A stretch of 64,000 bases of DNA, taken from assembly GCA_944391475.1 (NCBI GenBank), contig CALXTR010000001.1, positions 1 through 64,000 on the forward strand. Reading direction: 5' to 3'. Of the stretch, positions 1-64,000 are shown one piece after another. Below the pieces are notes generated by a model. The model was not told where the DNA came from. It saw nothing but the letters and a program-made list of their open reading frames with translations, and made no database searches. A program made the position numbers and the translations under genes. Within the stretch, counting starts at the first letter, position 1. Each line of letters opens with the position of its first letter. The stretch is from an uncultured Alphaproteobacteria bacterium (lineage in GTDB: Bacteria; Pseudomonadota; Alphaproteobacteria; RF32; CAG-239).

Positions 1-149
1 CACTTTTCAGCGTCTTGATTGGATTCTGGAATGGTATCTTTGTCGCCGCAGTCGGGCAAAAAGCATATGGCTGCCTGCGCATTAATGGCAAATAATAATG
101 CTAATGCGGCAAGCGTGGTAATGATTGTTTTTTTCTTAAGTTCTTTCAC
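1..149 (-). CDS. Secreted protein, N-terminal part only
   Basis: Partial gene running off the left edge on the minus strand. From a GTG start at 149 it encodes a basic N-terminus (VKELKKKT), a hydrophobic stretch and a likely signal-peptidase site after AINAQA, then a mature N-terminus with two nearby cysteines (CFLPDCGDKD). An AAAGGA ribosome-binding site lies 7 nt upstream of the GTG, which supports this start. Only 49 codons are visible, so the function cannot be told; the protein should be exported to the periplasm or outside. Confidence 0.6.
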   Translation of the reverse strand, partial: MKELKKKTIITTLAALALLFAINAQAAICFLPDCGDKDTIPESNQDAEK

Positions 150-549
150 AATCAAATCCTTTCCTTCTCCAGCGACACAATGATAATATATCAAAATATG
201 TGCACATTCCCAATCTGGTAAAAAGTATATTTTTGATGGATTGTATATCCATTAGTTATAATACATTAAAAGTTCGAAATAATCAACAATTATTTAGGGG
301 GTGGTGGTGAATATTGTATAAAATTATGAAGGCGTATTTTGTTTTTTTGTGGCTAATGTGCTGATTGATGCTGATTTTTTTGTTTTTTTTGAGTGATGTT
401 AGTGTTTGCTAATCGTTATTAAAATGGACAGAACGGAAAAAACTTGTATATTTATAAATATCGTGCTTAGTATTCTACTTATTATTACTTTGTAAATCTT
501 TTAATGTTAAAGTGTGACTAATTTTTGATGATTGTGAGGTTTTAATATT

Positions 550-1560
550 ATGAATAAGTTAAAAATTGCGGTTGTTGGTGTACAGGAAAGTCGCGGACGT
601 GAGATTTTGGGTTTGTTAGTTGAAAAGGGTATCAAGGCAGAGAATGTGTTTGCTTTGGAAATGAAAGCTCCTCTTGGTACGATGATTTCTTATGGCGAAG
701 ATGATGATTTAGATGTCTATAACTTAGAAGAGTTTGATTTTGCTCAAGTTAATGCGGCTATCTTTGCAACTAGTGCAGAAATATCCAAAAAATATGTTGC
801 GAAAGCTTTGGCAAAAAATTGTAAAGTAGTAGATTGCTCAACCGCCTTTTTTGCCGATGAAGATGTACCAATGGTGGTGGCTGGTGTTAATGATGCTGAC
901 ATTATAAATGCTAAACGTGGTTTGGTTAGTGTGCCAAATGCTAGTGTAACTCAGATGGTTCTGCCTTTGGCAAAGTTATCCGAACAGTTTGCAATTAAAC
1001 GGATTGTGGTATCAACTTATATGTCAACCTCTGTTTATGGAAAAGAGGCGATGGATGAGCTGTTTGCTCAAGTGCGCAAAATTTATATGAATGATACTTT
1101 GGTTGATGACCAAAGCGTGTTTAAAAAGCAAATTGCGTTTAATGTTATTCCTCAAGTTGATGAGTTTATAGGTGAAGAAACCGCTGCAGAATGGGCTATG
1201 AACGCTCAAGCTAAAAAGATTTTGGGCGGAAATGTTAAGGTTCATGCTAACTGTGCAATCGTTCCTGCTTTTATCGGCTGTGGCGAGTTTGTTAATGTGG
1301 AATGCGACAAAGAAGTTGATGTCGATGAAATCAGAAAACTGATTAAACAAACTAAAAATGTGGTTGTTTTTGATAAAAATGTTGATGGTGGCTATGTAAC
1401 TTTGACCGATGTGCAGGGAGAATATGCCGTGTATGTTAGTCGTTTGCGTCAAGATGCCTCAATTGAAAATGGTTTTAGTTTTTGGTGTGTGGCTGATAAT
1501 CTGTGCGCGGGAACTGCTCAAAATGCTGTGGCAGTGCTCGATTTGTTAACACAAAATTAG
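550..1560 (+). CDS. Aspartate-semialdehyde dehydrogenase-like protein, active site lost
   Basis: 336 aa with the overall fold signature of aspartate-semialdehyde dehydrogenase (Asd): N-terminal Rossmann region, GKEAMDELF, FNVIPQVDEF and DNLCAGTAQNA. The residues that do the chemistry in the family are all replaced at the expected spacing: the nucleophile of PNCST is Ala131 (PNASV), the following Gln is Met158 (27 residues on), the substrate Arg of CVRVPV is Ile237 and the base His of FIGHSE is Cys244 (7 residues on). The NADP loop GATGxVG has become GVQESRG. The reading frame is intact and has a GAGG site before the ATG, so this looks like a maintained pseudoenzyme, not a decaying gene. It lies 16 bp before the MscS gene. 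Role unknown; a true Asd is probably encoded elsewhere. Confidence 0.8.
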   Translation: MNKLKIAVVGVQESRGREILGLLVEKGIKAENVFALEMKAPLGTMISYGEDDDLDVYNLEEFDFAQVNAAIFATSAEISKKYVAKALAKNCKVVDCSTAFFADEDVPMVVAGVNDADIINAKRGLVSVPNASVTQMVLPLAKLSEQFAIKRIVVSTYMSTSVYGKEAMDELFAQVRKIYMNDTLVDDQSVFKKQIAFNVIPQVDEFIGEETAAEWAMNAQAKKILGGNVKVHANCAIVPAFIGCGEFVNVECDKEVDVDEIRKLIKQTKNVVVFDKNVDGGYVTLTDVQGEYAVYVSRLRQDASIENGFSFWCVADNLCAGTAQNAVAVLDLLTQN

Positions 1561-1576
1561 TGGCGGAGTGTAACTC

Positions 1577-4072
1577 ATGAAAAAACTTTTAAGCTGCTGT
1601 TTGGCTATCCTTGGTTTGCAACTTGCTAGTGCAGCTATGGTGATGGCGGCATCTAATGTCAATGATGTTGATGCGGTGACCAGAGTGGTTGAATCTATTT
1701 CTAATCCGGAAATCGACTACAATGAGATGAACAGTGATTTGGATAAAACCGAAAATGAGCTTAAAAGTAAAAAAGTGACCGGACAAGAACTTAGCGCAGC
1801 GGTTAGGTTTTTGGCTAGTAATCGCTCTAGAATTGATGAGGTGAAAAAGCAGGTCGAAAAAGAACTCAATTTTGTGCAGAAAAAAATTGAGGCTTTGGGG
1901 CCTGCTCCGGCTGATGGGGCAACCGAGCCTTTGATTATTGCTGAAAAACGTAGCGAATTTAATCGAGAGCTCAATTTTCAGAAAAGTAAAATGGCTGAGG
2001 CGGAAATTTTACTTACGAGAATCGATGAACTGGATAACCTAATTATTTCAGTTCGAAACAAAAAATTGTTGGGTAGTTTGCTTGATCGTCAGTCCTCACT
2101 GATTAATCCTACGGTGTTTTGGGAGTCAACCGAAGAGTTTGTTGACTTTGGAGTGGATATTATTAAATCTCCGCTAAATTGGTTTTATGAGCTCAATACA
2201 GAAGGACGTGACTTTGTGAAAACAAATGTCATTCCGGTAATCATTATCTTCTTATTTAGCTTGTGGCTTGGTATTTATCTGCGTCTGTTTATTATGCGCC
2301 ATTTTGGTTATCGTCAGGATTTGGATCACATCCGCTATAGTCAAAAAGTAATTGCGGCGATTTGTGTGGCAGTTGGATATGGGGTGATTCCTGCTTTTAT
2401 ATTAGGCAGCTTACTGGTGTGGCTGGTTAGTAATGAAGTGATGACGGTTGGCTTCTTTGGCTTGGTACTTAATTCATTCTTATATTTTGCTTTGTATGTG
2501 ATTTTGGTGCGGGCGGTGGCGCGAGTGATTTTTGCTCCTTATAATGAAAAATGGCGCTTAATTAATGTGTCAACACCTAAAGCAAAAAGTGTTACTCAGG
2601 CATTATATGCCAGCATTATGATAATTGGTTTTGTGGCTTATTTGGAATATGTGGCCCAAAAAGCTAATTATTCTTTGGAGCTGATTAGCTATCTTACGGC
2701 TATTTCTGCAGCTGTTAAAGCTTTTTGTATGGTTTGGGTTATTAAACGTTTGTTGTGGGAAAATGATGAAGAACCTGAAGAAATAGCAGAAGCCGAGGAG
2801 GGAGATGATAGGCCAGAGTATGAGGATATCCATGAAGAGGAAGAAATTACTCCGGCATTTAAAATTACTTTCCTTGCCTCTATTTTTGCAATCGGGGTGT
2901 TTGGATTGTCGTTGTTTGGATATCCGTATTTGTCCGATTTTATTTTTAATCATATTTTGATGTCGGTCTTTGTCATCGGAATTTTTGCGGTTATCCGGAA
3001 ATCAATCAACGAATTGTTGCAGCGTGTGCTGATTATGAATTTTTGGGTGACGACATTTAGGCTGCGTCGTCGTATGCTGCGCAAACTTAACTTCTGGTCT
3101 GGATTGATTATTGATCCGTTACTCTTGATTATGATGGTATTGGTGTTGCTTAGTTTGTGGGGGGTATCTACTGATATCTTATTGCAAACAACCATCAATC
3201 TTTTGACCGGATTTACTGTCGGTGGAGTTGAAATATCTATCGTGGCGATAGTGTTGGGCATCATCGTATTTTTGATTTTGGTAGGTTTGATAAGAGGTGC
3301 TAAAAGGCGTTTGCTTGATAATATTTTGAGCAAAATGGACATTGATGAAGGTCTAAAGCATTCGTTGGCATCTGGCTTTGGTTTTCTCGGCTTTACGATT
3401 GCGGCATTACTTTCATTTGCGATTATGGGTGGTAACCTTACAAACTTTGCTCTCATCGCCGGTGCGTTGTCTGTCGGTGTCGGTTTAGGTTTACAAAATG
3501 TGGTTAACAACTTTGTTTCCGGAATTATCTTGTTGTTTGAACGTCCGATTAAAGTTGGTGACTGGGTGATTATTAATGGCGAAGAAGGTAAAATTAAGCA
3601 GATTAATATTCGCTCTACCGAAGTGGAAACCTTCAAGCGTTCTAGTTTGATTATTCCGAATGCTAGTTTGTTGTCCACAACGGTGACTAACTTAACGCAT
3701 GGTAATAACTGGGCAAGATATTCAATTAAGGTTGGAGTTGCATATGGCTCGGATACTCAAAAAGTTAAAGAGGTGCTGTTAGAATGCGCTCAAAACAATC
3801 GTCGGGTTTTGAAGAAGCCTGAGCCTTATGTATTGTTCCAAGATTTTGGGGCTAGCAGTTTGGATTTTGAATTGCGCTTTTATGTAAGTGATATTTGGGG
3901 AGGTTGGATGGTTCCGAGTGATTTGCGTTTCGAAATCAATCGGCGCTTTGTGGAAGAAGGTATCGAAATTCCGTTCCCGCAGATGGTGGTGCACCATGGT
4001 AGTGAGGTTTCTAACGAAACTCAAAGCCAGTTCTATGCTCTAAAAAAGAAGGGAAAAACTGATGCTAATTAG
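1577..4072 (+). CDS. MscS-family mechanosensitive channel, large form
   Basis: 831 aa. A signal peptide (first ~25 residues, ending near AMVMAAS) is followed by a charged, coiled-coil-rich periplasmic region to about residue 160, then many membrane spans and a C-terminal MscS module. The pore helix lies near residues 610-650 (SVGVGLGLQNVVNNFVSG), followed by the beta domain (FERPIKVGDWV) and the soluble vestibule domain. An acidic loop around residues 395-425 (EEPEEIAEAEEGDD) separates two groups of spans. Length and periplasmic extension resemble the MscK/MscM (YjeP) type rather than the short MscS. In this family the channel opens under membrane tension to release solutes on hypo-osmotic shock. 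The start has a TGGCGGAG site. It overlaps the next gene by 11 bp, suggesting co-transcription. Confidence 0.9.
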   Translation: MKKLLSCCLAILGLQLASAAMVMAASNVNDVDAVTRVVESISNPEIDYNEMNSDLDKTENELKSKKVTGQELSAAVRFLASNRSRIDEVKKQVEKELNFVQKKIEALGPAPADGATEPLIIAEKRSEFNRELNFQKSKMAEAEILLTRIDELDNLIISVRNKKLLGSLLDRQSSLINPTVFWESTEEFVDFGVDIIKSPLNWFYELNTEGRDFVKTNVIPVIIIFLFSLWLGIYLRLFIMRHFGYRQDLDHIRYSQKVIAAICVAVGYGVIPAFILGSLLVWLVSNEVMTVGFFGLVLNSFLYFALYVILVRAVARVIFAPYNEKWRLINVSTPKAKSVTQALYASIMIIGFVAYLEYVAQKANYSLELISYLTAISAAVKAFCMVWVIKRLLWENDEEPEEIAEAEEGDDRPEYEDIHEEEEITPAFKITFLASIFAIGVFGLSLFGYPYLSDFIFNHILMSVFVIGIFAVIRKSINELLQRVLIMNFWVTTFRLRRRMLRKLNFWSGLIIDPLLLIMMVLVLLSLWGVSTDILLQTTINLLTGFTVGGVEISIVAIVLGIIVFLILVGLIRGAKRRLLDNILSKMDIDEGLKHSLASGFGFLGFTIAALLSFAIMGGNLTNFALIAGALSVGVGLGLQNVVNNFVSGIILLFERPIKVGDWVIINGEEGKIKQINIRSTEVETFKRSSLIIPNASLLSTTVTNLTHGNNWARYSIKVGVAYGSDTQKVKEVLLECAQNNRRVLKKPEPYVLFQDFGASSLDFELRFYVSDIWGGWMVPSDLRFEINRRFVEEGIEIPFPQMVVHHGSEVSNETQSQFYALKKKGKTDAN

Positions 4073-5381
4073 TGAACTAATTGGAAAAAATGTTGCTATT
4101 TGGGGGCTGGGACGTGAAGGTAATTCGGTGCTTGAATATTTGCAAAAGCACAATGTAACTTCTAACATTCGTATTTTTGAAAATGATAACGAGGTAAACC
4201 TCGATGGAGTGGAGGTTGTCATTAAATCTCCGGGGGTGAGCTTATATAAACCCGAAATTATCGAAGCTAAAAGTAAAGGTATCAAATTTACCTCATCATC
4301 TGATTTATTCCTAAGTGAAATGCGAGCTCGCAATCCTAAATGCAGAGTAATTGGGGTGAGCGGTTCAAAAGGCAAGAGTACGAGTGTGAGTGCCATGGCT
4401 CATATGATGTCGGCGGCTGGTTTTAGGGTTGGTTTAGGAGGCAATATCGGGCGCCCGATTATTGAGCTTTTAGATGGAGATTATGATTATGTGGTGGGAG
4501 AATTTTCCAGTTATCAAGCCGCAGATTTAAGTGCTTCTCCGCAGATTGTGATGTTTACTAATTTGTTTTATGTGCATACGGATTGGCATAATCATTCGCA
4601 TGATCAATATTGCAAAGATAAATTGCACTTGGTGGCAAATCAGCAGCAAGAAGATGTTTATTTTGCCAATGCACGCAATGAGCAATTGGTACAATTTAGC
4701 AACGAATATCCTCACAATCGGCAATGGTATGATGTGGCTGAAAGTTTCCATGCTGAAGGGAGAGAACTTTTTTATAGACAAGAAAAACTTTTCTCAATTA
4801 GTGATTTAAAGTTAAGTGGCGATCATAATCTGGATAATTTGGCTGGAGTGTTTTCTGTACTCAAATATTTAGGGTTTGATATCAAAGCGGCAGTCGAGGC
4901 TCTTAAAAATTTTGAGCCTTTGGAGCATCGTTTGCAAAATTTTGCTCAATATCAAGGTATCAAATTTATTAATGATAGCATCTCTACAGCACCTGAGGCA
5001 GCTATCGGGGCGATGAAAAGTTTTGATGAAAACATTGTGATTATATCCGGTGGGCAAGATTTGGCGCAAAATTATCAGCCTTATGCTGAATATATTGAAA
5101 ACAACCCCAAAGTTAAAATGGTAGTGGCGATGTTTCAGAGCGGTCCAAAGATTGCAGAGCAAATTCGTACTTTAGTACACCGTGATGATTTAAAATTGCT
5201 TGAAACCAATGATTTGGAATTGGCAGTGGCTAAAGCTGTGGAAACACTGCAAAACTCAGGGCAGGGTGGAATTGTGCTTTTTTCGCCGACAGCGCCGAGT
5301 TTTGGGGTATATAAAAATTTTATGGAGCGGGGGCAGCATTTTATGTCGGTGGTGAAAAATCTGCTGGCGAAAGCCACATAA
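4062..5381 (+). CDS. murD: MurD-type UDP-N-acetylmuramoyl-L-alanine--glutamate ligase
   Basis: 439 aa Mur ligase. Order: N-terminal nucleotide-sugar binding fold (VAIWGLGREGNSVLEYL, VVIKSPGVS), the ATP loop near residue 100 (GVSGSKGKSTS), the central-domain motif GEFSSYQAADL, the FTNLFYVHTDWH stretch, and the C-terminal domain with HRLQ and NDSISTAPEA. The enzyme adds glutamate to UDP-MurNAc-L-Ala in cytoplasmic peptidoglycan precursor synthesis. The P-loop departs from the usual GTNGKST (Thr to Ser, Asn to Lys). No other mur or fts genes are nearby, which is unusual for murD, so a MurD2-like enzyme (adds L-Glu, partner of MurL) is an open alternative. It starts inside the 3' end of the MscS gene. 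Confidence 0.75.
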   Translation: MLISELIGKNVAIWGLGREGNSVLEYLQKHNVTSNIRIFENDNEVNLDGVEVVIKSPGVSLYKPEIIEAKSKGIKFTSSSDLFLSEMRARNPKCRVIGVSGSKGKSTSVSAMAHMMSAAGFRVGLGGNIGRPIIELLDGDYDYVVGEFSSYQAADLSASPQIVMFTNLFYVHTDWHNHSHDQYCKDKLHLVANQQQEDVYFANARNEQLVQFSNEYPHNRQWYDVAESFHAEGRELFYRQEKLFSISDLKLSGDHNLDNLAGVFSVLKYLGFDIKAAVEALKNFEPLEHRLQNFAQYQGIKFINDSISTAPEAAIGAMKSFDENIVIISGGQDLAQNYQPYAEYIENNPKVKMVVAMFQSGPKIAEQIRTLVHRDDLKLLETNDLELAVAKAVETLQNSGQGGIVLFSPTAPSFGVYKNFMERGQHFMSVVKNLLAKAT

Positions 5382-5426
5382 TTTGCTTGATTTTTTTGTT
5401 GCCTTGCATTAAAAAGACTTCATCGT

Positions 5427-5598
<172 letters not shown>

Positions 5599-5692
5599 GC
5601 AACATTAATTCGCTGCGGTCACCGGATAGCTAAGAGTGGCAAGCTCATGTGTCCATAAGCTCGCCGCTTAAGCAATCCGTAACCTGCGGCAA

Positions 5693-5716
5693 AAAATCTG
5701 ATGTCAATCAGATTTT
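5693..5716. other. Perfect 10-bp hairpin between the tRNA repeats
   Basis: AAAATCTGAT, loop GTCA, ATCAGATTTT. It sits at the end of the 130-bp segment separating the two direct repeats and could act as a weak terminator on either strand. The rest of that segment holds no gene that I can recognise. Confidence 0.5.
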
Positions 5717-5728
5717 ATTGTCCTCGCC

Positions 5729-5872
5729 GCATTCGTAATGCGTGGGTCGTGTGTTCGAGTCACATAACCGGCACCAGTTAGGAAAGTTTCAAGAATAAAA
5801 ACTTCGGGATTTTGTGAAAAATCTCGGAGTTTTTGCGTTGTTATCTCTGGCTCGTAAATGTTGCTTTTAATA
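5729..5872 (+). repeat. Direct repeat, copy 2 (tRNA-Thr 3' half remnant)
   Basis: Second copy of the 144-bp repeat. It begins inside the anticodon stem at GCATTCGTAATGC, so it lacks the acceptor 5' strand and D arm and cannot be a working tRNA, although the T arm, acceptor 3' strand, CCA and terminator are retained. The layout is typical of integration or slippage at a tRNA 3' end. Confidence 0.9.
5797..5834 (+). terminator. Duplicate copy of the tRNA-Thr terminator
   Basis: Same hairpin as at 5523, with ACTTCGGGATTTT pairing AAAATCTCGGAGT followed by TTTTT. It lies upstream of the lipoprotein gene and would stop transcription arriving from the tRNA. Confidence 0.75.
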
Positions 5873-5953
5873 CTAAAGTGGTTATTTGAATGTCTTGAAA
5901 GTTCAAGATTACAGCTTATCTCTTTTAGCGGAGTAATTTCTTGGGAGGGTGAT

Positions 5954-6361
5954 ATGCGAATCTGGATTATTCTTGGGTTAAGCTTACTATTTGTGTTTAG
6001 TTGTGCTACTACCAAAAAATATGATGCTAAACTTAATACTTGGGTTGGAAAAAGTGAACAACAGCTTATTCAAAGCTGGGGACAACCAAGTGCAATGAAA
6101 ATCCTTGATAATGGTGACAAGGTTATCACTTTTACCAAAGCTGATGATATGTATGTGTCGGCACAATATTATATCTATAATCCGGGGCAAGTGCCTAATG
6201 AGGATGAAGTCTTTACTCCATTTGACGGTGATTATGACTTCACACCATATAACGAATTGGTGGGTTATGAAGTAACACAAATTTGCCAAACTTCGTTTCT
6301 GCTTCAAAATGGAATTGTTACGGGGTGGAAGTGGAAAGGTAATGATTGTGTGGCAAATTAA
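5954..6361 (+). CDS. Small lipoprotein, function unknown
   Basis: 135 aa. The ATG at 5954 is chosen because GGAGG lies 7 nt before it and because it gives a lipoprotein signal peptide (MRIWIILGLSLLFVFS then Cys17, followed by ATTKK); a longer in-frame start at 5858 would run back into the tRNA repeat. The mature protein has NTWVGKSEQQLIQSWGQPS, a short motif seen in small alphaproteobacterial lipoproteins, two further cysteines near the end and many aromatic residues. Expected to be anchored in the outer or inner membrane. No promoter stands out, and the downstream gap of 130 bp shows no further gene. Confidence 0.8.
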   Translation: MRIWIILGLSLLFVFSCATTKKYDAKLNTWVGKSEQQLIQSWGQPSAMKILDNGDKVITFTKADDMYVSAQYYIYNPGQVPNEDEVFTPFDGDYDFTPYNELVGYEVTQICQTSFLLQNGIVTGWKWKGNDCVAN

Positions 6362-6494
6362 TTTTTTGACGAAAGTTTGCTAAAATTTAAATTGTCGTAA
6401 CTAATTCTTAACTTAAATATGTTCCATTAATGCTTATAGCGATGTGAGAGTCGTGCAAAAAGTTAATCCATTTTGTTAATGAGGAAAGCTTAAT

Positions 6495-6818
6495 ATGGGA
6501 TTGTTAATGGAACTGCAGAATAGAATTAAAAATTCTAGCTTTTTGCTGATTTGTATTTTTCTGTTTTTCTATTTTATGTACCATGCAATCAACGGTGAGC
6601 GCGGGTTTCTCAAATATATGTATTTGAAAAAAGAAATTGCTCAAGCTGAAAAAATTGCAGCTAGTTATCATGAACAAAAGGTGCAACTGGAAGACAAAGT
6701 GCGCTTGTTGTCTTCTTCTAGTTTGGATTTGGATATGCTTGAAGAGCGGGCTCGTGTAGTGCTTAATTTTACCGGTCCTGATGAATTTATCATCTTGGAC
6801 GAAAATTCGGAATTTTAA
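6495..6818 (+). CDS. ftsB: Septum formation initiator FtsB/DivIC-like
   Basis: 107 aa with one membrane span (residues ~15-32, FLLICIFLFFYFMYHA), the family motif NGERGFLKYMYLKKEI just after it, a short coiled coil, and a conserved end (LDLDMLEERARVVLNFTGPDEFI). FtsB is a bitopic division protein that works with FtsL and FtsQ at the septum. GAGGA lies 10 nt before the ATG. It converges on pgpA with 3 bp between the stop codons. In many alphaproteobacteria it follows eno; here eno is not in the window. Confidence 0.88.
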   Translation: MGLLMELQNRIKNSSFLLICIFLFFYFMYHAINGERGFLKYMYLKKEIAQAEKIAASYHEQKVQLEDKVRLLSSSSLDLDMLEERARVVLNFTGPDEFIILDENSEF

Positions 6819-6821
6819 GAA

Positions 6822-7289
6822 CTAAAAAGCATATATTTTTAAGAGAAAAATCACAATCATTCCGATAAAGCCAGCAATTAGGTCATCAAGCATGATGCCT
6901 AATCCACCGGGGATTTTTTGGTCGGCCCAGGAAATTGGCCAGGGTTTTAGGATATCCAACAATCTAAATACTACAAAGCCGATTAGATATAAATAAAGGT
7001 TTATACCAGCGAAAACTAAAGTCAAAGATTGGCCGGCGACTTCGTCAACAACAATCATGCCGGGGTCTTTAATGCCAAGTTCTTCGGAATATTTTTCAGC
7101 GGCAATAATGCCCAGTAAAGAAACAATAACAACAAATATGACTACACTACCAGAGCCCAAAAATGAATTGAGAAGATAAACCAGCGGAAGGGCTGCAAAT
7201 GATCCGACGGTACCGGGGGCTCGCCGAGCTTTGCCGACGTAAAACCAAGTGCTGATGAGTTCCCAAGTGTTGGTAAGATTTTTTTTCAT
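6822..7289 (-). CDS. pgpA: Phosphatidylglycerophosphatase A
   Basis: 155 aa PgpA family protein. Motifs: ARRAPGTVGSFAALP near residue 20, DPGMIVVDEVAGQ near residue 77, FRLLDILKPWPI near 108, and GLGIMLDDLIAG near 131, with several membrane spans between. It removes the phosphate of phosphatidylglycerol phosphate at the inner membrane to make phosphatidylglycerol. AAGGA lies before the ATG on the minus strand. It is transcribed toward ftsB and away from the M23 peptidase gene. Confidence 0.93.
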   Translation of the reverse strand: MKKNLTNTWELISTWFYVGKARRAPGTVGSFAALPLVYLLNSFLGSGSVVIFVVIVSLLGIIAAEKYSEELGIKDPGMIVVDEVAGQSLTLVFAGINLYLYLIGFVVFRLLDILKPWPISWADQKIPGGLGIMLDDLIAGFIGMIVIFLLKIYAF

Positions 7290-7461
7290 GGTATATAGTC
7301 CTTCTTAAAAATTTGTTCCTAATTGTGGTCCGAATCGTCTAGAAAAACAAGATTTTATTTTGCATCGTTGGATAAGTATGTAAAAAATGCTGTATTTTTT
7401 TATTTTTTTTGCTATAAGGTGTGATTGTGTTAAAAATGTATTAACAACCAGATAGGCTTGA

Positions 7462-8694
7462 ATGAAACGTAAAGTTAACAAAAAAACAAAAGATTATCAC
7501 GTGAGTTATGCTGAAAAAAAGAAGTTTTTTTCTGATAAAGAGATTATTTTTCGCAGCGAAGGACGTGCTAAAGTTTTAACAATCACTTCAAAGGCACAAG
7601 TGATACTGCTGAGTATTATTTGTTTGGTGGGACTTTGGAGCTTTTACTCTTATTATCTATATAACCGTACCGGAAATATTTTGCACAGCCGAGATTTGGA
7701 GTTGGTGCAAGCTCGTCATGCCTATTTGGAGTTGATGGGCGATTTTGTGAATTTGCACAAAAATGTTAATAATATGATTGAGAATCTTGAAAAGAAAAAA
7801 GCAAGTTCAACTCCGGAATTGGGAAAATATAAGCAGCAAGCCGAAGTGTTGGAAGGCAAAATTAAGCAAATTACCGCTCAAAACGATTGGCTTAGTGATG
7901 AGAAAGTTTCACAGCAAATTAGTATTAACGAAGCTTTGTTGCAGCGTGATATTGCCGCATCTGAACGTGATGAGCTGAAAGCTCAGTTGGTGGAGATGCA
8001 AAACACGATGGAAGAGCTTAGAAATGCTGAAATGGAAGTATTTGAGAAAATGAAGGAAATTACTTCCAAGGAAGTGCAGAAAATTAAAAGTGCTTTTACC
8101 GAGATTAATGTGCCGCTCAAAAAGCAAGGACTTTACTTTAATGCTTTGGCTAACAGCAAAAAAGATGGCGGTAAGGGTGGACCTTTTGTCCCTGATTTGA
8201 AAGCTGTAATCAAAGATAAGAAGATGAATGAGCAAGTTGCATCTATTTATAAAAATATTGATGATTTGGCTTATTATAAGGAAGTGATTGAGTTTGTGCC
8301 GATTGGTAAACCGGTATGGAGCTACTGGGTAACATCGCCTTTTGGCTCTCGTCCTGATCCGTTCCAAAACAAAAGAGCATACCACAAGGGGATTGATTTA
8401 GCCAGCCGTACCGGAAATAAAATTAAAACTCAGGCCAAAGGTAAGGTTATTCGGGCGGAATATGCCAGTGGATATGGAAATTTGGTGGTGGTGGACCATG
8501 GAAACGGATTTACAACCAAATATGGGCATATGCACAAGATATATGTTAAAAAAGGTCAGCATGTGGACTATAATGATACTTTAGGTGAGGTTGGAAATAC
8601 TGGCCGTTCTACCGGTCCGCATTTGCATTATGAAGTTTTGTATAGAGGACGGCCGGTGGATCCGATGCCGTTTATGAAAGCTAAGAAATCTTAG
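7462..8694 (+). CDS. M23 family murein endopeptidase with coiled coil
   Basis: 410 aa. Basic cytoplasmic N-terminus, one membrane span (residues ~48-68, VILLSIICLVGLWSFYSYYL), a long coiled coil (residues ~75-210), then a LytM/M23 domain from about residue 290: SPFGSRPDPF, HKGIDL with the zinc His/Asp pair, YGHM, and GPHLHYEV with the catalytic and zinc-binding histidines. The metal ligands are all present, so an active endopeptidase (or an EnvC-like form) facing the periplasm is expected. The bactofilin gene follows within 15 bp; pairing of M23 peptidase with bactofilin is common and links it to localised wall remodelling and cell shape. Confidence 0.9.
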   Translation: MKRKVNKKTKDYHVSYAEKKKFFSDKEIIFRSEGRAKVLTITSKAQVILLSIICLVGLWSFYSYYLYNRTGNILHSRDLELVQARHAYLELMGDFVNLHKNVNNMIENLEKKKASSTPELGKYKQQAEVLEGKIKQITAQNDWLSDEKVSQQISINEALLQRDIAASERDELKAQLVEMQNTMEELRNAEMEVFEKMKEITSKEVQKIKSAFTEINVPLKKQGLYFNALANSKKDGGKGGPFVPDLKAVIKDKKMNEQVASIYKNIDDLAYYKEVIEFVPIGKPVWSYWVTSPFGSRPDPFQNKRAYHKGIDLASRTGNKIKTQAKGKVIRAEYASGYGNLVVVDHGNGFTTKYGHMHKIYVKKGQHVDYNDTLGEVGNTGRSTGPHLHYEVLYRGRPVDPMPFMKAKKS

Positions 8695-8708
8695 GAGGTT
8701 TTGTGGTG

Positions 8709-9161
8709 ATGAAAAAATTGAAACGTTTGTTGTATCTTAAATTTGCACGTAAGTTGAGCCGTAATACATCTGGGGTTCCGGTGCCAACCATTGTGAGCGA
8801 AGGTTCTACCGTGAAGGGAGATATTATCTCGGAAGGGATTATTCATATTGATGGTCGGGTTGAAGGCGATATTACTTGTGATGAGTTGGTGGTGGGATTG
8901 AAAGGTGCCGTTAGTGGCTCTGTTAATACTAAAACTTTACATCTATACGGAATGCTCCAAGGTAAAGCAAGTGTTGATAAATTGTTTATTGCTAAAAGTG
9001 CTAAACTAATTGGTGATGTGACGCACAATTCTATTGCGATTGAGCCGGGAGCTTATATTGATGGGCATTGTATGCGGGCAGGTGCGCCAATACCTGCCGA
9101 GCAAGGCAAGCCCGATTTGTTGCTGGTAGATAGAAGCAAAACAAGAAAATCAGCTAGTTAA
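8709..9161 (+). CDS. Bactofilin
   Basis: 150 aa bactofilin (polymer-forming cytoskeletal family, DUF583). The core from residue ~25 is a run of short beta-solenoid repeats: GSTVKGDIISEG, IHIDGRVEGDIT, LVVGLKGAVSGSVN, TLHLYGMLQGKA, FIAKSAKLIGDVTH. Bactofilins polymerise without nucleotide and recruit wall enzymes to membrane sites. AGGAGG lies 10 nt before this ATG; GTG codons at 8703 and 8706 are alternative starts. It follows the M23 peptidase in one operon and is closed by a terminator. Confidence 0.92.
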   Translation: MKKLKRLLYLKFARKLSRNTSGVPVPTIVSEGSTVKGDIISEGIIHIDGRVEGDITCDELVVGLKGAVSGSVNTKTLHLYGMLQGKASVDKLFIAKSAKLIGDVTHNSIAIEPGAYIDGHCMRAGAPIPAEQGKPDLLLVDRSKTRKSAS

Positions 9162-9167
9162 GGTAAG

Positions 9168-9199
9168 AAAATTCCTCCAATTGCGGAGGAATTTTTTTT
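9168..9199 (+). terminator. Terminator after bactofilin
   Basis: AAAATTCCTCC, loop AATTG, then CGGAGGAATTTTTTTT: a strong stem with a U tract, 7 nt after the stop codon. Confidence 0.9.
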
Positions 9200-9242
9200 G
9201 TTGTCTATTGCCAAGCGGATAATTAGAAAAGGGCAAAAATGC

Positions 9243-9271
9243 TTGACAAATTAAGGGGTGTTTGTTATGAC
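9243..9271 (+). promoter_or_regulatory. Sigma70-type promoter
   Basis: TTGACA, 17-bp spacer, TATGAC. It lies about 55 bp before the DUF1566-like gene and just after the bactofilin terminator. Confidence 0.55.
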
Positions 9272-9324
9272 CATCGAAATTGTAAAATTATAAACCTAAT
9301 TATTAATTTCTAAATTTTATCATT

Positions 9325-10176
9325 ATGGTACAAGTTGATTTTGTGACCTTATATGGTCTTTTGCATAATCGGAAAAGTCCGATTTTTATGTATGATGACG
9401 GTACGGTTTCTTTGCATCTTGATTTGAGCAAAAATCTAATCGGATGTTGGACTGATGTGATTTGGGCGGAGCCGGAAAATTTGGATATTTGCTTGCGTTT
9501 AGAAGAGCGCATCAAAGAGAAGGTTTTTCCGCTTTATATTGATAGCTCTTGGTGTACTTCGCAGCAAATGCCAGCAGGAAATATTATCGGGAAAATTTGG
9601 GCTCCTTTATCTGAACAACCGCAAAATGCGGTGCCTGAAACTCAAATTGGTTGGTATGCTTTTGCAGAGGGAAAATTTTCACCTAACCCCAAAGAGTATC
9701 CTAAATGTCAAGGCGTAGTAGCTTGGATTAATCCTGAGGAAAATGCACCTAAAGGCGAAAGAGGACTGATTTTGATGCCAGAAGAATCAGATCGAATTTG
9801 GGCAACTGAGTATGGTAAAACTGAAGTCGATAGTGATGAAGATGGTTATGGAAACACCAAACGGCTTTTGGAATACGGAAAGAAAAATGACGTGCGTTTT
9901 TTGGCTGCAGAATGGTGTGCCGAGTATTGTCGAAATGGTATAAAATCCGGAGAGGCTTTTATGCCGGCAGTGAAGCAATTGCAAAAAATGCTGAGAAATT
10001 TGGAAACGATTAATCGGTCATTGGCTGAGATTGATGGTGTTCAACTTCATGGGTGGATTTGGTCTTCTACTGACGGAAATTGCTACTATGCTTGGGGTAT
10101 GGCTACACAAATGAAATCTTTGAGTTATAATACGAAACATTATCATGCCTTGGTAAGATGTGTGTTAGCTTTTTGA
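9325..10176 (+). CDS. DUF1566/Lcl-C-terminal-like protein
   Basis: 283 aa. The C-terminal third carries the features of the DUF1566 (Lcl C-terminal) family: AAEWCAEYCRNGIKSGEAFMP, then KQLQKMLRNLETINRSL, GWIWSSTDGNCYYAW and a final ALVRCVLAF in place of the usual RPVLAF. The middle repeats the theme (VVAWINPEE, GLILMPEESDRIWA). There is no signal peptide and no clear Shine-Dalgarno site before the ATG, which sits in an A/T-rich leader. Such domains occur in phage tail and cell-surface proteins, often in gut Bacteroidetes. The gene stands alone with its own promoter and terminator. Function not assigned. Confidence 0.65.
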   Translation: MVQVDFVTLYGLLHNRKSPIFMYDDGTVSLHLDLSKNLIGCWTDVIWAEPENLDICLRLEERIKEKVFPLYIDSSWCTSQQMPAGNIIGKIWAPLSEQPQNAVPETQIGWYAFAEGKFSPNPKEYPKCQGVVAWINPEENAPKGERGLILMPEESDRIWATEYGKTEVDSDEDGYGNTKRLLEYGKKNDVRFLAAEWCAEYCRNGIKSGEAFMPAVKQLQKMLRNLETINRSLAEIDGVQLHGWIWSSTDGNCYYAWGMATQMKSLSYNTKHYHALVRCVLAF

Positions 10177-10193
10177 TTCTTAATTTGTTTTTG

Positions 10194-10227
10194 ATTGCCA
10201 TTCGGGTTTCGAACGGCAATTTTTTTG
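10194..10227 (+). terminator. Terminator after DUF1566-like gene
   Basis: ATTGCCATTCG, loop GGTTT, CGAACGGCAAT (one A/C mismatch), then TTTTTTT. It may also protect the 3' end of the convergent xerC. Confidence 0.8.
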
Positions 10228-10230
10228 TGG

Positions 10231-11172
10231 CTAATCTTGGAGGAGGCCGCTTTTATCATATTCGCGGTGCAGAGTTTCAATCTCAACATCGGTATAGCGC
10301 TGAGTGGTGGATAAGGAGCTATGGCCTAAGAGTTCCTGAATGGAGCGCAGGTCGGTGCCTTGAGCCAATAGGTGAGTGGCAAAAGAGTGGCGCAAGGCAT
10401 GAGGCGTGAGAGTATCGGGCAGTCCTAAGTAGTGACGAATTTTTTCAAGCTGGCGCTGGATTATGCGCGGTGATAAGCGTTCACCGCGAGCTCCGACAAA
10501 AAGAGGTTCGCCGGTGGTGAGTTTGTAGGGGCACTGCTCCAAATAAGTTTTAATCTTGACCCAGATAATCGGTAACAAAGGAACAATGCGCTCTTTGTTG
10601 CCTTTACCTTTAATTTTGAGATAGGTGCTGTGTTCGGTGATATCACCAATATTTAGATTAAGCGCTTCGGAAATACGCAAGCCACAACCATAGAGCAGGG
10701 TCATAATTGCGCCATCGCGTTCGCCCATCCAGAGTTCTTTATTGAACTTGAGGCAGCAACTTAAAACATCTAATGTGTCGTTGACTTCCAAGGCTTTGGG
10801 CAAGCTTTTGGGCAGGCGTGGTCCGGTGATAATACTCAAGGCCGAATTGGTGACTAAGTCGTTGCGAGACAGCCAATGGTAAAAATTTTTAAGTCCGGAA
10901 AGATTGCGAGCCAAGGTGGTTTTTCCCAAGTGGCGGTTGGCACGAAAAGCAATATAGGCGCGAAAGTCACGCACTTCTAAGCGAGATAAATCCTTAAGGT
11001 TCAATTCTTGTTGTCTTTCTTGAGCAAAATAGCAGAAAAAATCTGATAAATCGCGGCAGTAGGCATCAAGGGTGTGAGGGGAATAACGGCGCTCGTTTAG
11101 TAACCAGTTGTGCCACTGGTCAATGGCAGAACGGGTATCGGCGGCGACGGGATATTTGATTTCTTGTTTCAT
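10231..11172 (-). CDS. xerC: Tyrosine recombinase XerC
   Basis: 313 aa from the ATG at 11172; a TTG further upstream would add 20 residues that do not match the family. N-terminal SAM-like core-binding domain (ERRYSPHTLDAYCRDL), then the catalytic domain with Arg (CGLRISEALNL), Lys (KGKGNKERIVPL), HALRHSFATH, GHSSLSTTQRYT and its Tyr. With XerD it resolves chromosome dimers at dif during division. It is divergent from priA, with 119 bp between the starts. The xerC-priA-atp arrangement is shared with other alphaproteobacteria. A solitary phage-type integrase is unlikely given this context. Confidence 0.93.
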   Translation of the reverse strand: MKQEIKYPVAADTRSAIDQWHNWLLNERRYSPHTLDAYCRDLSDFFCYFAQERQQELNLKDLSRLEVRDFRAYIAFRANRHLGKTTLARNLSGLKNFYHWLSRNDLVTNSALSIITGPRLPKSLPKALEVNDTLDVLSCCLKFNKELWMGERDGAIMTLLYGCGLRISEALNLNIGDITEHSTYLKIKGKGNKERIVPLLPIIWVKIKTYLEQCPYKLTTGEPLFVGARGERLSPRIIQRQLEKIRHYLGLPDTLTPHALRHSFATHLLAQGTDLRSIQELLGHSSLSTTQRYTDVEIETLHREYDKSGLLQD

Positions 11173-11291
11173 GTTTTTATCTATAGCAAAAGTTGGTAAC
11201 TTTTTGGTAAATGATTGCGAGGAAAAAATCAAAATCTGCTTGGCAAGCGGTGGGATTTGGGTTTATGATGAGCCCAAATTGGAGGGTTTTG

Positions 11292-13484
11292 ATGACTAAG
11301 ATTGTGGGCGTGCTGCTGCCGCTACCGTTTAATGATGTATTTGACTATCAGGCTGATGATGACATCAGGCTGGGCGAGATGGTGGCGGTGTCTTTTGGAA
11401 ACCCGCGGCACGGCAAGCAAGATGTGGTCGGTGTGGTCTGGAAAATCGGAAAATCTTCCAACTTAGATGATGCTAAAATCAAACCAATTAAACAGCGTTT
11501 GAGTTTTCCGCCGCTATCGGAGGCAATGCGAAAATTTATCAGCTTTACGGCCTCGTATAATATGGCATTTTTGGGCTTGGTGCTAAAGATGGTGCTAAGT
11601 GTCAAGGCGGTGTTTGAAGACCCCAAACTTTTGGTTTTATACACGCTTTCGGGCAAGACTTTGGCAGAGGCCAAAATCAAAAATTCGGATGCCAGATGGC
11701 GGGTGATGGATTTGCTCAAGCATGCGCCATACACCAAAGCGGAAATTTGTAAAGGGGCGGGGGTTTCGCTCGGGGTGGTGAATACCTTGATTGAAAAAGG
11801 AGTTTTGACCCCGATTGAGGTGGAGCAAAAAAAAGAATTTTTAGTGCCTAATCCGGAATTTCACAAAGTGCAGTTTACGGCTGAACAACAGCAAGCGGCA
11901 GATACTTTAGCCGCGAAAGTGGGGCAGGGTTTTTCGGTGACGTTGCTTGACGGAGTGACCGGTTCGGGTAAGACGGAAGTGTATTTTGAGGCGATTGCCG
12001 AGGCTTTGGCGCAAGGCAAACAAGCTTTGGTGATGGTGCCGGAAATTTCGTTGACCGCGCAGTGGTTATCGCGTTTTGAGCGGCGTTTCGGAGTGGTGCC
12101 GGCCAAGTGGCACTCCGCACTTGGAAACAAGGAACGCGCCGATACTTGGAAAGCGATTGCGGAGAATCGGGCCAAGGTGATTATCGGGGCGCGGTCGGCA
12201 CTTTATCTCCCTTATGCTGATTTGGGAGTGATTGTGGTTGATGAAAGCCATGATAGCTCCTACAAGCAAGAAGATGCCGTTAATTATCAGGGGCGCGATA
12301 TGGCGGTGGTGCGCGGAAAGTTGGAGCAAATCCCAATTATTCTTTCAACTGCTACACCCTCGCTTGAAACTATCAATAATGTGGAAGAAGGCAAATATGG
12401 AATTGTGAAATTGGCCTCGCGGTTTGCGGCGGCTGAGCTTCCGGAAATTCGGGTTCTAGATTTGCGCAAAGATAAGCCGGTGAAAGGTTCGTGGGGTGTT
12501 TCGTGGTTGGCGCCGACTTTGGTTGAGGCCTTAAAAGAAAACTTGGAAAAAGGTGAACAGTCGATGCTGTTCTTGAATCGCCGCGGATATGCACCGCTTA
12601 CCATTTGTCGGGATTGCGGTCACCGAATCCAATGTCCGCATTGTACGGCTTGGCTGACAGAACACAAAAACACCAACTCTTTGGTTTGTCACCATTGCGG
12701 ATACTCAATGTCGATGCCCAAGACTTGTCCGGAGTGTCATTCTGAAACCGGATTGACGGCTTGCGGTCCGGGGGTGGAGCGGGTGGCCGAAGAGGTAAAA
12801 ATGCGCTTTCCGTCAGCAAGAGTGAGGGTGATTTCCAGCGATATTACCGCCAGTGTTGCGGAGGTTTCGGCGGTGATTGCTGAGATGGAAAGAGGCGAAG
12901 TGGATATTCTTATCGGGACGCAGATTTTAGCCAAAGGGCACCATTTCCCGAGTTTGACTTTGGTAGGGATTGTTGATGCGGATTTGGGTTTGATGGGAAG
13001 TGATTTGCGCGCCTCAGAGCGCACGTTTCAGCTCTTGTCCCAAGTGGCAGGGCGAGCCGGACGCGGCAACAAAAAAGGCATGGTGTATATGCAAACTCTG
13101 TGTCCGGAAAATGCGGTTTTGAAGGCTTTGATTTCGGGTAATCGGGAAGAGTTTTTGAAGCTGGAAAAAGATAGTCGGAGAATCTTGAAAATGCCGCCGT
13201 TTGGAAAGCTAGCGGCGATTATTGTCAGCGGGGCTAACCGTGAGGCGACCGAAAAAACGGCCCTATGGTTGGGGCAAACGGCGCCAAACAATGAATATGT
13301 CACGACCTTGGGACCGGCACCGGCGCCGATGTATATGTTGCGTAACAAATATCGCTATCGGTTGTTGATTAAGACTGCAAAATCTATAGCCCTTCAACAG
13401 CTGATTAAGGATTGGCTAGGCAAGGTGAATATTCCCTCAACAGTGCGAGTGGAAGTTGATGTTGACCCATATTCTTTCTATTAG
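11292..13484 (+). CDS. priA: Primosomal protein N' (PriA helicase)
   Basis: 730 aa from the ATG at 11292, which has GGAGGG 5 nt upstream. N-terminal 3'-DNA-end binding domain (VGVLLPLPFNDVFDY), a winged helix, helicase domain with Walker A (GVTGSGKTE near residue 221), Walker B DESHDSSYK and LNRRGYAP, then a zinc-binding cysteine array (CRDC, CPHC, CHHC, CPEC near residues 438-490), and motif VI (SQVAGRAGRG). It restarts replication at stalled forks by loading the replisome. Its last 4 bp overlap the convergent XRE gene. All helicase and zinc residues are present. Confidence 0.96.
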   Translation: MTKIVGVLLPLPFNDVFDYQADDDIRLGEMVAVSFGNPRHGKQDVVGVVWKIGKSSNLDDAKIKPIKQRLSFPPLSEAMRKFISFTASYNMAFLGLVLKMVLSVKAVFEDPKLLVLYTLSGKTLAEAKIKNSDARWRVMDLLKHAPYTKAEICKGAGVSLGVVNTLIEKGVLTPIEVEQKKEFLVPNPEFHKVQFTAEQQQAADTLAAKVGQGFSVTLLDGVTGSGKTEVYFEAIAEALAQGKQALVMVPEISLTAQWLSRFERRFGVVPAKWHSALGNKERADTWKAIAENRAKVIIGARSALYLPYADLGVIVVDESHDSSYKQEDAVNYQGRDMAVVRGKLEQIPIILSTATPSLETINNVEEGKYGIVKLASRFAAAELPEIRVLDLRKDKPVKGSWGVSWLAPTLVEALKENLEKGEQSMLFLNRRGYAPLTICRDCGHRIQCPHCTAWLTEHKNTNSLVCHHCGYSMSMPKTCPECHSETGLTACGPGVERVAEEVKMRFPSARVRVISSDITASVAEVSAVIAEMERGEVDILIGTQILAKGHHFPSLTLVGIVDADLGLMGSDLRASERTFQLLSQVAGRAGRGNKKGMVYMQTLCPENAVLKALISGNREEFLKLEKDSRRILKMPPFGKLAAIIVSGANREATEKTALWLGQTAPNNEYVTTLGPAPAPMYMLRNKYRYRLLIKTAKSIALQQLIKDWLGKVNIPSTVRVEVDVDPYSFY

Positions 13485-13744
13485 TCAGGTGAGATTAAGG
13501 GCAGTTTTTTCTCAAAACTTATGTTCAAATTGTAGTGATATTTATAAGCCAATGCGTGGAGGGTAGGTATTTGCATTTTGCGGATATCGCCATTTTCAAG
13601 ATTGAGAAGATGCTCTAATCCGATATGCAACATTTTAGCGGCGGCTTCCGGCGATAAGTCTTGCTCTAATCTCATATTGCGGATTTGTTCACCAATCGCT
13701 TTTTGGCACTTTTGCCAGGCTTGGCGGCGGTAATTGTGACTCAT
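13481..13744 (-). CDS. Small XRE-type helix-turn-helix protein, copy 1
   Basis: 87 aa from the ATG at 13744, with AAGGGAG about 9 nt upstream. The pattern IGEQIRNMRLEQDLSPEAAA, then LHIGLEHLLNLENGD and IPTLHALAYKY, matches a Cro/C1-type five-helix domain, followed by a short basic tail (NISFEKKLPLISPD). The family binds DNA as a repressor or activator. A clear paralogue lies at 33258, with the same length and tail (ISFEKKL). Both are preceded by the same ~200-nt structured leader and promoter, so gene and leader behave as one cassette. The stop codon overlaps priA tail to tail by 4 bp. Target unknown; autoregulation through the leader is my inference. Confidence 0.8.
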   Translation of the reverse strand: MSHNYRRQAWQKCQKAIGEQIRNMRLEQDLSPEAAAKMLHIGLEHLLNLENGDIRKMQIPTLHALAYKYHYNLNISFEKKLPLISPD

Positions 13745-13943
13745 AGTTCTAAACTCCCTTTGGTTTCTGGTTAAAAGAAACCACCTTGATAACAATTCAA
13801 GGTGGGGAGTTCACAACTGCCAATAGAACAGTCGACCTTCTTCGTTATGCTCAAGGCACACTTATACCGGTCGCTCCCCATTCAAGGAGCTATTTTTCTA
13901 TTGGAGGAGTTGTGATACTCCGCACCCGGCTCACCCGAGTGCA
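13745..13943 (-). promoter_or_regulatory. Structured leader RNA of XRE gene, copy 1
   Basis: ~199-nt leader read on the minus strand. In order: a 5' hairpin (GCACTCGG, loop GTGAG, CCGGGTGC); a long closing stem (GGAGT..CACAACT with AGTTGTG..ACTCC, then CCAATAGAA with TTCTATTGG) that encloses a conserved core (GCTCC hairpin GGAGC, then GACC...GGTC); a hairpin CCACCTTGA/TCAAGGTGG; a hairpin GGTTTCT/AGAAACC; and finally the AAGGGAG ribosome-binding site. The core is almost identical in the copy at 33519, while the stems differ with compensating changes. The last two hairpins share their GG, so they may compete. A cis-regulator or a processed small RNA is possible. Confidence 0.75.
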
Positions 13944-13948
13944 GTTAA

Positions 13949-13976
13949 AGCTTAATCATTCTTACCAAAATTGCAA
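13949..13976 (-). promoter_or_regulatory. Promoter of XRE leader, copy 1
   Basis: On the minus strand: TTGCAA, 16-bp spacer, TAAGCT. Both boxes and the spacing are identical in copy 2 (33724-33751), although the spacer sequence differs, which supports a real promoter about 6 bp before the leader. Confidence 0.7.
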
Positions 13977-14158
13977 GCAGAATTTGCCGCCATTAACCCC
14001 AAAATCTAAATGGCTAAATAAAACTTATCTATGCGAATCGGCTGATTGATTCTCGTTGCGGATAAATGCGTTTGATGGCTTGTAAAATCATGGATTCATT
14101 AATAAATTAGAAATAATTTGTTGCGTATGATAAGCGTAGTTCAAATGATTTTCACAGA

Positions 14159-14722
14159 GTGAGTAAATTGAAAAAAATTTCTAAATCGAAAATTGCCGTT
14201 ACTTACGCTTTGGCCCTTTTTGAGGCCGCAAGTGAGAAAAAAGCCGTGGCTAAGGTTTATGATGATGTGAAAAAACTCCAGGCCGAAATGAACCATGATG
14301 CCGTGCTGGTGAAGTATTTTGCTAACCCGTTGTGGAATCGGGAGGCAAAAAAAGATGCTCTCGCCGCCGTGGCTAAAAAAATGAAACTTAGTGCCGAATC
14401 TCTTAATTGCCTCGATATCGTAATTGATAACGAACGCTGGAACGTGATTAGAGAAATTTTGCAGGAGTTTGTGCATCTGTATCATCAGAAAAATAATATT
14501 GCTGAGGTGGAAGTCCAATCGGCGGTCGAACTCTCAACCGCGCAAGCGAAAAAACTCGAATCTGCGCTCGAGAATTTACTCAAACAAAAAGTGCTGGTTT
14601 CTTATCTGGTCAAGCCTGAAGTCTTGGGCGGTCTGAAAGTTAAATATGGTTCAAAAATGATTGATGATACCTTGCTTGGTAAACTCAATCGGATGGAACA
14701 AGTGATGAAAGGTGGACAATAA
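14159..14722 (+). CDS. atpH: ATP synthase F1 subunit delta
   Basis: 187 aa, first gene of the F1 operon. Delta/OSCP family pattern: [15 protein letters not shown] at the N-terminus (helical bundle that binds the alpha crown) and the C-terminal [25 protein letters not shown]. It links F1 to the F0 peripheral stalk on the cytoplasmic side. The start is a GTG with only a weak upstream ribosome-binding site; no ATG is available until residue ~47. The stop codon overlaps the atpA start (TAATG). The F0 genes are not adjacent, as usual in alphaproteobacteria. Confidence 0.93.
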
Positions 14723-16272
14723 TGTCTGTGAATGCGAGTGAAATATCTTCGATTATCAAAGAAAAAATTGCTCACGCCGATGTCGATTTAGACGTTTCGG
14801 AAGTGGGGCAAGTTTTGTCGGTTGGTGACGGTATTGCCCGTGTCTATGGTTTGGACAAGGTTCAGGCCGGCGAGTTGGTCGAATTTGCAAGCGGAGTCAA
14901 AGGTATGGCTCTCAACTTGGAAGAAGACAACGTCGGTGTGGTTATCTTTGGTTCTGACCAAGAAATTAAGGAAGGTGATACGGTCAAACGTCTTGATTCC
15001 ATTGTGAGTGTGCCGGTGGGTAAAGAACTCCTCGGTCGTGTGGTCGATGCCTTGGGTGAGCCAATTGATGGAAAAGGCGATATCAAAGCTAAAGAACACA
15101 GCATTGCCGATATCAAGGCTCCGGGTATCATTGAGCGTCGCAGTGTGCACGAGCCGATGCAGACCGGTTTGAAAATTATTGATAGCCTTATCCCAATCGG
15201 GCGTGGTCAGCGTGAGTTGATTATTGGTGACCGTCAGACCGGAAAAACCTCCATCATTGTTGACACCATCATCAATCAGAAAAAAGTTAATGATGCCGCA
15301 AAATCTGATAAAGATAAACTCTTTTGCGTGTATGTGGCAGTCGGGCAAAAGCGCTCAACCGTGGCTCAAGTGGTGAAAACACTTAAAGACTATGGCGCAA
15401 TGGACTATACCATTGTGGTGGCGGCAACTGCTTCTGATCCGGCGCCGATGCAATATATTGCTCCTTATGCCGGTTGCGCAATGGGTGAATATTTCCGTGA
15501 TCGCGGAATGCACGCGGTTATCTTTTATGATGACTTGTCCAAACAAGCTACGGCTTATCGCCAGATGTCGTTGTTGCTCCGTCGTCCGCCTGGGCGTGAG
15601 GCTTATCCGGGTGACGTGTTCTATTTGCATTCACGTTTGTTGGAACGTGCGGCAAAAATGAGCGACGAAGAAGGTGCCGGTTCTCTGACCGCTTTGCCGG
15701 TGATTGAAACCCAAGCCGGTGACGTGTCGGCCTATATTCCGACTAATGTGATTTCAATTACGGACGGACAGATTTTCTTGGAAACAGGTTTGTTCTTCCA
15801 AGGGGTGCGTCCGGCGGTGAATGTCGGTATTTCGGTTAGTCGTGTGGGCTCGGCTGCGCAGGTCAAAGCCATGAAGCAAGTGGCCGGAAAAATCAAGCTC
15901 GATTTGGCGCAATATCGTGAAATGGCGGCCTTTGCTCAGTTTGCATCTGACCTTGATGCCGCAACCCAGAACCTGTTGGCTCGCGGTGCGCGTTTGACCG
16001 AACTCTTAAAACAGCCGGTTAACCACCCGATGCCGGTTGAAGAAGAAGTGGTGGCGATTTTTGCCGGTGTGCGCGGTTATCTTGATAAAATCCCGGTCAA
16101 GGATATTAAAGATTTTGAAAGCGAATCTTTACGAGCTCTCAAAATCAATCATCCCGAGATTTTGAAGAAAATTCGCGATGAAAAGGTAATTTCTGAGGAA
16201 GTCGACAAACAACTTTCTGATTTCTACGAAGGTTTTGTGGCCGAGTTCCAAGAAACGAAAAATGCAGCATAG
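14722..16272 (+). CDS. atpA: ATP synthase F1 subunit alpha
   Basis: 516 aa, normal family length. Beta-barrel N-domain ([21 protein letters not shown]), Walker [10 protein letters not shown] near residue 169, the alpha-subunit segment [12 protein letters not shown] and the conserved [14 protein letters not shown]. Alpha forms the F1 hexamer with beta and carries the non-catalytic nucleotide sites. Translation is coupled to atpH. GC content is higher than in flanking accessory genes, in line with an expressed core gene. Confidence 0.98.
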
Positions 16273-16285
16273 GGCATAGGAAAAT

Positions 16286-17206
16286 ATGGCAGGCTTAAAA
16301 GAATTAAGAACCCGAATTGAGTCCATTAAGTCAACGCAGAAAATTACTTCGGCGATGAAACTGGTGGCTGCCGCCCGCTTGCGCCGCGCGCAGGGGCTGA
16401 TTGGAAAATCGTCGTTCTATAGTCATAATATTTTGGCCGCCGCCGCCCGTGTGTTGTTTGATATTCGCCAAGAAGAAGCTGAAAAAAATATTCGCTACAT
16501 CTTCTCCGAACTGTTGCGTGGTAACGGCAGCAATGATAACTATTTGCTGGTGGTGCTCACTTCAGATCGGGGATTGTGCGGTAGCTATAACAGCAGTGTG
16601 GCGCGTGCGGCAATGGCACGGATTGAGGAGCTCAAGGCGGAGGGCAAAAATGTTACCCTACTTTGTCTGGGGCGCAAAGGGCGCGATTTGCTCAAACGCA
16701 AATATAGCGACCTCATTCTCAAAACCGTGGACGGCTTGGCCAAGAAAGGTGCAAAATATTATGAAGCCAGCGATGTGGCCGCGGTCATCATGGATATGTT
16801 TGCTAAAAAGCAAATTAATGTTTGTGAGCTGGTGTATAGCCATTTCAAATCGGCTATCAGTCGGGATATTAAGGTCGAACAAGTACTGCCGGTCAAGGTG
16901 GAGGAGTTTGAATATAACAAAGTTCATGCCCCGACTAATGTGGTGCAAGGTGCTTTCTATGATTATATGCCCGCTAAAACCGAGTTGCTTGAGGGGATTT
17001 TGCCGCTGGTGTTTAGGAGCAGTTTGTTCCAAGCCATTGTGCAGAGCCAAGCTTCAGAACATGGGGCTCGTATGAGCTCAATGGATAATGCAACCCGCAA
17101 TGCGACGGATATGATTTCGCGTTTGACCCTCAAATATAACCGTATTCGCCAGACGGCAATTACTACCGAGTTAACCGAGATTATTTCCGGTTCGGAGGCT
17201 TTGTAG
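16286..17206 (+). CDS. atpG: ATP synthase F1 subunit gamma
   Basis: 306 aa. N-terminal helix LKELRTRIESIKSTQKITSAMKLVAA and C-terminal helix SSMDNATRNATDMISRLTLKYNRIRQTAITTEL form the rotor coiled coil; the Rossmann-like middle has LTSDRGLCGSYNS. It is the central rotating stalk in F1. It starts 13 bp after atpA and is followed 33 bp later by atpD. Confidence 0.97.
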   Translation: MAGLKELRTRIESIKSTQKITSAMKLVAAARLRRAQGLIGKSSFYSHNILAAAARVLFDIRQEEAEKNIRYIFSELLRGNGSNDNYLLVVLTSDRGLCGSYNSSVARAAMARIEELKAEGKNVTLLCLGRKGRDLLKRKYSDLILKTVDGLAKKGAKYYEASDVAAVIMDMFAKKQINVCELVYSHFKSAISRDIKVEQVLPVKVEEFEYNKVHAPTNVVQGAFYDYMPAKTELLEGILPLVFRSSLFQAIVQSQASEHGARMSSMDNATRNATDMISRLTLKYNRIRQTAITTELTEIISGSEAL

Positions 17207-18974
<1,768 letters not shown>

Positions 18975-18985
18975 CTAGGGGAAAG

Positions 18986-19019
18986 CCGTCTAGCTGGTGG
19001 CTAATACAGATTTTGCGAA
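18986..19019 (+). repeat. Partial copy of the nested-palindrome repeat
   Basis: Carries only the left motif of the family (GTCTAGCTGG, GGCTAATACAGA) and TTTTGCGAAT, without a matching right half. A second partial copy lies at 19179-19212 directly before atpC. The 360 bp between atpD and atpC consist of these units and no gene. Confidence 0.6.
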
Positions 19020-19146
19020 TTAAAGTTCGTATAATGGCCGTCTAATACAGAAATGTCGAATATTTTGCTCCAATCGTGTATGTCTTTATACACTCAGTCG
19101 CAAAATTTCTAATTTCTTATTATACGGCTCATTCTCCGAACTTTAA
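19020..19146 (+). repeat. Nested-palindrome repeat, locus 1 unit b
   Basis: 127 bp, the same length as unit a. Outer stem TTAAAGTTCG / CGAACTTTAA; unpaired TATAATGG and CATTCTC; CCGT/ACGG; inner stem ATTTTGC / GCAAAAT; unpaired TCCAATC and TCAGTC; tip GTGTAT-GTCTTT-ATACAC. The unit at 32530 has the same single-stranded motifs but different paired sequences. Confidence 0.85.
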
Positions 19147-19178
19147 GGGGGCCAGAAATGAAAGCTTGTATTAAACTT

Positions 19179-19212
19179 ATCTAGCGGATGACTAATACCG
19201 ATTTTGCGAGTT
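19179..19212 (+). repeat. Partial copy of the nested-palindrome repeat before atpC
   Basis: ATCTAGCGGATGACTAATAC followed by CGATTTTGCGAG, the left motif of the family. It ends about 12 bp before the atpC start codon and so lies in its leader. Confidence 0.55.
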
Positions 19213-19224
19213 GGCGAGGATAAT

Positions 19225-19608
19225 ATGGAAAGAAAAGAAGTAATTTTTAGGTTATCAAGGCCGTTTAAGGTTTCGCGGACTGCCGCGGTTTCTAGAGTCC
19301 AATTGCCGGCTGTCGGCGGGGCAGTCACAATCTTGCCGGATCGCGCTCCGACCCTTTTGTTGCTGACTAATGGTGTGTTGCAAATTTTGGATCGTGAGGG
19401 CAAGCCTTTAGAGCGCTTTTTTATCAAAGGCGGGGTGGCCGATGTGGCGCGCAATCGCTGTGCGGTTTCTACCGAAAAAGTGGTTTCTTTTGATAAAATA
19501 GATTTACTGCGCGCAACCGAAAAACGTGATGAAGCCATTTTGCCCGAAGATAAAACTTTTTATCAGATGATTGTGGATTATCTATCCTTACAATCTGCTC
19601 GCAAGTAA
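19225..19608 (+). CDS. atpC: ATP synthase F1 subunit epsilon
   Basis: 127 aa. Beta-sandwich typical of the epsilon N-terminal domain: VQLPAVGGAVTILPDRAPTL, LLTNGVLQILDREGK, FFIKGGVADVARNRCAVSTE. The C-terminal helical part is short. In the complex it sits on the rotor beside gamma and can restrain ATP hydrolysis. The start at 19225 has CGAGGA 5 nt upstream. It is separated from atpD by structured repeats, so its expression may be uncoupled from the rest of the operon. A terminator follows. Confidence 0.88.
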   Translation: MERKEVIFRLSRPFKVSRTAAVSRVQLPAVGGAVTILPDRAPTLLLLTNGVLQILDREGKPLERFFIKGGVADVARNRCAVSTEKVVSFDKIDLLRATEKRDEAILPEDKTFYQMIVDYLSLQSARK

Positions 19609-19625
19609 CTCTTCAATAAAGCCAG

Positions 19626-19647
19626 GCCCCCGAAAGGGGGCTTTTTT
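19626..19647 (+). terminator. Terminator of the atp operon
   Basis: GCCCCC, loop GAAA, GGGGGC, TTTTTT: a strong rho-independent terminator 18 bp after atpC. Confidence 0.95.
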
Positions 19648-19716
19648 CGTGCCCGAATTAATCTTATGGTAACTTATCTGTAAGATAATATTTCCTACAT
19701 TCAGAAAGGATAAATC

Positions 19717-20919
19717 ATGACCAATAATCGGCGCGTATTTGTATTTATGATGGATTCATTTGGGATTGGCGGTGCTCCCGATGCCGCTCAATATGCTAAT
19801 CAGGGGGCTAATACTTTGGGGCATATTGCCAAAGCTTTTCCGCAGCTTGAAATCTCTAATCTGTTATCATTAGGGTTGGGGCAGGCGGCCGCAGAAGCAT
19901 CAGGGCAATCTTTAGCGCTTTCTTGCCCGTCAAAACCAACATTAAATCTGCCTTCTAAGTTTGGTCATGCCAAAGAAATCAGTGTCGATAAAGATACGGT
20001 TTCTGGTCACTGGGAAATGGCTGGTTTGCCCAATCTTAAAGGGTGGGGACATTTTCCGCCGCAGTATCCGTCTTTTCCTAACGAACTGATTGAGCAGTTA
20101 ATCATTGATGCACATATCCCCGGAATTTTAGGCAACAAGGCGGCCTCGGGTACGGTGATAATTCAGGAACTGGGTGAAGAACATATTAAAACTCAAAAAC
20201 CAATTTGCTACACCTCGGCAGATAGTTGTTTTCAAATTGCCGCACATGAAAAGTATTTTGGCTTGGAACGGCTTTATCAAGTGTGCGAGGCGGCATATAA
20301 ACTAGTCCAACCTTATCGTATCGGGCGGATTATTGCCCGACCGTTTGTCGGTGAAAAAAGCGGCGAATTTGTCCGTACAACGAATCGGCGCGATTATGCG
20401 GCTTTGCCCTTTGGTGAAACCCTTTTAGACAAGCTGGTGAAAGCCAAACATGAGGTGGTGGCGATTGGGGCAATTAATGATATTTATGCGCATCGCGGTA
20501 TCACTAAACCTATTCGCTCGGCCGGGCTTAAAGATTTGTGGGATGCCACACTTGCTGAGATGAAGATTGCGCCCAACGGGAGTTTGGTGTTTGTGAATTT
20601 TGAAGATTTTGATATGCTATATGGTCATCGGCGCGATGTTCAAGGTTATGCCAAGGCGCTGGAATATTTTGACAGCCGCTTGCCGGAAGTTAAAAATTTT
20701 ATCAAGTCCGGAGATGTCATCATTATCACGGCTGATCATGGTAATGACCCAACTTATGAGGGAACTGACCATACGCGTGAGCAAGTGCCGGTTTTGGCGT
20801 TTGGACCCGATATTAAACCTGAAAATTTGGGCCAGCGAAAAACTTATGCCGATATTGGGCAGAGTATTGCCGCTTATTTGCAAATTGAACCGCTAGCCTA
20901 TGGAGAATCGTTTCTATGA
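19717..20919 (+). CDS. deoB: Phosphopentomutase
   Basis: 400 aa alkaline-phosphatase-superfamily enzyme. Metal and phosphate motifs: MMDSFGIGGAPDA, DKDTVSGHWEMAG with the phosphorylated Thr, TSADSCFQIAAHE, DIYAHRGI, and ADHGNDPTYEGTDHTRE. It interconverts ribose-1-phosphate (or deoxyribose-1-phosphate) and the 5-phosphate in nucleoside salvage. AGAAAGGA lies before the ATG. Its stop overlaps the next gene (ATGA), a nucleoside phosphorylase homologue, which fits a salvage operon. Confidence 0.96.
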   Translation: MTNNRRVFVFMMDSFGIGGAPDAAQYANQGANTLGHIAKAFPQLEISNLLSLGLGQAAAEASGQSLALSCPSKPTLNLPSKFGHAKEISVDKDTVSGHWEMAGLPNLKGWGHFPPQYPSFPNELIEQLIIDAHIPGILGNKAASGTVIIQELGEEHIKTQKPICYTSADSCFQIAAHEKYFGLERLYQVCEAAYKLVQPYRIGRIIARPFVGEKSGEFVRTTNRRDYAALPFGETLLDKLVKAKHEVVAIGAINDIYAHRGITKPIRSAGLKDLWDATLAEMKIAPNGSLVFVNFEDFDMLYGHRRDVQGYAKALEYFDSRLPEVKNFIKSGDVIIITADHGNDPTYEGTDHTREQVPVLAFGPDIKPENLGQRKTYADIGQSIAAYLQIEPLAYGESFL

Positions 20920-21677
20920 GTTATAAGGCAGAAAATTTACCCCAAGATAAGCATATTTTTTTAGGTCGTCAGGGTGGGGTTTCAAGCGGAAAATATGCCA
21001 GCTTAAATATTCGGGCACGGAGTTTGGACCGACCGGAGAATATTGCTCAAAACCGCAAAATTGCCGCGCAAAAATTAGGGCTTGAACCAAAGCAAGTGAT
21101 GATACTTTGTCAAAGCGCCTCAACCGATGTGGTGGAAGTGGATACAGCTTCACAAGACCAAATTAAAGCCGATGGCATGGTTTGTACTACTCCGGGGATT
21201 GCGCTTTCTATTGGGACAGCGGATTGTCTGCCGATTTTGCTAGCAGACTACAAGCACGGAGTTATCGGAGCAGCGCACGCCGGCTGGCGCGGTGCGGTGC
21301 GTGGGGTTATCGAAAACACAGTGCGCTTGATGTTACAAAAAGGGGCGGTACTAAACGATATTGCGGCGGCTTTAGGACCGTGCATTCAGCAAAAATCTTT
21401 TGAAGTTGGAGCAGAGGTGCGTGCAGAGTGTGTGTCAATCTCGGCTGATTACGCTCGCTTTTTTGCGCCTGGAAAAGATCCTGAACATTTTTGGTTTGAT
21501 TTGGAAGGCTTATCCCGTTATCGTTTGGAGCAATTGGGCATCACCAACATTACCGCTTCGGGGATTGATACCTATACCGATGAGGAAAATTATTTTAGTT
21601 TTCGGCGGGATACTCACCAAGGAAATGTTACTGCTCCGGGGGATTTTGGTGGGCATATCTCGCTGATAAAATTATAA
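20916..21677 (+). CDS. pgeF: PgeF/YfiH (DUF152) purine nucleoside phosphorylase family
   Basis: 253 aa. Motifs with the zinc ligands of the family: IGTADCLPILL, GAAHAGWRGAVRG and LGPCIQQKSFEVG, plus the end SFRRD. This family was long called multicopper polyphenol oxidase (laccase); members act as purine nucleoside phosphorylase/adenosine deaminase or as a peptidoglycan-editing factor. Coupling to deoB by a 4-bp overlap favours the nucleoside role here. Confidence 0.92.
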   Translation: MSYKAENLPQDKHIFLGRQGGVSSGKYASLNIRARSLDRPENIAQNRKIAAQKLGLEPKQVMILCQSASTDVVEVDTASQDQIKADGMVCTTPGIALSIGTADCLPILLADYKHGVIGAAHAGWRGAVRGVIENTVRLMLQKGAVLNDIAAALGPCIQQKSFEVGAEVRAECVSISADYARFFAPGKDPEHFWFDLEGLSRYRLEQLGITNITASGIDTYTDEENYFSFRRDTHQGNVTAPGDFGGHISLIKL

Positions 21678-21742
21678 ATTGCTTTATTTTTGCAAAAAAA
21701 TGATGTATAAAAGCTCTAGGATTAACAATTAGCAGAGTTTGA

Positions 21743-22873
21743 ATGTCACCGTTAGGTAAATTTACACTGGCTGTTTTGGGATTGCGCCTGGCCGGAGCGA
21801 ACGGCTTTTTTTTAGGATTGTGGCTGGGACATATCTTAATTGATAATAGCAAGGTTATTCATAAAATCGAATCGGCAATGGCACAGCTTGATGATAATAT
21901 CCGGCTGATGTTGCCCTATAATGCTTCGCGCTATTATAACCGGATTGAGGGTAATTTCTGGGGCAAAATTTGGGGTGCGGTGCTGGGTAGTGTGCTGTTT
22001 GGTTTTTATGGCTTTTTGCTATTGTTTATTGTGGGCCATTTTGTGTTTGATACTCCTCGCTCATCGCACGCAAGAGCTTTTCGGGCTAAGTTTGATGAGC
22101 TGTTTAATGCTCATATCGGCAAAATCAGCGGCGGCATTTTAGGTTTTGTATCCGGTAGCAATATCTTGGTTTTTGTGGGGGTGGTGTTAGGTTTCTTTTT
22201 TGATATGCGCCACAAGCTCAAGTTTGGGGCGAAATTGCCGAAATTGGTGTTGCCGATGTTTATTTGGGGTGGCAATCGTTATCTCAAGACAGTGGCGGCT
22301 TTGGCGGCAAAAATTGCTAAGGCAGACGGGGTGGTCAGTGCGACCGAAATTAAAACTTTCAAAAATATTTTCAAAATTGATGAACGGGATAATTCCCAAA
22401 TCTCCAAAATTTTTAACAAAGCTAAAGAAACTGTTGATGGCTATGAACATTTTGCCAAAGTTTTGGGTAAGCTTACGGCCGGTAAGCTGGAGCTTAAAGA
22501 AAAGGTGGTGGAAAGCTTGTTCAAAATTGCTTGGGTGGACGGACAAATCAGCGATTTTGAGCGTGGGGTGTTGCGCAAAATTTCTGATTTAATCGGCTTG
22601 CCGGAAGGTAATTTTAAGGTGATTGAGGAAAGTTTTGAACCCAAACCAACCTCTAAAGCCAATGTATGCGATTTTTATGATATCTTAGGGGTGATGCGTA
22701 ATGCCAGTGATAGTGAAATCAAAAAACGCTGGCGGGAGCTCATTCAGGAATATCACCCCGATAAAGTACAAGCCAGCGGCGGAACTCCGGCTGAGGTAGA
22801 GGCCTCGACACTTAAAATGGCTGAGATTAATGCTGCTTATGAGGCGCTTATCAAATCGCGTCATGCGGCTTGA
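21743..22873 (+). CDS. TerB/DnaJ-domain membrane protein, DjlA-like
   Basis: 376 aa. Several N-terminal hydrophobic segments (FFLGLWLGHILI; a glycine-rich pair near residues 75-105; FVGVVLGFFF near 150), then a TerB-like helical domain with two acidic motifs (AKADGVVSATEIKTFKNIF and AWVDGQISDFERGVL), and a C-terminal J domain (YDILGVMRNASDSEIKKRW, with HPD at about residue 339). Domain order is as in DjlA, a membrane-anchored DnaK co-chaperone linked to envelope stress, but the N-terminal membrane part is longer. The stop lies 14 bp before the radical SAM gene. Confidence 0.85.
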   Translation: MSPLGKFTLAVLGLRLAGANGFFLGLWLGHILIDNSKVIHKIESAMAQLDDNIRLMLPYNASRYYNRIEGNFWGKIWGAVLGSVLFGFYGFLLLFIVGHFVFDTPRSSHARAFRAKFDELFNAHIGKISGGILGFVSGSNILVFVGVVLGFFFDMRHKLKFGAKLPKLVLPMFIWGGNRYLKTVAALAAKIAKADGVVSATEIKTFKNIFKIDERDNSQISKIFNKAKETVDGYEHFAKVLGKLTAGKLELKEKVVESLFKIAWVDGQISDFERGVLRKISDLIGLPEGNFKVIEESFEPKPTSKANVCDFYDILGVMRNASDSEIKKRWRELIQEYHPDKVQASGGTPAEVEASTLKMAEINAAYEALIKSRHAA

Positions 22874-22889
22874 TAAGCAGGAGCTCATG

Positions 22890-24344
22890 ATGAAAATTGT
22901 TTTTGCCACCATTAATGCCCGATACTCTCATACTTCGTTTGGTTTGCGATATCTCAAGGCCAATCTGTATGAGTTTGAAAATGAGGCGGAAATTTGTGAA
23001 TTTAGCCTAGACGAATCGGTGCAGGAAATTGCCGAGAAAATTATTAATCTGAAACCAGATATGGTCGGTTTGGGAGCTTATATCTGGAATATTGAGGCAA
23101 TTTTGAAGGTGGCAGAAATTATCAAAGCGATTTTGCCACAGACAATTTTGGTCTTGGGCGGGCCGGAAGTTTCTTACGAATATGACGAATTTTTACCTTA
23201 TTGCGACTATCTGATTGTGGGTGAAGGGGAGTTGGCGTGGTATGAACTGGTCAAAGCTTATCAGTCAGCTAATCTACCAACCCAAAAGGTTATTTGTCGT
23301 CCCATTTGTGATTTAACCAAGCTCAAAATGCCTTATTATCTTTACAGCGATGAAGACATTGCTCAGCGGTTAATCTATGTGGAGGCGACGCGCGGGTGTC
23401 CGTTTAGCTGTGAGTTTTGTCTTTCTTCCTTATCTAGGGGGGTGCGTGAGTTTAATCTCGATGAATTTTTAGCAGAGATGAGTACGCTTATCAAACGTGG
23501 GGTTCGGCAGTTCAAATTTGTGGACAGGACGTTTAATCTCAAAATTGATAATGTGCGCAAAATTTTGAATTTCTTTAAGCAAAACTGGATTTCGGGAATG
23601 TATTTGCATTTTGAAATTTTTCCGGACCGTCTAAACGCACAAATGCTGGAAGAAATTGCAAATTTTCCGGCCGGCGGACTTCATTTGGAAGCCGGAGTAC
23701 AAAGTTTTTTTGAGCCTTCTTTGCAAGCAATTTCTCGTCGTCAAGACGAGGCAAAAACTTTAGCCAACTTGCATTTTATTTGTGAGCAAACCGGAGCGGA
23801 AATTCATGCTGATTTGGTGGCTGGTTTGCCGCACTCGACTTATGAAACATTTAAGACTGATTTTGACAAGCTGATGGCAGTGCGCCCGCAAGAGCTTCAA
23901 CTTGGTATCTTAAAACGCTTGCGCGGGGCTCCGATTGATCGTCATACGATTGATTGTCAGATGGTTTATTCTAAATATCCGCCTTATGAAATTATGCAGA
24001 CCAAAGATATGTCTTATACTGAGCTCCAAGAGATTAAGCGGATTGCGCGCTATTTGGATATTTTTTATAATTCGGGTAATTTTCCAAAGTCGGCCGAACT
24101 GCTGCTAAAAGCGCAGAATTCGCCGTTTGAGGTGATGGCAGATTTTAGCCGCTTTATTTGGAATAATTATCAGCAGACGCACAAAATTTCTATCGGACGG
24201 CAGACCCAAATGCTGTTTGAATATTTGCAAAAATATTATTCGCGGGTGCAGGTTGCGGAAGCATTACTTGAAGATTACGAACGCAAAGGGCGCAAGGATA
24301 ATGTGTTTTATTTACGGGAGGTGTTGAAATGCAAGAAAGACTGA
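22890..24344 (+). CDS. B12-binding-domain radical SAM enzyme (DUF4080 type)
   Basis: 484 aa. N-terminal cobalamin-binding-like domain (VFATINARYSHTSFGLRYL; VGLGAYIWN; VLGGPEVSYEYD; LIVGEGE), then a radical SAM core with the cluster cysteines in RGCPFSCEFCLSS (CxxxCxxC, near residue 168), and a C-terminal DUF4080-like region. Such enzymes bind a 4Fe-4S cluster and S-adenosylmethionine; the substrate of this branch is not known. AGGAG precedes two adjacent ATGs (22887 and 22890). The end overlaps the amidase gene by 16 bp. Confidence 0.85.
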   Translation: MKIVFATINARYSHTSFGLRYLKANLYEFENEAEICEFSLDESVQEIAEKIINLKPDMVGLGAYIWNIEAILKVAEIIKAILPQTILVLGGPEVSYEYDEFLPYCDYLIVGEGELAWYELVKAYQSANLPTQKVICRPICDLTKLKMPYYLYSDEDIAQRLIYVEATRGCPFSCEFCLSSLSRGVREFNLDEFLAEMSTLIKRGVRQFKFVDRTFNLKIDNVRKILNFFKQNWISGMYLHFEIFPDRLNAQMLEEIANFPAGGLHLEAGVQSFFEPSLQAISRRQDEAKTLANLHFICEQTGAEIHADLVAGLPHSTYETFKTDFDKLMAVRPQELQLGILKRLRGAPIDRHTIDCQMVYSKYPPYEIMQTKDMSYTELQEIKRIARYLDIFYNSGNFPKSAELLLKAQNSPFEVMADFSRFIWNNYQQTHKISIGRQTQMLFEYLQKYYSRVQVAEALLEDYERKGRKDNVFYLREVLKCKKD

Positions 24345-25045
24345 TGCCGCATTTTGCTGAACGCAAGATGCCGGTTGAGATGGTGGTGTTGCACTGTAGT
24401 GCTTTTCCTCTCGAAAAATGTTTGGAAATTTGGAATGGTTATCAAGTTAGTCCGCATTATGTGATTGACGAACAAGGCGAACTGTTCAAACTGGTAGATG
24501 AAAAGTATCGGGCTTATCATGCTGGTAAAGGTTATTGGTATGGGCGCGAAGGAGATATGAACGAAGGTTCAATCGGGATTGAACTTGTCAATATGACTTT
24601 GGGACAAACGTCTGATAGCTACACTAAAGCACAGCTCAATACTCTTATCTCTCTTTTACAAAACTTAATCAAAAAATATAATATCAAACCACAAAATATT
24701 GTCGGGCATTCGGATATTGCGCCATTGCGTAAGGCTGATCCGGGAGCGGCATTTCCGTGGGAAAAATTAGCTAAACATGGAATCGGGCGTTGGTATAAAT
24801 CTTCAAGCTCAACAGAGCTAAAATCGCGCGATGCAGTTAGTTTGCTAAAAGGGCTAGGCTATGATACTTGCGATGAAGAAATTGCCATCGCCTCGGCTTA
24901 TGCTTTTTGCCGGCACTACCTTCCGGAGGAAGTAAAATTTGACCCGGATATGCAGCATTTGCTCGACAATGTGTATCCTAAAAATGATAAGAGCCTCTTA
25001 ACGAGAGAGGCTGTTATCTCGGCACTTAATCGGCTTAGTGATTAG
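24329..25045 (+). CDS. N-acetylmuramoyl-L-alanine amidase (Amidase_2/AmpD type)
   Basis: 238 aa. Amidase_2 fold: zinc His22 in VVLHCSAF, SPHYVIDEQGELFKLV, AYHAG, the core SIGIELVN and the second metal site in VGHSDIAPLRKADPG. A C-terminal ~70-residue helical part (SRDAVSLLKGLGY) resembles a small peptidoglycan-binding domain. There is no signal peptide, so it is likely a cytoplasmic AmpD-like recycling amidase that cuts anhydro-muropeptides. It overlaps the radical SAM gene and converges on the CNNM gene. Confidence 0.88.
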   Translation: MQERLMPHFAERKMPVEMVVLHCSAFPLEKCLEIWNGYQVSPHYVIDEQGELFKLVDEKYRAYHAGKGYWYGREGDMNEGSIGIELVNMTLGQTSDSYTKAQLNTLISLLQNLIKKYNIKPQNIVGHSDIAPLRKADPGAAFPWEKLAKHGIGRWYKSSSSTELKSRDAVSLLKGLGYDTCDEEIAIASAYAFCRHYLPEEVKFDPDMQHLLDNVYPKNDKSLLTREAVISALNRLSD

Positions 25046-25054
25046 GCGTTTGGC

Positions 25055-26092
25055 TTATTCGGCCGGAATGGTTATGCCTTTTTGTTCTTGTTTCTTTTTC
25101 CATTTCATTTTGGCATATAATCTCATGTCGGTAACCTGGTCGGTTTCGTCAAGAATCTCTTTACCAAGTATGGTTTCTATGATGTCTTCTAAAGTGACAA
25201 TACCAACCCAGTTGCCAAACTGGTCGATAACCAAAGCCATATGATTATGGTCTTCAATCATGGCATAGAGCACTTGTTCTAAGCGTCCTTCAGCGGCAAA
25301 GCTCTTCATCTCGCGAGAATAATCTTCAACCTTATCGGTGCTTTTGGCTTTTAAGGCACTGGATTTGTGAATGTAGCCGCGAAAGTCTTGCTCATTTTCA
25401 TCAACAATCGGGAAACGTGAAAAAGGTGATGATGCCGTTATCTTCTCAAATTCTTTGATGCTGATATTAGGCAAAACCGAAACCACTACCGTTCTTGGGG
25501 TCATAACATCTTTAATCTTAACTTCTTGGAGGTTAATCACATTATTAATTACCCGATATTTACCCTCGGTAATGACCTTTTCATCGCGCCCCATTTTGGC
25601 CAAAGCTTTGATCTCGTCTTTGATGTTGGAGCTGTCATTATCGTCACCGAACATGCCCATGATGAAGTCGGAAATGTATAAGAATGGTTTCAATATTACA
25701 ATCATTGCTTTTAGGGTGATACACATGGCCGGAACCAGTTTTTTCCAATATTTGGCGCCAATTGTCTTGGGCAAAATTTCTGATAAAACCAAAATGGCTA
25801 AGGTCATGATACCGGAGGCTAAACCTAGATAAGCTTGACCATACATTTCGGCTACTTGAGCACCAACACCTGCCGCACCAACGGTGTGGGCAATGGTGTT
25901 AAGGGTTAAAATAGCGGCCAGAGGCGTGTCAATATTTTGCTTGAGGGCAGAAACTTTTTTATACCATTTGGGGCTTTTTTCTTCCAGCTGAGCAATGTAA
26001 CTTGGTGTGATTGAAAGTAAAGCGGCTTCCATAATCGAACATAAAAATGAAATACCAATAGCGGTAGTTGCGAAAAATATTAATAAAAACAT
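25055..26092 (-). CDS. CNNM/CorC-family membrane protein with CBS pair
   Basis: 345 aa. N-terminal DUF21 domain with membrane helices (SFLCSIMEAALLSITPSYIA; AAILTLNTIAHTVGAAGVG; LAILVLSEILPKTIGAKYW), then two CBS domains (DVMTPRTVVVSVLPN and FGNWVGIVTLEDIIETILG). It lacks the usual long C-terminal CorC_HlyC domain. The family is linked to Mg2+ or Co2+ efflux; the older name hemolysin is misleading. AAGGGA lies upstream of the ATG. It is divergent from the glycosyltransferase cluster. Confidence 0.9.
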   Translation of the reverse strand: MFLLIFFATTAIGISFLCSIMEAALLSITPSYIAQLEEKSPKWYKKVSALKQNIDTPLAAILTLNTIAHTVGAAGVGAQVAEMYGQAYLGLASGIMTLAILVLSEILPKTIGAKYWKKLVPAMCITLKAMIVILKPFLYISDFIMGMFGDDNDSSNIKDEIKALAKMGRDEKVITEGKYRVINNVINLQEVKIKDVMTPRTVVVSVLPNISIKEFEKITASSPFSRFPIVDENEQDFRGYIHKSSALKAKSTDKVEDYSREMKSFAAEGRLEQVLYAMIEDHNHMALVIDQFGNWVGIVTLEDIIETILGKEILDETDQVTDMRLYAKMKWKKKQEQKGITIPAE

Positions 26093-26210
26093 TGTAAAAA
26101 AAAATATCCCTTGTTATTAAAGACAAAACACAATATAGCAAAATCTTTATAAAAAATAAAGGATATTTATTTATAATCAGGCAAAGTAATAAAATTTTGG
26201 CGAGGTAAAA

Positions 26211-27209
26211 ATGGAACCTTTGGTGAGTGTGGTTATTCCGATTTATAATGTGGAGAATTTTCTCAAAGATACTTTGGAAAGCGTATGTAACCAAACTTAT
26301 AAGAATTTGGAAATTATTTGTGTCGATGACGGCTCAACCGACAACTCACTTTCGGTGGCAAATTTTTATTCAGCCAAAGACAAGCGAATCAAGGTTATCA
26401 GTCAGGAAAATGCCGGTGTGAGTGCGGCGCGCAACCATGGTATCAAAGAGGCGAAAGGCGAATATATTTGTTTTTTGGATAGTGATGATTTTATGCATCC
26501 GCAAAATGTGGAACTGCAGGTTCGTGCTATGGAGCAAAGCGGAGCAGATTTGGTCTTTTGTTATTTCAAAAATGTTGCCGAAACGGCTGAGCTTGGTGGT
26601 TTTAATACTTTGAAGCCGCAACAAGCTAAGGTTTCAAATACCCCCTTAGGTGATTTTATATTCAAACGGAGCAAAATAGATTCATCTTCTTGCAACAAAC
26701 TGTATAAATGCAAATTAGTAAAGGAAAATCCGTTTAAGCTTGGAATTTCACGCGGAGAAGATGAGATTTTTGTGCTTAATTTGCTGACTAAAATCAAAAA
26801 AATCGCGGCTAACCCTGAGGTATTGGTGTTCTTTCGGAATCGGGGCGGATCTTTAACCAAGCAGAGTATTTCGGAAACCTATTTGTTTGACCATTATTTG
26901 TCATTTGTTTCGATGTCAGAAATTTTGTTGCGCCCCGAAATTTTGTTACAGGCCAAACTTAATCTGGGGCAGATAAAAACATATATGGCAAAGAAAATCT
27001 ACAAGCGTTTTGTGGTACATGTGTTGCGCAAAAATAAAAAATTGGCCGCTTCGCAACATTTGGTTGATATTGCAATCGATTATCTGAAAAAACTGATGGC
27101 AGCTCAAGTGTTTGAGACCAAATATCTACCTTGGTCGCGACAGGTGATGTTAAAATTATTTATGCAGAAAAAAGCCTTGGGCCTAATCTCAAAAATTTGT
27201 AAGTGGTAA
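26211..27209 (+). CDS. Family 2 glycosyltransferase
   Basis: 332 aa. GT-A fold: VSVVIPIYNVENFLKDTLES, VDDGSTDNS, the AGVSAARNHGI segment, and the metal-binding LDSDDFMHP near residue 90. The C-terminal half (ISRGEDEIFVLNLL) is typical of GT2 enzymes that build surface polysaccharides. It transfers a sugar from a nucleotide donor in the cytoplasm; acceptor unknown. GCGAGG precedes the ATG. The GT10 gene follows by 11 bp. Confidence 0.93.
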   Translation: MEPLVSVVIPIYNVENFLKDTLESVCNQTYKNLEIICVDDGSTDNSLSVANFYSAKDKRIKVISQENAGVSAARNHGIKEAKGEYICFLDSDDFMHPQNVELQVRAMEQSGADLVFCYFKNVAETAELGGFNTLKPQQAKVSNTPLGDFIFKRSKIDSSSCNKLYKCKLVKENPFKLGISRGEDEIFVLNLLTKIKKIAANPEVLVFFRNRGGSLTKQSISETYLFDHYLSFVSMSEILLRPEILLQAKLNLGQIKTYMAKKIYKRFVVHVLRKNKKLAASQHLVDIAIDYLKKLMAAQVFETKYLPWSRQVMLKLFMQKKALGLISKICKW

Positions 27210-27220
27210 GGATAAATTCA

Positions 27221-28138
27221 ATGGGACTATTGCGAAAATTTGAACGGGCTAAAAATGCTTATATTGGGCATGATATTAATGGTATTAAGCATTATAACTG
27301 GCATAGCGAAGATAAAAGCTGGGTAGGGGACTTTATTCGGGCGCGCTTTGCTCAAAAAGATTGGAAAAAACTTAGTGTAGTATCGGTATTTGGTTCGCCA
27401 AGAACTTTTTGGTTTCATAAAAACGAGAATAAAATCTTTTTTACCGGAGAAAATCCGGCACGATACCCAAACTATAAGGATAATGCTTTGCCTCACGTGA
27501 AAATCTCAATGGGGTTTGATTATCTTGATGCACCAAATTATCTGCGCTTTCCACTCTGGATTCATTATCTGTTTAAGCCGGAAAGTACTTATGAAGACAT
27601 TGTGCGCAAGGTGGAAGAAATTAATGAATTTCATCCTAAAAAAACTGATTTTTGTTCGCTGATTTGCAAACATGGCGGTGATGATAATTTGCGCGGAATT
27701 ATGTATGAGCAAATCTCTCAAATTGCACCGGTAATGTGTGCAGGCAAATTTATGCATAATGATGATCGCTTGTGGAACGAATATGCTAACAGTAAACGTA
27801 CTTATTTGGAGAATTTTAAGTTCTCAATTTGTCCCGAAAATTCTAATCGTACCGGATATGTAACGGAAAAATTATTCGAAGCTTTCCAATCGGGAACAGT
27901 GCCGATTTATTGGGGCTCAGACAACCAGCCCGAACCGGGGTTGATTAATAACCAAGCGGTGATTTTTTGGAATAACGGCGGAGATAATTCCGAGGCGCTC
28001 GCAAAAATTCGCAAACTTTGTGAATCTGACAAGGCTTATGAGCAATTTGTATCTCAGCCGCGTTTTACTCCCGAACTTACCCAATATGTCTGGAGCCGCT
28101 TTACCGAGTTTGAAAAGCGTATTCGTGAGTTGCTGTAA
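27221..28138 (+). CDS. GT10 fucosyltransferase-like protein
   Basis: 305 aa from the ATG at 27221 (TAAGGA upstream). The C-terminal half has the GT10 donor-binding signature: FKFSICPENS, GYVTEKLFEAFQSGTVPIYWGSD. The N-terminal half (VSVFGSPRTFW, FFTGENPARYPNY, FDYLDAPNYLRFPLWI) matches the acceptor domain. Bacterial members are alpha-1,3/4-fucosyltransferases that place fucose on surface glycans, sometimes to mimic host antigens. The donor sugar is not proven here. It shares an operon with the GT2 gene. Confidence 0.87.
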   Translation: MGLLRKFERAKNAYIGHDINGIKHYNWHSEDKSWVGDFIRARFAQKDWKKLSVVSVFGSPRTFWFHKNENKIFFTGENPARYPNYKDNALPHVKISMGFDYLDAPNYLRFPLWIHYLFKPESTYEDIVRKVEEINEFHPKKTDFCSLICKHGGDDNLRGIMYEQISQIAPVMCAGKFMHNDDRLWNEYANSKRTYLENFKFSICPENSNRTGYVTEKLFEAFQSGTVPIYWGSDNQPEPGLINNQAVIFWNNGGDNSEALAKIRKLCESDKAYEQFVSQPRFTPELTQYVWSRFTEFEKRIRELL

Positions 28139-28200
28139 AAATATCTTAAACCGATAGTTGGATAAAACCAAATTGATGATTAGATATTCTGCATTAATTA

Positions 28201-29280
28201 ATGCGGGGGTGTCTAAGCGTGAATATTTTTACTCAAAATTATCTACTTCGAGCCTGGAAAGCTCGTCATCTAGGGCAAGTATTACATAATCCGCTCAATG
28301 GTCAGGAGTTGGAGCTTAATTATTTGTGTCAGCGTGTGGCGCGTTTTAAGGCTTATTCATATTCTTCTAAGGTGGATATGAACTTGGCTGAAGTGCGCAA
28401 AGTGGTGGTCGAAGATGGCTGCAATTTGGTGTTAGATTTACGTGATAATCCATATATTCAAACTTTGGTACTTAAAGATAATTTTCGGGGCAAGGTTAAT
28501 CTTTCCCGCAGTAGTATCCGGAAAATTAAAATCGGTGCAAAATGCAATTGCGAGCTGATTATTCATAATAGTCGGGAGTGTTTTTCTCTTGGTTCGGGAG
28601 CTGGTTGGAGAGGCAAATTAGAGGTGAAAAACTCTTGTTTCAACCGTTTGGATTTGGGGCGAGACTGCTCGATTTTGATGCTTTTGCAGGACAATCGGGG
28701 AAGGAAAAATATTATGCTTGGCGATGGTTTTCGAGGTAGTGTGGAAGCACGGGGTTTGGCGGTGCCTAAATTTGAAGCCGGAAATGATTGCGAGGGCAAA
28801 ATTGAGCTAAGAGATGGTAGTGCTGACAATGGTGTGCGTAAGCTCTTGGCCGGAGATGATTTTGTCGGCACAATTGAAGCGTCGATGTATCCATATTTGG
28901 AGTGGGCGGAATTTGGCTGTAGAGCGGCCGGAAAAATAAATTTTCAGGCTTGTCCGTCGCTCAAAGTTTTGAAGTTTGAACGCGGTTTTAAGGGTAATGT
29001 GGATTTGAGCGGTTCGGGGATTGAATATGTAAGAGTTTTGGAAGAAGCGGCGGGAAATTTGGTGGTGGCGCGTTGCGAAAATTTGTTGCAAATGAAACTG
29101 CCGGCTGATCGCAAGGCCGTTATCACTTCGGATAGATATCCAATTAGGGTAAAATCGGGCGGAGTGCATTTATATTATTTGTTTAGCAATAAAAGTACAC
29201 CATGGCGCTATCATACTCCGTTTTATGCGGTATGGTGGAAAGCGATGCGACGGTATTTGAGAAAACAATTTAATGTTTGA
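28201..29280 (+). CDS. Predicted beta-solenoid protein of the glycan locus
   Basis: 359 aa, not a family I recognise. From about residue 70 to 310 it is built of ~20-24-residue units of two short beta strands joined by Gly/Asn/Asp turns: LVLKDNFRGKVNLSRSSIRK, IKIGAKCNCELIIHNSRE, SLGSGAGWRGKLEVKNS, MLGDGFRGSVEARGLAVPK, FEAGNDCEGKIELRDG, LLAGDDFVGTIEAS. The end is basic and aromatic (PWRYHTPFYAVWWKAMRRYLRK), possibly for membrane association. No signal peptide. A GTG at 28219 with GGGGG before it is an alternative start. Position after two glycosyltransferases suggests a scaffold or surface-glycan role; this is inference. It overlaps the next gene tail to tail by 11 bp. Confidence 0.7.
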   Translation: MRGCLSVNIFTQNYLLRAWKARHLGQVLHNPLNGQELELNYLCQRVARFKAYSYSSKVDMNLAEVRKVVVEDGCNLVLDLRDNPYIQTLVLKDNFRGKVNLSRSSIRKIKIGAKCNCELIIHNSRECFSLGSGAGWRGKLEVKNSCFNRLDLGRDCSILMLLQDNRGRKNIMLGDGFRGSVEARGLAVPKFEAGNDCEGKIELRDGSADNGVRKLLAGDDFVGTIEASMYPYLEWAEFGCRAAGKINFQACPSLKVLKFERGFKGNVDLSGSGIEYVRVLEEAAGNLVVARCENLLQMKLPADRKAVITSDRYPIRVKSGGVHLYYLFSNKSTPWRYHTPFYAVWWKAMRRYLRKQFNV

Positions 29281-29950
29281 AAAACAAACACGCTTTAGCT
29301 AAGCCTAAAAACAACGGGCGCAAAAAATTTGGAGCTTTGCCGGCGGCCCCAAACCGAACAGCGATGCGTGAGAGTTTGCAATCTATCGCCACGCTCATGC
29401 GGTGGTGACCTTGGTCAACCGTATCTTGAACACCAAAACTGCGGCAAAGCATTATCTCTATGGGGTGTCTGTCATCAAAACCATGTTTTTTCATGCTTTG
29501 ATACAGTTCTTCATAAAGTTGGCTGCGCATTGGTTCTGCCAGTTTATTTTTCTTTTTGGTGAAGGTATAAGCATTTTCGCGAGTGCGGAAACTGCGTTCA
29601 ATCTTAAGTCTTCTGATATCAAACGGGTTGGTGTGATAAATGTTGGGAGAAAATGATTTATGTTTGTAGCGCAGAGAACGAATCAGTGGAGACAAAACAT
29701 CAAACCGACTGGTGCGTGAAATAAAAGCAAGCCGTACCGGAATGAAATCTTGTTGGTCGGAGACAGCATGCTCAACCACTTGGCGACCTTTTAGCAAGCT
29801 ATCTGCCTGGTGTTTTTTTTCATCGCCCAATAAAATAACCACTTCATCTTTGAGGGCGAGATCTTGTGACCATGCCGGAGAATCGGTTAAGGTGATTAAA
29901 TCTCTCGGATCTAGGTGGTATATTTCTGATGATAAGCCGATATTATACAT
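29270..29950 (-). CDS. ParB/sulfiredoxin-like domain protein
   Basis: 226 aa. The end carries DDRHPIEIMLCRSFG, then VDQGHHRMSVAIDCKLSRIAVRF, the ParB-type pattern of a specified position followed by G-H-H-R that binds nucleotide in the ParB/Srx fold. The front half has no known motif. AGGAGA lies 8 nt before the ATG on the minus strand. Stand-alone ParB-like proteins of this kind occur near polysaccharide loci; its role is unknown. It overlaps the end of the solenoid gene. Confidence 0.65.
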   Translation of the reverse strand: MYNIGLSSEIYHLDPRDLITLTDSPAWSQDLALKDEVVILLGDEKKHQADSLLKGRQVVEHAVSDQQDFIPVRLAFISRTSRFDVLSPLIRSLRYKHKSFSPNIYHTNPFDIRRLKIERSFRTRENAYTFTKKKNKLAEPMRSQLYEELYQSMKKHGFDDRHPIEIMLCRSFGVQDTVDQGHHRMSVAIDCKLSRIAVRFGAAGKAPNFLRPLFLGLAKACLFFKH

Positions 29951-30031
29951 GAATTAGTTCTCCTGTTCCAGTCAATACTATAAAATCTTGACCTTGGCAA
30001 ACAAAATTTTGTAACAAAAGTGTCATAATTG

Positions 30032-30060
30032 TTGTGATGTATGAAAAAATGTGATATAAT
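30032..30060 (+). promoter_or_regulatory. Sigma70-type promoter
   Basis: TTGTGA, 17-bp spacer, TATAAT, about 40 bp before the gene at 30100. One of the best matches to consensus in the window. Confidence 0.75.
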
Positions 30061-30099
30061 AAGTTATTATATAGGTAAAAGATAGTGGGGAGTTCGGTG

Positions 30100-30618
30100 A
30101 TGACTGAAAATGGTTTCAAGACTATCGGAACTACCTTTGTTGAAGACATTTCGACAGCAAAAAATAGTGACGAATTATTTAGGATATTAAAGGACACTTG
30201 TTGTATTACACTTAAACCCGAGGCCGTGGCCGAAAAGGTGCGGCATTTGGATTTGCCATCAGCCGCAATTGAGTTTAAGGCAACTTTGGCTCGTTTGCAA
30301 ATTGCTGAGCGCAATCGAGTAATCAATAAACAATTGTCTCAAATGGGGGATAAAGAGGCAATGCGTGGATATCTTAAGCGCTATCTGAGACAAGAACGTG
30401 AAATTCCTCAGGTCGCTAACTACACCTATATTGCCATGCATACATTTATGAAGAAAAAATTTGGCAGTGCAGAAGATTTTAAGCAAGGGTTGTTTGAACA
30501 TTTAGTCAAGCCGGTGATGGTAAATCAGTCAGGGCGGACTAATGATAATCTAAAAGTGCCAAATGAGGTCTTGATGCAGAAAAAAGTTCAAGAGCAACGT
30601 ATCTCGGGTTTGTTTTAA
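30100..30618 (+). CDS. Hypothetical protein
   Basis: 172 aa, not recognised. Start at the ATG of MTENGFKT, with GGGGAG 7 nt upstream. The protein is mostly helical and charged, without signal peptide or membrane span (AAIEFKATLARLQIAERNRV; GYLKRYLRQEREIPQVAN); the end is likely disordered. It has its own promoter and terminator, so it is a single-gene unit and probably cytoplasmic. Confidence 0.75.
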   Translation: MTENGFKTIGTTFVEDISTAKNSDELFRILKDTCCITLKPEAVAEKVRHLDLPSAAIEFKATLARLQIAERNRVINKQLSQMGDKEAMRGYLKRYLRQEREIPQVANYTYIAMHTFMKKKFGSAEDFKQGLFEHLVKPVMVNQSGRTNDNLKVPNEVLMQKKVQEQRISGLF

Positions 30619-30640
30619 GTTAGTTTCTCCTTAACTACAA

Positions 30641-30675
30641 AAAAAGTGCCAAGTGACTAAGCTTGGCATTTTTTT
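30641..30675. terminator. Bidirectional terminator
   Basis: AAAAAGTGCCAAG, short loop, CTTGGCATTTTTTT. A-rich on one side and T-rich on the other, so it can serve both the gene at 30100 and the convergent ruvX. Confidence 0.85.
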
Positions 30676-31135
30676 AGTTTGTATATTTCAGAGCATCTAG
30701 AAAGCCTTGCAAAATGTATGATGCGGCGGAAGCATCAAGAACGCCTTTACGCTTTTTGCGTGACATATCGGCCTCTTTAATCAGAAAAGTCTCAACCGCG
30801 CGGCTAGATAAGCGCTCGTCCCAAAAGGCACAGGGTAGGCCGGTCGCCTCAATCAACTTGTCGGCAAATTTGCGTGCGGCAACAGCTGTTTCTCCTTCCT
30901 GTCCATTCATTTGTAACGGCAAGCCAAAAACCATGCCTCCGACCTCTTTTTCAGCAATGATTTTTTGGATTGCGGCAATGTCTTTGGCATAGCTTTGGCG
31001 CTCGATTATACAATGAGGAGTGGCGACCATTTGCAACAAATCGCTTACGGCAACACCTAAGCGCTTTTCTCCGTAGTCAAACCCGATAATGGCCTTATAA
31101 TTCGGGATTTTTTGCTTGAATTCTTTTATATCCAT
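30674..31135 (-). CDS. ruvX: Putative pre-16S rRNA nuclease YqgF/RuvX
   Basis: 153 aa RNase-H-fold protein. Motifs: AIIGFDYGEKRLGVAVSD with the first catalytic Asp, GGMVFGLPLQMNGQEG, and FWDERLSSRAVE; the last acidic residue is in VLDASAA. It trims the 5' end of 16S rRNA precursor in E. coli; the Holliday-junction resolvase name is historical. Length is normal. It is convergent to the gene at 30100. Confidence 0.94.
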   Translation of the reverse strand: MDIKEFKQKIPNYKAIIGFDYGEKRLGVAVSDLLQMVATPHCIIERQSYAKDIAAIQKIIAEKEVGGMVFGLPLQMNGQEGETAVAARKFADKLIEATGLPCAFWDERLSSRAVETFLIKEADMSRKKRKGVLDASAASYILQGFLDALKYTN

Positions 31136-31217
31136 GTCAAACTTTTCGCTAATTGATTTTTAATAATATTAGTATATTATATCCGCAATTAAAAGCTTTT
31201 TTTATGAGGTTATCAAG

Positions 31218-32531
31218 ATGAAGTTGAAGTATTTTCTGGTGTGGGCTTTGATGCTTATCACTACACCGGCTAAGGCCGAATTGGAAATTAATGTGGCGGG
31301 GGCGATGCGCGACCCTATGCCTTTGGCTATGCCGGAGATGATTCATGATGGATTTTTTGTGGGGCAATATGCCGATAAAATCCGCAAAGTGGTAATTGCG
31401 GATTTGGAACGTTCCGGTTTGTTTAAGGTCTTGCCCAAAAACAGCTATATTCAAGAATTTACTTCAATGGATCAAGAGCCGGCGTTTATTGATTGGCGCG
31501 CCATTAATGCTCATGCTTTGGTGCAAAGCTCAGTGCGTGAGCTCGATGATAAAAATCTGCGGGTCGAATTTCGTCTCTGGGATGTACCGGCCGAAACCCA
31601 GATGAAAGGTCAATCTTTTACCACCACCAAAAGCAACTGGCGTCGCGTGGCTCATGTGATTGCCGATGCGATTTATGAGCGCTTAACCGGTGAAAAAGGC
31701 TATTTTGATACCCGCGTGGTTTATGTTTCTGAAACCGGACCTGCAACCAGAAGAGTGAAGCGTTTGGCTATCATGGATCAAGACGGTGAAAACCACAAAT
31801 TCTTGACCTCGGGTGCGGCGATGGCTTTGACACCGCGTTTCTCTCCAAACCTGCAAAAAATTACCTATATGTCTTATTCTGCCGGAGTGCCAAAGGTCTA
31901 TATTTTGGATATTGAAACCGGACGCCAACAACTTATTGGTAATTTCCCTGGTATGACTTTTGCGCCGCGTTTTTCTCCCGATAGCAGCAAACTTTTGCTC
32001 AGCTATGCATCGGGTGGGCAAACCAATATTTTTGAGATGGATTTGAAAAACGGACGCAGCAAACAGCTGACATCGGGTGGTTCGATTAATACTTCACCGA
32101 GCTATTCTCCCGATGGTTCTAAAATTGTGTTCAACTCCGATAGAGGTGGCAATCAGCAGCTCTATATTATGAATGCTGATGGCTCTGATGTGCATCGTAT
32201 CAGCTATAATCCGGGGCGTTATGCCACTCCGGTATGGTCGCCGCGCGGTGACTATATTGCCTTTACCAAAATGGTCAATGGGCAGTTTTGTATTGGGGTG
32301 ATGTATCCGGAGCCGATTGGCGGAATTGACGGTGAGCGTATCCTCTCTTGTGGTTATTTGAAGGAAGGGCCTACTTGGTCGCCTAATGGTCGTGTATTGA
32401 TGTTCTTTGCTCAAGACAGAGCTGGCGGTCCGGTACGTTTGCAGAGTATTGATCTGACGGGCCACAATGAGCGTATAGTAGTGACACCGTCTGACGGGTC
32501 GGATCCGGCATGGTCGCCGCTTCTCCCGTAA
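31218..32531 (+). CDS. tolB: Tol-Pal system protein TolB
   Basis: 437 aa. Signal peptide ([14 protein letters not shown], cut before ELEIN), N-terminal alpha/beta domain, and a six-bladed propeller with repeated SPD/SPN motifs: [78 protein letters not shown]. It is periplasmic and links Pal to TolA during outer-membrane constriction. Pal normally follows; here the next 700 bp contain only repeats, so pal must be elsewhere. The stop codon lies in the left arm of a structured repeat. Confidence 0.96.
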
Positions 32532-32653
32532 AAAGTTTGTATAATGGTCGTCTAATACAGAAAAAATAGTTTTAGCTCAATCACGTATTTCTATATACGC
32601 TCAATCGCTGAAACTATTTTTTCTTATTATACGCCTCATTCTCCAAACTTTTT
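32530..32653 (+). repeat. Nested-palindrome repeat, locus 2 unit a
   Basis: Begins on the tolB stop codon. Outer stem AAAAAGTTTG / CAAACTTTTT, unpaired TATAATGG and CATTCTC as in locus 1, an inner stem AAAAAATAGTTT against AAACTATTTTTT, unpaired TCAATC, and a tip CGTAT-TTCTAT-ATACG. The paired sequences differ from 19020 while the loops match. Confidence 0.85.
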
Positions 32654-32779
32654 AAAAAAGTTCGTCTAGCGGGTGACTAATACAGAAGCCAGAAAAAATA
32701 CTCCAATCGTGTATGTCTTTATACACTCAGTCGTATTTTTTCTGGTTTCTTATTATTCCCCTCACTATACAACCTTTTA
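32654..32779 (+). repeat. Nested-palindrome repeat, locus 2 unit b
   Basis: Directly abuts unit a. Left motif GTCTAGCGGGTGACTAATAC, inner stem CCAGAAAAAATAC / GTATTTTTTCTGG, unpaired TCCAATC and TCAGTC, tip GTGTAT-GTCTTT-ATACAC, right motif TTCTTATTATTCCCCTC. Outer arms pair less well than in unit a. Confidence 0.75.
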
Positions 32780-32980
32780 CTTAAAGTTTGTCTAGCGGTT
32801 TATTAGAGCAGTTTTAGCGGGTCTCGAAAAGTTGATCTCGCAAGCTCGCTCGTCACGTAAGGCTCTGTCTGCGCACGAGGTGCTTGCCAATCGCTAACTA
32901 TCGACTGCACGTATTTCTATATACGCTCAAGCTTTTCTCGCCCTAAAAACTACTCTACTAATTCCACTAGCCGAACTTTA
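32780..32980 (+). repeat. Nested-palindrome repeat, locus 2 unit c with insertion
   Basis: Outer stem AAAGTTTG / CGAACTTT (G-U allowed), left motif GTCTAGCGGTTTATTAGAGC, right motif ACTCTACTAATTCCACTAG. The inner stem is interrupted by about 80 bp of more GC-rich sequence (CTCGCAAGCTCGCTCGTCAC and on) that has no counterpart in the other units. Confidence 0.7.
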
Positions 32981-32997
32981 AGGTGTGCCAGAGTTTA

Positions 32998-33076
32998 GTG
33001 CTCGTCTAGCGGGTGACTAATACAGAAATAATGTCACCCCTCGACTACTTTAGTAGTCGTCAAGGGGGCTTCGAGT
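32998..33076 (+). repeat. Partial palindrome unit and GACTACT hairpin
   Basis: CTCGTCTAGCGGGTGACTAA starts another left motif that is not completed. It runs into a separate hairpin (CGACTACT, loop TT, AGTAGTCG) flanked by CACCCCT and AAGGGGG. A similar GACTACT-type hairpin lies at 49983 (ACGACTA/TTAGTCGT). Confidence 0.5.
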
Positions 33077-33081
33077 TAGTT

Positions 33082-33203
33082 TTTAATAATCGGAAGGTTG
33101 TTTTTTTAGTTAAAAATTCGAAGATCCCTGGACGTTTTTCTCCGAAAAACGAGGGATGACTTTAAATATTGCTAATGCAATCGAGGGATGACCCGTGCGA
33201 CGG
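33082..33203 (+). repeat. REP-like repeat (ATCCCTGGACG type), copy 1
   Basis: TTTAATAATCGGAAGGTTGT, a T tract, AAATTCGAAGATCCCTGGACG-type sequence, then hairpin CGTTTTT/AAAAACG closed by TCCCT/AGGGA, GATGAC, and a second half-unit (GCAATCGAGGGATGAC). A shorter copy lies at 49893. The following 50 bp are relatively GC-rich (GTGCGACGGGTGCGCGGCGG) and hold no gene I can recognise. Confidence 0.7.
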
Positions 33204-33257
33204 GTGCGCGGCGGGTTAGTTGCTTGGCGTTTGTGCCCTGTATCCGCGATGCTATCC

Positions 33258-33518
33258 TTATGCTCGCTGAACTAGTTTTTTCTCAAAACTTATCTTCAAC
33301 TTATAATTATATTTATAAGCCAGTGCATGAAGGGTGGAGATTTGCATATTTTTTAGATATCCATCTTCTAAGTAAAGCAAATGATTGGTGCCGGTATGCA
33401 GTATTTCGGCGGCGGTTTCGGGTGACAAATCTAACTCTAAGCGCATATTGCGGATTTGTTCGCCAATTTCTTTGCGGCATTCCTGCCAAGATTTAATACG
33501 GTTACGATGATGTCCCAT
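33258..33518 (-). CDS. Small XRE-type helix-turn-helix protein, copy 2
   Basis: 86 aa paralogue of the protein at 13481. Shared core: EIGEQIRNMRLELDLSPETA, then LYLEDG, MQISTLHALAYKYNYKL and the tail ISFEKKL. The helix-turn-helix segment and hydrophobic pattern are kept although many surface residues differ, so both copies appear under selection. ATG at 33518 with AAGGGAG upstream. Leader and promoter are the same type as in copy 1. Unlike copy 1 it is not next to priA but between a repeat cluster and glmM, so the cassette is not tied to one neighbourhood. Confidence 0.8.
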   Translation of the reverse strand: MGHHRNRIKSWQECRKEIGEQIRNMRLELDLSPETAAEILHTGTNHLLYLEDGYLKNMQISTLHALAYKYNYKLKISFEKKLVQRA

Positions 33519-33718
33519 GGTTCTAAACTCCCTTTAGGTTTCTAGTTAAAAAGAAACCGCCCTAGCTTTCCTAAGGCGGGGAGTTCGAAACTGTATACAG
33601 AAACAGTCGACCTTCTTCGTTATGCGCAAGACATACTTATACCGGTCGCTCCCCATTCAAGGAGCTTTCTTTCTGTATAAGGAGTTTCGACACTCCACAC
33701 TCGGCTCACCCGAGTGCA
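33519..33718 (-). promoter_or_regulatory. Structured leader RNA of XRE gene, copy 2
   Basis: ~200 nt on the minus strand, same layout as 13745-13943. 5' hairpin GCACTCGG/CCGAGTGT; long stem GGAGT..TCGAAACT with AGTTTCGA..ACTCC and TATACAGAAA with TTTCTGTATA (copy 1 has CACAACT/AGTTGTG and CCAATAGAA/TTCTATTGG in these places); the same internal core with GCTCC..GGAGC and CGACCGGTATAAG; hairpin CCGCCTTAG/CTAGGGCGG; hairpin GGTTTCT/AGAAACC; then AAGGGAG. Paired changes on both sides of the stems argue for a conserved RNA structure. Confidence 0.75.
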
Positions 33719-33723
33719 GCTTA

Positions 33724-33751
33724 AGCTTATCTTATCTCACAAATTTTGCAA
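33724..33751 (-). promoter_or_regulatory. Promoter of XRE leader, copy 2
   Basis: TTGCAA, 16-bp spacer, TAAGCT on the minus strand, the same boxes and spacing as copy 1. Confidence 0.7.
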
Positions 33752-33885
33752 GAATAATTTATCTGAAGATGGGCGCGAAACAAAAAGTAACATTATTTGT
33801 GGCTGATATGGTGATTTGAAGTTGCCTTTTGGATTAATTCTGCCACAATATGCTCATTGATAAATTTTGATGTATGGAGTTTTTT

Positions 33886-35229
33886 ATGGCTGATAAACTT
33901 TTTGGAACTGATGGTGTGCGTGGTGTGGCAAATGTGTTTCCGATGGTGCCCGATTTTGCGATGAAGTTGGCAATGGCTTGCGCAGTTACTATCTGCACTA
34001 ATCATCGTAAAGTGGCAATCGCCAAAGATACCCGAATTTCCGGCGATATGCTCGAGGCGGCGCTGATTGCAGGTTTTACAGCCAGTGGTATTGAAGTGGT
34101 GAGTTTGGGGGTTTTGCCAACACCGGCACTCACTATGCTGACGCCCGAACTCAAAGTTGATATGTCGGTGATGATTACGGCTTCTCACAACCCATACCAT
34201 GACAATGGTATCAAACTCATTGGGGCTGATGGCAACAAACTTTCTGATGCTCAGACCTCGCGAATCGAAACCTTGGTGGCTGAAAATGCCTTTGCTCTTA
34301 ATCCTGATGCACTTGGACGGGTGCAATTTGACAACACTGCGGTTGCGCGTTATGAACAAAAAATCAAATCGCTGTTCCAAGGTTCACCACTCAAAAATAT
34401 GAAAATCGTACTTGATTGCGCCAATGGGGCTTTTGCCGCTTTTGCTCCGGAATTGTTGAGGAGTTTGGGGGCTGAGGTAATTGCAATCGGCAATACTCCT
34501 GATGGGCGCAACATCAACATGGGGTGTGGCTCGACTGCCACCCAGCTGATGCAAGAAACCGTGGTATCAACTAACTCTGATATGGGAATTGCGCTTGATG
34601 GCGACGGCGACCGCATTATTGTTTGTGATGAGAAAGGCAACCGTTTGGACGGTGACCAAATTTTGGCGTTTGTGGCGACCTATTTGCATCAGCATAACCA
34701 GCTTAAAGCTAACAGTGTGGTGGCAACCGTATGGTCAAATCTGGGGTTGGAAAAATATTTGCAGACACTTGGTATCAAATATTTCCGCACTGCGGTAGGG
34801 GAACGTCATGTGACTGAAAAAATGCGCGAAATCGGTTCAAATTTCGGTGGAGAAGAATCCGGCCACATGGTGCAGTTTGATTTTGGCCCAACAGGTGATG
34901 GCTTGGTGACTGGTATCACTATGGCGGCTGGAATTTTGCAATCGGGCAAGAAAATGAGCCAAATTTTTCCGGTGTTTGAAAAGTGTCCTTGCGAGATTAA
35001 AAATCTGCGTTTCCCTAACAAAGATATTATTGCCAAGGTGCTTGATGATGCTATGGTGCAAAAAGTTGTTGACGAATCGGCTCAAATGGCGCAAACTGCC
35101 GGAGGTTCGGTGATTGTGAGAAAATCCGGTACGGAGCCGCTGATTAAGGTACGGGTTGAGGCCGAAAACTCAGATGTGGTAAAACAGGCGGCAGATAAAA
35201 TTATAAACAAAATATCGGAATTTATGTAG
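33886..35229 (+). CDS. glmM: Phosphoglucosamine mutase
   Basis: 447 aa from the ATG at 33886 (GGAG 7 nt upstream). Motifs: KLFGTDGVRGVAN, the phosphoserine loop TASHNPYHDNGIKL near residue 97, the metal loop DGDGDR near 236, sugar-binding GGEESGH, and phosphate-binding RKSGTEPLIKV near 415. It converts glucosamine-6-phosphate to glucosamine-1-phosphate for UDP-GlcNAc synthesis. In many alphaproteobacteria it follows folP/ftsH; here it stands alone after the second XRE cassette. Confidence 0.96.
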   Translation: MADKLFGTDGVRGVANVFPMVPDFAMKLAMACAVTICTNHRKVAIAKDTRISGDMLEAALIAGFTASGIEVVSLGVLPTPALTMLTPELKVDMSVMITASHNPYHDNGIKLIGADGNKLSDAQTSRIETLVAENAFALNPDALGRVQFDNTAVARYEQKIKSLFQGSPLKNMKIVLDCANGAFAAFAPELLRSLGAEVIAIGNTPDGRNINMGCGSTATQLMQETVVSTNSDMGIALDGDGDRIIVCDEKGNRLDGDQILAFVATYLHQHNQLKANSVVATVWSNLGLEKYLQTLGIKYFRTAVGERHVTEKMREIGSNFGGEESGHMVQFDFGPTGDGLVTGITMAAGILQSGKKMSQIFPVFEKCPCEIKNLRFPNKDIIAKVLDDAMVQKVVDESAQMAQTAGGSVIVRKSGTEPLIKVRVEAENSDVVKQAADKIINKISEFM

Positions 35230-35318
35230 AACTGACAATAAGTTGGTAATCTTTTGTTTACTATATGAGTGTATCATATCCAAATGAATAGTTAAATGTT
35301 CTCATTTGGAGTAAGAGA

Positions 35319-35531
35319 ATGGCGAAAACTATGACAACTGAGTTTGATTGGTATAAAAATAAAAATATGAGTGTTAAATTGCGCGGAAGCGCTGCTTTGG
35401 CTGCTTCATATATTAAACCGGTGCAGGTTAGTGCTTTTTCTAAAACACGTTATGTGTGGCCTTCTGCTTTGAATAATGATTCCCGCTATATGACACGCAA
35501 AGTTTTTGGTAAAGAGATGCCCAATGTTTAA
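35319..35531 (+). CDS. Small hypothetical protein
   Basis: 70 aa, not recognised: MAKTMTTEFDWYKNKNM..., basic, with no membrane span and an aromatic middle (SKTRYVWPSALNN). GGAG lies 7 nt before the ATG. An 8-bp hairpin (CCAAATGA at 35280 with TCATTTGG at 35302) takes in the GG of that site, so initiation may be tuned. It overlaps the next gene by 8 bp, which supports both being translated. Confidence 0.55.
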   Translation: MAKTMTTEFDWYKNKNMSVKLRGSAALAASYIKPVQVSAFSKTRYVWPSALNNDSRYMTRKVFGKEMPNV

Positions 35532-35838
35532 AGGTTTGGTGGCGTTTGTTACTTCTGGTGCCTTGCTCAATCCGGTTATCCTGATTGGGGTGGTTATGGG
35601 GGTAATTATGGGCGTGCGCTTGGAGTTTGAGGATTTTATCAATATTTATAAAAGTTCTCATATGTATCTTTTGGCTCTTTGCGTCTCGGCTTTATATAAT
35701 CTGATTTTTAATCGTGTATACAAAGAAAGTGGCCACATTAACTATGGCGCCATATTTGAAAATGTAATTGTGTTTGCGATCAAATTTGTGTTGGCGAACG
35801 TATTTTCTTATCTGTTTATTTATATGATAGGTTTCTAA
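35524..35838 (+). CDS. Small membrane protein
   Basis: 104 aa from the ATG at 35524. Three hydrophobic segments: near residues 3-32 (LVAFVTSGALLNPVILIGVV), 45-62 (MYLLALCVSALYNLIF) and 80-104 (FAIKFVLANVFSYLFIYMIG). Family not recognised. It overlaps the preceding small gene by 8 bp and the minus-strand gene downstream by 4 bp. Confidence 0.6.
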   Translation: MFKGLVAFVTSGALLNPVILIGVVMGVIMGVRLEFEDFINIYKSSHMYLLALCVSALYNLIFNRVYKESGHINYGAIFENVIVFAIKFVLANVFSYLFIYMIGF

Positions 35839-36014
35839 ACGCTGATATCAATGTTTTGACCTAGAGTTTCAGAGGCTGACACAACACGGCTGTTGTCGGT
35901 GTTGAGCAAAATTTCAACCGCGTGTTGCTGCGCCTCAATGTTCGTTTTTATTAACGACATTTGGAGCGATTGCATCGCAAGAGCATATGAGCTTATGGCA
36001 CCTAAATCAGACAC
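35835..36014 (-). CDS. Small YjfB-like putative motility protein
   Basis: 59 aa, starting at a GTG with GGAG 8 nt upstream. The pattern SSYALAMQSLQMSLIKTNIE then QQHAVEILLN resembles the short YjfB motility family (a Gln-rich helix with an LL near the end). No flagellar genes are in the window, so the role is open. The stop overlaps the small membrane protein tail to tail by 4 bp. Confidence 0.55.
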   Translation of the reverse strand: MSDLGAISSYALAMQSLQMSLIKTNIEAQQHAVEILLNTDNSRVVSASETLGQNIDISV

Positions 36015-36113
36015 GGTTCTTCTCCAATGTTTTTACCTTCAACAAAAATGATTATATCACAAAAATCTTAAACTTTCACTAAATTTTTAGTTCAATAAGC
36101 TATAAGTTTACGC

Positions 36114-36142
36114 TTGACAAATGGGTGTGGGCTCAATATGAA
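36114..36142 (+). promoter_or_regulatory. Sigma70-type promoter
   Basis: TTGACA, 17-bp spacer, TATGAA, about 35 bp before the Cys-rich small gene. Same form as the promoter at 9243. Confidence 0.65.
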
Positions 36143-36177
36143 TGAAAGTATTATAGTTGTATTAGAAAGGGTGGAAA

Positions 36178-36483
36178 ATGAAAAAGTTGTTTTATGTGGT
36201 CTTGGTGGTTTTAATTGTGCTGGTTATCGGTAGCTTTGTGAAAACTAATATGGATGCAGCAGAAATTGCCAACGAAGAAGTGATGGATGTGGTGGCTTGT
36301 GATTGTGAAGCTGAGTGCACTTGTGATGCTAGTGATGAAAATTGCACTTGTGCTGCTCAACGTGCTGCTTGCGACTGCGATGCAATTGCTAATGGGGTTA
36401 GCGATGAGATTTTGGCAGAAGAAGTGGTGGAGGAGAATCCTGAAGAAACCAGTCACGAAGATGAAACTATTGTTTCTGAGTAA
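36178..36483 (+). CDS. Small membrane-anchored protein with four CxC motifs
   Basis: 101 aa. N-terminal membrane anchor or signal (residues 4-20, LFYVVLVVLIVLVIGSF). The middle holds eight cysteines in four CxC pairs (C41/43, C47/49, C56/58, C65/67) within a Asp/Glu-rich context, and the end is strongly acidic (EEVVEENPEETSHEDE). AAAGGGTGG precedes the ATG; promoter and terminator frame it as a single gene. The CxC clusters suggest metal binding or disulfide bonds in the periplasm. Family not recognised. Confidence 0.75.
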   Translation: MKKLFYVVLVVLIVLVIGSFVKTNMDAAEIANEEVMDVVACDCEAECTCDASDENCTCAAQRAACDCDAIANGVSDEILAEEVVEENPEETSHEDETIVSE

Positions 36484-36506
36484 TGTGTAAATAACAAAAC
36501 CTAAAG

Positions 36507-36533
36507 AGCCTTACTTGATGTAAGGCTTTTTTT
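36507..36533 (+). terminator. Terminator after Cys-rich gene
   Basis: AGCCTTAC, loop TTGAT, GTAAGGCT, then TTTTTT. Confidence 0.93.
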
Positions 36534-36648
36534 ATAAATATTTAGAAATATTATTTGAACGAAAATCGCCTAAATCTTGATGTTTTTATATTGTTTTTTT
36601 GTGTAAAACGCATATATTAACGCCGAATGATATATGAGGAGAAATAAT

Positions 36649-37599
36649 ATGAAAGTTGGAATTATCGGAGCTGGTTCGGTTGGTAGCGCAACCGCCTTTG
36701 CGTTGATTATGCGCGGTGTGGCTCGTAAGGTTGTTTTGGTAGATGCTAATGAAAAACGTGCTATGGCTGAGGCGATGGATATTGCTCATGCCACCCCATT
36801 TGCTTATGCTAACAAGGTAAAATGTGGTACTTATAAAGATTTGGAAGGCGCAGAAGTGGTTATTGTGACCGCGGGCGCTAACCAAAAACCAGGTGAAACT
36901 CGTATCGACCTTTTGGGACGCAATGTGAAAATTTTTGAGAGCATTATTCCGCAAATTGTGGCGGCTGCTCCTAATACAACCTTGTTGATTACGGCTAATC
37001 CGGCAGATATTATGACCGAAGTGGCCTTGAAGCTTTCCGGTTTCCCTCGGGAAAGAGTTATCGGTAGTGGTACGGTTTTGGATACTTCTCGCTTTAGAAC
37101 TTTGCTTGGTTATCATTTGGGTGTTTCGCCAAAATCTATTCATGCCAATGTTTTGGGTGAACATGGTGACAGTGAAGTTGTGGTTTGGTCCAATGGTGAT
37201 GCCGGTACGGTACAAATTGAAGAATTGGCTAAAATGGTTGGTAAGCCGTTGACACCGGAAGTTAAGGCCGAGATTGATGCTTGTGTGCGCAATGCTGCTT
37301 ACAAAATTATTGATGGTAAGGGCGCAACCTTCTATGGTATTGCCGGAGCTCTGTGCCGGATTTGTCAGGCAATTACTACCAATGAATATGCTATTTTGAC
37401 AGTGTCTTCTCATCATGATGAGGTAGAAGGTGTTAAAGATGTATGCTTGTCATTGCCCACCGTTGTCGGAAAGCGCGGTGTGCATAGTGTTATTCATCCG
37501 AAACTCTCTGCAGAAGAAAGCAAACTCTTGCGTGAAAGTGCTGAAAAAATTAAGGAATATTCTGACCAAGCTATCGAGATTATTTCGAAAAAAGCTTAA
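36649..37599 (+). CDS. ldh: L-lactate dehydrogenase
   Basis: 316 aa from the ATG at 36649 (GAGGA upstream). NAD-binding GIIGAGSVGSATAFAL, substrate loop GANQKPGETRIDLL, and catalytic His in VLGEHGDSEVVVWS. Gln in the loop (NQKPGETR, near residue 79) points to lactate/pyruvate; malate dehydrogenases of this superfamily have Arg there. It reoxidises NADH by reducing pyruvate, suggesting fermentation. A strong hairpin with a U tract follows directly and reaches into the mtaB start region. Confidence 0.9.
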   Translation: MKVGIIGAGSVGSATAFALIMRGVARKVVLVDANEKRAMAEAMDIAHATPFAYANKVKCGTYKDLEGAEVVIVTAGANQKPGETRIDLLGRNVKIFESIIPQIVAAAPNTTLLITANPADIMTEVALKLSGFPRERVIGSGTVLDTSRFRTLLGYHLGVSPKSIHANVLGEHGDSEVVVWSNGDAGTVQIEELAKMVGKPLTPEVKAEIDACVRNAAYKIIDGKGATFYGIAGALCRICQAITTNEYAILTVSSHHDEVEGVKDVCLSLPTVVGKRGVHSVIHPKLSAEESKLLRESAEKIKEYSDQAIEIISKKA

Positions 37600-37624
37600 A
37601 AAGTTTATTCTTGCCGTTGCAATT

Positions 37625-37667
37625 CCTCTCTTTTGCTGTATACTCCGGCAAAAGAGAGGATTTTTTT
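37625..37667 (+). terminator. ldh terminator overlapping the mtaB ribosome-binding site
   Basis: Perfect 12-bp stem CCTCTCTTTTGC / GCAAAAGAGAGG with an 11-nt loop, followed by ATTTTTTT and then the mtaB ATG. The right arm contains GAGAGG, the only ribosome-binding site for mtaB. Read-through RNA from ldh would both terminate here and hide that site. Confidence 0.85.
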
Positions 37668-38702
37668 ATGGTTGAAGTGGTAACATTGGGGTGTCGGATT
37701 AATGCTTATGAATCCGAGGTCTTAAAAGAAAAATTAGCCGGGGTGGAAAACCTGATTGTGGTTAATACTTGCGCAGTGACCGGAGAGGCTGAGCGCCAGT
37801 GTCGGCAAGAAATTCGGAAGTTGCGGCGCGATAACCCTAATGCTAGGATTGTGGTAACCGGTTGTGCGGCGCAAATTGCTCCCAAGCGCTATGGGGCAAT
37901 GCCGGAGGTGGACTTGGTGCTCGGAAACCGCGAAAAAGCCGAAATTGAAAAATATCTGAACTCACCCATTACCGAAAAAACTATTGTTGGCGATATTTTT
38001 GATTATGACAGCTATGATCGCTATGTGATTACCGGTTTTGAGGGGAGAGAACGGGCTTTTGTGCAAATTCAGCAAGGGTGTAATCATCGTTGCACCTATT
38101 GTATTGTGCCTTATGCGCGAGGAAATAACCGCTCGGTGCCGGAAGCAGATATTTTGCACCAGATTGGTGAACTTTTAGAGCGCGGTTTTGCCGAAATTTG
38201 TTTGACCGGAGTTGATGCTTGTTCTTATCAGCCCTCATTTAGTCAATTAGTCCGGCATATTTTGGAGCGCTTTCCTAACCTGCCTTCTTTGCAATTTGGT
38301 TCGCTGGATCCGGCGGCGGTTGATGATGAGTTTATTGCTTTGGTCGGAAAATATCCTAACATTTATCCGCATTTTCATCTGTCAATACAATCGGGTGATA
38401 ATTTGGTACTAAAACGGATGAAACGTCGTCACACCCGCGAGCAGGTAATTGAGCTATGCAACAAAATTCGCAAGTTGCGTCCGGAAGCAACTTTTGGGGC
38501 AGATTTTATTTGCGGTTTTCCGACCGAAACCGAAGAACAATTTGAAAATACGCTCAAGTTGGTTGATGAAGCCAAAATTTCTAAGCTCCATGTATTTCCG
38601 TACTCGGAGCGTTCGGGTACGCCGGCAGCGCTGATGCCGCAAGTGCCGGTAGAGGTTCGGCGTGAGCGGGCAAAGCGTTTGCGTCAGAAAGGAGATGAAT
38701 AA
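37668..38702 (+). CDS. mtaB: Threonylcarbamoyladenosine tRNA methylthiotransferase MtaB
   Basis: 344 aa. N-terminal UPF0004 domain with three cluster cysteines (VVTLGCRINAYES, VNTCAVTGEAE, VTGCAAQI), radical SAM core with GCNHRCTYCIVPYARG (CxxxCxxC near residue 137), and the HLSIQSGDNLVLKRMKRRH segment. It converts t6A37 to ms2t6A37 in tRNAs reading ANN codons. A C-terminal TRAM domain is short or absent: the protein ends at RERAKRLRQKGDE. Translation is coupled to ftsY (TAATGA), an alphaproteobacterial gene order. Confidence 0.93.
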   Translation: MVEVVTLGCRINAYESEVLKEKLAGVENLIVVNTCAVTGEAERQCRQEIRKLRRDNPNARIVVTGCAAQIAPKRYGAMPEVDLVLGNREKAEIEKYLNSPITEKTIVGDIFDYDSYDRYVITGFEGRERAFVQIQQGCNHRCTYCIVPYARGNNRSVPEADILHQIGELLERGFAEICLTGVDACSYQPSFSQLVRHILERFPNLPSLQFGSLDPAAVDDEFIALVGKYPNIYPHFHLSIQSGDNLVLKRMKRRHTREQVIELCNKIRKLRPEATFGADFICGFPTETEEQFENTLKLVDEAKISKLHVFPYSERSGTPAALMPQVPVEVRRERAKRLRQKGDE

Positions 38703-39613
38703 TGAGTGGTTGGTTGGCTAAACTTGGTTTGGGGCTTAAAAAATCTTCCCAAAAATTGTCGGGCGGAATTAGTGATATTTTTACCAAAAGAAAAGTTGAT
38801 GCCCAAACTATAGAAGAGCTTGAAGAACTACTGATTGCCTCGGATATGGGGGTTAAGGCATCGGCCAAAATTATCAAAGAGTTTTCTAATCGGCGTTTGG
38901 ATAAGGAACTTTCCGATGAGGAAATTAGGGCGGAATTGGCGCAAGATATTGCCAAGATTTTGACCCCTTCCGAACAACCGCTGATTATCGGTTCGCAAAG
39001 GCCGTTTGTTATCTTGATGGTGGGAGTGAACGGGGCCGGAAAAACTACTACTATCGGTAAACTTGCGGCTAAGCTAAAAGCTGAGGGCAAAAAGGTTTCG
39101 TTTATTGCCGGAGATACTTTTCGGGCGGCGGCGGTGGAGCAACTCCAAGTGTGGGGGCAACGTAATAATGTTCGTGTCTTTGCAAAGCCAACCGGAGCTG
39201 ATGCTGCCGGAACTGTCTATGACGGTTTGCAAGAGGCAATTAAGCAAGGTGATGAGGTGGTATTTGTGGATACGGCCGGACGGCTGCAAAACAAAGCCGG
39301 CTTAATGGAAGAGCTCAAAAAAGTGGTGCGGGTTATCAAAAAAATTATTCCCGATGCTCCGCACGCAACTTTGCTAACCATTGATGCCACAACCGGACAA
39401 AATGCTTTGGCGCAAGTGGTGGCTTTTAAGGATATGGTCGAAGTGAGCGGCTTGGTAGTAACAAAGTTAGACGGAACTTCTAAAGGCGGCATTCTCGTGG
39501 CCATTGCCGAAGAAACAAACGTGGCGGTGCATTATATCGGTGTGGGTGAGGGGATTGAGGATTTAGACCGCTTTAGAGCAGAAGATTTTGCCCGCAATTT
39601 GCTAAATGTTTAA
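38702..39613 (+). CDS. ftsY: Signal recognition particle receptor FtsY
   Basis: 303 aa. N-domain helices, then the NG GTPase: G1 GVNGAGKTTTIGKLA near residue 108, DTFRAAAVEQLQ, G3 DTAGRLQNK, G4 TKLDGTSKGG and GVGEGIEDL. The acidic A domain seen in E. coli is missing, leaving a short N-terminus, as in many alphaproteobacteria. It receives SRP-bound ribosomes at the membrane. It overlaps mtaB by 1 bp. A short hairpin with a T run (ATCGG/CCGAT, 39622-39639) may end the unit. Confidence 0.97.
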   Translation: MSGWLAKLGLGLKKSSQKLSGGISDIFTKRKVDAQTIEELEELLIASDMGVKASAKIIKEFSNRRLDKELSDEEIRAELAQDIAKILTPSEQPLIIGSQRPFVILMVGVNGAGKTTTIGKLAAKLKAEGKKVSFIAGDTFRAAAVEQLQVWGQRNNVRVFAKPTGADAAGTVYDGLQEAIKQGDEVVFVDTAGRLQNKAGLMEELKKVVRVIKKIIPDAPHATLLTIDATTGQNALAQVVAFKDMVEVSGLVVTKLDGTSKGGILVAIAEETNVAVHYIGVGEGIEDLDRFRAEDFARNLLNV

Positions 39614-39713
39614 GCTCTAATATCGGGAGCCGATTTTTTCACACCGGCGAAATCTGCTCTTAACAAAAAGTTTAATTGAATTATACTAAAATAAATTTGC
39701 TAAGAGGGCAGAG

Positions 39714-41123
39714 ATGGAAGATTTATTGGATTTTATGCAACGTCCGGCAGCACCAAAAGTTTCGGCACAAAGCGCACAACCGTTTCAGGAAAAAGAATTT
39801 ACGGTTAGCGAACTATCTTTTGAGATTAAGCGTTTTGTGGAAACCGCATTTGGAAAAGTGCGGGTCAGAGGTGAAATTTTTGGAGCAAAACGGGCGGATT
39901 CCGGTCACTATTATCTATCACTAAAAGACGAAAATGCAGTGCTATCTGCCGTATGCTGGAAAGGTGTGGCTGCACAACTCAGCATTAAGCCTGAAGACGG
40001 CTTGGAGGTGATTGCAACCGGAAAAATTACGACCTTTGCCGGAAAGTCATCATATCAGTTGGTGATTGAGCAGATGGAAGTGGCAGGCACAGGGGCCTTG
40101 CTCAAGCTGTTGGAAGAACGCAAAAAACAATATGCGGCTGAAGGTTTGTTTGATGCCGCCCACAAGCAAAAAATTCCTTATTTGCCGGAAACTATCGGAG
40201 TGGTGACCAGTGCCAGCGGAGCAGTGATTAGAGATATTATTCATCGAATCAGTGATAGATTTCCAAGGCGCATAATTTTATGGCCAACTCCGGTACAAGG
40301 AGAAGGGGCGGCTGACAAAATTGCGGCGGCAATCCGCGGTTTTAATGCAATGTCAACTACCGGCGCCGTTCCTAAGCCCGATGTTTTGATTGTGGCACGC
40401 GGGGGCGGAAGTTTGGAAGATTTGTGGCCGTTTAACGAAGATGCGGTTATTCGGGCTGTGTATGATTCTCAAATCCCGATTATTTCGGCGGTGGGACATG
40501 AAACCGATACCATGCTGATTGATTATGTGGCTGATGTAAGAGCTCCTACCCCGACCGGAGCGGCGGAGTTTGCCGTACCGGTGAGAGCTGAGCTGTTGAT
40601 GCAGGTTGCAAATTTGGAAAAGCGGCTCAAAACATCAATAATTCGCTATTTTGAAGAACGTAAGTCCATACTAGAAGGCTTGGGACGCGGTATTCCGAAT
40701 TTGGCGCAGCTACTCCTAGAACAACAGCAAAAATTAGACGACCGAGTGGAACGCTTAAAACTCTCGTTTGGGCAATATCTTTCAACCAAGAAAAATCAGA
40801 TTGTGCAGTTGGCTTTGCGTCCATATTACATCAAAAACATCTTGGAGAAGAAAGAAGAAGCGTGCAAAAACTTGTTTTTGCGACTGGAAAACGTGTCTAT
40901 CGAATCGGTGTTAAAACGGGGTTTTGTTTGGGTGCGCGATGCTCATAAAAATACGGTTTATTCAGCCTCTCAAGCCAAACAAAATGATAAACTGGAGATT
41001 AATTTTGCTGATGGTTCAGTAGAGGTTTCTACCACAAGCCAAGTTAATGTATCTGCGCCAATCACAAAAGTTAGAAAGGTGAAGAAAAATGAAAATTTGC
41101 AGTCAGATTTGTTTGATTTTTAG
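39714..41123 (+). CDS. xseA: Exodeoxyribonuclease VII large subunit
   Basis: 469 aa. N-terminal OB fold (VRGEIFGAKRADSGHYYLSL), catalytic region (VTSASGAVIRDIIHRISDRF, ARGGGSLEDLWPFNEDAV, SAVGHETDTMLIDYVADVRAPTPT), then a coiled coil and a C-terminal segment SVLKRGFVWVRD. It degrades single-stranded DNA together with XseB. The front ~30 residues with low-complexity Ala/Gln are extra. The 3' end overlaps the next gene by 35 bp in another frame. Confidence 0.96.
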   Translation: MEDLLDFMQRPAAPKVSAQSAQPFQEKEFTVSELSFEIKRFVETAFGKVRVRGEIFGAKRADSGHYYLSLKDENAVLSAVCWKGVAAQLSIKPEDGLEVIATGKITTFAGKSSYQLVIEQMEVAGTGALLKLLEERKKQYAAEGLFDAAHKQKIPYLPETIGVVTSASGAVIRDIIHRISDRFPRRIILWPTPVQGEGAADKIAAAIRGFNAMSTTGAVPKPDVLIVARGGGSLEDLWPFNEDAVIRAVYDSQIPIISAVGHETDTMLIDYVADVRAPTPTGAAEFAVPVRAELLMQVANLEKRLKTSIIRYFEERKSILEGLGRGIPNLAQLLLEQQQKLDDRVERLKLSFGQYLSTKKNQIVQLALRPYYIKNILEKKEEACKNLFLRLENVSIESVLKRGFVWVRDAHKNTVYSASQAKQNDKLEINFADGSVEVSTTSQVNVSAPITKVRKVKKNENLQSDLFDF

Positions 41124-41949
41124 TGCTTTTTTTTCTTTAGTTGCTAATGCGCAAGCCGCGGATAAATGGTATGGTGCGGCAAAGCAAGGCAACGTGTTGC
41201 AGGGGCAAATTCCGGGGTTGTCCAAGATTGTGACCGAAGGGCAGACTTATCAGGCAGATGAAGACGGAAATTTTATAATTGCGTTTGGTCGTGAGGCCAA
41301 GGCTCAACAAAAGGTGGAACTTACCTTAACTGACGGCACGGTCAAAAATGTGATTTGGAAAATTGCTCCCACCCAATGGGATATTCAAAAAATCAATGGA
41401 TTGCCGCAGAAAAAAGTGACCCCGTCAGTTGAAGACCAAGCTGCGATTAATGATGAGCGCAGTCAGGTGAGCAAAAGTTTATCGGCTGATTTGCGCCAAG
41501 GGTATTGGAAAAATGGTTTTGTGGAACCGCTAAAAGGCCGTATCAGTGGTGCATTTGGCGGGCAACGTGTGATGAACGGCCGCAAAATGAATTCTCATGC
41601 CGGAGTGGATATTGCTGCACCGCTTGGTACAGATGTGGTGGCTGCAGGTGACGGCAAAGTGGTGATGACTGCGCCTAATTTGTTCTACTCTGGAAATATG
41701 ATTACGATTGACCATGGATATGGTTTGCAGACTATGTATGCTCATTTGAACAAAATAAAGGTCAAAAACGGGCAGATGGTGAAAAAAGGCGAAGTGATTG
41801 CGGAGGTGGGGCAAACCGGACGCGTGACCGGACCGCATCTGCATTGGGGCGCGGCGATTAAAGGGGTGCGTTTTAATCCACATTCGTTATTGCAACTCAA
41901 GGGCGGCGAAAATCAGCATAGTTTTAATTCGTGTGATTTTACTAATTAA
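41089..41949 (+). CDS. Secreted M23 family peptidase
   Basis: 286 aa. Signal peptide (ICLIFSAFFSLVANAQA, cut before ADKWYG), a beta-rich front domain, then an M23 domain: SGAFGGQRVMNG, SHAGVDIAAPLG with the first zinc ligands, MYAHLNKI, and GPHLHWGAAIKG. All metal ligands are kept. It likely cuts peptidoglycan cross-links in the periplasm. GAAAGGTG inside the xseA end serves as ribosome-binding site. It overlaps xseA, so the two are co-transcribed. Confidence 0.92.
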   Translation: MKICSQICLIFSAFFSLVANAQAADKWYGAAKQGNVLQGQIPGLSKIVTEGQTYQADEDGNFIIAFGREAKAQQKVELTLTDGTVKNVIWKIAPTQWDIQKINGLPQKKVTPSVEDQAAINDERSQVSKSLSADLRQGYWKNGFVEPLKGRISGAFGGQRVMNGRKMNSHAGVDIAAPLGTDVVAAGDGKVVMTAPNLFYSGNMITIDHGYGLQTMYAHLNKIKVKNGQMVKKGEVIAEVGQTGRVTGPHLHWGAAIKGVRFNPHSLLQLKGGENQHSFNSCDFTN

Positions 41950-42014
41950 TAACTATTTTGAGATATTCTAAGCAAAGTTTTGAGGATGGTTTATTTTGAG
42001 GTTGGAGGTGAACA

Positions 42015-42440
42015 ATGAGTGATGCAGGACAAAAACAGGCGTCTTTGGAAACTGTAACCTGTTTGATTGTTGATGATGATAAGTTCTCTCGTACGTTTGC
42101 CAAAACGGCGTTGTACCAAATTGGCATTAAAAATGTTAAAGAGGTAGGAAGTGCCGAAGAGGCAAAAGAAATGGTGGCAACCTCTAAAATTGATGTAATT
42201 TTGCTGGACCAGCAGATGCCTCAGGAAAGTGGTTTGGAATTTGCAAAAGAGCTAAAAAATAATCCTCATGAGGAAGTGAAAAATATTCCGATAATAATGA
42301 TTACAATTGACACCAAAGAAAGAACCGTGTTAGAAGCGAAGGGATTAGGAATTCAGGAATATTTGGTAAAGCCTATTTCGCCTTTGGCATTGAAAAAACG
42401 AATTTGTACGGCTTTGGGAATTAAACAAGAAAGAGTATAA
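42015..42440 (+). CDS. Single-domain response regulator (CheY-like)
   Basis: 141 aa receiver domain: acidic pocket DDDKFSR near residue 20, phospho-accepting Asp in VILLDQQMPQ near 63, MITIDT near 96 and the conserved Lys in YLVKPISPLA. No output domain. It should pass a phosphate signal by protein contact, in a phosphorelay or in motility. GGAGGTG lies before the ATG. The uppP start follows its stop without a gap. Confidence 0.93.
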   Translation: MSDAGQKQASLETVTCLIVDDDKFSRTFAKTALYQIGIKNVKEVGSAEEAKEMVATSKIDVILLDQQMPQESGLEFAKELKNNPHEEVKNIPIIMITIDTKERTVLEAKGLGIQEYLVKPISPLALKKRICTALGIKQERV

Positions 42441-43271
42441 ATGATTGATTTGCATATCTTATTTCTCTCAGTTTTGCAGGGCATAACTGAGTTTTTACCG
42501 GTGAGTTCATCGGGGCATTTGATTTTGTTTTCTAAATTTACCACTTTTGAGGATCAAGGAATTGCACTTGATGTGGCGGTGCATCTGGGGTCTATTTTTG
42601 CGGTGATGATTTATTTCCGAAAAACTATTTGGGAGGTTATTAAAGGTACTCTTAAGAGTTGCTTTATTCCCAATTTTAAAAATGATGGAAACAGAATTTT
42701 CTGGCTTATGGTGATTGGAACTATTCCGGTGGTGGTAACGGGGTTGCTGTTCCGCAAATATGGGATTGAATTTCGTGATGATGATGGCAGCAAGGTTATT
42801 GGTTGGACTATACTTGGTTTTGGTTTGCTGTTGTTTGTAGCCGACAAGGTGGGTATGACTATTCGTAAAGTTGAACATTTGGGAGTGTTAGATGCTTTGT
42901 TGATTGGTTTGGCACAGTGTTTGGCTTTGGTACCGGGTACCAGCCGTTCGGGAATTACGATGACGATGGCACGTTTTTTGGGAATGGAACGTTCGGAGGC
43001 AGCAAAATTTTCAATGTTGCTGTCCATCCCGGCGATTTTGGGGGCTGCGACTTTGGTTGGATATGAGCTCTATTCGGCTGGACAAATGCAAGAGCTGTTT
43101 ATGGCGGTAGATGGAGTGATTTATTCATTCGTGGCCTCGATTTTGGCTATTTATATAATGATGTGGTGGCTTAAGAAGTCTACATTTTTGCCGTTCGTAA
43201 TCTATCGAGTGATTTTGGGGGCAATTTTGTTATTAAATTCGTACGGGTATATTGACATCTTGCAAAAATAA
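42441..43271 (+). CDS. uppP: Undecaprenyl-diphosphatase
   Basis: 276 aa BacA/UppP family. Motifs GITEFLPVSSSGHLIL near residue 13 and the catalytic PGTSRSGITMTMARFLGM near 160, with about seven membrane helices. It dephosphorylates undecaprenyl diphosphate outside the inner membrane so the lipid carrier can be reused in peptidoglycan synthesis. It abuts the response regulator gene, and the tRNA-Leu follows. Confidence 0.96.
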   Translation: MIDLHILFLSVLQGITEFLPVSSSGHLILFSKFTTFEDQGIALDVAVHLGSIFAVMIYFRKTIWEVIKGTLKSCFIPNFKNDGNRIFWLMVIGTIPVVVTGLLFRKYGIEFRDDDGSKVIGWTILGFGLLLFVADKVGMTIRKVEHLGVLDALLIGLAQCLALVPGTSRSGITMTMARFLGMERSEAAKFSMLLSIPAILGAATLVGYELYSAGQMQELFMAVDGVIYSFVASILAIYIMMWWLKKSTFLPFVIYRVILGAILLLNSYGYIDILQK

Positions 43272-43304
43272 CTTTATAAGTTTTCTCGTATCTGATTCGA
43301 GAAT

Positions 43305-43392
43305 GCCCTGATGGCGGAATTGGTAGACGCGCAAGTTTCAGGTACTTGTGACCGTTTTGGTCGTGGAAGTTCGAGTCTTCTTCAGGGCACCA
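43305..43392 (+). tRNA. tRNA-Leu (CAG anticodon)
   Basis: 88-nt class II tRNA: acceptor GCCCTGA/TCAGGGC, D arm GGCGGAATTGGTAGACGC, anticodon stem CAAGT/ACTTG with loop TTCAGGT (CAG, decodes CUG), a long variable arm (GACCGTTTTGGTC), T loop TTCGAGT, encoded CCA. The last 16 nt are repeated at 43558. Confidence 0.93.
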
Positions 43393-43561
43393 CAAAAAAG
43401 CCACCCTTGAGGGTGGTTTTTTTGTGGTGTGTTAAAGGTAAGGTTCTCGAACTTCCAGAGGGAAGTTTGACTACAAGCGGCAGGCAGACGGGAGTATGCC
43501 GGTGGCGCAGCCGGCCGCGCAGTGGAACGAGCAATGCGCCAGCATGGCGAGGACAGGCTTC
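43391..43561 (+). repeat. tRNA-Leu-flanking direct repeat, copy 1
   Basis: ~170 bp starting at the tRNA CCA end: terminator, GTTAAAGGTAAGGTTCTCG, then a GC-rich part (AGCGGCAGGCAGACGGGAGT and so on). It repeats 337 bp downstream with few changes. Open frames crossing it on both strands are by-products of the repeat. Confidence 0.9.
43401..43423 (+). terminator. Terminator of tRNA-Leu
   Basis: CCACCC, loop TTGA, GGGTGG, TTTTTTT, 8 nt after the tRNA. The same hairpin recurs at 43738 in the second repeat copy. Confidence 0.93.
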
Positions 43562-43573
43562 TTCAGGGCACCA
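43558..43573 (+). repeat. Duplicate of the tRNA-Leu 3' end
   Basis: CTTCTTCAGGGCACCA, identical to tRNA positions 43377-43392. It looks like an attachment-site or recombination footprint: a 165-bp segment lies between the two 16-bp copies. Confidence 0.8.
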
Positions 43574-43609
43574 TACTAAAAAAAGACCCAAATGGGTCTT
43601 TTTTTAGTA
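43574..43609. terminator. Strong bidirectional terminator
   Basis: TACTAAAAAAAGACCCA, loop AT-rich, TGGGTCTTTTTTTAGTA. Follows the duplicated tRNA-Leu 3' end directly. Confidence 0.9.
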
Positions 43610-43727
43610 TGGTGAAAAGAACTTGTTAATTTGTGAAGCCGCGGTAGCGCGCAAAACAAATGTTACAAGTGCTTTGACCGAAATGAAGTTGTTGAGCTTG
43701 TATCAAGCGAAACCTACGAAGTAAGAT

Positions 43728-43898
43728 CACAAAAAAGCCACCCTTGAGGGTGGTTTTTTTGCGGTGTGTTAAAGGTAAGGTTCTCGAACTTCCAGAGGGA
43801 AGTTTGGCTACAAGCGGCAGGCAGACGGGAGTATGCCGGTGGCGTAGCCATCCGCGCAGTGGAACGAGCAATGCGGCAGCATGGCTGAGACAGGTTTT
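43728..43898 (+). repeat. tRNA-Leu-flanking direct repeat, copy 2
   Basis: Copy of 43391-43561 including the CCACCC/GGGTGG terminator, but not preceded by a tRNA and ending in TTCTTCATTATG in place of the tRNA 3' end. The stretch 43610-43727 between the copies holds no gene I can recognise. Confidence 0.9.
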
Positions 43899-43980
43899 CT
43901 TCATTATGCTGAAAAGACTTTGTTAATTTGTAAAACAGTGGAGTGGAACAATTTGTGGGTTGATTGTTGAGGATATAAGA

Positions 43981-44016
43981 AAAAAACTCGTTTCTTTTCT
44001 AAGAAACGAGTTTTTT
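43981..44016. terminator. Bidirectional terminator
   Basis: AAAAAACTCGTTTCTT, loop TTCT, AAGAAACGAGTTTTTT. Perfect stem; ends the minus-strand membrane protein gene. Confidence 0.93.
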
Positions 44017-44026
44017 GTATCCAATT

Positions 44027-44377
44027 TTATAGATTATCTATTTTTTGGGATACTTGTATGGCTTTGTAGCATTGCCATGCAAATAAGAGTGGAATAAGGG
44101 TGAACCCTATGGTATAGATATAATACCATATTCCTGTTTGGCTTTGCTTGATGAAAGTAAAGCCCATAACCGTGATAATCAGCGTAATAAGAAATCCAAA
44201 GGATAAGCAAGATTCAATAGCAATGATTTTCCGGTTTAGTTCACTTTTAATAATAACTCTATTAGAAGTTTTAGTTTTTAATGTGTATTTAACTTGGTTG
44301 TCGCATTGGTTTATACCGCGAGAGGCAATTATATTTATATAAATGCCGGCAATTACGTAAACAAAATATAACAGCAT
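44027..44377 (-). CDS. Small membrane protein
   Basis: 116 aa. Three hydrophobic segments: residues 1-18 (LLYFVYVIAGIYINIIA), 54-76 (CLSFGFLITLIITVMGFTFI) and 83-103 (IWYYIYTIGFTLIPLLFAW). No recognised family and no catalytic motif. The gene is AT-rich, stands alone and has a strong terminator. No clear ribosome-binding site is seen, so the start is uncertain. Confidence 0.55.
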   Translation of the reverse strand: MLLYFVYVIAGIYINIIASRGINQCDNQVKYTLKTKTSNRVIIKSELNRKIIAIESCLSFGFLITLIITVMGFTFIKQSQTGIWYYIYTIGFTLIPLLFAWQCYKAIQVSQKIDNL

Positions 44378-44600
44378 AATAGGAAATTTAAATTAGTAAT
44401 AGTTTATTTTGGTGCAGGATATCATGTTTAAAATGACTGTCAAGGGATTAGGTTTAAAAAGATTGGCGGATAAAAGAGGATAAAATGGTATGTTAATTGA
44501 AAATTAAGCAAAAAAGTGTACCTTAAATGTATAAAGTACTGGTAATTATGTTACAATTATGTTACAATAATACTGTTAGCATGATTGGTGGGAGGTTGAC

Positions 44601-44777
44601 ATGGATAAATTTGAGAAAAATTTTACTCGTGTATTGAAATGCCACGAAACCGAAATCAATGAGTGCAGCTTGCAAATGATTGATAAGCTGAAAAAAATAG
44701 AACAAATTAAACAACAGAAGAAACAACAGCTCGATTTTCAACGCATGGCAGCAATGCGTTCTTCTCGGTATTTCTAG
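44601..44777 (+). CDS. Small charged helical protein, 58 aa
   Basis: Begins at an ATG with GGGAGG 6 nt upstream and ends at TAG. The sequence is mostly helix-forming and charged (MDKFEKNFTRVLKCHETEIN, then KLKKIEQIKQQKKQQLDFQR). Tandem 11-mers (AATTATGTTAC twice at 44544-44565) sit upstream and a terminator follows at 44800. These signals support a real gene although no family is known. Confidence 0.6.
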   Translation: MDKFEKNFTRVLKCHETEINECSLQMIDKLKKIEQIKQQKKQQLDFQRMAAMRSSRYF

Positions 44778-44799
44778 TATTAGCAGTAGGTAATGTTAG

Positions 44800-44826
44800 C
44801 GGTTCGCTTTTGGCGAACCGTTTTCT
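44800..44826 (+). terminator. Terminator after the 58-aa gene
   Basis: CGGTTCGC, loop TTTTG, GCGAACCG, TTTTCTT. Confidence 0.85.
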
Positions 44827-44859
44827 TGTGGGGATTTTTGAATGAAAGAGAAAAAATGC

Positions 44860-44903
44860 TTGCAATCAGTGTTAAAAGTGATTATACATTCTTGCATGTA
44901 TGT
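44860..44903 (+). promoter_or_regulatory. Promoter and likely TetR/AcrR operator of the efflux operon
   Basis: TTGCAA (44860), 17-bp spacer, TATACA (44883). The inverted repeat ATACAT-TCTTGC-ATGTAT at 44884-44901 covers the -10 box and resembles the TACAT..ATGTA half-sites of AcrR operators. Binding by the TetR protein encoded 20 bp downstream would block its own operon. Confidence 0.65.
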
Positions 44904-44923
44904 TATGTGATGAGAGCTGATTA

Positions 44924-45532
44924 ATGGTACGCAAAACTAAAGAAGAAGCAGAAAATACGCGCCGCGAAATATTGAAGGCGGCCTTGGAAGTCTTTTATCA
45001 GAAAGGATATTCCAGAACTACGTTTGATGAGATTGCTGCCCGAATCAATTTGACGAAAGGGGCAGTCTATTGGCATTTTAAAAATAAGCCAGATTTATTG
45101 GTGGAAATTATTAAAGAGCACTTTTTTCAAAAGCAAAGAACCAGTTATAATGCCAACACTTGGGAAGAGCTGAAAAATGCTATGGTGGAAAGTGCTAAAA
45201 TTATTCATAATGATGCCGATTATCGTAAGTTTTTGTTTTTTGTGATGTTTCAGATGGAATGGTCGGAGGCTATGGTCAGCAAGGTAGGGGAATCTATTTG
45301 CGGTATCAGAGATTATCCGCTATTGCAGCTAAAAGAAGCATTGACTAATATTCAAAAAAACGCTCAACTAGAGACAGATGCAAATATTGAAGAGTTGGCT
45401 TTAGTGATTTTGCACTTGTGGAAGGGAGCGCTGGGAGATGAGATTGGAAAATTTAGCAATCATAATTTCCCAGATATGATTGCTAAAAGTATGGATTTGA
45501 TTATTGCAGGTGTTAAAAAAGAGAGGTCGTAA
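44924..45532 (+). CDS. TetR/AcrR-family transcriptional repressor
   Basis: 202 aa. N-terminal helix-turn-helix typical of TetR/AcrR: TRREILKAALEVFYQKGYSR, TTFDEIAARINLTKGAVYWHFKNKPDLL. The C-terminal ligand-binding part has DADYRKFLFFVMFQMEWSE as in AcrR/TtgR. It probably represses the RND pump encoded next and itself, and is released by toxic ligands. Its stop codon is directly followed by the adaptor gene start, so it is part of the efflux operon. Confidence 0.92.
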   Translation: MVRKTKEEAENTRREILKAALEVFYQKGYSRTTFDEIAARINLTKGAVYWHFKNKPDLLVEIIKEHFFQKQRTSYNANTWEELKNAMVESAKIIHNDADYRKFLFFVMFQMEWSEAMVSKVGESICGIRDYPLLQLKEALTNIQKNAQLETDANIEELALVILHLWKGALGDEIGKFSNHNFPDMIAKSMDLIIAGVKKERS

Positions 45533-46699
45533 ATGCAAGTTGGAAAATTAAAAAACAGAGTGATTATTCGTAAGGTTTTAGTCTTGCTGATGTGTGGCGC
45601 CATTGGTTGGTATCTCAAAGGTAAATTAACTCCTCAAGTGCCGAATATGGCTGCAATGGGGGGCGGGGAACCTTCAGTTTTGGTGCAGAAAATTATGGCT
45701 TCCAATATTTCTCCTCAGGCTACTTATATTGCCCATGTGGAGCCAATTAAAAGTGTGGATTTAATCCCGCAGGTGGCCGGTTATGTTGAAAAAGTACTGT
45801 TTGAAGAAGGCAGCCAAGTAAATGAGGGCGATGTCCTGTTTATAATTGAACAAGAAAAATATAAAGCTACCGTTGCTTTGCGTGAGGCTGAGTTGGCTTC
45901 GGCTCAAGCTAATTTGGTGAAAATGGAGCGTGATTATAAACGTCAGGTTTCGTTGTCAAAACAAAATATTGCTTCTAAAGCAACTTTTGATAATGCAGAA
46001 AGCAATTATTTGCAAGCTCAAGCTGCGGTAAAACAAGCTGAGGCTAATCTTGCTTTGGCAAAAATTGATTTGGATTATACCGAAATTAAAGCCCCGTTTA
46101 CCGGTTATATTGGTAAAGCTTTGGTTCGTGAAGGTAACTATGTGAGCTCAAATTCAACCAGCTTGGCTCGTATTGTGCAAGTTAACCCAATTCGTGTCGC
46201 TTTCTCTATGACAGATAAAGATTTCTTGAACATTCGCCAAGAATATAGCGGTGAAAAGGCGGCTAATATTCGTACTCAACTGGTTTTGCCGAACGGAAAA
46301 GTTATGCAGAACCATTTTATGTCGCGTTTTACCGATAATGAAGTTAATTCTGATACTGCAACCATTGCCGTATATACCGAATTTAATAATGATGAGGGTT
46401 ATCTTATTCCTGGAAACTATGTGAAGATGATGATTGGAACCAAAGATGATGTTACGGCATTGTTAGTTCCTCAAGCCGCTGTGGCTCAAGATGAAAATGG
46501 TAACTTTGTGGTGGTAGTTGATGAAAATAATATTGCTACTGAGCGTCGTGTGGTCTTGGGTGATGTGATTGGTGAAAATCAGGTGGTTATGGACGGGCTG
46601 GCTCAAGATGAGAGAGTGGTCGTTCAAGGTTTGCAGAAAGTGCGTGACGGTCAAAAAGTTCGTCCTTCGCTGATTAATGCTGAAGAAGAGGAGCTCTAA
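45533..46699 (+). CDS. RND efflux periplasmic adaptor (AcrA-like)
   Basis: 388 aa. N-terminal membrane anchor ([18 protein letters not shown]), lipoyl halves ([31 protein letters not shown] and [25 protein letters not shown]), helical hairpin ([21 protein letters not shown]) and the C-terminal barrel ([20 protein letters not shown]). It lacks the usual lipid-anchor Cys and looks membrane-anchored by its N-terminus. It joins the inner-membrane pump to an outer-membrane channel. No TolC gene is in the window. Confidence 0.93.
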
Positions 46700-46703
46700 G
46701 CCG

Positions 46704-49700
46704 ATGTTCTCAAGATTTTTTATTGAAAGACCGCGTTTCGCGATGGTGATTTCCATCGTGTTGACGCTTGCCGGTGCGATTGCGGTATTTTCGTTGCCGA
46801 TTTCGCTGTATCCGGAAATTACACCGCCGGAAGTTACGGTGTCTGCCAGCTATCCCGGTGCTAGTGCTGAGGTGTTGGCTAGTACGGTAGGTATTCCGTT
46901 GGAAGAAGAAGTTAACGGTGTGGAAGATATGCTCTACATGAGCTCAACTTCTGAAAACTCCGGTAGTTATCGTCTGACGGTGACATTTGCAGTGGGTGTG
47001 GATCCTGACATGGCCCAGGTTAAGGTGCAGAACCGTATTCAACAAGCGCTGACCAAACTTCCTGAAGAAGTGCAACGACAAGGTATCAGCGTTAAGCGGC
47101 GCTCATCAGATATTTTGGGCTTTATTACCGTGCTATCTCCTAACCGGACGCACGACAAGCTGTTTTTGAGTAACTATGTGGAAAATAACATCAAAAACAA
47201 CTTGAGCCGTGTATATGGTGTGGGTGAGGTTAGTGTGCATGCCTCTAAGCTTAGTATGCGCGTGTGGCTCGATGCCGATAAAATTGCAGCTTTGAACTTG
47301 CCGGTTTCTTCAATTGTTTCGGCCATTGAAAGCCAGAACTATCAGCCTTCTTTGGGTTCGGTCGGGGCTATGCCTGGTGATGGAACTCAGCAGATGATGT
47401 ATAACTTGCAGACTCAAGGTCGTATCAACGAGGTTGAGGACTTTAAGAAGATTATTGTTCGTACGGCAGAGCAGGGCGGTTTGGTATATTTGGAAGATGT
47501 GGCTCGAGTTGAAATCGGTGAAGAAAGTTATCGGGCGATGTCTGAATTTGATGGCGCTCCGTCGGTGGCAATTGCCGTGAACCTTTTGTCTGGTGCAAAT
47601 GCTTTGGAAGCAATGTCGGCGTTAAAGGCCGAGTTGAAACGTTTGGAGCAGTTCTATCCGGATGATTTTGAGGTCTTGATTGGGTATGATGCTACTTTGT
47701 ATATTACATCTTCAATTGAAGAAGTAGTATTGACTTTGATTTTGACCTTTATTTTGGTGATTGCGGTATGCTATCTCTTCTTGCAAGATTGGCGCGCAAC
47801 CTTAATTCCGACTTTGACCATTCCGGTGTCTATCTTTGCGACTTTCGCCGTGTTGTTAGCGCTGGGCTTTAGCATCAACCTCTTGACATTGTTTGGTTTG
47901 GTGCTAGCGATTGGTCTGGTGGTGGACGATGCTATTGTGGTGGTGGAGCGTGTGCTCTATTTGATGGAAACGGAGAAACTATCGCCAAAAGAGGCCTCTA
48001 TCAAGGCAATGGAACAAGTATCCGGTGCGGTTGTGGCTACAACTTTGGTGCTGTTGGCAATCTTTGTGCCGGTGGGTTTCTTGGGTGGTATTACCGGACG
48101 AATTTATCAGCAGTTTGCAGTAGCAATTTCAACTGCGGTATTTTTCTCCGCGGTTAACGCTTTGACCTTGTCTCCTGCATTGTGTGCAACTTTGTTGAGA
48201 CCGCTCAAACCTTATACAAGCGGGCCTTTGTTCTGGTTTAATAAATGGTTGGGTAAAGCTCGTGATCGCTACACCGCAGTGGTGGCTTTTGTGGGGCGCA
48301 AGGTAAGTGTGATTGCTTTGTTGCTCGGCTTGTTATTGCTTGGATGCTGGTCGTTGTTGAGTGTTAGCCAGACATCGTTTATTCCAAACGAAGACCAAGG
48401 TGTGATTATGGCTAATATTCAGTTGCCGGAAGGTGCGTCGCGAGAGAGAACTGAACAACTGATTAAGCAAATTTATCCAACATTTAAGAAAGAACCGGGT
48501 GTGGCTCATGTGATGGATGTGGTCGGTGCCAGTATGATTGGTGGTGGCGGTGAAAACGTGGCCTTTATGATTGCTATTTTGGATCCGTGGTCGATGCGTA
48601 AAGATCCGGAGTTGTACTCAACCAATATCTTGAACCGAATCAGAGCTAAGCTGGCTTCAGTGCCGAATGCAGAAATCAATATGTTTGAATTTCCGGCTAT
48701 TCCGGGATTGGGAACCAGCGGTGGTATGGACTTCCGTTTGCAGTCTTTGGATAGTAGCGATTCAAAGAAAATTGATGCGGCTTTGCAAGGTTTCTTGGCC
48801 AAACTAAATCAGGCTCCGGAAGTGATGTATGCTTTCTCAACCTATACGGCAAAAACTCCGCACGTATATTTGGAGATTGATAAAACTAAGGCAGAATCTA
48901 TGAAAGTTTCGGTGGGTAGTATTTATGAAGTATTGGGGGCTTATTTGGGCTCGCAGTATGTGAACGATATTAACCTCGGAACTCAGGTTAACAAGGTGGT
49001 TATTCAATCTGACTGGAAATATCGTAAAGATATTGATAGTATCAAGAAATTGTATGTGCAGAGCCAGACCGGTGAGATGGTACCTCTCGGGAGTTTGGTT
49101 AAGTTGACAAAAGTGTTGGCACCGCGTACGGTGGAACGTTATAACCAATATCCGAGTGCAAGTATCACGGCTATGCAAAACTCTTCAGTTAGTACGGGGC
49201 AGGCGATGTCGGCGGTGGAAGAGCTGACTAAATCGCTCCCGAAAGGGTTTAGCTATCAGTGGTCGGGTATGAGTTATCAGGAACAATCTAACCAAGGTCA
49301 AATTGGGTACTTGATTGTGCTGGCGGTGACATTTGGTTACTTGTTCTTGGTGGCGCAATACGAAAGCTGGTCAACCCCGCTGCCGGTGTTAACCTCAGTG
49401 ACAGTGGCAATGCTAGGCGCTTTGGCCGGATTGTTTGTGACCGGTTTGCCGCTGAGTATTTATGCGCAGTTGGGTTTGATTTTGCTGGTTGGTCTGGCCA
49501 GTAAGAACGCAATTTTGATTGTGGAATTTTCTAAAGAAGAGCGCGAGCGCGGTACTTCGATTGTCAAGGCGGCAATGGTGGGTACCAAAGAGCGGTTTCG
49601 TGCGGTGCTGATGACGGCCTTTACCTTTATTTTGGGTGTGGTGCCGATGATTGTGGCAACCGGTGCGGGCGCTTCGAGCCGTATTGCGATTGGTGTTCCG

Positions 49701-49811
49701 GTGTTTTACGGAATGTTGCTCGGAACGGTCTTGGGCTTGATTGTAATTCCGCTGTTGTATATTTTGTTCCAGACTTGGCGAGAAAAAACTTATGAATTTT
49801 TCCGCAAGTAG
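46704..49811 (+). CDS. RND multidrug efflux transporter (AcrB/HAE1 type)
   Basis: 1035 aa from the ATG at 46704, giving the conserved start [21 protein letters not shown]1 features: [21 protein letters not shown], the proton-relay pair in [26 protein letters not shown], and [20 protein letters not shown] in the second half, with 12 membrane spans and two large periplasmic loops. It exports hydrophobic compounds using the proton gradient. The gene starts 5 bp after the adaptor gene, with GAGGAG as ribosome-binding site. Confidence 0.96.
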
Positions 49812-49834
49812 GAGAACTTAATAGGACATAAAGA

Positions 49835-49866
49835 AAACGCTCGGTGAAATCGGGCGTTTTTTTGTG
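49835..49866 (+). terminator. Terminator of the efflux operon
   Basis: AAAACGCTCG, loop GTGAAAT, CGGGCGTTTTTTT. Confidence 0.85.
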
Positions 49867-49892
49867 GGGTTTAATAGTGGTTACCACGCGTT

Positions 49893-50012
49893 ATTTTTTA
49901 ATCGGAAGATTGTTTTTTTATTTGTAAATTCGAAGATCCCTGGACGATTGCTAGCGCAATCGAGGGATGACTCTTTTTGTTTGACGACTACTGCTTAGTC
50001 GTGTGATGACAC
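49893..50012 (+). repeat. REP-like repeat (ATCCCTGGACG type), copy 2
   Basis: TTTTTAATCGGAAGATTGTT, T tract, AAATTCGAAGATCCCTGG, then hairpin CGATTGC-TAG-GCAATCG closed by TCCCT/AGGGA and GATGAC. A second hairpin follows (ACGACTA/TTAGTCGT, 49983-50000). Matches 33082-33203. It ends about 120 bp before the Bacteroidetes-like genes. Confidence 0.7.
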
Positions 50013-50052
50013 TATTTATATATGGGGATGGAGTAGTATAGTTTAAAAAAGG

Positions 50053-50082
50053 AAAGAGCTGCACCTTGGGGCACAGCTCTTT
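50053..50082 (-). terminator. Terminator of the Bacteroidetes-like genes
   Basis: AAAGAGCTG, 12-nt loop, CAGCTCTTT; on the minus strand it is followed by CCTTTTTT. It lies about 50 bp after the stop of the gene at 50131. Confidence 0.7.
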
Positions 50083-50130
50083 GTATATAATAGTATCGGG
50101 TCGGATAACCTTGCGGCTCCGCCCAATGTC

Positions 50131-50850
50131 TCAAAAATGAAAAGTCACGGCTGCGGTGACCATGAACTGTCCTTTTTGCCAGTTGCCGGACAGGACAGTT
50201 TTTTGATCTGCCTCACTGAGACCGTCGATAAATGCATCGAGGTTCTCAATGAATTCTTTTTCCTTGGGCATCGCCAGGTAGTTTACACCTAAGCGAATCT
50301 GTACATGAGATGCACAGTTCCAAGAAATTTCTGCAGCACCACCATAAGTTATGTTTGGTATGCACTGCAGGTCGCGCAGTCTCGGGGTGCCGTCTTCAGC
50401 TTCGATTTTTCGAAGCCCTTTGCATTGTACTTTACCTCCGATGAGGGGCGCAATGCTAACGTCAATCCCCGTTTTTTTATAAAATCCACTTTGACTCGAG
50501 ATGAGGTCAAAAGTTGGTTTGAGTACAAACCAAGAGTGGTTGGAGACCAAGCTCTTGGTCATATTATACATTCCCTGCACTCCCAGACGGAAGTGGTCAG
50601 AGAAACGACGGCCAGCCTCAAGGCCGACCATGTGCTCTCCGTCGAGAGCGTAGCCGTAGCCAGCTCCGACGTACCAGTTGGACGATCCGTGGATTACGTC
50701 CAATTTAACATCTTCGGCATTCTCGATGGCCGACTTTTGTTCTGTCGTTGGCACAGCGTTGAGCCGTGTCGCGCTAATGCGCTTGATTTGTGCGTTTACA
50801 CTTACTACAGACAACAGAACTATGACTAATAATAATACTGACTTTTTCAT
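50131..50850 (-). CDS. Bacteroidetes-like outer-membrane beta-barrel protein
   Basis: 239 aa. Signal peptide MKKSVLLLVIVLLSVVSVNA with Gln directly after the cut, a feature frequent in Bacteroidetes; then alternating strands with Gly/aromatic residues (NWYVGAGYGYALDGEHMVGL, HFRLGVQGMYNMT) and a C-terminal strand ending in His-Phe (FMVTAAVTFHF), as in small outer-membrane barrels. There is no Shine-Dalgarno site; ATAAATAAA precedes the ATG, again Bacteroidetes-like. Codon choice is richer in G/C than the neighbours. It follows the large lipoprotein gene by 144 bp, in the same direction. Confidence 0.75.
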   Translation of the reverse strand: MKKSVLLLVIVLLSVVSVNAQIKRISATRLNAVPTTEQKSAIENAEDVKLDVIHGSSNWYVGAGYGYALDGEHMVGLEAGRRFSDHFRLGVQGMYNMTKSLVSNHSWFVLKPTFDLISSQSGFYKKTGIDVSIAPLIGGKVQCKGLRKIEAEDGTPRLRDLQCIPNITYGGAAEISWNCASHVQIRLGVNYLAMPKEKEFIENLDAFIDGLSEADQKTVLSGNWQKGQFMVTAAVTFHF

Positions 50851-50994
50851 TTTATTTATGGTTTTTGTCCCCCGTGGCCTAAAAAAGGCGTTTGGGGGAC
50901 AGATGAAACAATTTAGTTAACTTTTGCCACGGTTCGGGTCTAAAAAGCCTTGGCCGTGGACTTGTATATATTAATCGCGCTAACTAAGCAGGGC

Positions 50995-53898
50995 TTACTT
51001 AACGCTAAAGTACATTATCTGATCGCCGTTCTTAATCTTTAACATACCGTTTTCAACGGTACCTACAGCGATAACCGGATTTGTGCAACCAGTTGTCAAA
51101 ACGTCAGAAGCACTGAACAAACGGGTGTAACCGTCTGCTGCATAATATGCCCATTCGCCGTCTGCAACAATCAGGTTAGCCGGGTTACGGTCAGAACCTA
51201 CACCGTTCAATGTTGCGCTCGGAATGTTGTTAAACTTCATAGCCGGTTTAACGGATGGAGTCTGATTAACATTAACCGAATTCTTACCGCTCTTGAATGA
51301 ATAACTATCATTATAAATGATAGTCTTATTTCCGCAAGCGATAACCAAAGACAACATTGGTTGAGTGTTCGCATCAACAGTCACTGTAATTGCGCCACCG
51401 ATGATGCGATCGGCGTCGATGATAATCGGGTCGATTGGCTTCAACACCTTGATGTTGAATTCAGTCTTGCTATTATCAGTGTGACCGTTAAAGCCGTAAG
51501 CATAACTTACGGAAGACGCCCAACTGTTATACTCACCAGATACTACCGGAGTAGATACCTGATCAGTTGTTGGGTTAGCAACTGTGATTTGCGTCGGCAA
51601 GAACTCAAGCTTCTGGCCTGCCAATACGATATAAGCGGAACCATTGGTTACCGTCACATCGTGATTGAACTTATCATATACGGCAGTCATTGACTGCTTG
51701 TTGTACGTGATTTGGGCCTTACCAGATGTTGCATTGGAAGTTGTTGAGTTTCCGTTGCTAAATCTAGTAAATGAGAAACTATTATTCTCGCTGATGAAAT
51801 CCGCGATAGCACCGAAGGATACGCCGGCAGATGTATAAACCACCTGCATGGTGGTGTCTCGCTCAATACCTCTGGAGTTCTTTATGGACGCCTTCATTGT
51901 GGCTGTCCAATAAGAATTGATAAACTCAATCTTATTCTCCAAAACCTTGGCGAAGATATCTTCGGTAGGATCTTCCGGAGTCGGATCCACTGGGGTCTCC
52001 TTCTCTTCTTCATATCTCAATACCTGGTCGCAGTTTGCGATATCTACGTTTGCAACCATTAACCCAAAATGGATCTGGTCTTTGAAAATAGACATCGTTT
52101 CATCGCCCAAGTCCTGAGTTCCCATAGTGGCACCTTTTTTATATGCGGTACCCTTAACTGTTGCAGTAGCTGTGTTACCAGCTGCGCTTGTTAATGTGAA
52201 CTCAGCGAGATATGTTGAAGTAACCGTCACGTTCGCTCCCGCGAAGATGAAGTTGCTTTCGAAGGTCTTAACAGAACCGCTTACTGAGAGAGTTCCGGCA
52301 GTTGTAGAGTAGTTTTCGCTACTCTTTTCTACCATCTCCGGAGTAGTCGTATTGTAGTTACGACTCTCTGTCAATTTTTCGCTCTCAGCGCTCTGAGCAC
52401 CATTGTGAATAAACGATATACTCTCACGAGTAGGATCGCTATTGCTCCAGTAATGGATAACATCCATTGTATAGACGTTACCGCTTGGAACAAAGTTCTC
52501 AATTGTGATACCCTCTTCGCGGTTTTCACCTGGATTTGGGTTGTTGGTCTTGTTAAGAACAACGTTTGCGCTCAGGGTCTCAGAAGATGAACCATTGAAA
52601 GAAGCACCGACCTTGTGAGTCAATGTCTTTGACATATCAGAGGAGGATGTCTCCTCAACTCCACCGTCATTCAGCGTGTATTCGCCGAACGCCAGTTCTT
52701 TGGACGAACCGTCCGGGAACTGGATGGTCGGGATCTCAAAGTATCCCTTAAACGTCATAGCCGCATGGTTAGTGCGGTTAGTCAGGGAGGTGTAACCCTC
52801 CTGAATGTTAATGCGGCAGTTGCCTGCTACATCAACATAACGACTTTCACCACTAGCGGCCAACTCTGTTGCGGAGCTCTCGCCCAGCGTCCAGTCTAAA
52901 GAAGTGACTGTAAGAGTCACGTCATTCGGACGGGAGGTACGATGGTTCAATGCAACACGGAAATCGCCCACGGTTTCCTGTGACAGATCATCATAAATTT
53001 TGATGATTGTACCAGTTGTGTAGCCGTTGGTGAAATCCACGTTTATTACATCGTATCCCATTACTTCAGGCTCCGGTGTAGGCAGCGGGTCCGGGTTCTC
53101 TTCGCTGTTGCGAACATATACGTTCTTAACAACGAAATGCATAATCCGTGTTACATCTTCATTACCAGCGTTGGCAACGGTTACTCGAACCATTACCTCC
53201 ATCTGGTACTTATCGTACCCCTTTTTGTCGGATGCGACCTCAACGGCCTTCTTTCCAACGTATTCAGGTTCTGCCCAAGTTGCAGAGCACAAATCAGTTA
53301 CAGTCTTGCCCCCAAAAGAGAGGGAAGATACTGATGTGCTAGCAGTTGCCTTCAATACCACCTGGCGAGAACCGCCAAAACTAAGGGTATATAACTTACC
53401 CCCAGTCACGTTCTGTGCGAACGTGATGGTACCGTTTGCCTGGTTCATCTCGTCGTATGAGCTAAACGCCATAACATTGCTCAGCCCATACAAACGGGTG
53501 AACAAGTTTGTGCTGTAGCTCTCGGTCTCCTGAGAGTGCTTGTACTCGCTCTCGTTGTTTTTATCGCGGTACTCAATGTCCGCTGTATAAGAGTGAGACA
53601 CAGTTGCCTGAGCGTAGCCTTCCTGAGCTTCATCTTCGTATGCCTTTGTCAGGCTTACGTTTGATGAAGACTTCCACTCAATTGCAGTTGATTTGCAATC
53701 AAGTTTTGATACGCCGTAGACATACCAAGACGGGTCAACCGGTTTTTCTGGGTCGTCCGGATTGTCTGGGTTGTCGGTGTGTTCACCGTCAACCAAAAAA
53801 TCCTTCTCACCACAGGAAGTGAGTGAGAAAGACAACACCATAGCTGCGAAGGTCATGACTATCGCCATGATAACCTTCAAAAAAGAATTTGTTCTCAT
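50995..53898 (-). CDS. Large Bacteroidetes-like surface lipoprotein
   Basis: 967 aa. Lipoprotein signal peptide with lipobox LTSC (Cys29) followed by GEKDFLVDGEH, an acidic start typical of surface-exposed Bacteroidetes lipoproteins. Then a Pro/Asp linker (DNPDNPDDPEKPVDP) and a long Thr/Ser-rich beta region with similar modules (FTNGYTTGTIIKIYDD; TVTSTYLAEFTLTS; VTVTNGSAYIVLAG) and a C-terminal module ending in GTVENGMLKIKNGDQIMYF. No catalytic motif is seen; an adhesin or binding role is possible. The 5' leader is A-rich without a Shine-Dalgarno site. Base composition and codon use differ from the flanking genes. The first gene of the two-gene minus-strand block. Confidence 0.75.
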   Translation of the reverse strand: MRTNSFLKVIMAIVMTFAAMVLSFSLTSCGEKDFLVDGEHTDNPDNPDDPEKPVDPSWYVYGVSKLDCKSTAIEWKSSSNVSLTKAYEDEAQEGYAQATVSHSYTADIEYRDKNNESEYKHSQETESYSTNLFTRLYGLSNVMAFSSYDEMNQANGTITFAQNVTGGKLYTLSFGGSRQVVLKATASTSVSSLSFGGKTVTDLCSATWAEPEYVGKKAVEVASDKKGYDKYQMEVMVRVTVANAGNEDVTRIMHFVVKNVYVRNSEENPDPLPTPEPEVMGYDVINVDFTNGYTTGTIIKIYDDLSQETVGDFRVALNHRTSRPNDVTLTVTSLDWTLGESSATELAASGESRYVDVAGNCRINIQEGYTSLTNRTNHAAMTFKGYFEIPTIQFPDGSSKELAFGEYTLNDGGVEETSSSDMSKTLTHKVGASFNGSSSETLSANVVLNKTNNPNPGENREEGITIENFVPSGNVYTMDVIHYWSNSDPTRESISFIHNGAQSAESEKLTESRNYNTTTPEMVEKSSENYSTTAGTLSVSGSVKTFESNFIFAGANVTVTSTYLAEFTLTSAAGNTATATVKGTAYKKGATMGTQDLGDETMSIFKDQIHFGLMVANVDIANCDQVLRYEEEKETPVDPTPEDPTEDIFAKVLENKIEFINSYWTATMKASIKNSRGIERDTTMQVVYTSAGVSFGAIADFISENNSFSFTRFSNGNSTTSNATSGKAQITYNKQSMTAVYDKFNHDVTVTNGSAYIVLAGQKLEFLPTQITVANPTTDQVSTPVVSGEYNSWASSVSYAYGFNGHTDNSKTEFNIKVLKPIDPIIIDADRIIGGAITVTVDANTQPMLSLVIACGNKTIIYNDSYSFKSGKNSVNVNQTPSVKPAMKFNNIPSATLNGVGSDRNPANLIVADGEWAYYAADGYTRLFSASDVLTTGCTNPVIAVGTVENGMLKIKNGDQIMYFSVK

Positions 53899-54355
53899 GA
53901 TTTTTTGTTTTTTTTGTTTATTATTTTTTTTTATTTTTTTTCTTTTGAGTTTTCTTTTTTTTGAACAGTATGCGAAGTAACCGAACGGTCTTTCAGATGT
54001 ACTTTGGGTGTGATTAATATATACTATATGTTAACGTGCTTAAATTGCTTCATTAGTTCATAGTAATACCAGAGCAAAAAGCTCAACTCCCAATGTAATT
54101 TGCATACTATAATTATAATTTGTCAATTATAAATATATCATATATTAAATTAAAAAACAATAAAAATTATGATAGAATCGTGACTCCATTTATTTTTGTA
54201 ACAAAAATTTAACAATTAAATTGTGAAAATATCTGTCTATATTGTCAAAAATATGTTGAAAATTGGTGAAAAATGTGCTAGCTTATAACCTGTTTGAAAA
54301 AACATAGCTGTAATGGCGCATGGATTGATTGAAAAAACAAAGGATAAGGTTAATT
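53899..54355. other. AT-rich intergenic stretch
   Basis: 457 bp between the divergent Bacteroidetes-like block and the gene at 54356. It starts with the A/T tract that is the leader of the minus-strand lipoprotein gene (T-rich on the plus strand), followed by very AT-rich sequence with short inverted repeats (ATAATTATAATTTG; GAGC-AAAAA-GCTC). No coding frame with a ribosome-binding site is visible. Confidence 0.7.
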
Positions 54356-55261
54356 ATGAAAATCTGGTCGAAACCTCACAAATTTACCGCTCAAAATATT
54401 ATGCCTTGGTTGAAACCTACTGCCGTTGCTATTGCTATTTCGGCTTCTTACGGAATGGGAAAATGCGAGGGCGAACAAGATGGTGAACGTCGTTTGGAGG
54501 CTCAAAACCAGAAGTTTGCCGTCAAAGAACAAAGATATACCCGTCAAATTGACAGCTTGAACAAAAAACTCAGCACCTTTCGTTTTTATGAGGTGGACGA
54601 ATCTGGGCATCCGGTCGCTGAAATTGAAAAAATTCGTAATCAAAAAATGCCCGAAAATATGCAAAATCGGTTCAAAAAATTTCAAATGCGCGAAATTAGC
54701 CCAGAGGAAATTATGCGGCTAGATACTTTGTTTGAAAATCAGGGGCTGGATTGGAGAAATTATGATACTCACCCTGAGTTTTTGAAAAAGTTGGGGGCTA
54801 GATTAAGTGATAGTGTTAATGTGCAACGCGATGAAAGCTATTTGCATGATGCCTTCTCTTATCGGCAGTTGATGGTTGAGGAAATGTGCCGTCTGAGCCG
54901 AGTGGGTCATTTGCGCCATAATTTTGCTCCGTTTAGAATGTCTGATGAAGATTTGAACCTCGAAATTAGGTTTAGACCGGCGTTGATTAAGTCTAAACTT
55001 AAAGCTCAGGCTTATAAAAATGTATATGAATATCGTTTGGATGTGAACCGCTTGGAGCTTATTCGAAAAATTGTGGAAATGCGTCAGGTGGTCAAAATCA
55101 ATAATCAAGTGGTGCGAGCTTTGCAAAAGGCCGATCGATTGGCTTTTGAAACTGAGAAAAAAGATAAAATCCAAAAGTTGCGCCAAATGCCGCCAAAAAC
55201 TCCGGCAAACTACGAGACTTTAATGCAGAAGTTTGTCGGTGGTAGTGCTAAAGCTCACTAA
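54356..55261 (+). CDS. Membrane-anchored coiled-coil protein, unknown
   Basis: 301 aa from the ATG at 54356 (AAGG upstream). One N-terminal membrane span (residues ~18-35, WLKPTAVAIAISASYGMG), then a charged, helix-rich domain (QRYTRQIDSLNKKL; PEEIMRLDTLFENQGLDW; YRLDVNRLELIRKIVEMRQV) ending in a basic Pro-containing tail. No known family. The composition is unlike the Bacteroidetes-like genes next to it and like the other native genes. Confidence 0.7.
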   Translation: MKIWSKPHKFTAQNIMPWLKPTAVAIAISASYGMGKCEGEQDGERRLEAQNQKFAVKEQRYTRQIDSLNKKLSTFRFYEVDESGHPVAEIEKIRNQKMPENMQNRFKKFQMREISPEEIMRLDTLFENQGLDWRNYDTHPEFLKKLGARLSDSVNVQRDESYLHDAFSYRQLMVEEMCRLSRVGHLRHNFAPFRMSDEDLNLEIRFRPALIKSKLKAQAYKNVYEYRLDVNRLELIRKIVEMRQVVKINNQVVRALQKADRLAFETEKKDKIQKLRQMPPKTPANYETLMQKFVGGSAKAH

Positions 55262-55469
55262 TCTTACCTCCTTTCTTATCCCTTCTTTAGTTGCCCCGTC
55301 TTGGGGGGACGACTCTGCGGTTTTTGTGTATAAATGCCGAAATCGAAAATTTTGCTTGTAGAATCGGATTAAGTGTTATAAATTCCTTGATAGTTTTTCT
55401 ATGAACCGGTCGAGCGGTGTTTCCGCGCGGCTGAATTTTAACTATAATGCTATAGGAGCTATATTAACC

Positions 55470-58163
55470 ATGAGTAAATGGGTATATACATTTGGTAATG
55501 GCAAAGCCGAAGGCGATGCCTCCATGCGTAATCTCCTCGGCGGTAAAGGTGCTAACCTGGCAGAAATGAATGTGGTTGGTTTGCCGGTGCCTCCTGGATT
55601 TACTGTAACAACTGAAGTTTGTACATATTATTACAATAATAATCATCAGTATCCGGCTGACTTGAAAGATCAAGTTAAAGCAGCTGTGGCTGACGTTGAA
55701 AAAATTATGGGTAAAAAATTTGCCGATGCTGAAAATCCGTTGTTGTTCTCAGTGCGTTCGGGTGCCCGCGTTTCTATGCCGGGTATGATGGATACCGTGT
55801 TGAACCTCGGTTTGAACGATGAAACCGTTAAAGCTTTGGCTAAGGCTTCTGGCAGCGAAAGATTTGCTTATGACTCTTATCGTCGTTTCTTGCAAATGTT
55901 CTCTGACGTGGTTTTGGGTGCCGATATCGAAGAATATGAAGGCGCTTTGGAAGCTATGAAAAAAGCTAAAGGTTATAGCTCTGATACAGATTTGACCGCT
56001 GAAGATCTTAAAGAACTCGTTAAAGAATACAAAGAAATCGGTGCTAGATTGGGTAAAGTTGTACCGCAAGATCCTTGGGAACAACTTTGGGCTGGTATCG
56101 GTGCTGTGTTCGGTTCTTGGATGGCCGCTCGCGCTATTACTTATCGTAAACTCAACAATATTCCGGGTGACTGGGGTACTGCTGTTAACGTTCAAACCAT
56201 GGTGTTTGGTAATGCCGGTGATGACTGCGCTACCGGTGTTTGCTTCTCTCGTGACCCTGCTACCGGCGAAAATGTTTACTATGGTGAATATCTCGTAAAT
56301 GCTCAAGGTGAAGACGTTGTGGCAGGTATTCGTACTCCTCAACCAATGGCTTCTAAAGGCGATGGTACTTCTTTGGAAGAAAAATGGCCTCACCTCTATC
56401 AAGAATTGGTTGATGTTCGTAATAACCTCGAAAAACACTACAAAGATATGCAAGACATGGAGTTCACTATTGAACATGGTAAACTCTGGATGCTTCAATG
56501 CCGTAACGGTAAACGTACTGCTGCTGCTGCCGTACGTATGGCCGTTGAAATGGTTGAAGAAGGTTTGATTAACAAAGAAGAAGCTATTATGCGCGTTGGT
56601 GCTGATCAGCTCGACCAGCTCTTGCACCCGATGCTCGATCCTAAAGCTCCGAAAAAAGTTATCGCTACCGGTTTGCCGGCATCTCCTGGTGCTGCTGTTG
56701 GTCGCGCTGTATTCAATGCTGAAGATGCTGAAGCTTGGGCTAACAAAGGTGAAAAAGTTATCCTTATCCGTAACGAAACCAGTCCGGAAGATATCGGCGG
56801 TATGCACGCTGCTCAAGGTGTGATTACTGCTCGTGGTGGTATGACCTCTCACGCTGCCGTGGTAGCTCGTGGTATGGGTACTCCTTGCGTTTCTGGTTCT
56901 CATGACATTACTATCGACTACAAAGCTAAAACCATGACCACTAAGTCTGGTGTTGTAGTTAAAGAAGGCGACTGGGTATCTTTGGACGGTGCTAAAGGTC
57001 AAATCATTGAAGGCCAAGTTCCGACCGTAAAAGCCGATACCAACAGTGGTAACTTCGGTAAGTTGATGGGCTGGGTTGATGAAATCCGTACTTTGGAAGT
57101 TCGTGCTAATGCTGAAACTCCGAAAGATGCTCAAACCGCTCGCGACTTTGGCGCTCAAGGTATTGGTTTGGCTCGTACCGAACACATGTTCTTTGACGCT
57201 GATCGTATTCCGGATATGCGCGCTATGATCTTGTCTGACAACGAAGAAGGTCGTCGTGCCGCTTTGGCTCGTTTGTTGCCTTACCAAAAGCAAGACTTCA
57301 AAGATTTGTTCAAAATCATGGAAGGTCTGCCGGTGGTTATTCGTTTGCTCGACCCGCCGCTCCACGAATTCTTGCCGCACACTGATGCTGAAATGCAAGA
57401 ACTCGCTGATAAAATGGGTATGACCTTGCAACAAGTTAAAAATCGTGCCAATGCTTTGCACGAAGCTAACCCGATGCTTGGTCACCGTGGTTGCCGCTTG
57501 CCGATTACTTATCCGGAAATCTGCGAAATGCAGACCCGCGCTATCTTGGAAGCTGCTATCGAATGTGATGCCGAAGGTGTTAGTGTTCTGCCTGAAATCG
57601 AAGTTCCGTTGACAGGTTCTAAGAAAGAGCTCGACATCGTTAAAGCTATTATCGACAGCACTGCTGAAAAAGTATTTGCTGAAAAAGGCAAGAAGATTAA
57701 GTATGAAGTTGGTTCAATGATTGAGTTGCCGCGCGCTGCTTTGAAAGCTGACGAGTTGGCTCAATCTGCTGAGTTCTTCGGCTTTGGTACCAACGACTTG
57801 ACCCAAACTACTTTGGGTATGAGCCGTGACGATACCGGTGCAATCCTTGATGAATATCGCGCTCGCGGTGTTTATGTGGCTGATCCGTTTGCATCTATCG
57901 ATGTTGAAGGTGTGGGCGTTTTGGTTAAAATGGCTTGCGAAAAAGCTCGTTGCTCTAATCCGAAAATCTGGTTGGGTGTTTGCGGTGAACACGGTGGTGA
58001 TCCTGCATCTATCGACTTCTTCCAGACTTGCGGTATGAACTATGTTTCTTGCTCGCCGTTCCGTGTACCGGTGGCTCGCTTGGCTGCCGCTCAAGCTGCT
58101 GTTCGTCACAAAAACGACAAGAAAGACAGCAATGGTTCTTGCTGCTGCAAAAAAGCTTGCTAA
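55470..58163 (+). CDS. ppdK: Pyruvate, phosphate dikinase with Cys-rich tail
   Basis: 897 aa from the ATG at 55470 (TAGGAG upstream). ATP-grasp domain (FGNGKAEGDASMRNLLGGKGANLAEM; FSVRSGARVSMPGMMDTVLN), central phosphohistidine domain (GGMTSHAAVVARGMGTP near residue 457), and C-terminal PEP/pyruvate barrel with FGTNDLTQTTLG and catalytic Cys in NYVSCSPFRVPVAR. It interconverts ATP, Pi and pyruvate with AMP, PPi and phosphoenolpyruvate. Codon use is strongly biased (GCT, AAA, GGT), suggesting very high expression. Beyond the normal end it carries an extra tail KKDSNGSCCCKKAC with four cysteines. Confidence 0.97.
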   Translation: MSKWVYTFGNGKAEGDASMRNLLGGKGANLAEMNVVGLPVPPGFTVTTEVCTYYYNNNHQYPADLKDQVKAAVADVEKIMGKKFADAENPLLFSVRSGARVSMPGMMDTVLNLGLNDETVKALAKASGSERFAYDSYRRFLQMFSDVVLGADIEEYEGALEAMKKAKGYSSDTDLTAEDLKELVKEYKEIGARLGKVVPQDPWEQLWAGIGAVFGSWMAARAITYRKLNNIPGDWGTAVNVQTMVFGNAGDDCATGVCFSRDPATGENVYYGEYLVNAQGEDVVAGIRTPQPMASKGDGTSLEEKWPHLYQELVDVRNNLEKHYKDMQDMEFTIEHGKLWMLQCRNGKRTAAAAVRMAVEMVEEGLINKEEAIMRVGADQLDQLLHPMLDPKAPKKVIATGLPASPGAAVGRAVFNAEDAEAWANKGEKVILIRNETSPEDIGGMHAAQGVITARGGMTSHAAVVARGMGTPCVSGSHDITIDYKAKTMTTKSGVVVKEGDWVSLDGAKGQIIEGQVPTVKADTNSGNFGKLMGWVDEIRTLEVRANAETPKDAQTARDFGAQGIGLARTEHMFFDADRIPDMRAMILSDNEEGRRAALARLLPYQKQDFKDLFKIMEGLPVVIRLLDPPLHEFLPHTDAEMQELADKMGMTLQQVKNRANALHEANPMLGHRGCRLPITYPEICEMQTRAILEAAIECDAEGVSVLPEIEVPLTGSKKELDIVKAIIDSTAEKVFAEKGKKIKYEVGSMIELPRAALKADELAQSAEFFGFGTNDLTQTTLGMSRDDTGAILDEYRARGVYVADPFASIDVEGVGVLVKMACEKARCSNPKIWLGVCGEHGGDPASIDFFQTCGMNYVSCSPFRVPVARLAAAQAAVRHKNDKKDSNGSCCCKKAC

Positions 58164-58192
58164 TTAGTCTTTTGACTGATGGAAGTTGAAAG

Positions 58193-58222
58193 GAGAGGGA
58201 CTTAATCGTCCCTCTCTTTTTT
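58193..58222 (+). terminator. Terminator of ppdK
   Basis: GAGAGGGAC, loop TTAATC, GTCCCTCTC, TTTTTT. Confidence 0.95.
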
Positions 58223-58320
58223 GGTTTAGTTAAGTTGGGCGGCTGATAGAAAATACTTGATTTTGGAGCAGCTTATTGTATTGTAATGCAAAATTACATT
58301 ATTTATTAAATTATTAGCTT

Positions 58321-58566
58321 ATGTATAAATTTGAAGAATTGGAGAAATTATACAAGAGTATAATCTCTATTGAAAATGGATTAGCAGAATTTAGAGAGTA
58401 TGCAATTTATGAACTTGAGAGTGGTATTGTGGTTTGGTGCAAAGTAAAAAAAGATATTTTGCAAAATTTGGCCTTACAGAAAAAAATACTATCTGAGGCA
58501 AGAGCTAAACAACACGAATTTACCGAGGAACAGCAAGCAATCATGAAAGAATGGAAATTAGATTGA
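58321..58566 (+). CDS. Small hypothetical protein
   Basis: 81 aa, helical and charged (YKFEELEKLYKSIISIENGL; KKDILQNLALQKKILSEARA), no membrane span. No ribosome-binding site is visible, so the start is uncertain. It is followed by a terminator, which supports a gene. Family not recognised. Confidence 0.5.
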   Translation: MYKFEELEKLYKSIISIENGLAEFREYAIYELESGIVVWCKVKKDILQNLALQKKILSEARAKQHEFTEEQQAIMKEWKLD

Positions 58567-58590
58567 GTTTCTCTTGTTAATGCTAAAAGA

Positions 58591-58617
58591 AAGCGTCGGA
58601 TTTTCCGGCGCTTTTTT
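58591..58617 (+). terminator. Terminator after the 81-aa gene
   Basis: AGCGTCGG, loop ATTTT, CCGGCGCT, TTTTT. Confidence 0.88.
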
Positions 58618-58655
58618 GTTGTGATGTGATTGGAGTATCTTGATATAAGACTAAA

Positions 58656-58684
58656 TTGACAAAAGTGGTATTTTAGAGTAAAAT
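58656..58684 (+). promoter_or_regulatory. Sigma70-type promoter
   Basis: TTGACA, 17-bp spacer, TAAAAT, about 35 bp before the lysozyme gene. Confidence 0.75.
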
Positions 58685-58717
58685 GATAGCTAATTGATAG
58701 ACCAGAAAGGATTAGCT

Positions 58718-60205
58718 ATGGCAAAATCTTCCGAAGAATTGGTAAACTCGTTACAAAAATTTGGTCGCAATAATGTTAAGTCGGCCAACAATACAGAATT
58801 GGCGCAGAAATGGCAGCGCCAAATGAGCGAAGATAATTTATCTCACAAATTGGAAAGAACAAACTGGCAATTCGTAAAGGGAGTGCTGGTTTTTGGTGCT
58901 TTTTCCGGGCTGGTGTATATGAGCCATAAGTTGGTCGAAAAGTATGAGGAAAAAGAGTATAAGCCCAAGGTGATTGATGTGCCTGAAAGCTATACCGATG
59001 AGAATGGTGAAGTTTTGGACTGGTCTAAGTGTCCGGAGGCTTATCAGCCAGATGAAAATGGAAATTATCCAGATGAACCGGGAAACCATTCCTCAACAAC
59101 AGTTAAATTGATATCAGTACATAAATCCGGCGAAAAGGCTGCGAAGTTGGAGGCTAAGAAAGAATCTGTAGCTACAAAACTGGCGGCTAAAGCAAAAAGT
59201 AGTTTAGAAACAAAATCAGCCGCTAAGGAAACCAAGCCAAAAGAAACTAAACAAGATAAAATCTCACTGATGAAACGAATTGCTAATATATTCAGAGGTG
59301 GGGATAGTGAAGAAAAAAGTATAATGGAAATGTTGAATTTAAATTCAACACAAAAAGCGCGGGTTGCGGCTTGGAAAAAACGTGCACTTAAAAATGATGT
59401 GGCTGAGGACGTGTTTAATCATAATCTTAAGGTGGTGATGTCTTCTAAAACAACTGCGATGTTGTCAGTTATCTATTTTGAGAATTTTTCTGATGAGCCG
59501 TACTTGGATTCTGCGGGGGTGCCTACTATTGGTTATGGTTTATGTACATATCCCAATGGTAAAAGAGTTACTATGCGAGATCGAGCTATTAGTCGGACTT
59601 TGCCGGCAGAATTGATTGCTGAACATGGTAAAAACAAAGAGGCGATGTTTGCCAAAGGGCGGCAGATGTCTGAAGACCACTTGGAAGCTAGGGTATTTGG
59701 TTCGTTGCTGTCAAAAATTAAGGTTAAATTGAGCAATGAGCAGGCGGTGGCAATTACTTCTTTTGTTTACAATATTGGAAGCCCATTATTTGAGAGTTCT
59801 ACATTTTTGAAAAAACTCAATAAAGAAGATAAGAATGCTTTTGTAGAGATGACCAGATTTAATTCTTGTGCCGGCAAGTGGAATAAGGGATTGCAGGTGC
59901 GTCGAGGTATAGAATATCTGATGGCAACCGGTAAACTTAATCCTGATGATTTACTTGATTTTAGAGCCAGCGGCGGTTATGATCCGGAAAATTTGGGGTT
60001 GTTGTTTGATCTTAAAAAATTGCGTAAGTCTCCGGGAAAAATGAACCTTCCGATAATGTCAGCAGATAAAATCAAGACTTTTGTTTTAAGTCAGCAACGT
60101 GCCGGGCTGAAAGTTAAAAATATTATGGATATGAAAACCGTTCAGCGGGTTTCTGATGACAGAATGAAGTTAGCTATGCTAAAAGAAGGATCTCGCGGTG
60201 CGTAG
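58718..60205 (+). CDS. Membrane-anchored GH24 (phage-type) lysozyme
   Basis: 495 aa from the ATG at 58718 (AGAAAGG upstream). A membrane segment near residues 48-68 (KGVLVFGAFSGLVYMSHKL), a Lys/Ala/Glu-rich low-complexity linker (about residues 135-195), then a GH24 domain with the T4 lysozyme triad at exact spacing: E255, D264, T270 (ENFSDEPYLDSAGVPTIGYG). The rest (VAITSFVYNIG, FNSCAGKWNKGLQVRRGIEY) also matches the family. It cuts the peptidoglycan glycan strand. The anchor and linker are not phage-like, and no phage genes surround it, so it looks domesticated for wall remodelling. It has its own promoter. Confidence 0.87.
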   Translation: MAKSSEELVNSLQKFGRNNVKSANNTELAQKWQRQMSEDNLSHKLERTNWQFVKGVLVFGAFSGLVYMSHKLVEKYEEKEYKPKVIDVPESYTDENGEVLDWSKCPEAYQPDENGNYPDEPGNHSSTTVKLISVHKSGEKAAKLEAKKESVATKLAAKAKSSLETKSAAKETKPKETKQDKISLMKRIANIFRGGDSEEKSIMEMLNLNSTQKARVAAWKKRALKNDVAEDVFNHNLKVVMSSKTTAMLSVIYFENFSDEPYLDSAGVPTIGYGLCTYPNGKRVTMRDRAISRTLPAELIAEHGKNKEAMFAKGRQMSEDHLEARVFGSLLSKIKVKLSNEQAVAITSFVYNIGSPLFESSTFLKKLNKEDKNAFVEMTRFNSCAGKWNKGLQVRRGIEYLMATGKLNPDDLLDFRASGGYDPENLGLLFDLKKLRKSPGKMNLPIMSADKIKTFVLSQQRAGLKVKNIMDMKTVQRVSDDRMKLAMLKEGSRGA

Positions 60206-60238
60206 TGATTGTGTCTTGACTTTGTGAAATTTTACAGT

Positions 60239-60275
60239 AATGCTTAGTTATATTTTTTTATTATAACTAAGCATT
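60239..60275. terminator. Perfect 14-bp hairpin after the lysozyme gene
   Basis: AATGCTTAGTTATA / TATAACTAAGCATT around a 9-nt T-rich loop, followed by AATTTTTATT. Likely terminator, usable on both strands. Confidence 0.75.
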
Positions 60276-60302
60276 AATTTTTATTAGTTGCCTTACAGAA
60301 AA

Positions 60303-60418
60303 CCCCGAGTTTACTCGGGGCTGAATGCCAAGGTGTTGGAACAACACCGCTCCACGCCAACGAGCGTGGTCAAACCGTAAGGTTTGTAGCTGTTATAGAA
60401 CCCCCAGTTTACTGGGGG
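60303..60418 (+). ncRNA. Array of five hairpins, candidate structured RNA
   Basis: Five consecutive stem-loops: CCCCGAG-TTTA-CTCGGGG; GGTGTT-GGAAC-AACACC; CCACGC-CAACGA-GCGTGG; CAAACC-GTAA-GGTTTG; CCCCCAG-TTTA-CTGGGGG. The first and last share the TTTA loop, the preceding AGAA, and a 7-bp stem with a swapped base pair. The last stem lies 12 nt before the gene at 60431 and contains the only G-rich ribosome-binding candidate, so it may act in cis. It is not a CRISPR array: the two similar hairpins are 99 bp apart and nothing repeats between them. Confidence 0.5.
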
Positions 60419-60430
60419 ATATCTATTACT

Positions 60431-61000
60431 ATGGGAACAGTAGATTTTACAAATTTGAAGCAAATGCGGCAAGCGCTATTGCAGCTAAAAAATTGTCATA
60501 GTGACGTTCGTTTTTGGGATGCAATAATGAGCAACAGTGATGGAATTTTGCGCACGGAATGTTTGTGGATGATGCAAAGTTGCGCTTCGTATCATGATTT
60601 TTCCGAACTCTATAAATTTTTGGAGGAAAGTCCGGAACTGATTAGAAATTCGGAGCTGTTGTTTTTGTATCAAGCGACAGCGGCTGAGCGGAATTATCAT
60701 CAACTGGGGGAAGCAATTAACAAGATTTTGGTTACGGAATATTGGCAGCAGTATTTTAAAGAAGCAGCCCAAGACCAAGGAGTTATGTTTGCATTAACGT
60801 CACTGATTGAGGTGAAGCTTGAGATTGTGATAAATGATCTGGCGAATGCGCAGGCGAATTATGAGTTTTTGATGCATCAGGGGAGAGATGTAATTCTTGC
60901 TTTCCCAACGGTAAAAGCAGTAGTGGCAAAAAAACTGTGCCAAGATAAGCACGAATTTATTTATCAGATTGTTAATCTCAAAAAAATCTATGTGGATTAA
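60431..61000 (+). CDS. Hypothetical protein
   Basis: 189 aa, no signal peptide or membrane span. Predicted all-helical (QMRQALLQLKNCHSDVRFWD; DFSELYKFLEESPELIRN; LLFLYQATAAERNYHQL), with a TPR-like rhythm but no clear TPR consensus. Family not recognised. The leader is the five-hairpin element; the ATG follows GGGGGATATCTATTACT. Confidence 0.65.
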   Translation: MGTVDFTNLKQMRQALLQLKNCHSDVRFWDAIMSNSDGILRTECLWMMQSCASYHDFSELYKFLEESPELIRNSELLFLYQATAAERNYHQLGEAINKILVTEYWQQYFKEAAQDQGVMFALTSLIEVKLEIVINDLANAQANYEFLMHQGRDVILAFPTVKAVVAKKLCQDKHEFIYQIVNLKKIYVD

Positions 61001-61114
61001 GTAAGAAAAATAGGCGGCTCGTATGAGCTGCCTGTTTTAATTATACACATAAATTGTGCGGGTGGTTGAAAAATCGGCGAAAAACTATATAACTGAAAGA
61101 AACAGGGGATAGAG

Positions 61115-62365
61115 ATGATGTTTTTTTCAAAATTTGAGAGATTGGTAGCAACCAGATATTTGCGGGCCAAACGCCGTGAGGGTTTTATTTCGGTGATTAC
61201 CGGTTTTGCTTTTACCGGAATCGCACTCGGGGTGGCAACGCTGATTATCGTGATGTCGGTGATGAATGGTTTTCGTGATGAGCTCCTTGGTCGAATCTTG
61301 GGGCTTAATGGGCATATCGGGTTAATGGCACCAGCCGGATATCCTTTCAATAATTATCAGGCTGCAAGCAAAGATATTGCCGAGTTTGAACATGTTAAAT
61401 ATGTTATTCCGATGATTGAAAATCAGCTCTTGGTTAGTGCCGGAAAAGCAGCTGAAGGGGCGATGGTGCGCGGAATCTCAAAAGAAGATTTACTGCTCCG
61501 CGAGGTGATGCGTGACGCACTCAAAAATGTAAATATGTCGATGTTTAACGAAAATCGGGTGGTAATCGGGAAACGTTTGGCCAACAAGCTTGGCGTGGGA
61601 GTAGGGGACGAAATTACCCTTATTTCACCTAACGGCAAAGTAACAGCTTTTGGTACGGTGCCACGGATGAAGTCTTATCAGATTTTGGGAACGTTTGAAG
61701 TCGGCATGTTTGAATATGATTCAAGCTTCATCTTTATGCCGCTTGCTGCTGCTCAGCAATATTTTGGGTTGAAAAATGCGGTTACCCATATTGATGTGAC
61801 ACTTGATGATGATACAATGTTGCGTCCGGTGCGTAAGGCAATTGAAGAAAGTGTAGGTGCGGGTGCTTATGTCTATGATTGGCAACAGACCAATGCTGCG
61901 TTCTTTAATGCAATTGCGGTGGAACGCAATGTGATGTTCCTGATTTTGACTCTGATTATTTTGGTGGCGGCGTTTAATATCATTACCGGTCTGATTATGC
62001 TGGTCAAAGACAAAGGGCGCGATATTGCCGTGTTGCGTACCATGGGGGCTACACGGGGAATGATTATGCGTATTTTCTTTATGGATGGCGCATTTATTGG
62101 TGTGGTCGGAACTTCTATTGGTTTGGCTTTGGGATTACTGTTTTGCGAAAATATCGAGGCTATTCGCCAGTTTTTGGAAAGCATTTCCGGACGTGAGCTT
62201 TTCTCGGCAGAGATTTATTTCTTGTCGCAATTGCCTGCCAAAGTCGATGTGTTTGAAGTTAGCCTAGTTGTGGGCATTTCTTTACTATTGTCATTCTTAG
62301 CCACGATTTATCCGGCTTATCGGGCCGCGAAATATGATCCGGTGGAGGCTTTGCGTTATGAATAA
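61115..62365 (+). CDS. lolC: Lipoprotein-releasing ABC transporter permease LolC/E
   Basis: 416 aa. FtsX-like topology: a membrane span near residues 25-50 after FERLVATRYLRAKRREGFIS, a large periplasmic domain, then three spans at the end (FLILTLIILVAAFNIITGLI; IGVVGTSIGLALGLLF; VVGISLLLSFLATIYPAYRA), closing with [11 protein letters not shown]. It extracts lipoproteins from the inner membrane for transport to LolA. A single permease gene with lolD suggests the one-permease (LolF-like) system common outside Enterobacteria. ATG at 61115 or 61118, with GGGATAGAG upstream. Confidence 0.93.
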   Translation: MMFFSKFERLVATRYLRAKRREGFISVITGFAFTGIALGVATLIIVMSVMNGFRDELLGRILGLNGHIGLMAPAGYPFNNYQAASKDIAEFEHVKYVIPMIENQLLVSAGKAAEGAMVRGISKEDLLLREVMRDALKNVNMSMFNENRVVIGKRLANKLGVGVGDEITLISPNGKVTAFGTVPRMKSYQILGTFEVGMFEYDSSFIFMPLAAAQQYFGLKNAVTHIDVTLDDDTMLRPVRKAIEESVGAGAYVYDWQQTNAAFFNAIAVERNVMFLILTLIILVAAFNIITGLIMLVKDKGRDIAVLRTMGATRGMIMRIFFMDGAFIGVVGTSIGLALGLLFCENIEAIRQFLESISGRELFSAEIYFLSQLPAKVDVFEVSLVVGISLLLSFLATIYPAYRAAKYDPVEALRYE

Positions 62366-63083
62366 ATTTACTCCGACAATTGAACTCAAAAAAGTAACTA
62401 AAACCTTCAAACAAGGTTCACAAACGCTTGAAGTGCTAAAAGGGGCCGATTTGGAGATTATGTCCGGTGAAGTGGTGGCGCTTATCGGTCCTTCAGGTTC
62501 GGGAAAATCTACCTTGTTGCAAATTGCCGGTTTGCTCGAGAAACCAACTAAAGGTGATGTGTGGCTTGATGGTAAGAAATGTAGTAAGCTTAGTGATTTA
62601 GCACGCACCAATTTGCGTCGCGATTATCTTGGCTTTGTGTACCAATATCACAACTTGCTGGGCGATTTTGATGCGGTGGAAAATGTGGTGTTGCCGCAGC
62701 TTATTGCCGGAGTAAAGAAAAAAGAAGCCGAAGACCGAGCTAAGCATTTGCTCACGCGTCTTGGTTTGGCGAAGCGCTTGAATCATCGACCGAGCGAGCT
62801 TTCCGGTGGTGAACAACAACGGGTGGCGATTGCACGCGCTTTGGCTAATTCACCCAAACTATTGCTGGCAGATGAACCGACTGGCAACCTTGATCCTAAA
62901 ACCTCAGATACCGTTTTTGAAGCGCTTATCTCTATTGTGAAAGAAACCAAACTTTCTGCGCTCATTGCTACCCACAATTTTGAACTGGCCGAACAGATGG
63001 ATCGCAAAGTCACTCTGAGTGAGGGAAAGCTTTTAGATGCCAGAGTATCGGTTAGTACAATTGAAAAGGACAATTTTTACTGA
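62358..63083 (+). CDS. lolD: Lipoprotein-releasing ABC transporter ATPase LolD
   Basis: 241 aa from the ATG at 62358, overlapping the lolC stop by 8 bp. ABC ATPase motifs: Walker [10 protein letters not shown] near residue 45, signature [15 protein letters not shown], Walker [13 protein letters not shown], and the MacB/LolD-type [16 protein letters not shown]. It powers release of lipoproteins by the permease. The EF-hand gene follows 10 bp later. Confidence 0.95.
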
Positions 63084-63092
63084 GAGGTCAAA

Positions 63093-63452
63093 ATGCGAAT
63101 TTGGGGAGTTGGTTTAGCAGCATTGGTATTATGGGGAGCTACTCCTGCTTATGCGGCATACGAATCGGTTGAAAATGGCAAAACCATGTATGATCGTTTA
63201 GGTGATGATCGGGCTCGCCATTTAATTCGGGAACTTTCACCATTAGATAAAACCATTACCAAAGATCAGTTTCTTAATCGTAAGCTTAGTCGAGGAGAGC
63301 GTCGAGAAATTCGCCGCGAGAAAAAGCTTGGTGTTTACAAAACGCCCGAAGAAGAGTTTGAGCTCATGGATCTCAACAAAGATGGCAAGCTCGATGAAGC
63401 AGAAATGAAAGATTATTATACTAGGAAGGCTTATCGTCGTTACTCTCGTTAA
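63093..63452 (+). CDS. Secreted EF-hand protein
   Basis: 119 aa. Signal peptide (VGLAALVLWGATPAYAA), a basic middle (NRKLSRGERREIRREKK) and one canonical EF-hand loop near residue 94 (DLNKDGKLDEAE) with all Ca2+ ligand positions filled; an earlier half-site (SPLDKTITKDQF) is degenerate. Likely a periplasmic Ca2+-binding protein. AGAGG precedes the ATG, and the gene belongs to the lolCD unit. Its stop codon lies in the left arm of a structured repeat. Confidence 0.85.
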   Translation: MRIWGVGLAALVLWGATPAYAAYESVENGKTMYDRLGDDRARHLIRELSPLDKTITKDQFLNRKLSRGERREIRREKKLGVYKTPEEEFELMDLNKDGKLDEAEMKDYYTRKAYRRYSR

Positions 63453-63577
63453 AGGTCGTCTAGTGGTTTATTAGGGCGATTTTACGGGGAATTCAGAAAA
63501 TCCACGTAGGTTTATCTACGCTAGGATTTTCTTCACCCCTAGAAATCACTCTACTAAATCCACTATCCGACCTTTAA
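63449..63577 (+). repeat. Nested-palindrome repeat, locus 3 unit a
   Basis: Outer stem TTAAAGGTCG / CGACCTTTAA starting on the EF-hand gene stop codon; motif GTCTAGTGGTTTATTAGGGC on the left and ACTCTACTAAATCCACTATC on the right; inner stems CGGGG/CCCC, GAAAATCC/GGATTTTC, tip GTAG-GTTTAT-CTAC. Same plan as 18848-18974 with compensating stem changes. Confidence 0.85.
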
Positions 63578-63593
63578 GAAGTGCCAGAGAATA

Positions 63594-63725
63594 AAGCTCG
63601 TCTAATGGGGAACTAATACAGAAATGTCGGATATTTTGCTCGAACCCTTGTATTTCTTTATACACTCAGTCGCCGCCACTCTGAAATCTTATTATTCCCC
63701 TCGCTATCCGACCTTTAACCTAAAG
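63594..63725 (+). repeat. Nested-palindrome repeat, locus 3 unit b
   Basis: AAAGCTCGTCTAATGGGG, ACTAATACAGAAATGTCG, ATTTTGCTCG, TTTATACACTCAGTCGCC, TTATTATTCCCCTC, TATCCGACCTTTAA. It keeps the motifs of 19020-19146 but the inner and tip stems have decayed (CTTGTATTTCTTTATACACT). Confidence 0.7.
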
Positions 63726-63758
63726 CTCGTATTTTGGCGTAATCTGCTGAAAAAATGC

Positions 63759-63787
63759 TTGCAATCGGGAAAAAATGAGTGTATAAG
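63759..63787 (+). promoter_or_regulatory. Promoter of the rpmI operon
   Basis: TTGCAA, 17-bp spacer, TATAAG. The preceding AAAAATGC is the same as before the efflux-operon promoter at 44860. Confidence 0.75.
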
Positions 63788-63794
63788 CGTAACC

Positions 63795-63853
63795 GATGTG
63801 GGTGAATCGGGCTAAATGGCATGCCTGATGACCCGAAAAGCATCCGATTTTTT
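63795..63853 (+). promoter_or_regulatory. rpmI leader with attenuator-like alternative hairpins
   Basis: TCGGG at 63807 can pair with CCCGA at 63832 (closing a GGCATGCC palindrome), or AATCGG at 63805 can pair with CCGATT at 63844 followed by TTTT. The two pairings exclude each other, as in an attenuator. In other bacteria the rpmI-rplT leader is bound by ribosomal protein L20. Confidence 0.5.
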
Positions 63854-63878
63854 GATTTTATTTTAGAAAGGAAGCAAA

Positions 63879-64000
63879 ATGCCTAAGATGAAAAATAAAA
63901 GTGCGGTCAAAAAACGCTTTAGTTTGACCGGTACTGGCAAATTGAAAAGAAATTTTGCAAATAAGAGACACTGCCTCTTTGCTAAATCACAAAAAATGAA
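63879..64000 (+). CDS. rpmI: Ribosomal protein L35, N-terminal part
   Basis: Starts at the ATG at 63879 with AAAGGAAG upstream and runs off the right edge after 40 codons: [20 protein letters not shown], then [14 protein letters not shown]. This matches the start of L35 (MPKMKTKSSAKKRF, GKVKR, KRHLL). It is a component of the large ribosomal subunit; rplT normally follows. Confidence 0.95.

Follow-up and report, generated by a model that had tools for sequence, protein, structure and literature searches.

What is the structured RNA that stands twice in this DNA ahead of a small helix-turn-helix (HTH) gene, and what does it do for that gene? The window, i.e. the whole stretch of 64,000 nt that was analysed, belongs to a genome of 1.55 Mb, which is labelled G000 (other genomes are labelled G###, loci L### and contigs C#). 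The original prediction described a leader in two places with the same promoter TTGCAA-16-TAAGCT. All elements named there are confirmed, and they lie on the minus strand. The features are as follows.

About 13773-13945, minus strand: structured RNA copy 1, from the 5′ hairpin to the terminator U-tract (covariance model R1, 172.8 bits)
About 33549-33720, minus strand: structured RNA copy 2 (R1, 163.4 bits)
13949-13976, minus strand: promoter of copy 1, with TTGCAA at 13971-13976, a spacer of 16 nt and TAAGCT at 13949-13954
33724-33751, minus strand: promoter of copy 2, with TTGCAA at 33746-33751 and TAAGCT at 33724-33729
13922-13942, minus strand: P0, the 5′ hairpin; double changes in 7 of 8 pairs
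13906-13921, minus strand: hairpin H1, GGAGU(AUCACA)ACUCC, whose loop is P1a (decoy a1); H1 changes in relatives, and P1 is 100% paired
13896-13904, minus strand: P2a, CCAAUAGAA (decoy b1), a perfect complement of 13820-13828 and hypervariable between copies
13886-13890, minus strand: P3a, GCUCC, the local partner of the switch strand (covariation, strand-swap test)
13873-13879, minus strand: switch strand (PXa, S), GGGGAGC, with P3a or PXb as partner (inverted-repeat search, strand-swap test)
13834-13872, minus strand: hairpin P4 with the conserved internal loop AUAAG/CGAAGAA; double changes in 4 of 5 pairs, and the internal loop of the Rfam family RF02221 is similar
13816-13832, minus strand: hairpin H5, ACUG(UUCUAUUGG)CAGU, whose loop is P2b (antisense b′); paired changes in remote relatives
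13804-13815, minus strand: P1b, UGUGA, and PXb, ACUCCCC (antisense a′), with H1a/P1a, PXa or the SD as partners
13773-13805, minus strand: predicted intrinsic terminator, CCACCUUGA-UCAAGGUGG-UUUCUUUU; 7 pairs were counted, and all 27 copies have them in standard form
13745-13758, minus strand: SD region, GGGAGUUUAGAACU, 86% complementary over 14 nt to 13805-13818 (P1b-PXb)
13481-13744, minus strand: XRE-type HTH protein of 87 aa, copy 1 (Pfam, PDB profiles, AlphaFold model)
33258-33518, minus strand: HTH protein of 86 aa, copy 2

The promoter form is conserved in other copies as TTGCAA-N-TAATAT/TATAAT; a simple consensus promoter scan made no call at the copy 1 promoter. The stems that had been claimed to change on both strands between the window copies do so. 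The long stem (P1) is TCACAACT/AGTTGTGA (13908-13915 and 13811-13818) in copy 1 versus TCGAAACT/AGTTTCGA in copy 2, and the second (P2) is CCAATAGAA/TTCTATTGG (13896-13904 and 13820-13828) versus TATACAGAAA/TTTCTGTATA. The paired change CCACC/GGTGG versus CCGCC/GGCGG is also present, and the stem that carries it is the intrinsic terminator. An inverted-repeat search of copy 1 recovers P1 and P2 at these positions with 100% complementarity, together with PX (13803-13809/13874-13880), the terminator (13781-13789/13797-13805) and a second small hairpin over the terminator U-tract (13761-13768/13776-13783).

Covariation was analysed in an alignment (A2) of 27 copies, and R1 was likewise built from 27 copies. 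Standard pairs make up 94.3% of the helix cells in P0, H1, P1, P2, P3, P4, H5 and the terminator. Double changes are found in 192 cells, versus 13-46 when the partners are slid, and the covariation score is 0.422 versus 0.046-0.091. The covariation first noted between two copies is thus far above chance in 27 relatives. In relatives H1 becomes GGUGU:ACACC or GGGU:ACCC, and in remote ones the H5 pair ACUG:CAGU becomes ACUA:UAGU or ACCAU:AUGGU. The switch strand and PXb pair as GGGGAG:CUCCCC, GGCGGAG:CUCCGCC, GGUGGAG:CUCCACC, GAGGAG:CUCCUC and GGCCAGAAG:CUUCUGGCC across copies. When strands are swapped between copies, the mean helix length falls from 6.55 to 4.69 for P2, 4.79 to 3.81 for P1, 7.50 to 6.49 for PX and 7.49 to 6.94 for P3; the own-strand lengths of all four helices lie beyond every swap. 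P1 and P2 sequences are nearly private to each copy in genome G032, where 44 P2b and 40 P1b sequences occur among 48 copies.

The order of parts is P0 - H1a[P1a]H1b - P2a - P3a - S - P4 - H5a[P2b]H5b - P1b - PXb - terminator - SD - ATG. With P1a in the H1 loop and P2b in the H5 loop, P1 and P2 can form as long nested helices or else as pseudoknots. One nested fold does not describe the whole RNA, since several strands can choose between two or three partners. For the read-through leader of either window copy, the predicted fold of minimum free energy (-82.7 and -81.7 kcal/mol) sequesters the SD, and a fold constrained to contain PX would be 6-8 kcal/mol less stable.

The cassette is far more numerous than the two copies originally described. 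Within the genome of 1.55 Mb, BLAST gives nine matches and R1 gives 17, two of which are one copy split by an insert, and up to 63 R1 matches are found elsewhere, in G032. By R1 search the RNA is present in 72 of 82 genomes of the same family; a class-wide search with stricter filters (E 1e-6) matched 19 of 385 genomes. Named records with matches are mainly uncultured Alphaproteobacteria, several of rumen or gut origin. Viral contigs were searched with the pattern GACTG..CAGT..CTCCCC, and R1 confirms none of the three matches; the gut form of the RNA is thus not seen in viral contigs. Some RNA units stand in tandem without an ORF, each with its own promoter and terminator and with intact P1/P2. 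Such arrays are observed ahead of one HTH ORF in G029 (C2:66955-67616), G036 (C7:26400-27305), G098 and G025.

The splitting insert is a MITE-like element of ~330 bp with terminal inverted repeats (GGCCCCTAAATCCCCC...). It adjoins PXb and occupies the same internal RNA position in L087 and L448 (G000:C10:51680-52148 for L008/L087 and G002:C26:3665-4155 for L448). A third copy at G002:C4:794-1266 shows the same split BLAST match.

Different kinds of gene stand downstream. In most gut genomes a small XRE protein follows, and most RNA copies lie 10-60 nt upstream of an ORF. The two window proteins, originally described as diverged HTH paralogues, are indeed XRE-type by Pfam HTH matches, PDB profile matches and an AlphaFold model (pLDDT 90) that resembles C.BclI and HigA2; the copy 1 protein alone falls slightly under the Pfam cut-offs. 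The XRE ORF is under purifying selection (median dN/dS 0.14). The proposed unit of a covarying RNA and a regulator is supported. In G032 the same RNA is found ahead of a longer XRE protein, of pilin-like proteins (recognised by eye from GRSMVEMLGVLAI) and, in 31 of 43 scanned cases, of secreted LRR_5 (BspA-type) proteins. A longer XRE protein, which may resemble PraR/PhrR of rhizobia, also follows the RNA in the window genome (C8:26371) and, in another family, at L234. One type of RNA precedes some 40 proteins of the secreted LRR_5 and pilin-like kinds in G032, and several are close to contig ends. Dispersed palindromic repeats (GTCATCCCTCG...AGGGATC, CCCTTGACGACTAC..GTAGTCGAGGGG) are seen downstream of several HTH genes (window 33010-33180; L003, about 2000-2120; L006, about 1960-2110).

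RNA modules also vary under a constant protein. At one orthologous site two species encode an identical protein behind different P2-P4 modules (L003/L083 vs L040). L032 (G002:C4:29738-29908) is a chimeric RNA with mismatched P2 arms from two types. Together, the two cases indicate that copies exchange modules. A link of RNA type to protein type within each copy was considered and is ruled out, as RNA modules differ under the identical protein of L083 and L040. The priA-atpH site (window 13481-14159; L448, L452) carries the cassette in the window genome and in G002 and is empty in G004; with two sister species filled and a third empty, gain and loss are indistinguishable. Cassette ends were inspected for the terminal repeats of a mobile element, and none were seen.

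The RNA had not been recognised as a member of any known family. Our searches point instead to a diverged relative of sRNA-Xcc1 (RF02221). A scan of the window at Rfam 15 gathering thresholds finds two tRNAs only. RF02221 gives 15.5 bits (E 4.5) on window copy 1, far below its gathering score of 53 bits and thus below the membership threshold, and R1 has no direct match to RF02221 loci. The kinship therefore rests on bridging loci. In related Alphaproteobacteria, R1 and RF02221 coincide in position at about a dozen loci (L234, two in L236, L107, L046, L427, L428, L429, L431, L432, L438 and L439), and R1 was built without them. An unbroken chain of relatives thus joins the two. RF02221 matches are sub-threshold at L234 (E 2e-5 to 7e-5), L107, L046 and L236. 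The closing helix around P4 and the second hairpin of RF02221 are present in the gut RNA, and PX, P4 and H5 covary. Judged from sequence, the gut RNA is very probably kin to sRNA-Xcc1.

In Xanthomonas, sRNA-Xcc1 is an RNA of ~100 nt by Northern (PMC2996969) and is found upstream of symE in integron cassettes (PMC12444791); a cluster of five is described in Xylella (PMC12189769). The title of Chen 2011, cited in PMC12444791, presents it as a trans-acting, integron-borne sRNA and not as a decoy-bearing leader. We find RF02221 in 57 of 398 Pseudomonadota genomes, and a 19-base pattern of its core has at least 120 matches in viral contigs. These RNAs occur in phages and prophages, ahead of antirepressors (Bro-N, KilA-N, Rha, P22_AR) and SymE. 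The domains downstream are SymE_toxin, Bro-N, KilA-N, P22_AR_N and Phage_pRha, and in annotated phages the gene behind the RF02221 relative is labelled antirepressor.

Such gene partners recall another phage RNA. The C4 locus of phage P1 has the layout a1b1/C4/a2b2, with a decoy upstream and copies of the target sequence where ribosomes bind the antirepressor operon. C4 controls Ant (PMC8201110), C4 and c4-a1b1 are given as motifs (PMC2864571), and sRNA-Xcc1 and C4 are both named as separate annotations (PMC12189769). RF02221 loci carry a decoy upstream of the Rfam model, and its sequence recurs around the SD of the gene that follows; UCUAAACU in L283 and CCCUAUCAG in L297 appear in the decoy and again directly before the AUG. 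The antisense matches its own RBS over 6.90 nt in 30 RF02221 loci (swapped loci 5.27, sd 0.17) and over 6.77 nt in 62 viral loci (swapped 5.39, sd 0.12). Its match to its own upstream decoy is 8.23 versus 5.91 (sd 0.18) in RF02221 loci and 7.37 versus 4.85 (sd 0.08) in the gut lineage. As far as our searches show, a C4-like sRNA-Xcc1 is a new claim within the literature searched. L286, a prophage-like locus, has an sRNA-Xcc1 match and a sub-threshold c4-2 match.

For the downstream RBS of the gut lineage, an exact-match test is negative (5.05 vs 5.04 swapped). The duplex of P1b-PXb with its own SD has -11.50 kcal/mol versus -10.20 (sd 0.18) when swapped, an effect that is present in G000 and a mixed set and absent in G005 and G032. 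PXb agrees with the bases after GGAG in 67 of 123 cases, compared with a maximum of 65 in 2000 shuffles, a count that is confounded by descent. The gut lineage has thus kept the decoy pairings, and strongly so. Half of the site-blocking pairing appears to survive in it, weakly, and is lost in G032.

We consider it reasonably probable that the RNA is a cis-acting, C4-like antisense leader, a host-borne and multiplied branch of sRNA-Xcc1, which would block its own gene unless refolded. It would have two antisense segments, P1b-PXb and the H5 loop strand P2b, which may pair with the 5′ decoy of the same transcript (H1a/P1a and P2a). In phage members they would alternatively pair with the decoy copy that surrounds the RBS of the gene behind them. 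Genes of the gut Alphaproteobacteria no longer have the P2 copy, but P1b-PXb still faces their SD, and the terminator lies in between. By default the transcript would end at this terminator and give an RNA of ~170 nt. A read-through transcript would fold with its SD buried until some trigger makes the switch strand leave P3 and form PX instead. The RNA would presumably descend from phage. Its position ahead of unrelated genes (small XRE, LRR_5, pilin-like, antirepressors and SymE) favours action in cis. The ORF-less tandem RNAs that keep promoter, terminator and P1/P2 are unexplained by a purely cis role.

The best reading and its rivals overlap in part, so that our confidences in them do not exclude one another. 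As a riboswitch, the RNA would bind a small molecule through P4 and its conserved internal loop; binding would decide between P3 and PX and so free or hide the SD of genes for regulators and surface proteins. The internal loop AUAAG/CGAAUAA and the joining segments are strongly conserved, the switch strand has two covarying partners, and one RNA, also in tandem, serves many unrelated genes, among them those for surface proteins and pilins, which resembles signalling regulons. However, the relatives ahead of prophage antirepressors and SymE argue against it, as antisense-RBS pairing already explains the conserved helices there, and the apical part of P4 is missing in many copies. We think a riboswitch unlikely. 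Literature searches turned up no published riboswitch or RNA motif that goes with XRE genes and fits this one. A low probability is also given to a trans-acting RNA, whereby the terminated ~170-nt RNA would pair through its private P1b/P2b with other mRNAs, of other copies or incoming phages, while the downstream gene is expressed separately. The own promoter and terminator, the ORF-less tandem units, the P2b that is almost always unique (44 of 48 in G032) and the ~100-nt species in Xanthomonas (PMC2996969) fit this idea, but most copies lie 10-60 nt ahead of an ORF, and in predicted folds the antisense strands are taken by the decoy or the SD.

The frequent small HTH protein raises the question of autoregulation, in which this protein would bind its own leader RNA. 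HTH proteins of such kind are known, and Aca2 of phages does so. Yet the same RNA stands ahead of LRR and pilin-like genes, and P2/P4 modules differ between orthologous copies with identical protein (L083, L040), which makes autoregulation very unlikely in our view. A selfish repeat whose structure is kept for its own spread would account for the high copy number, the module exchange and the priA-atpH site that is filled in G000/G002 and empty in G004. It would not account for the near-constant ORF distance, the purifying selection on the ORF and the RBS complementarity, nor does it agree with cassette ends that show no terminal repeats; we regard it as extremely unlikely. Decidedly unlikely, too, is a wider form of the antisense idea, namely that a phage lysogeny-control RNA has turned into a bacterial genome-wide regulon of up to 63 copies with private P1/P2 codes. 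Each LRR, pilin or XRE gene would then be switchable on its own, and copies without an ORF would target other copies or incoming phages in trans.

The cis-acting antisense leader, if correct, would link an orphan sRNA family described as trans-acting to the C4 logic of phage immunity. It predicts the genes that RNAs of the sRNA-Xcc1 type control and the bases involved. It would also show that a small genome can hold a very large set of genes headed by a phage-type RNA switch. Whether sRNA-Xcc1 relatives block the antirepressor gene behind them can be tested directly in laboratory phages.

A comparison with known systems shows where this RNA stands. The window proteins share fold and sequence profile with XRE/Cro-type regulators (HTH_3 clan) and differ from them in being short, without effector domain and very diverged between copies. 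Type III toxin-antitoxin systems (ToxIN-like) have the same succession of promoter, pseudoknotted RNA, terminator and small ORF, and tandem RNAs as well. Unlike these, the gut RNA is not built from short repeats and its ORF is XRE, LRR or pilin; no ToxN-like endoribonuclease was found beside the RNA, where the downstream proteins are XRE, LRR_5 and pilin-like, and SymE partners exist on the RF02221 side only. C4 RNA of P1/P7 (RF01695, clan CL00128, with c4-a1b1 RF03163) shares with the phage relatives the decoy, the antisense RNA and the RBS copies at an antirepressor. Rfam searches of the window, copies and relatives give no match to RF01695, and a weak c4-a1b1 match falls precisely at the 5′ decoy of the bridging locus L432. 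The likeness of the gut RNA to C4 is probably one of working, without a match to the C4 model. Compared with sRNA-Xcc1, the gut RNA has an intrinsic terminator beside PXb, matches the RBS over a shorter stretch and is partnered with genes that are not of phage type. In both, a PX helix encloses P4 (internal loop AAUA../GAAUAA) and H5, and both carry upstream an H1 with the P1a loop and P2a, which we find here outside the Rfam model.
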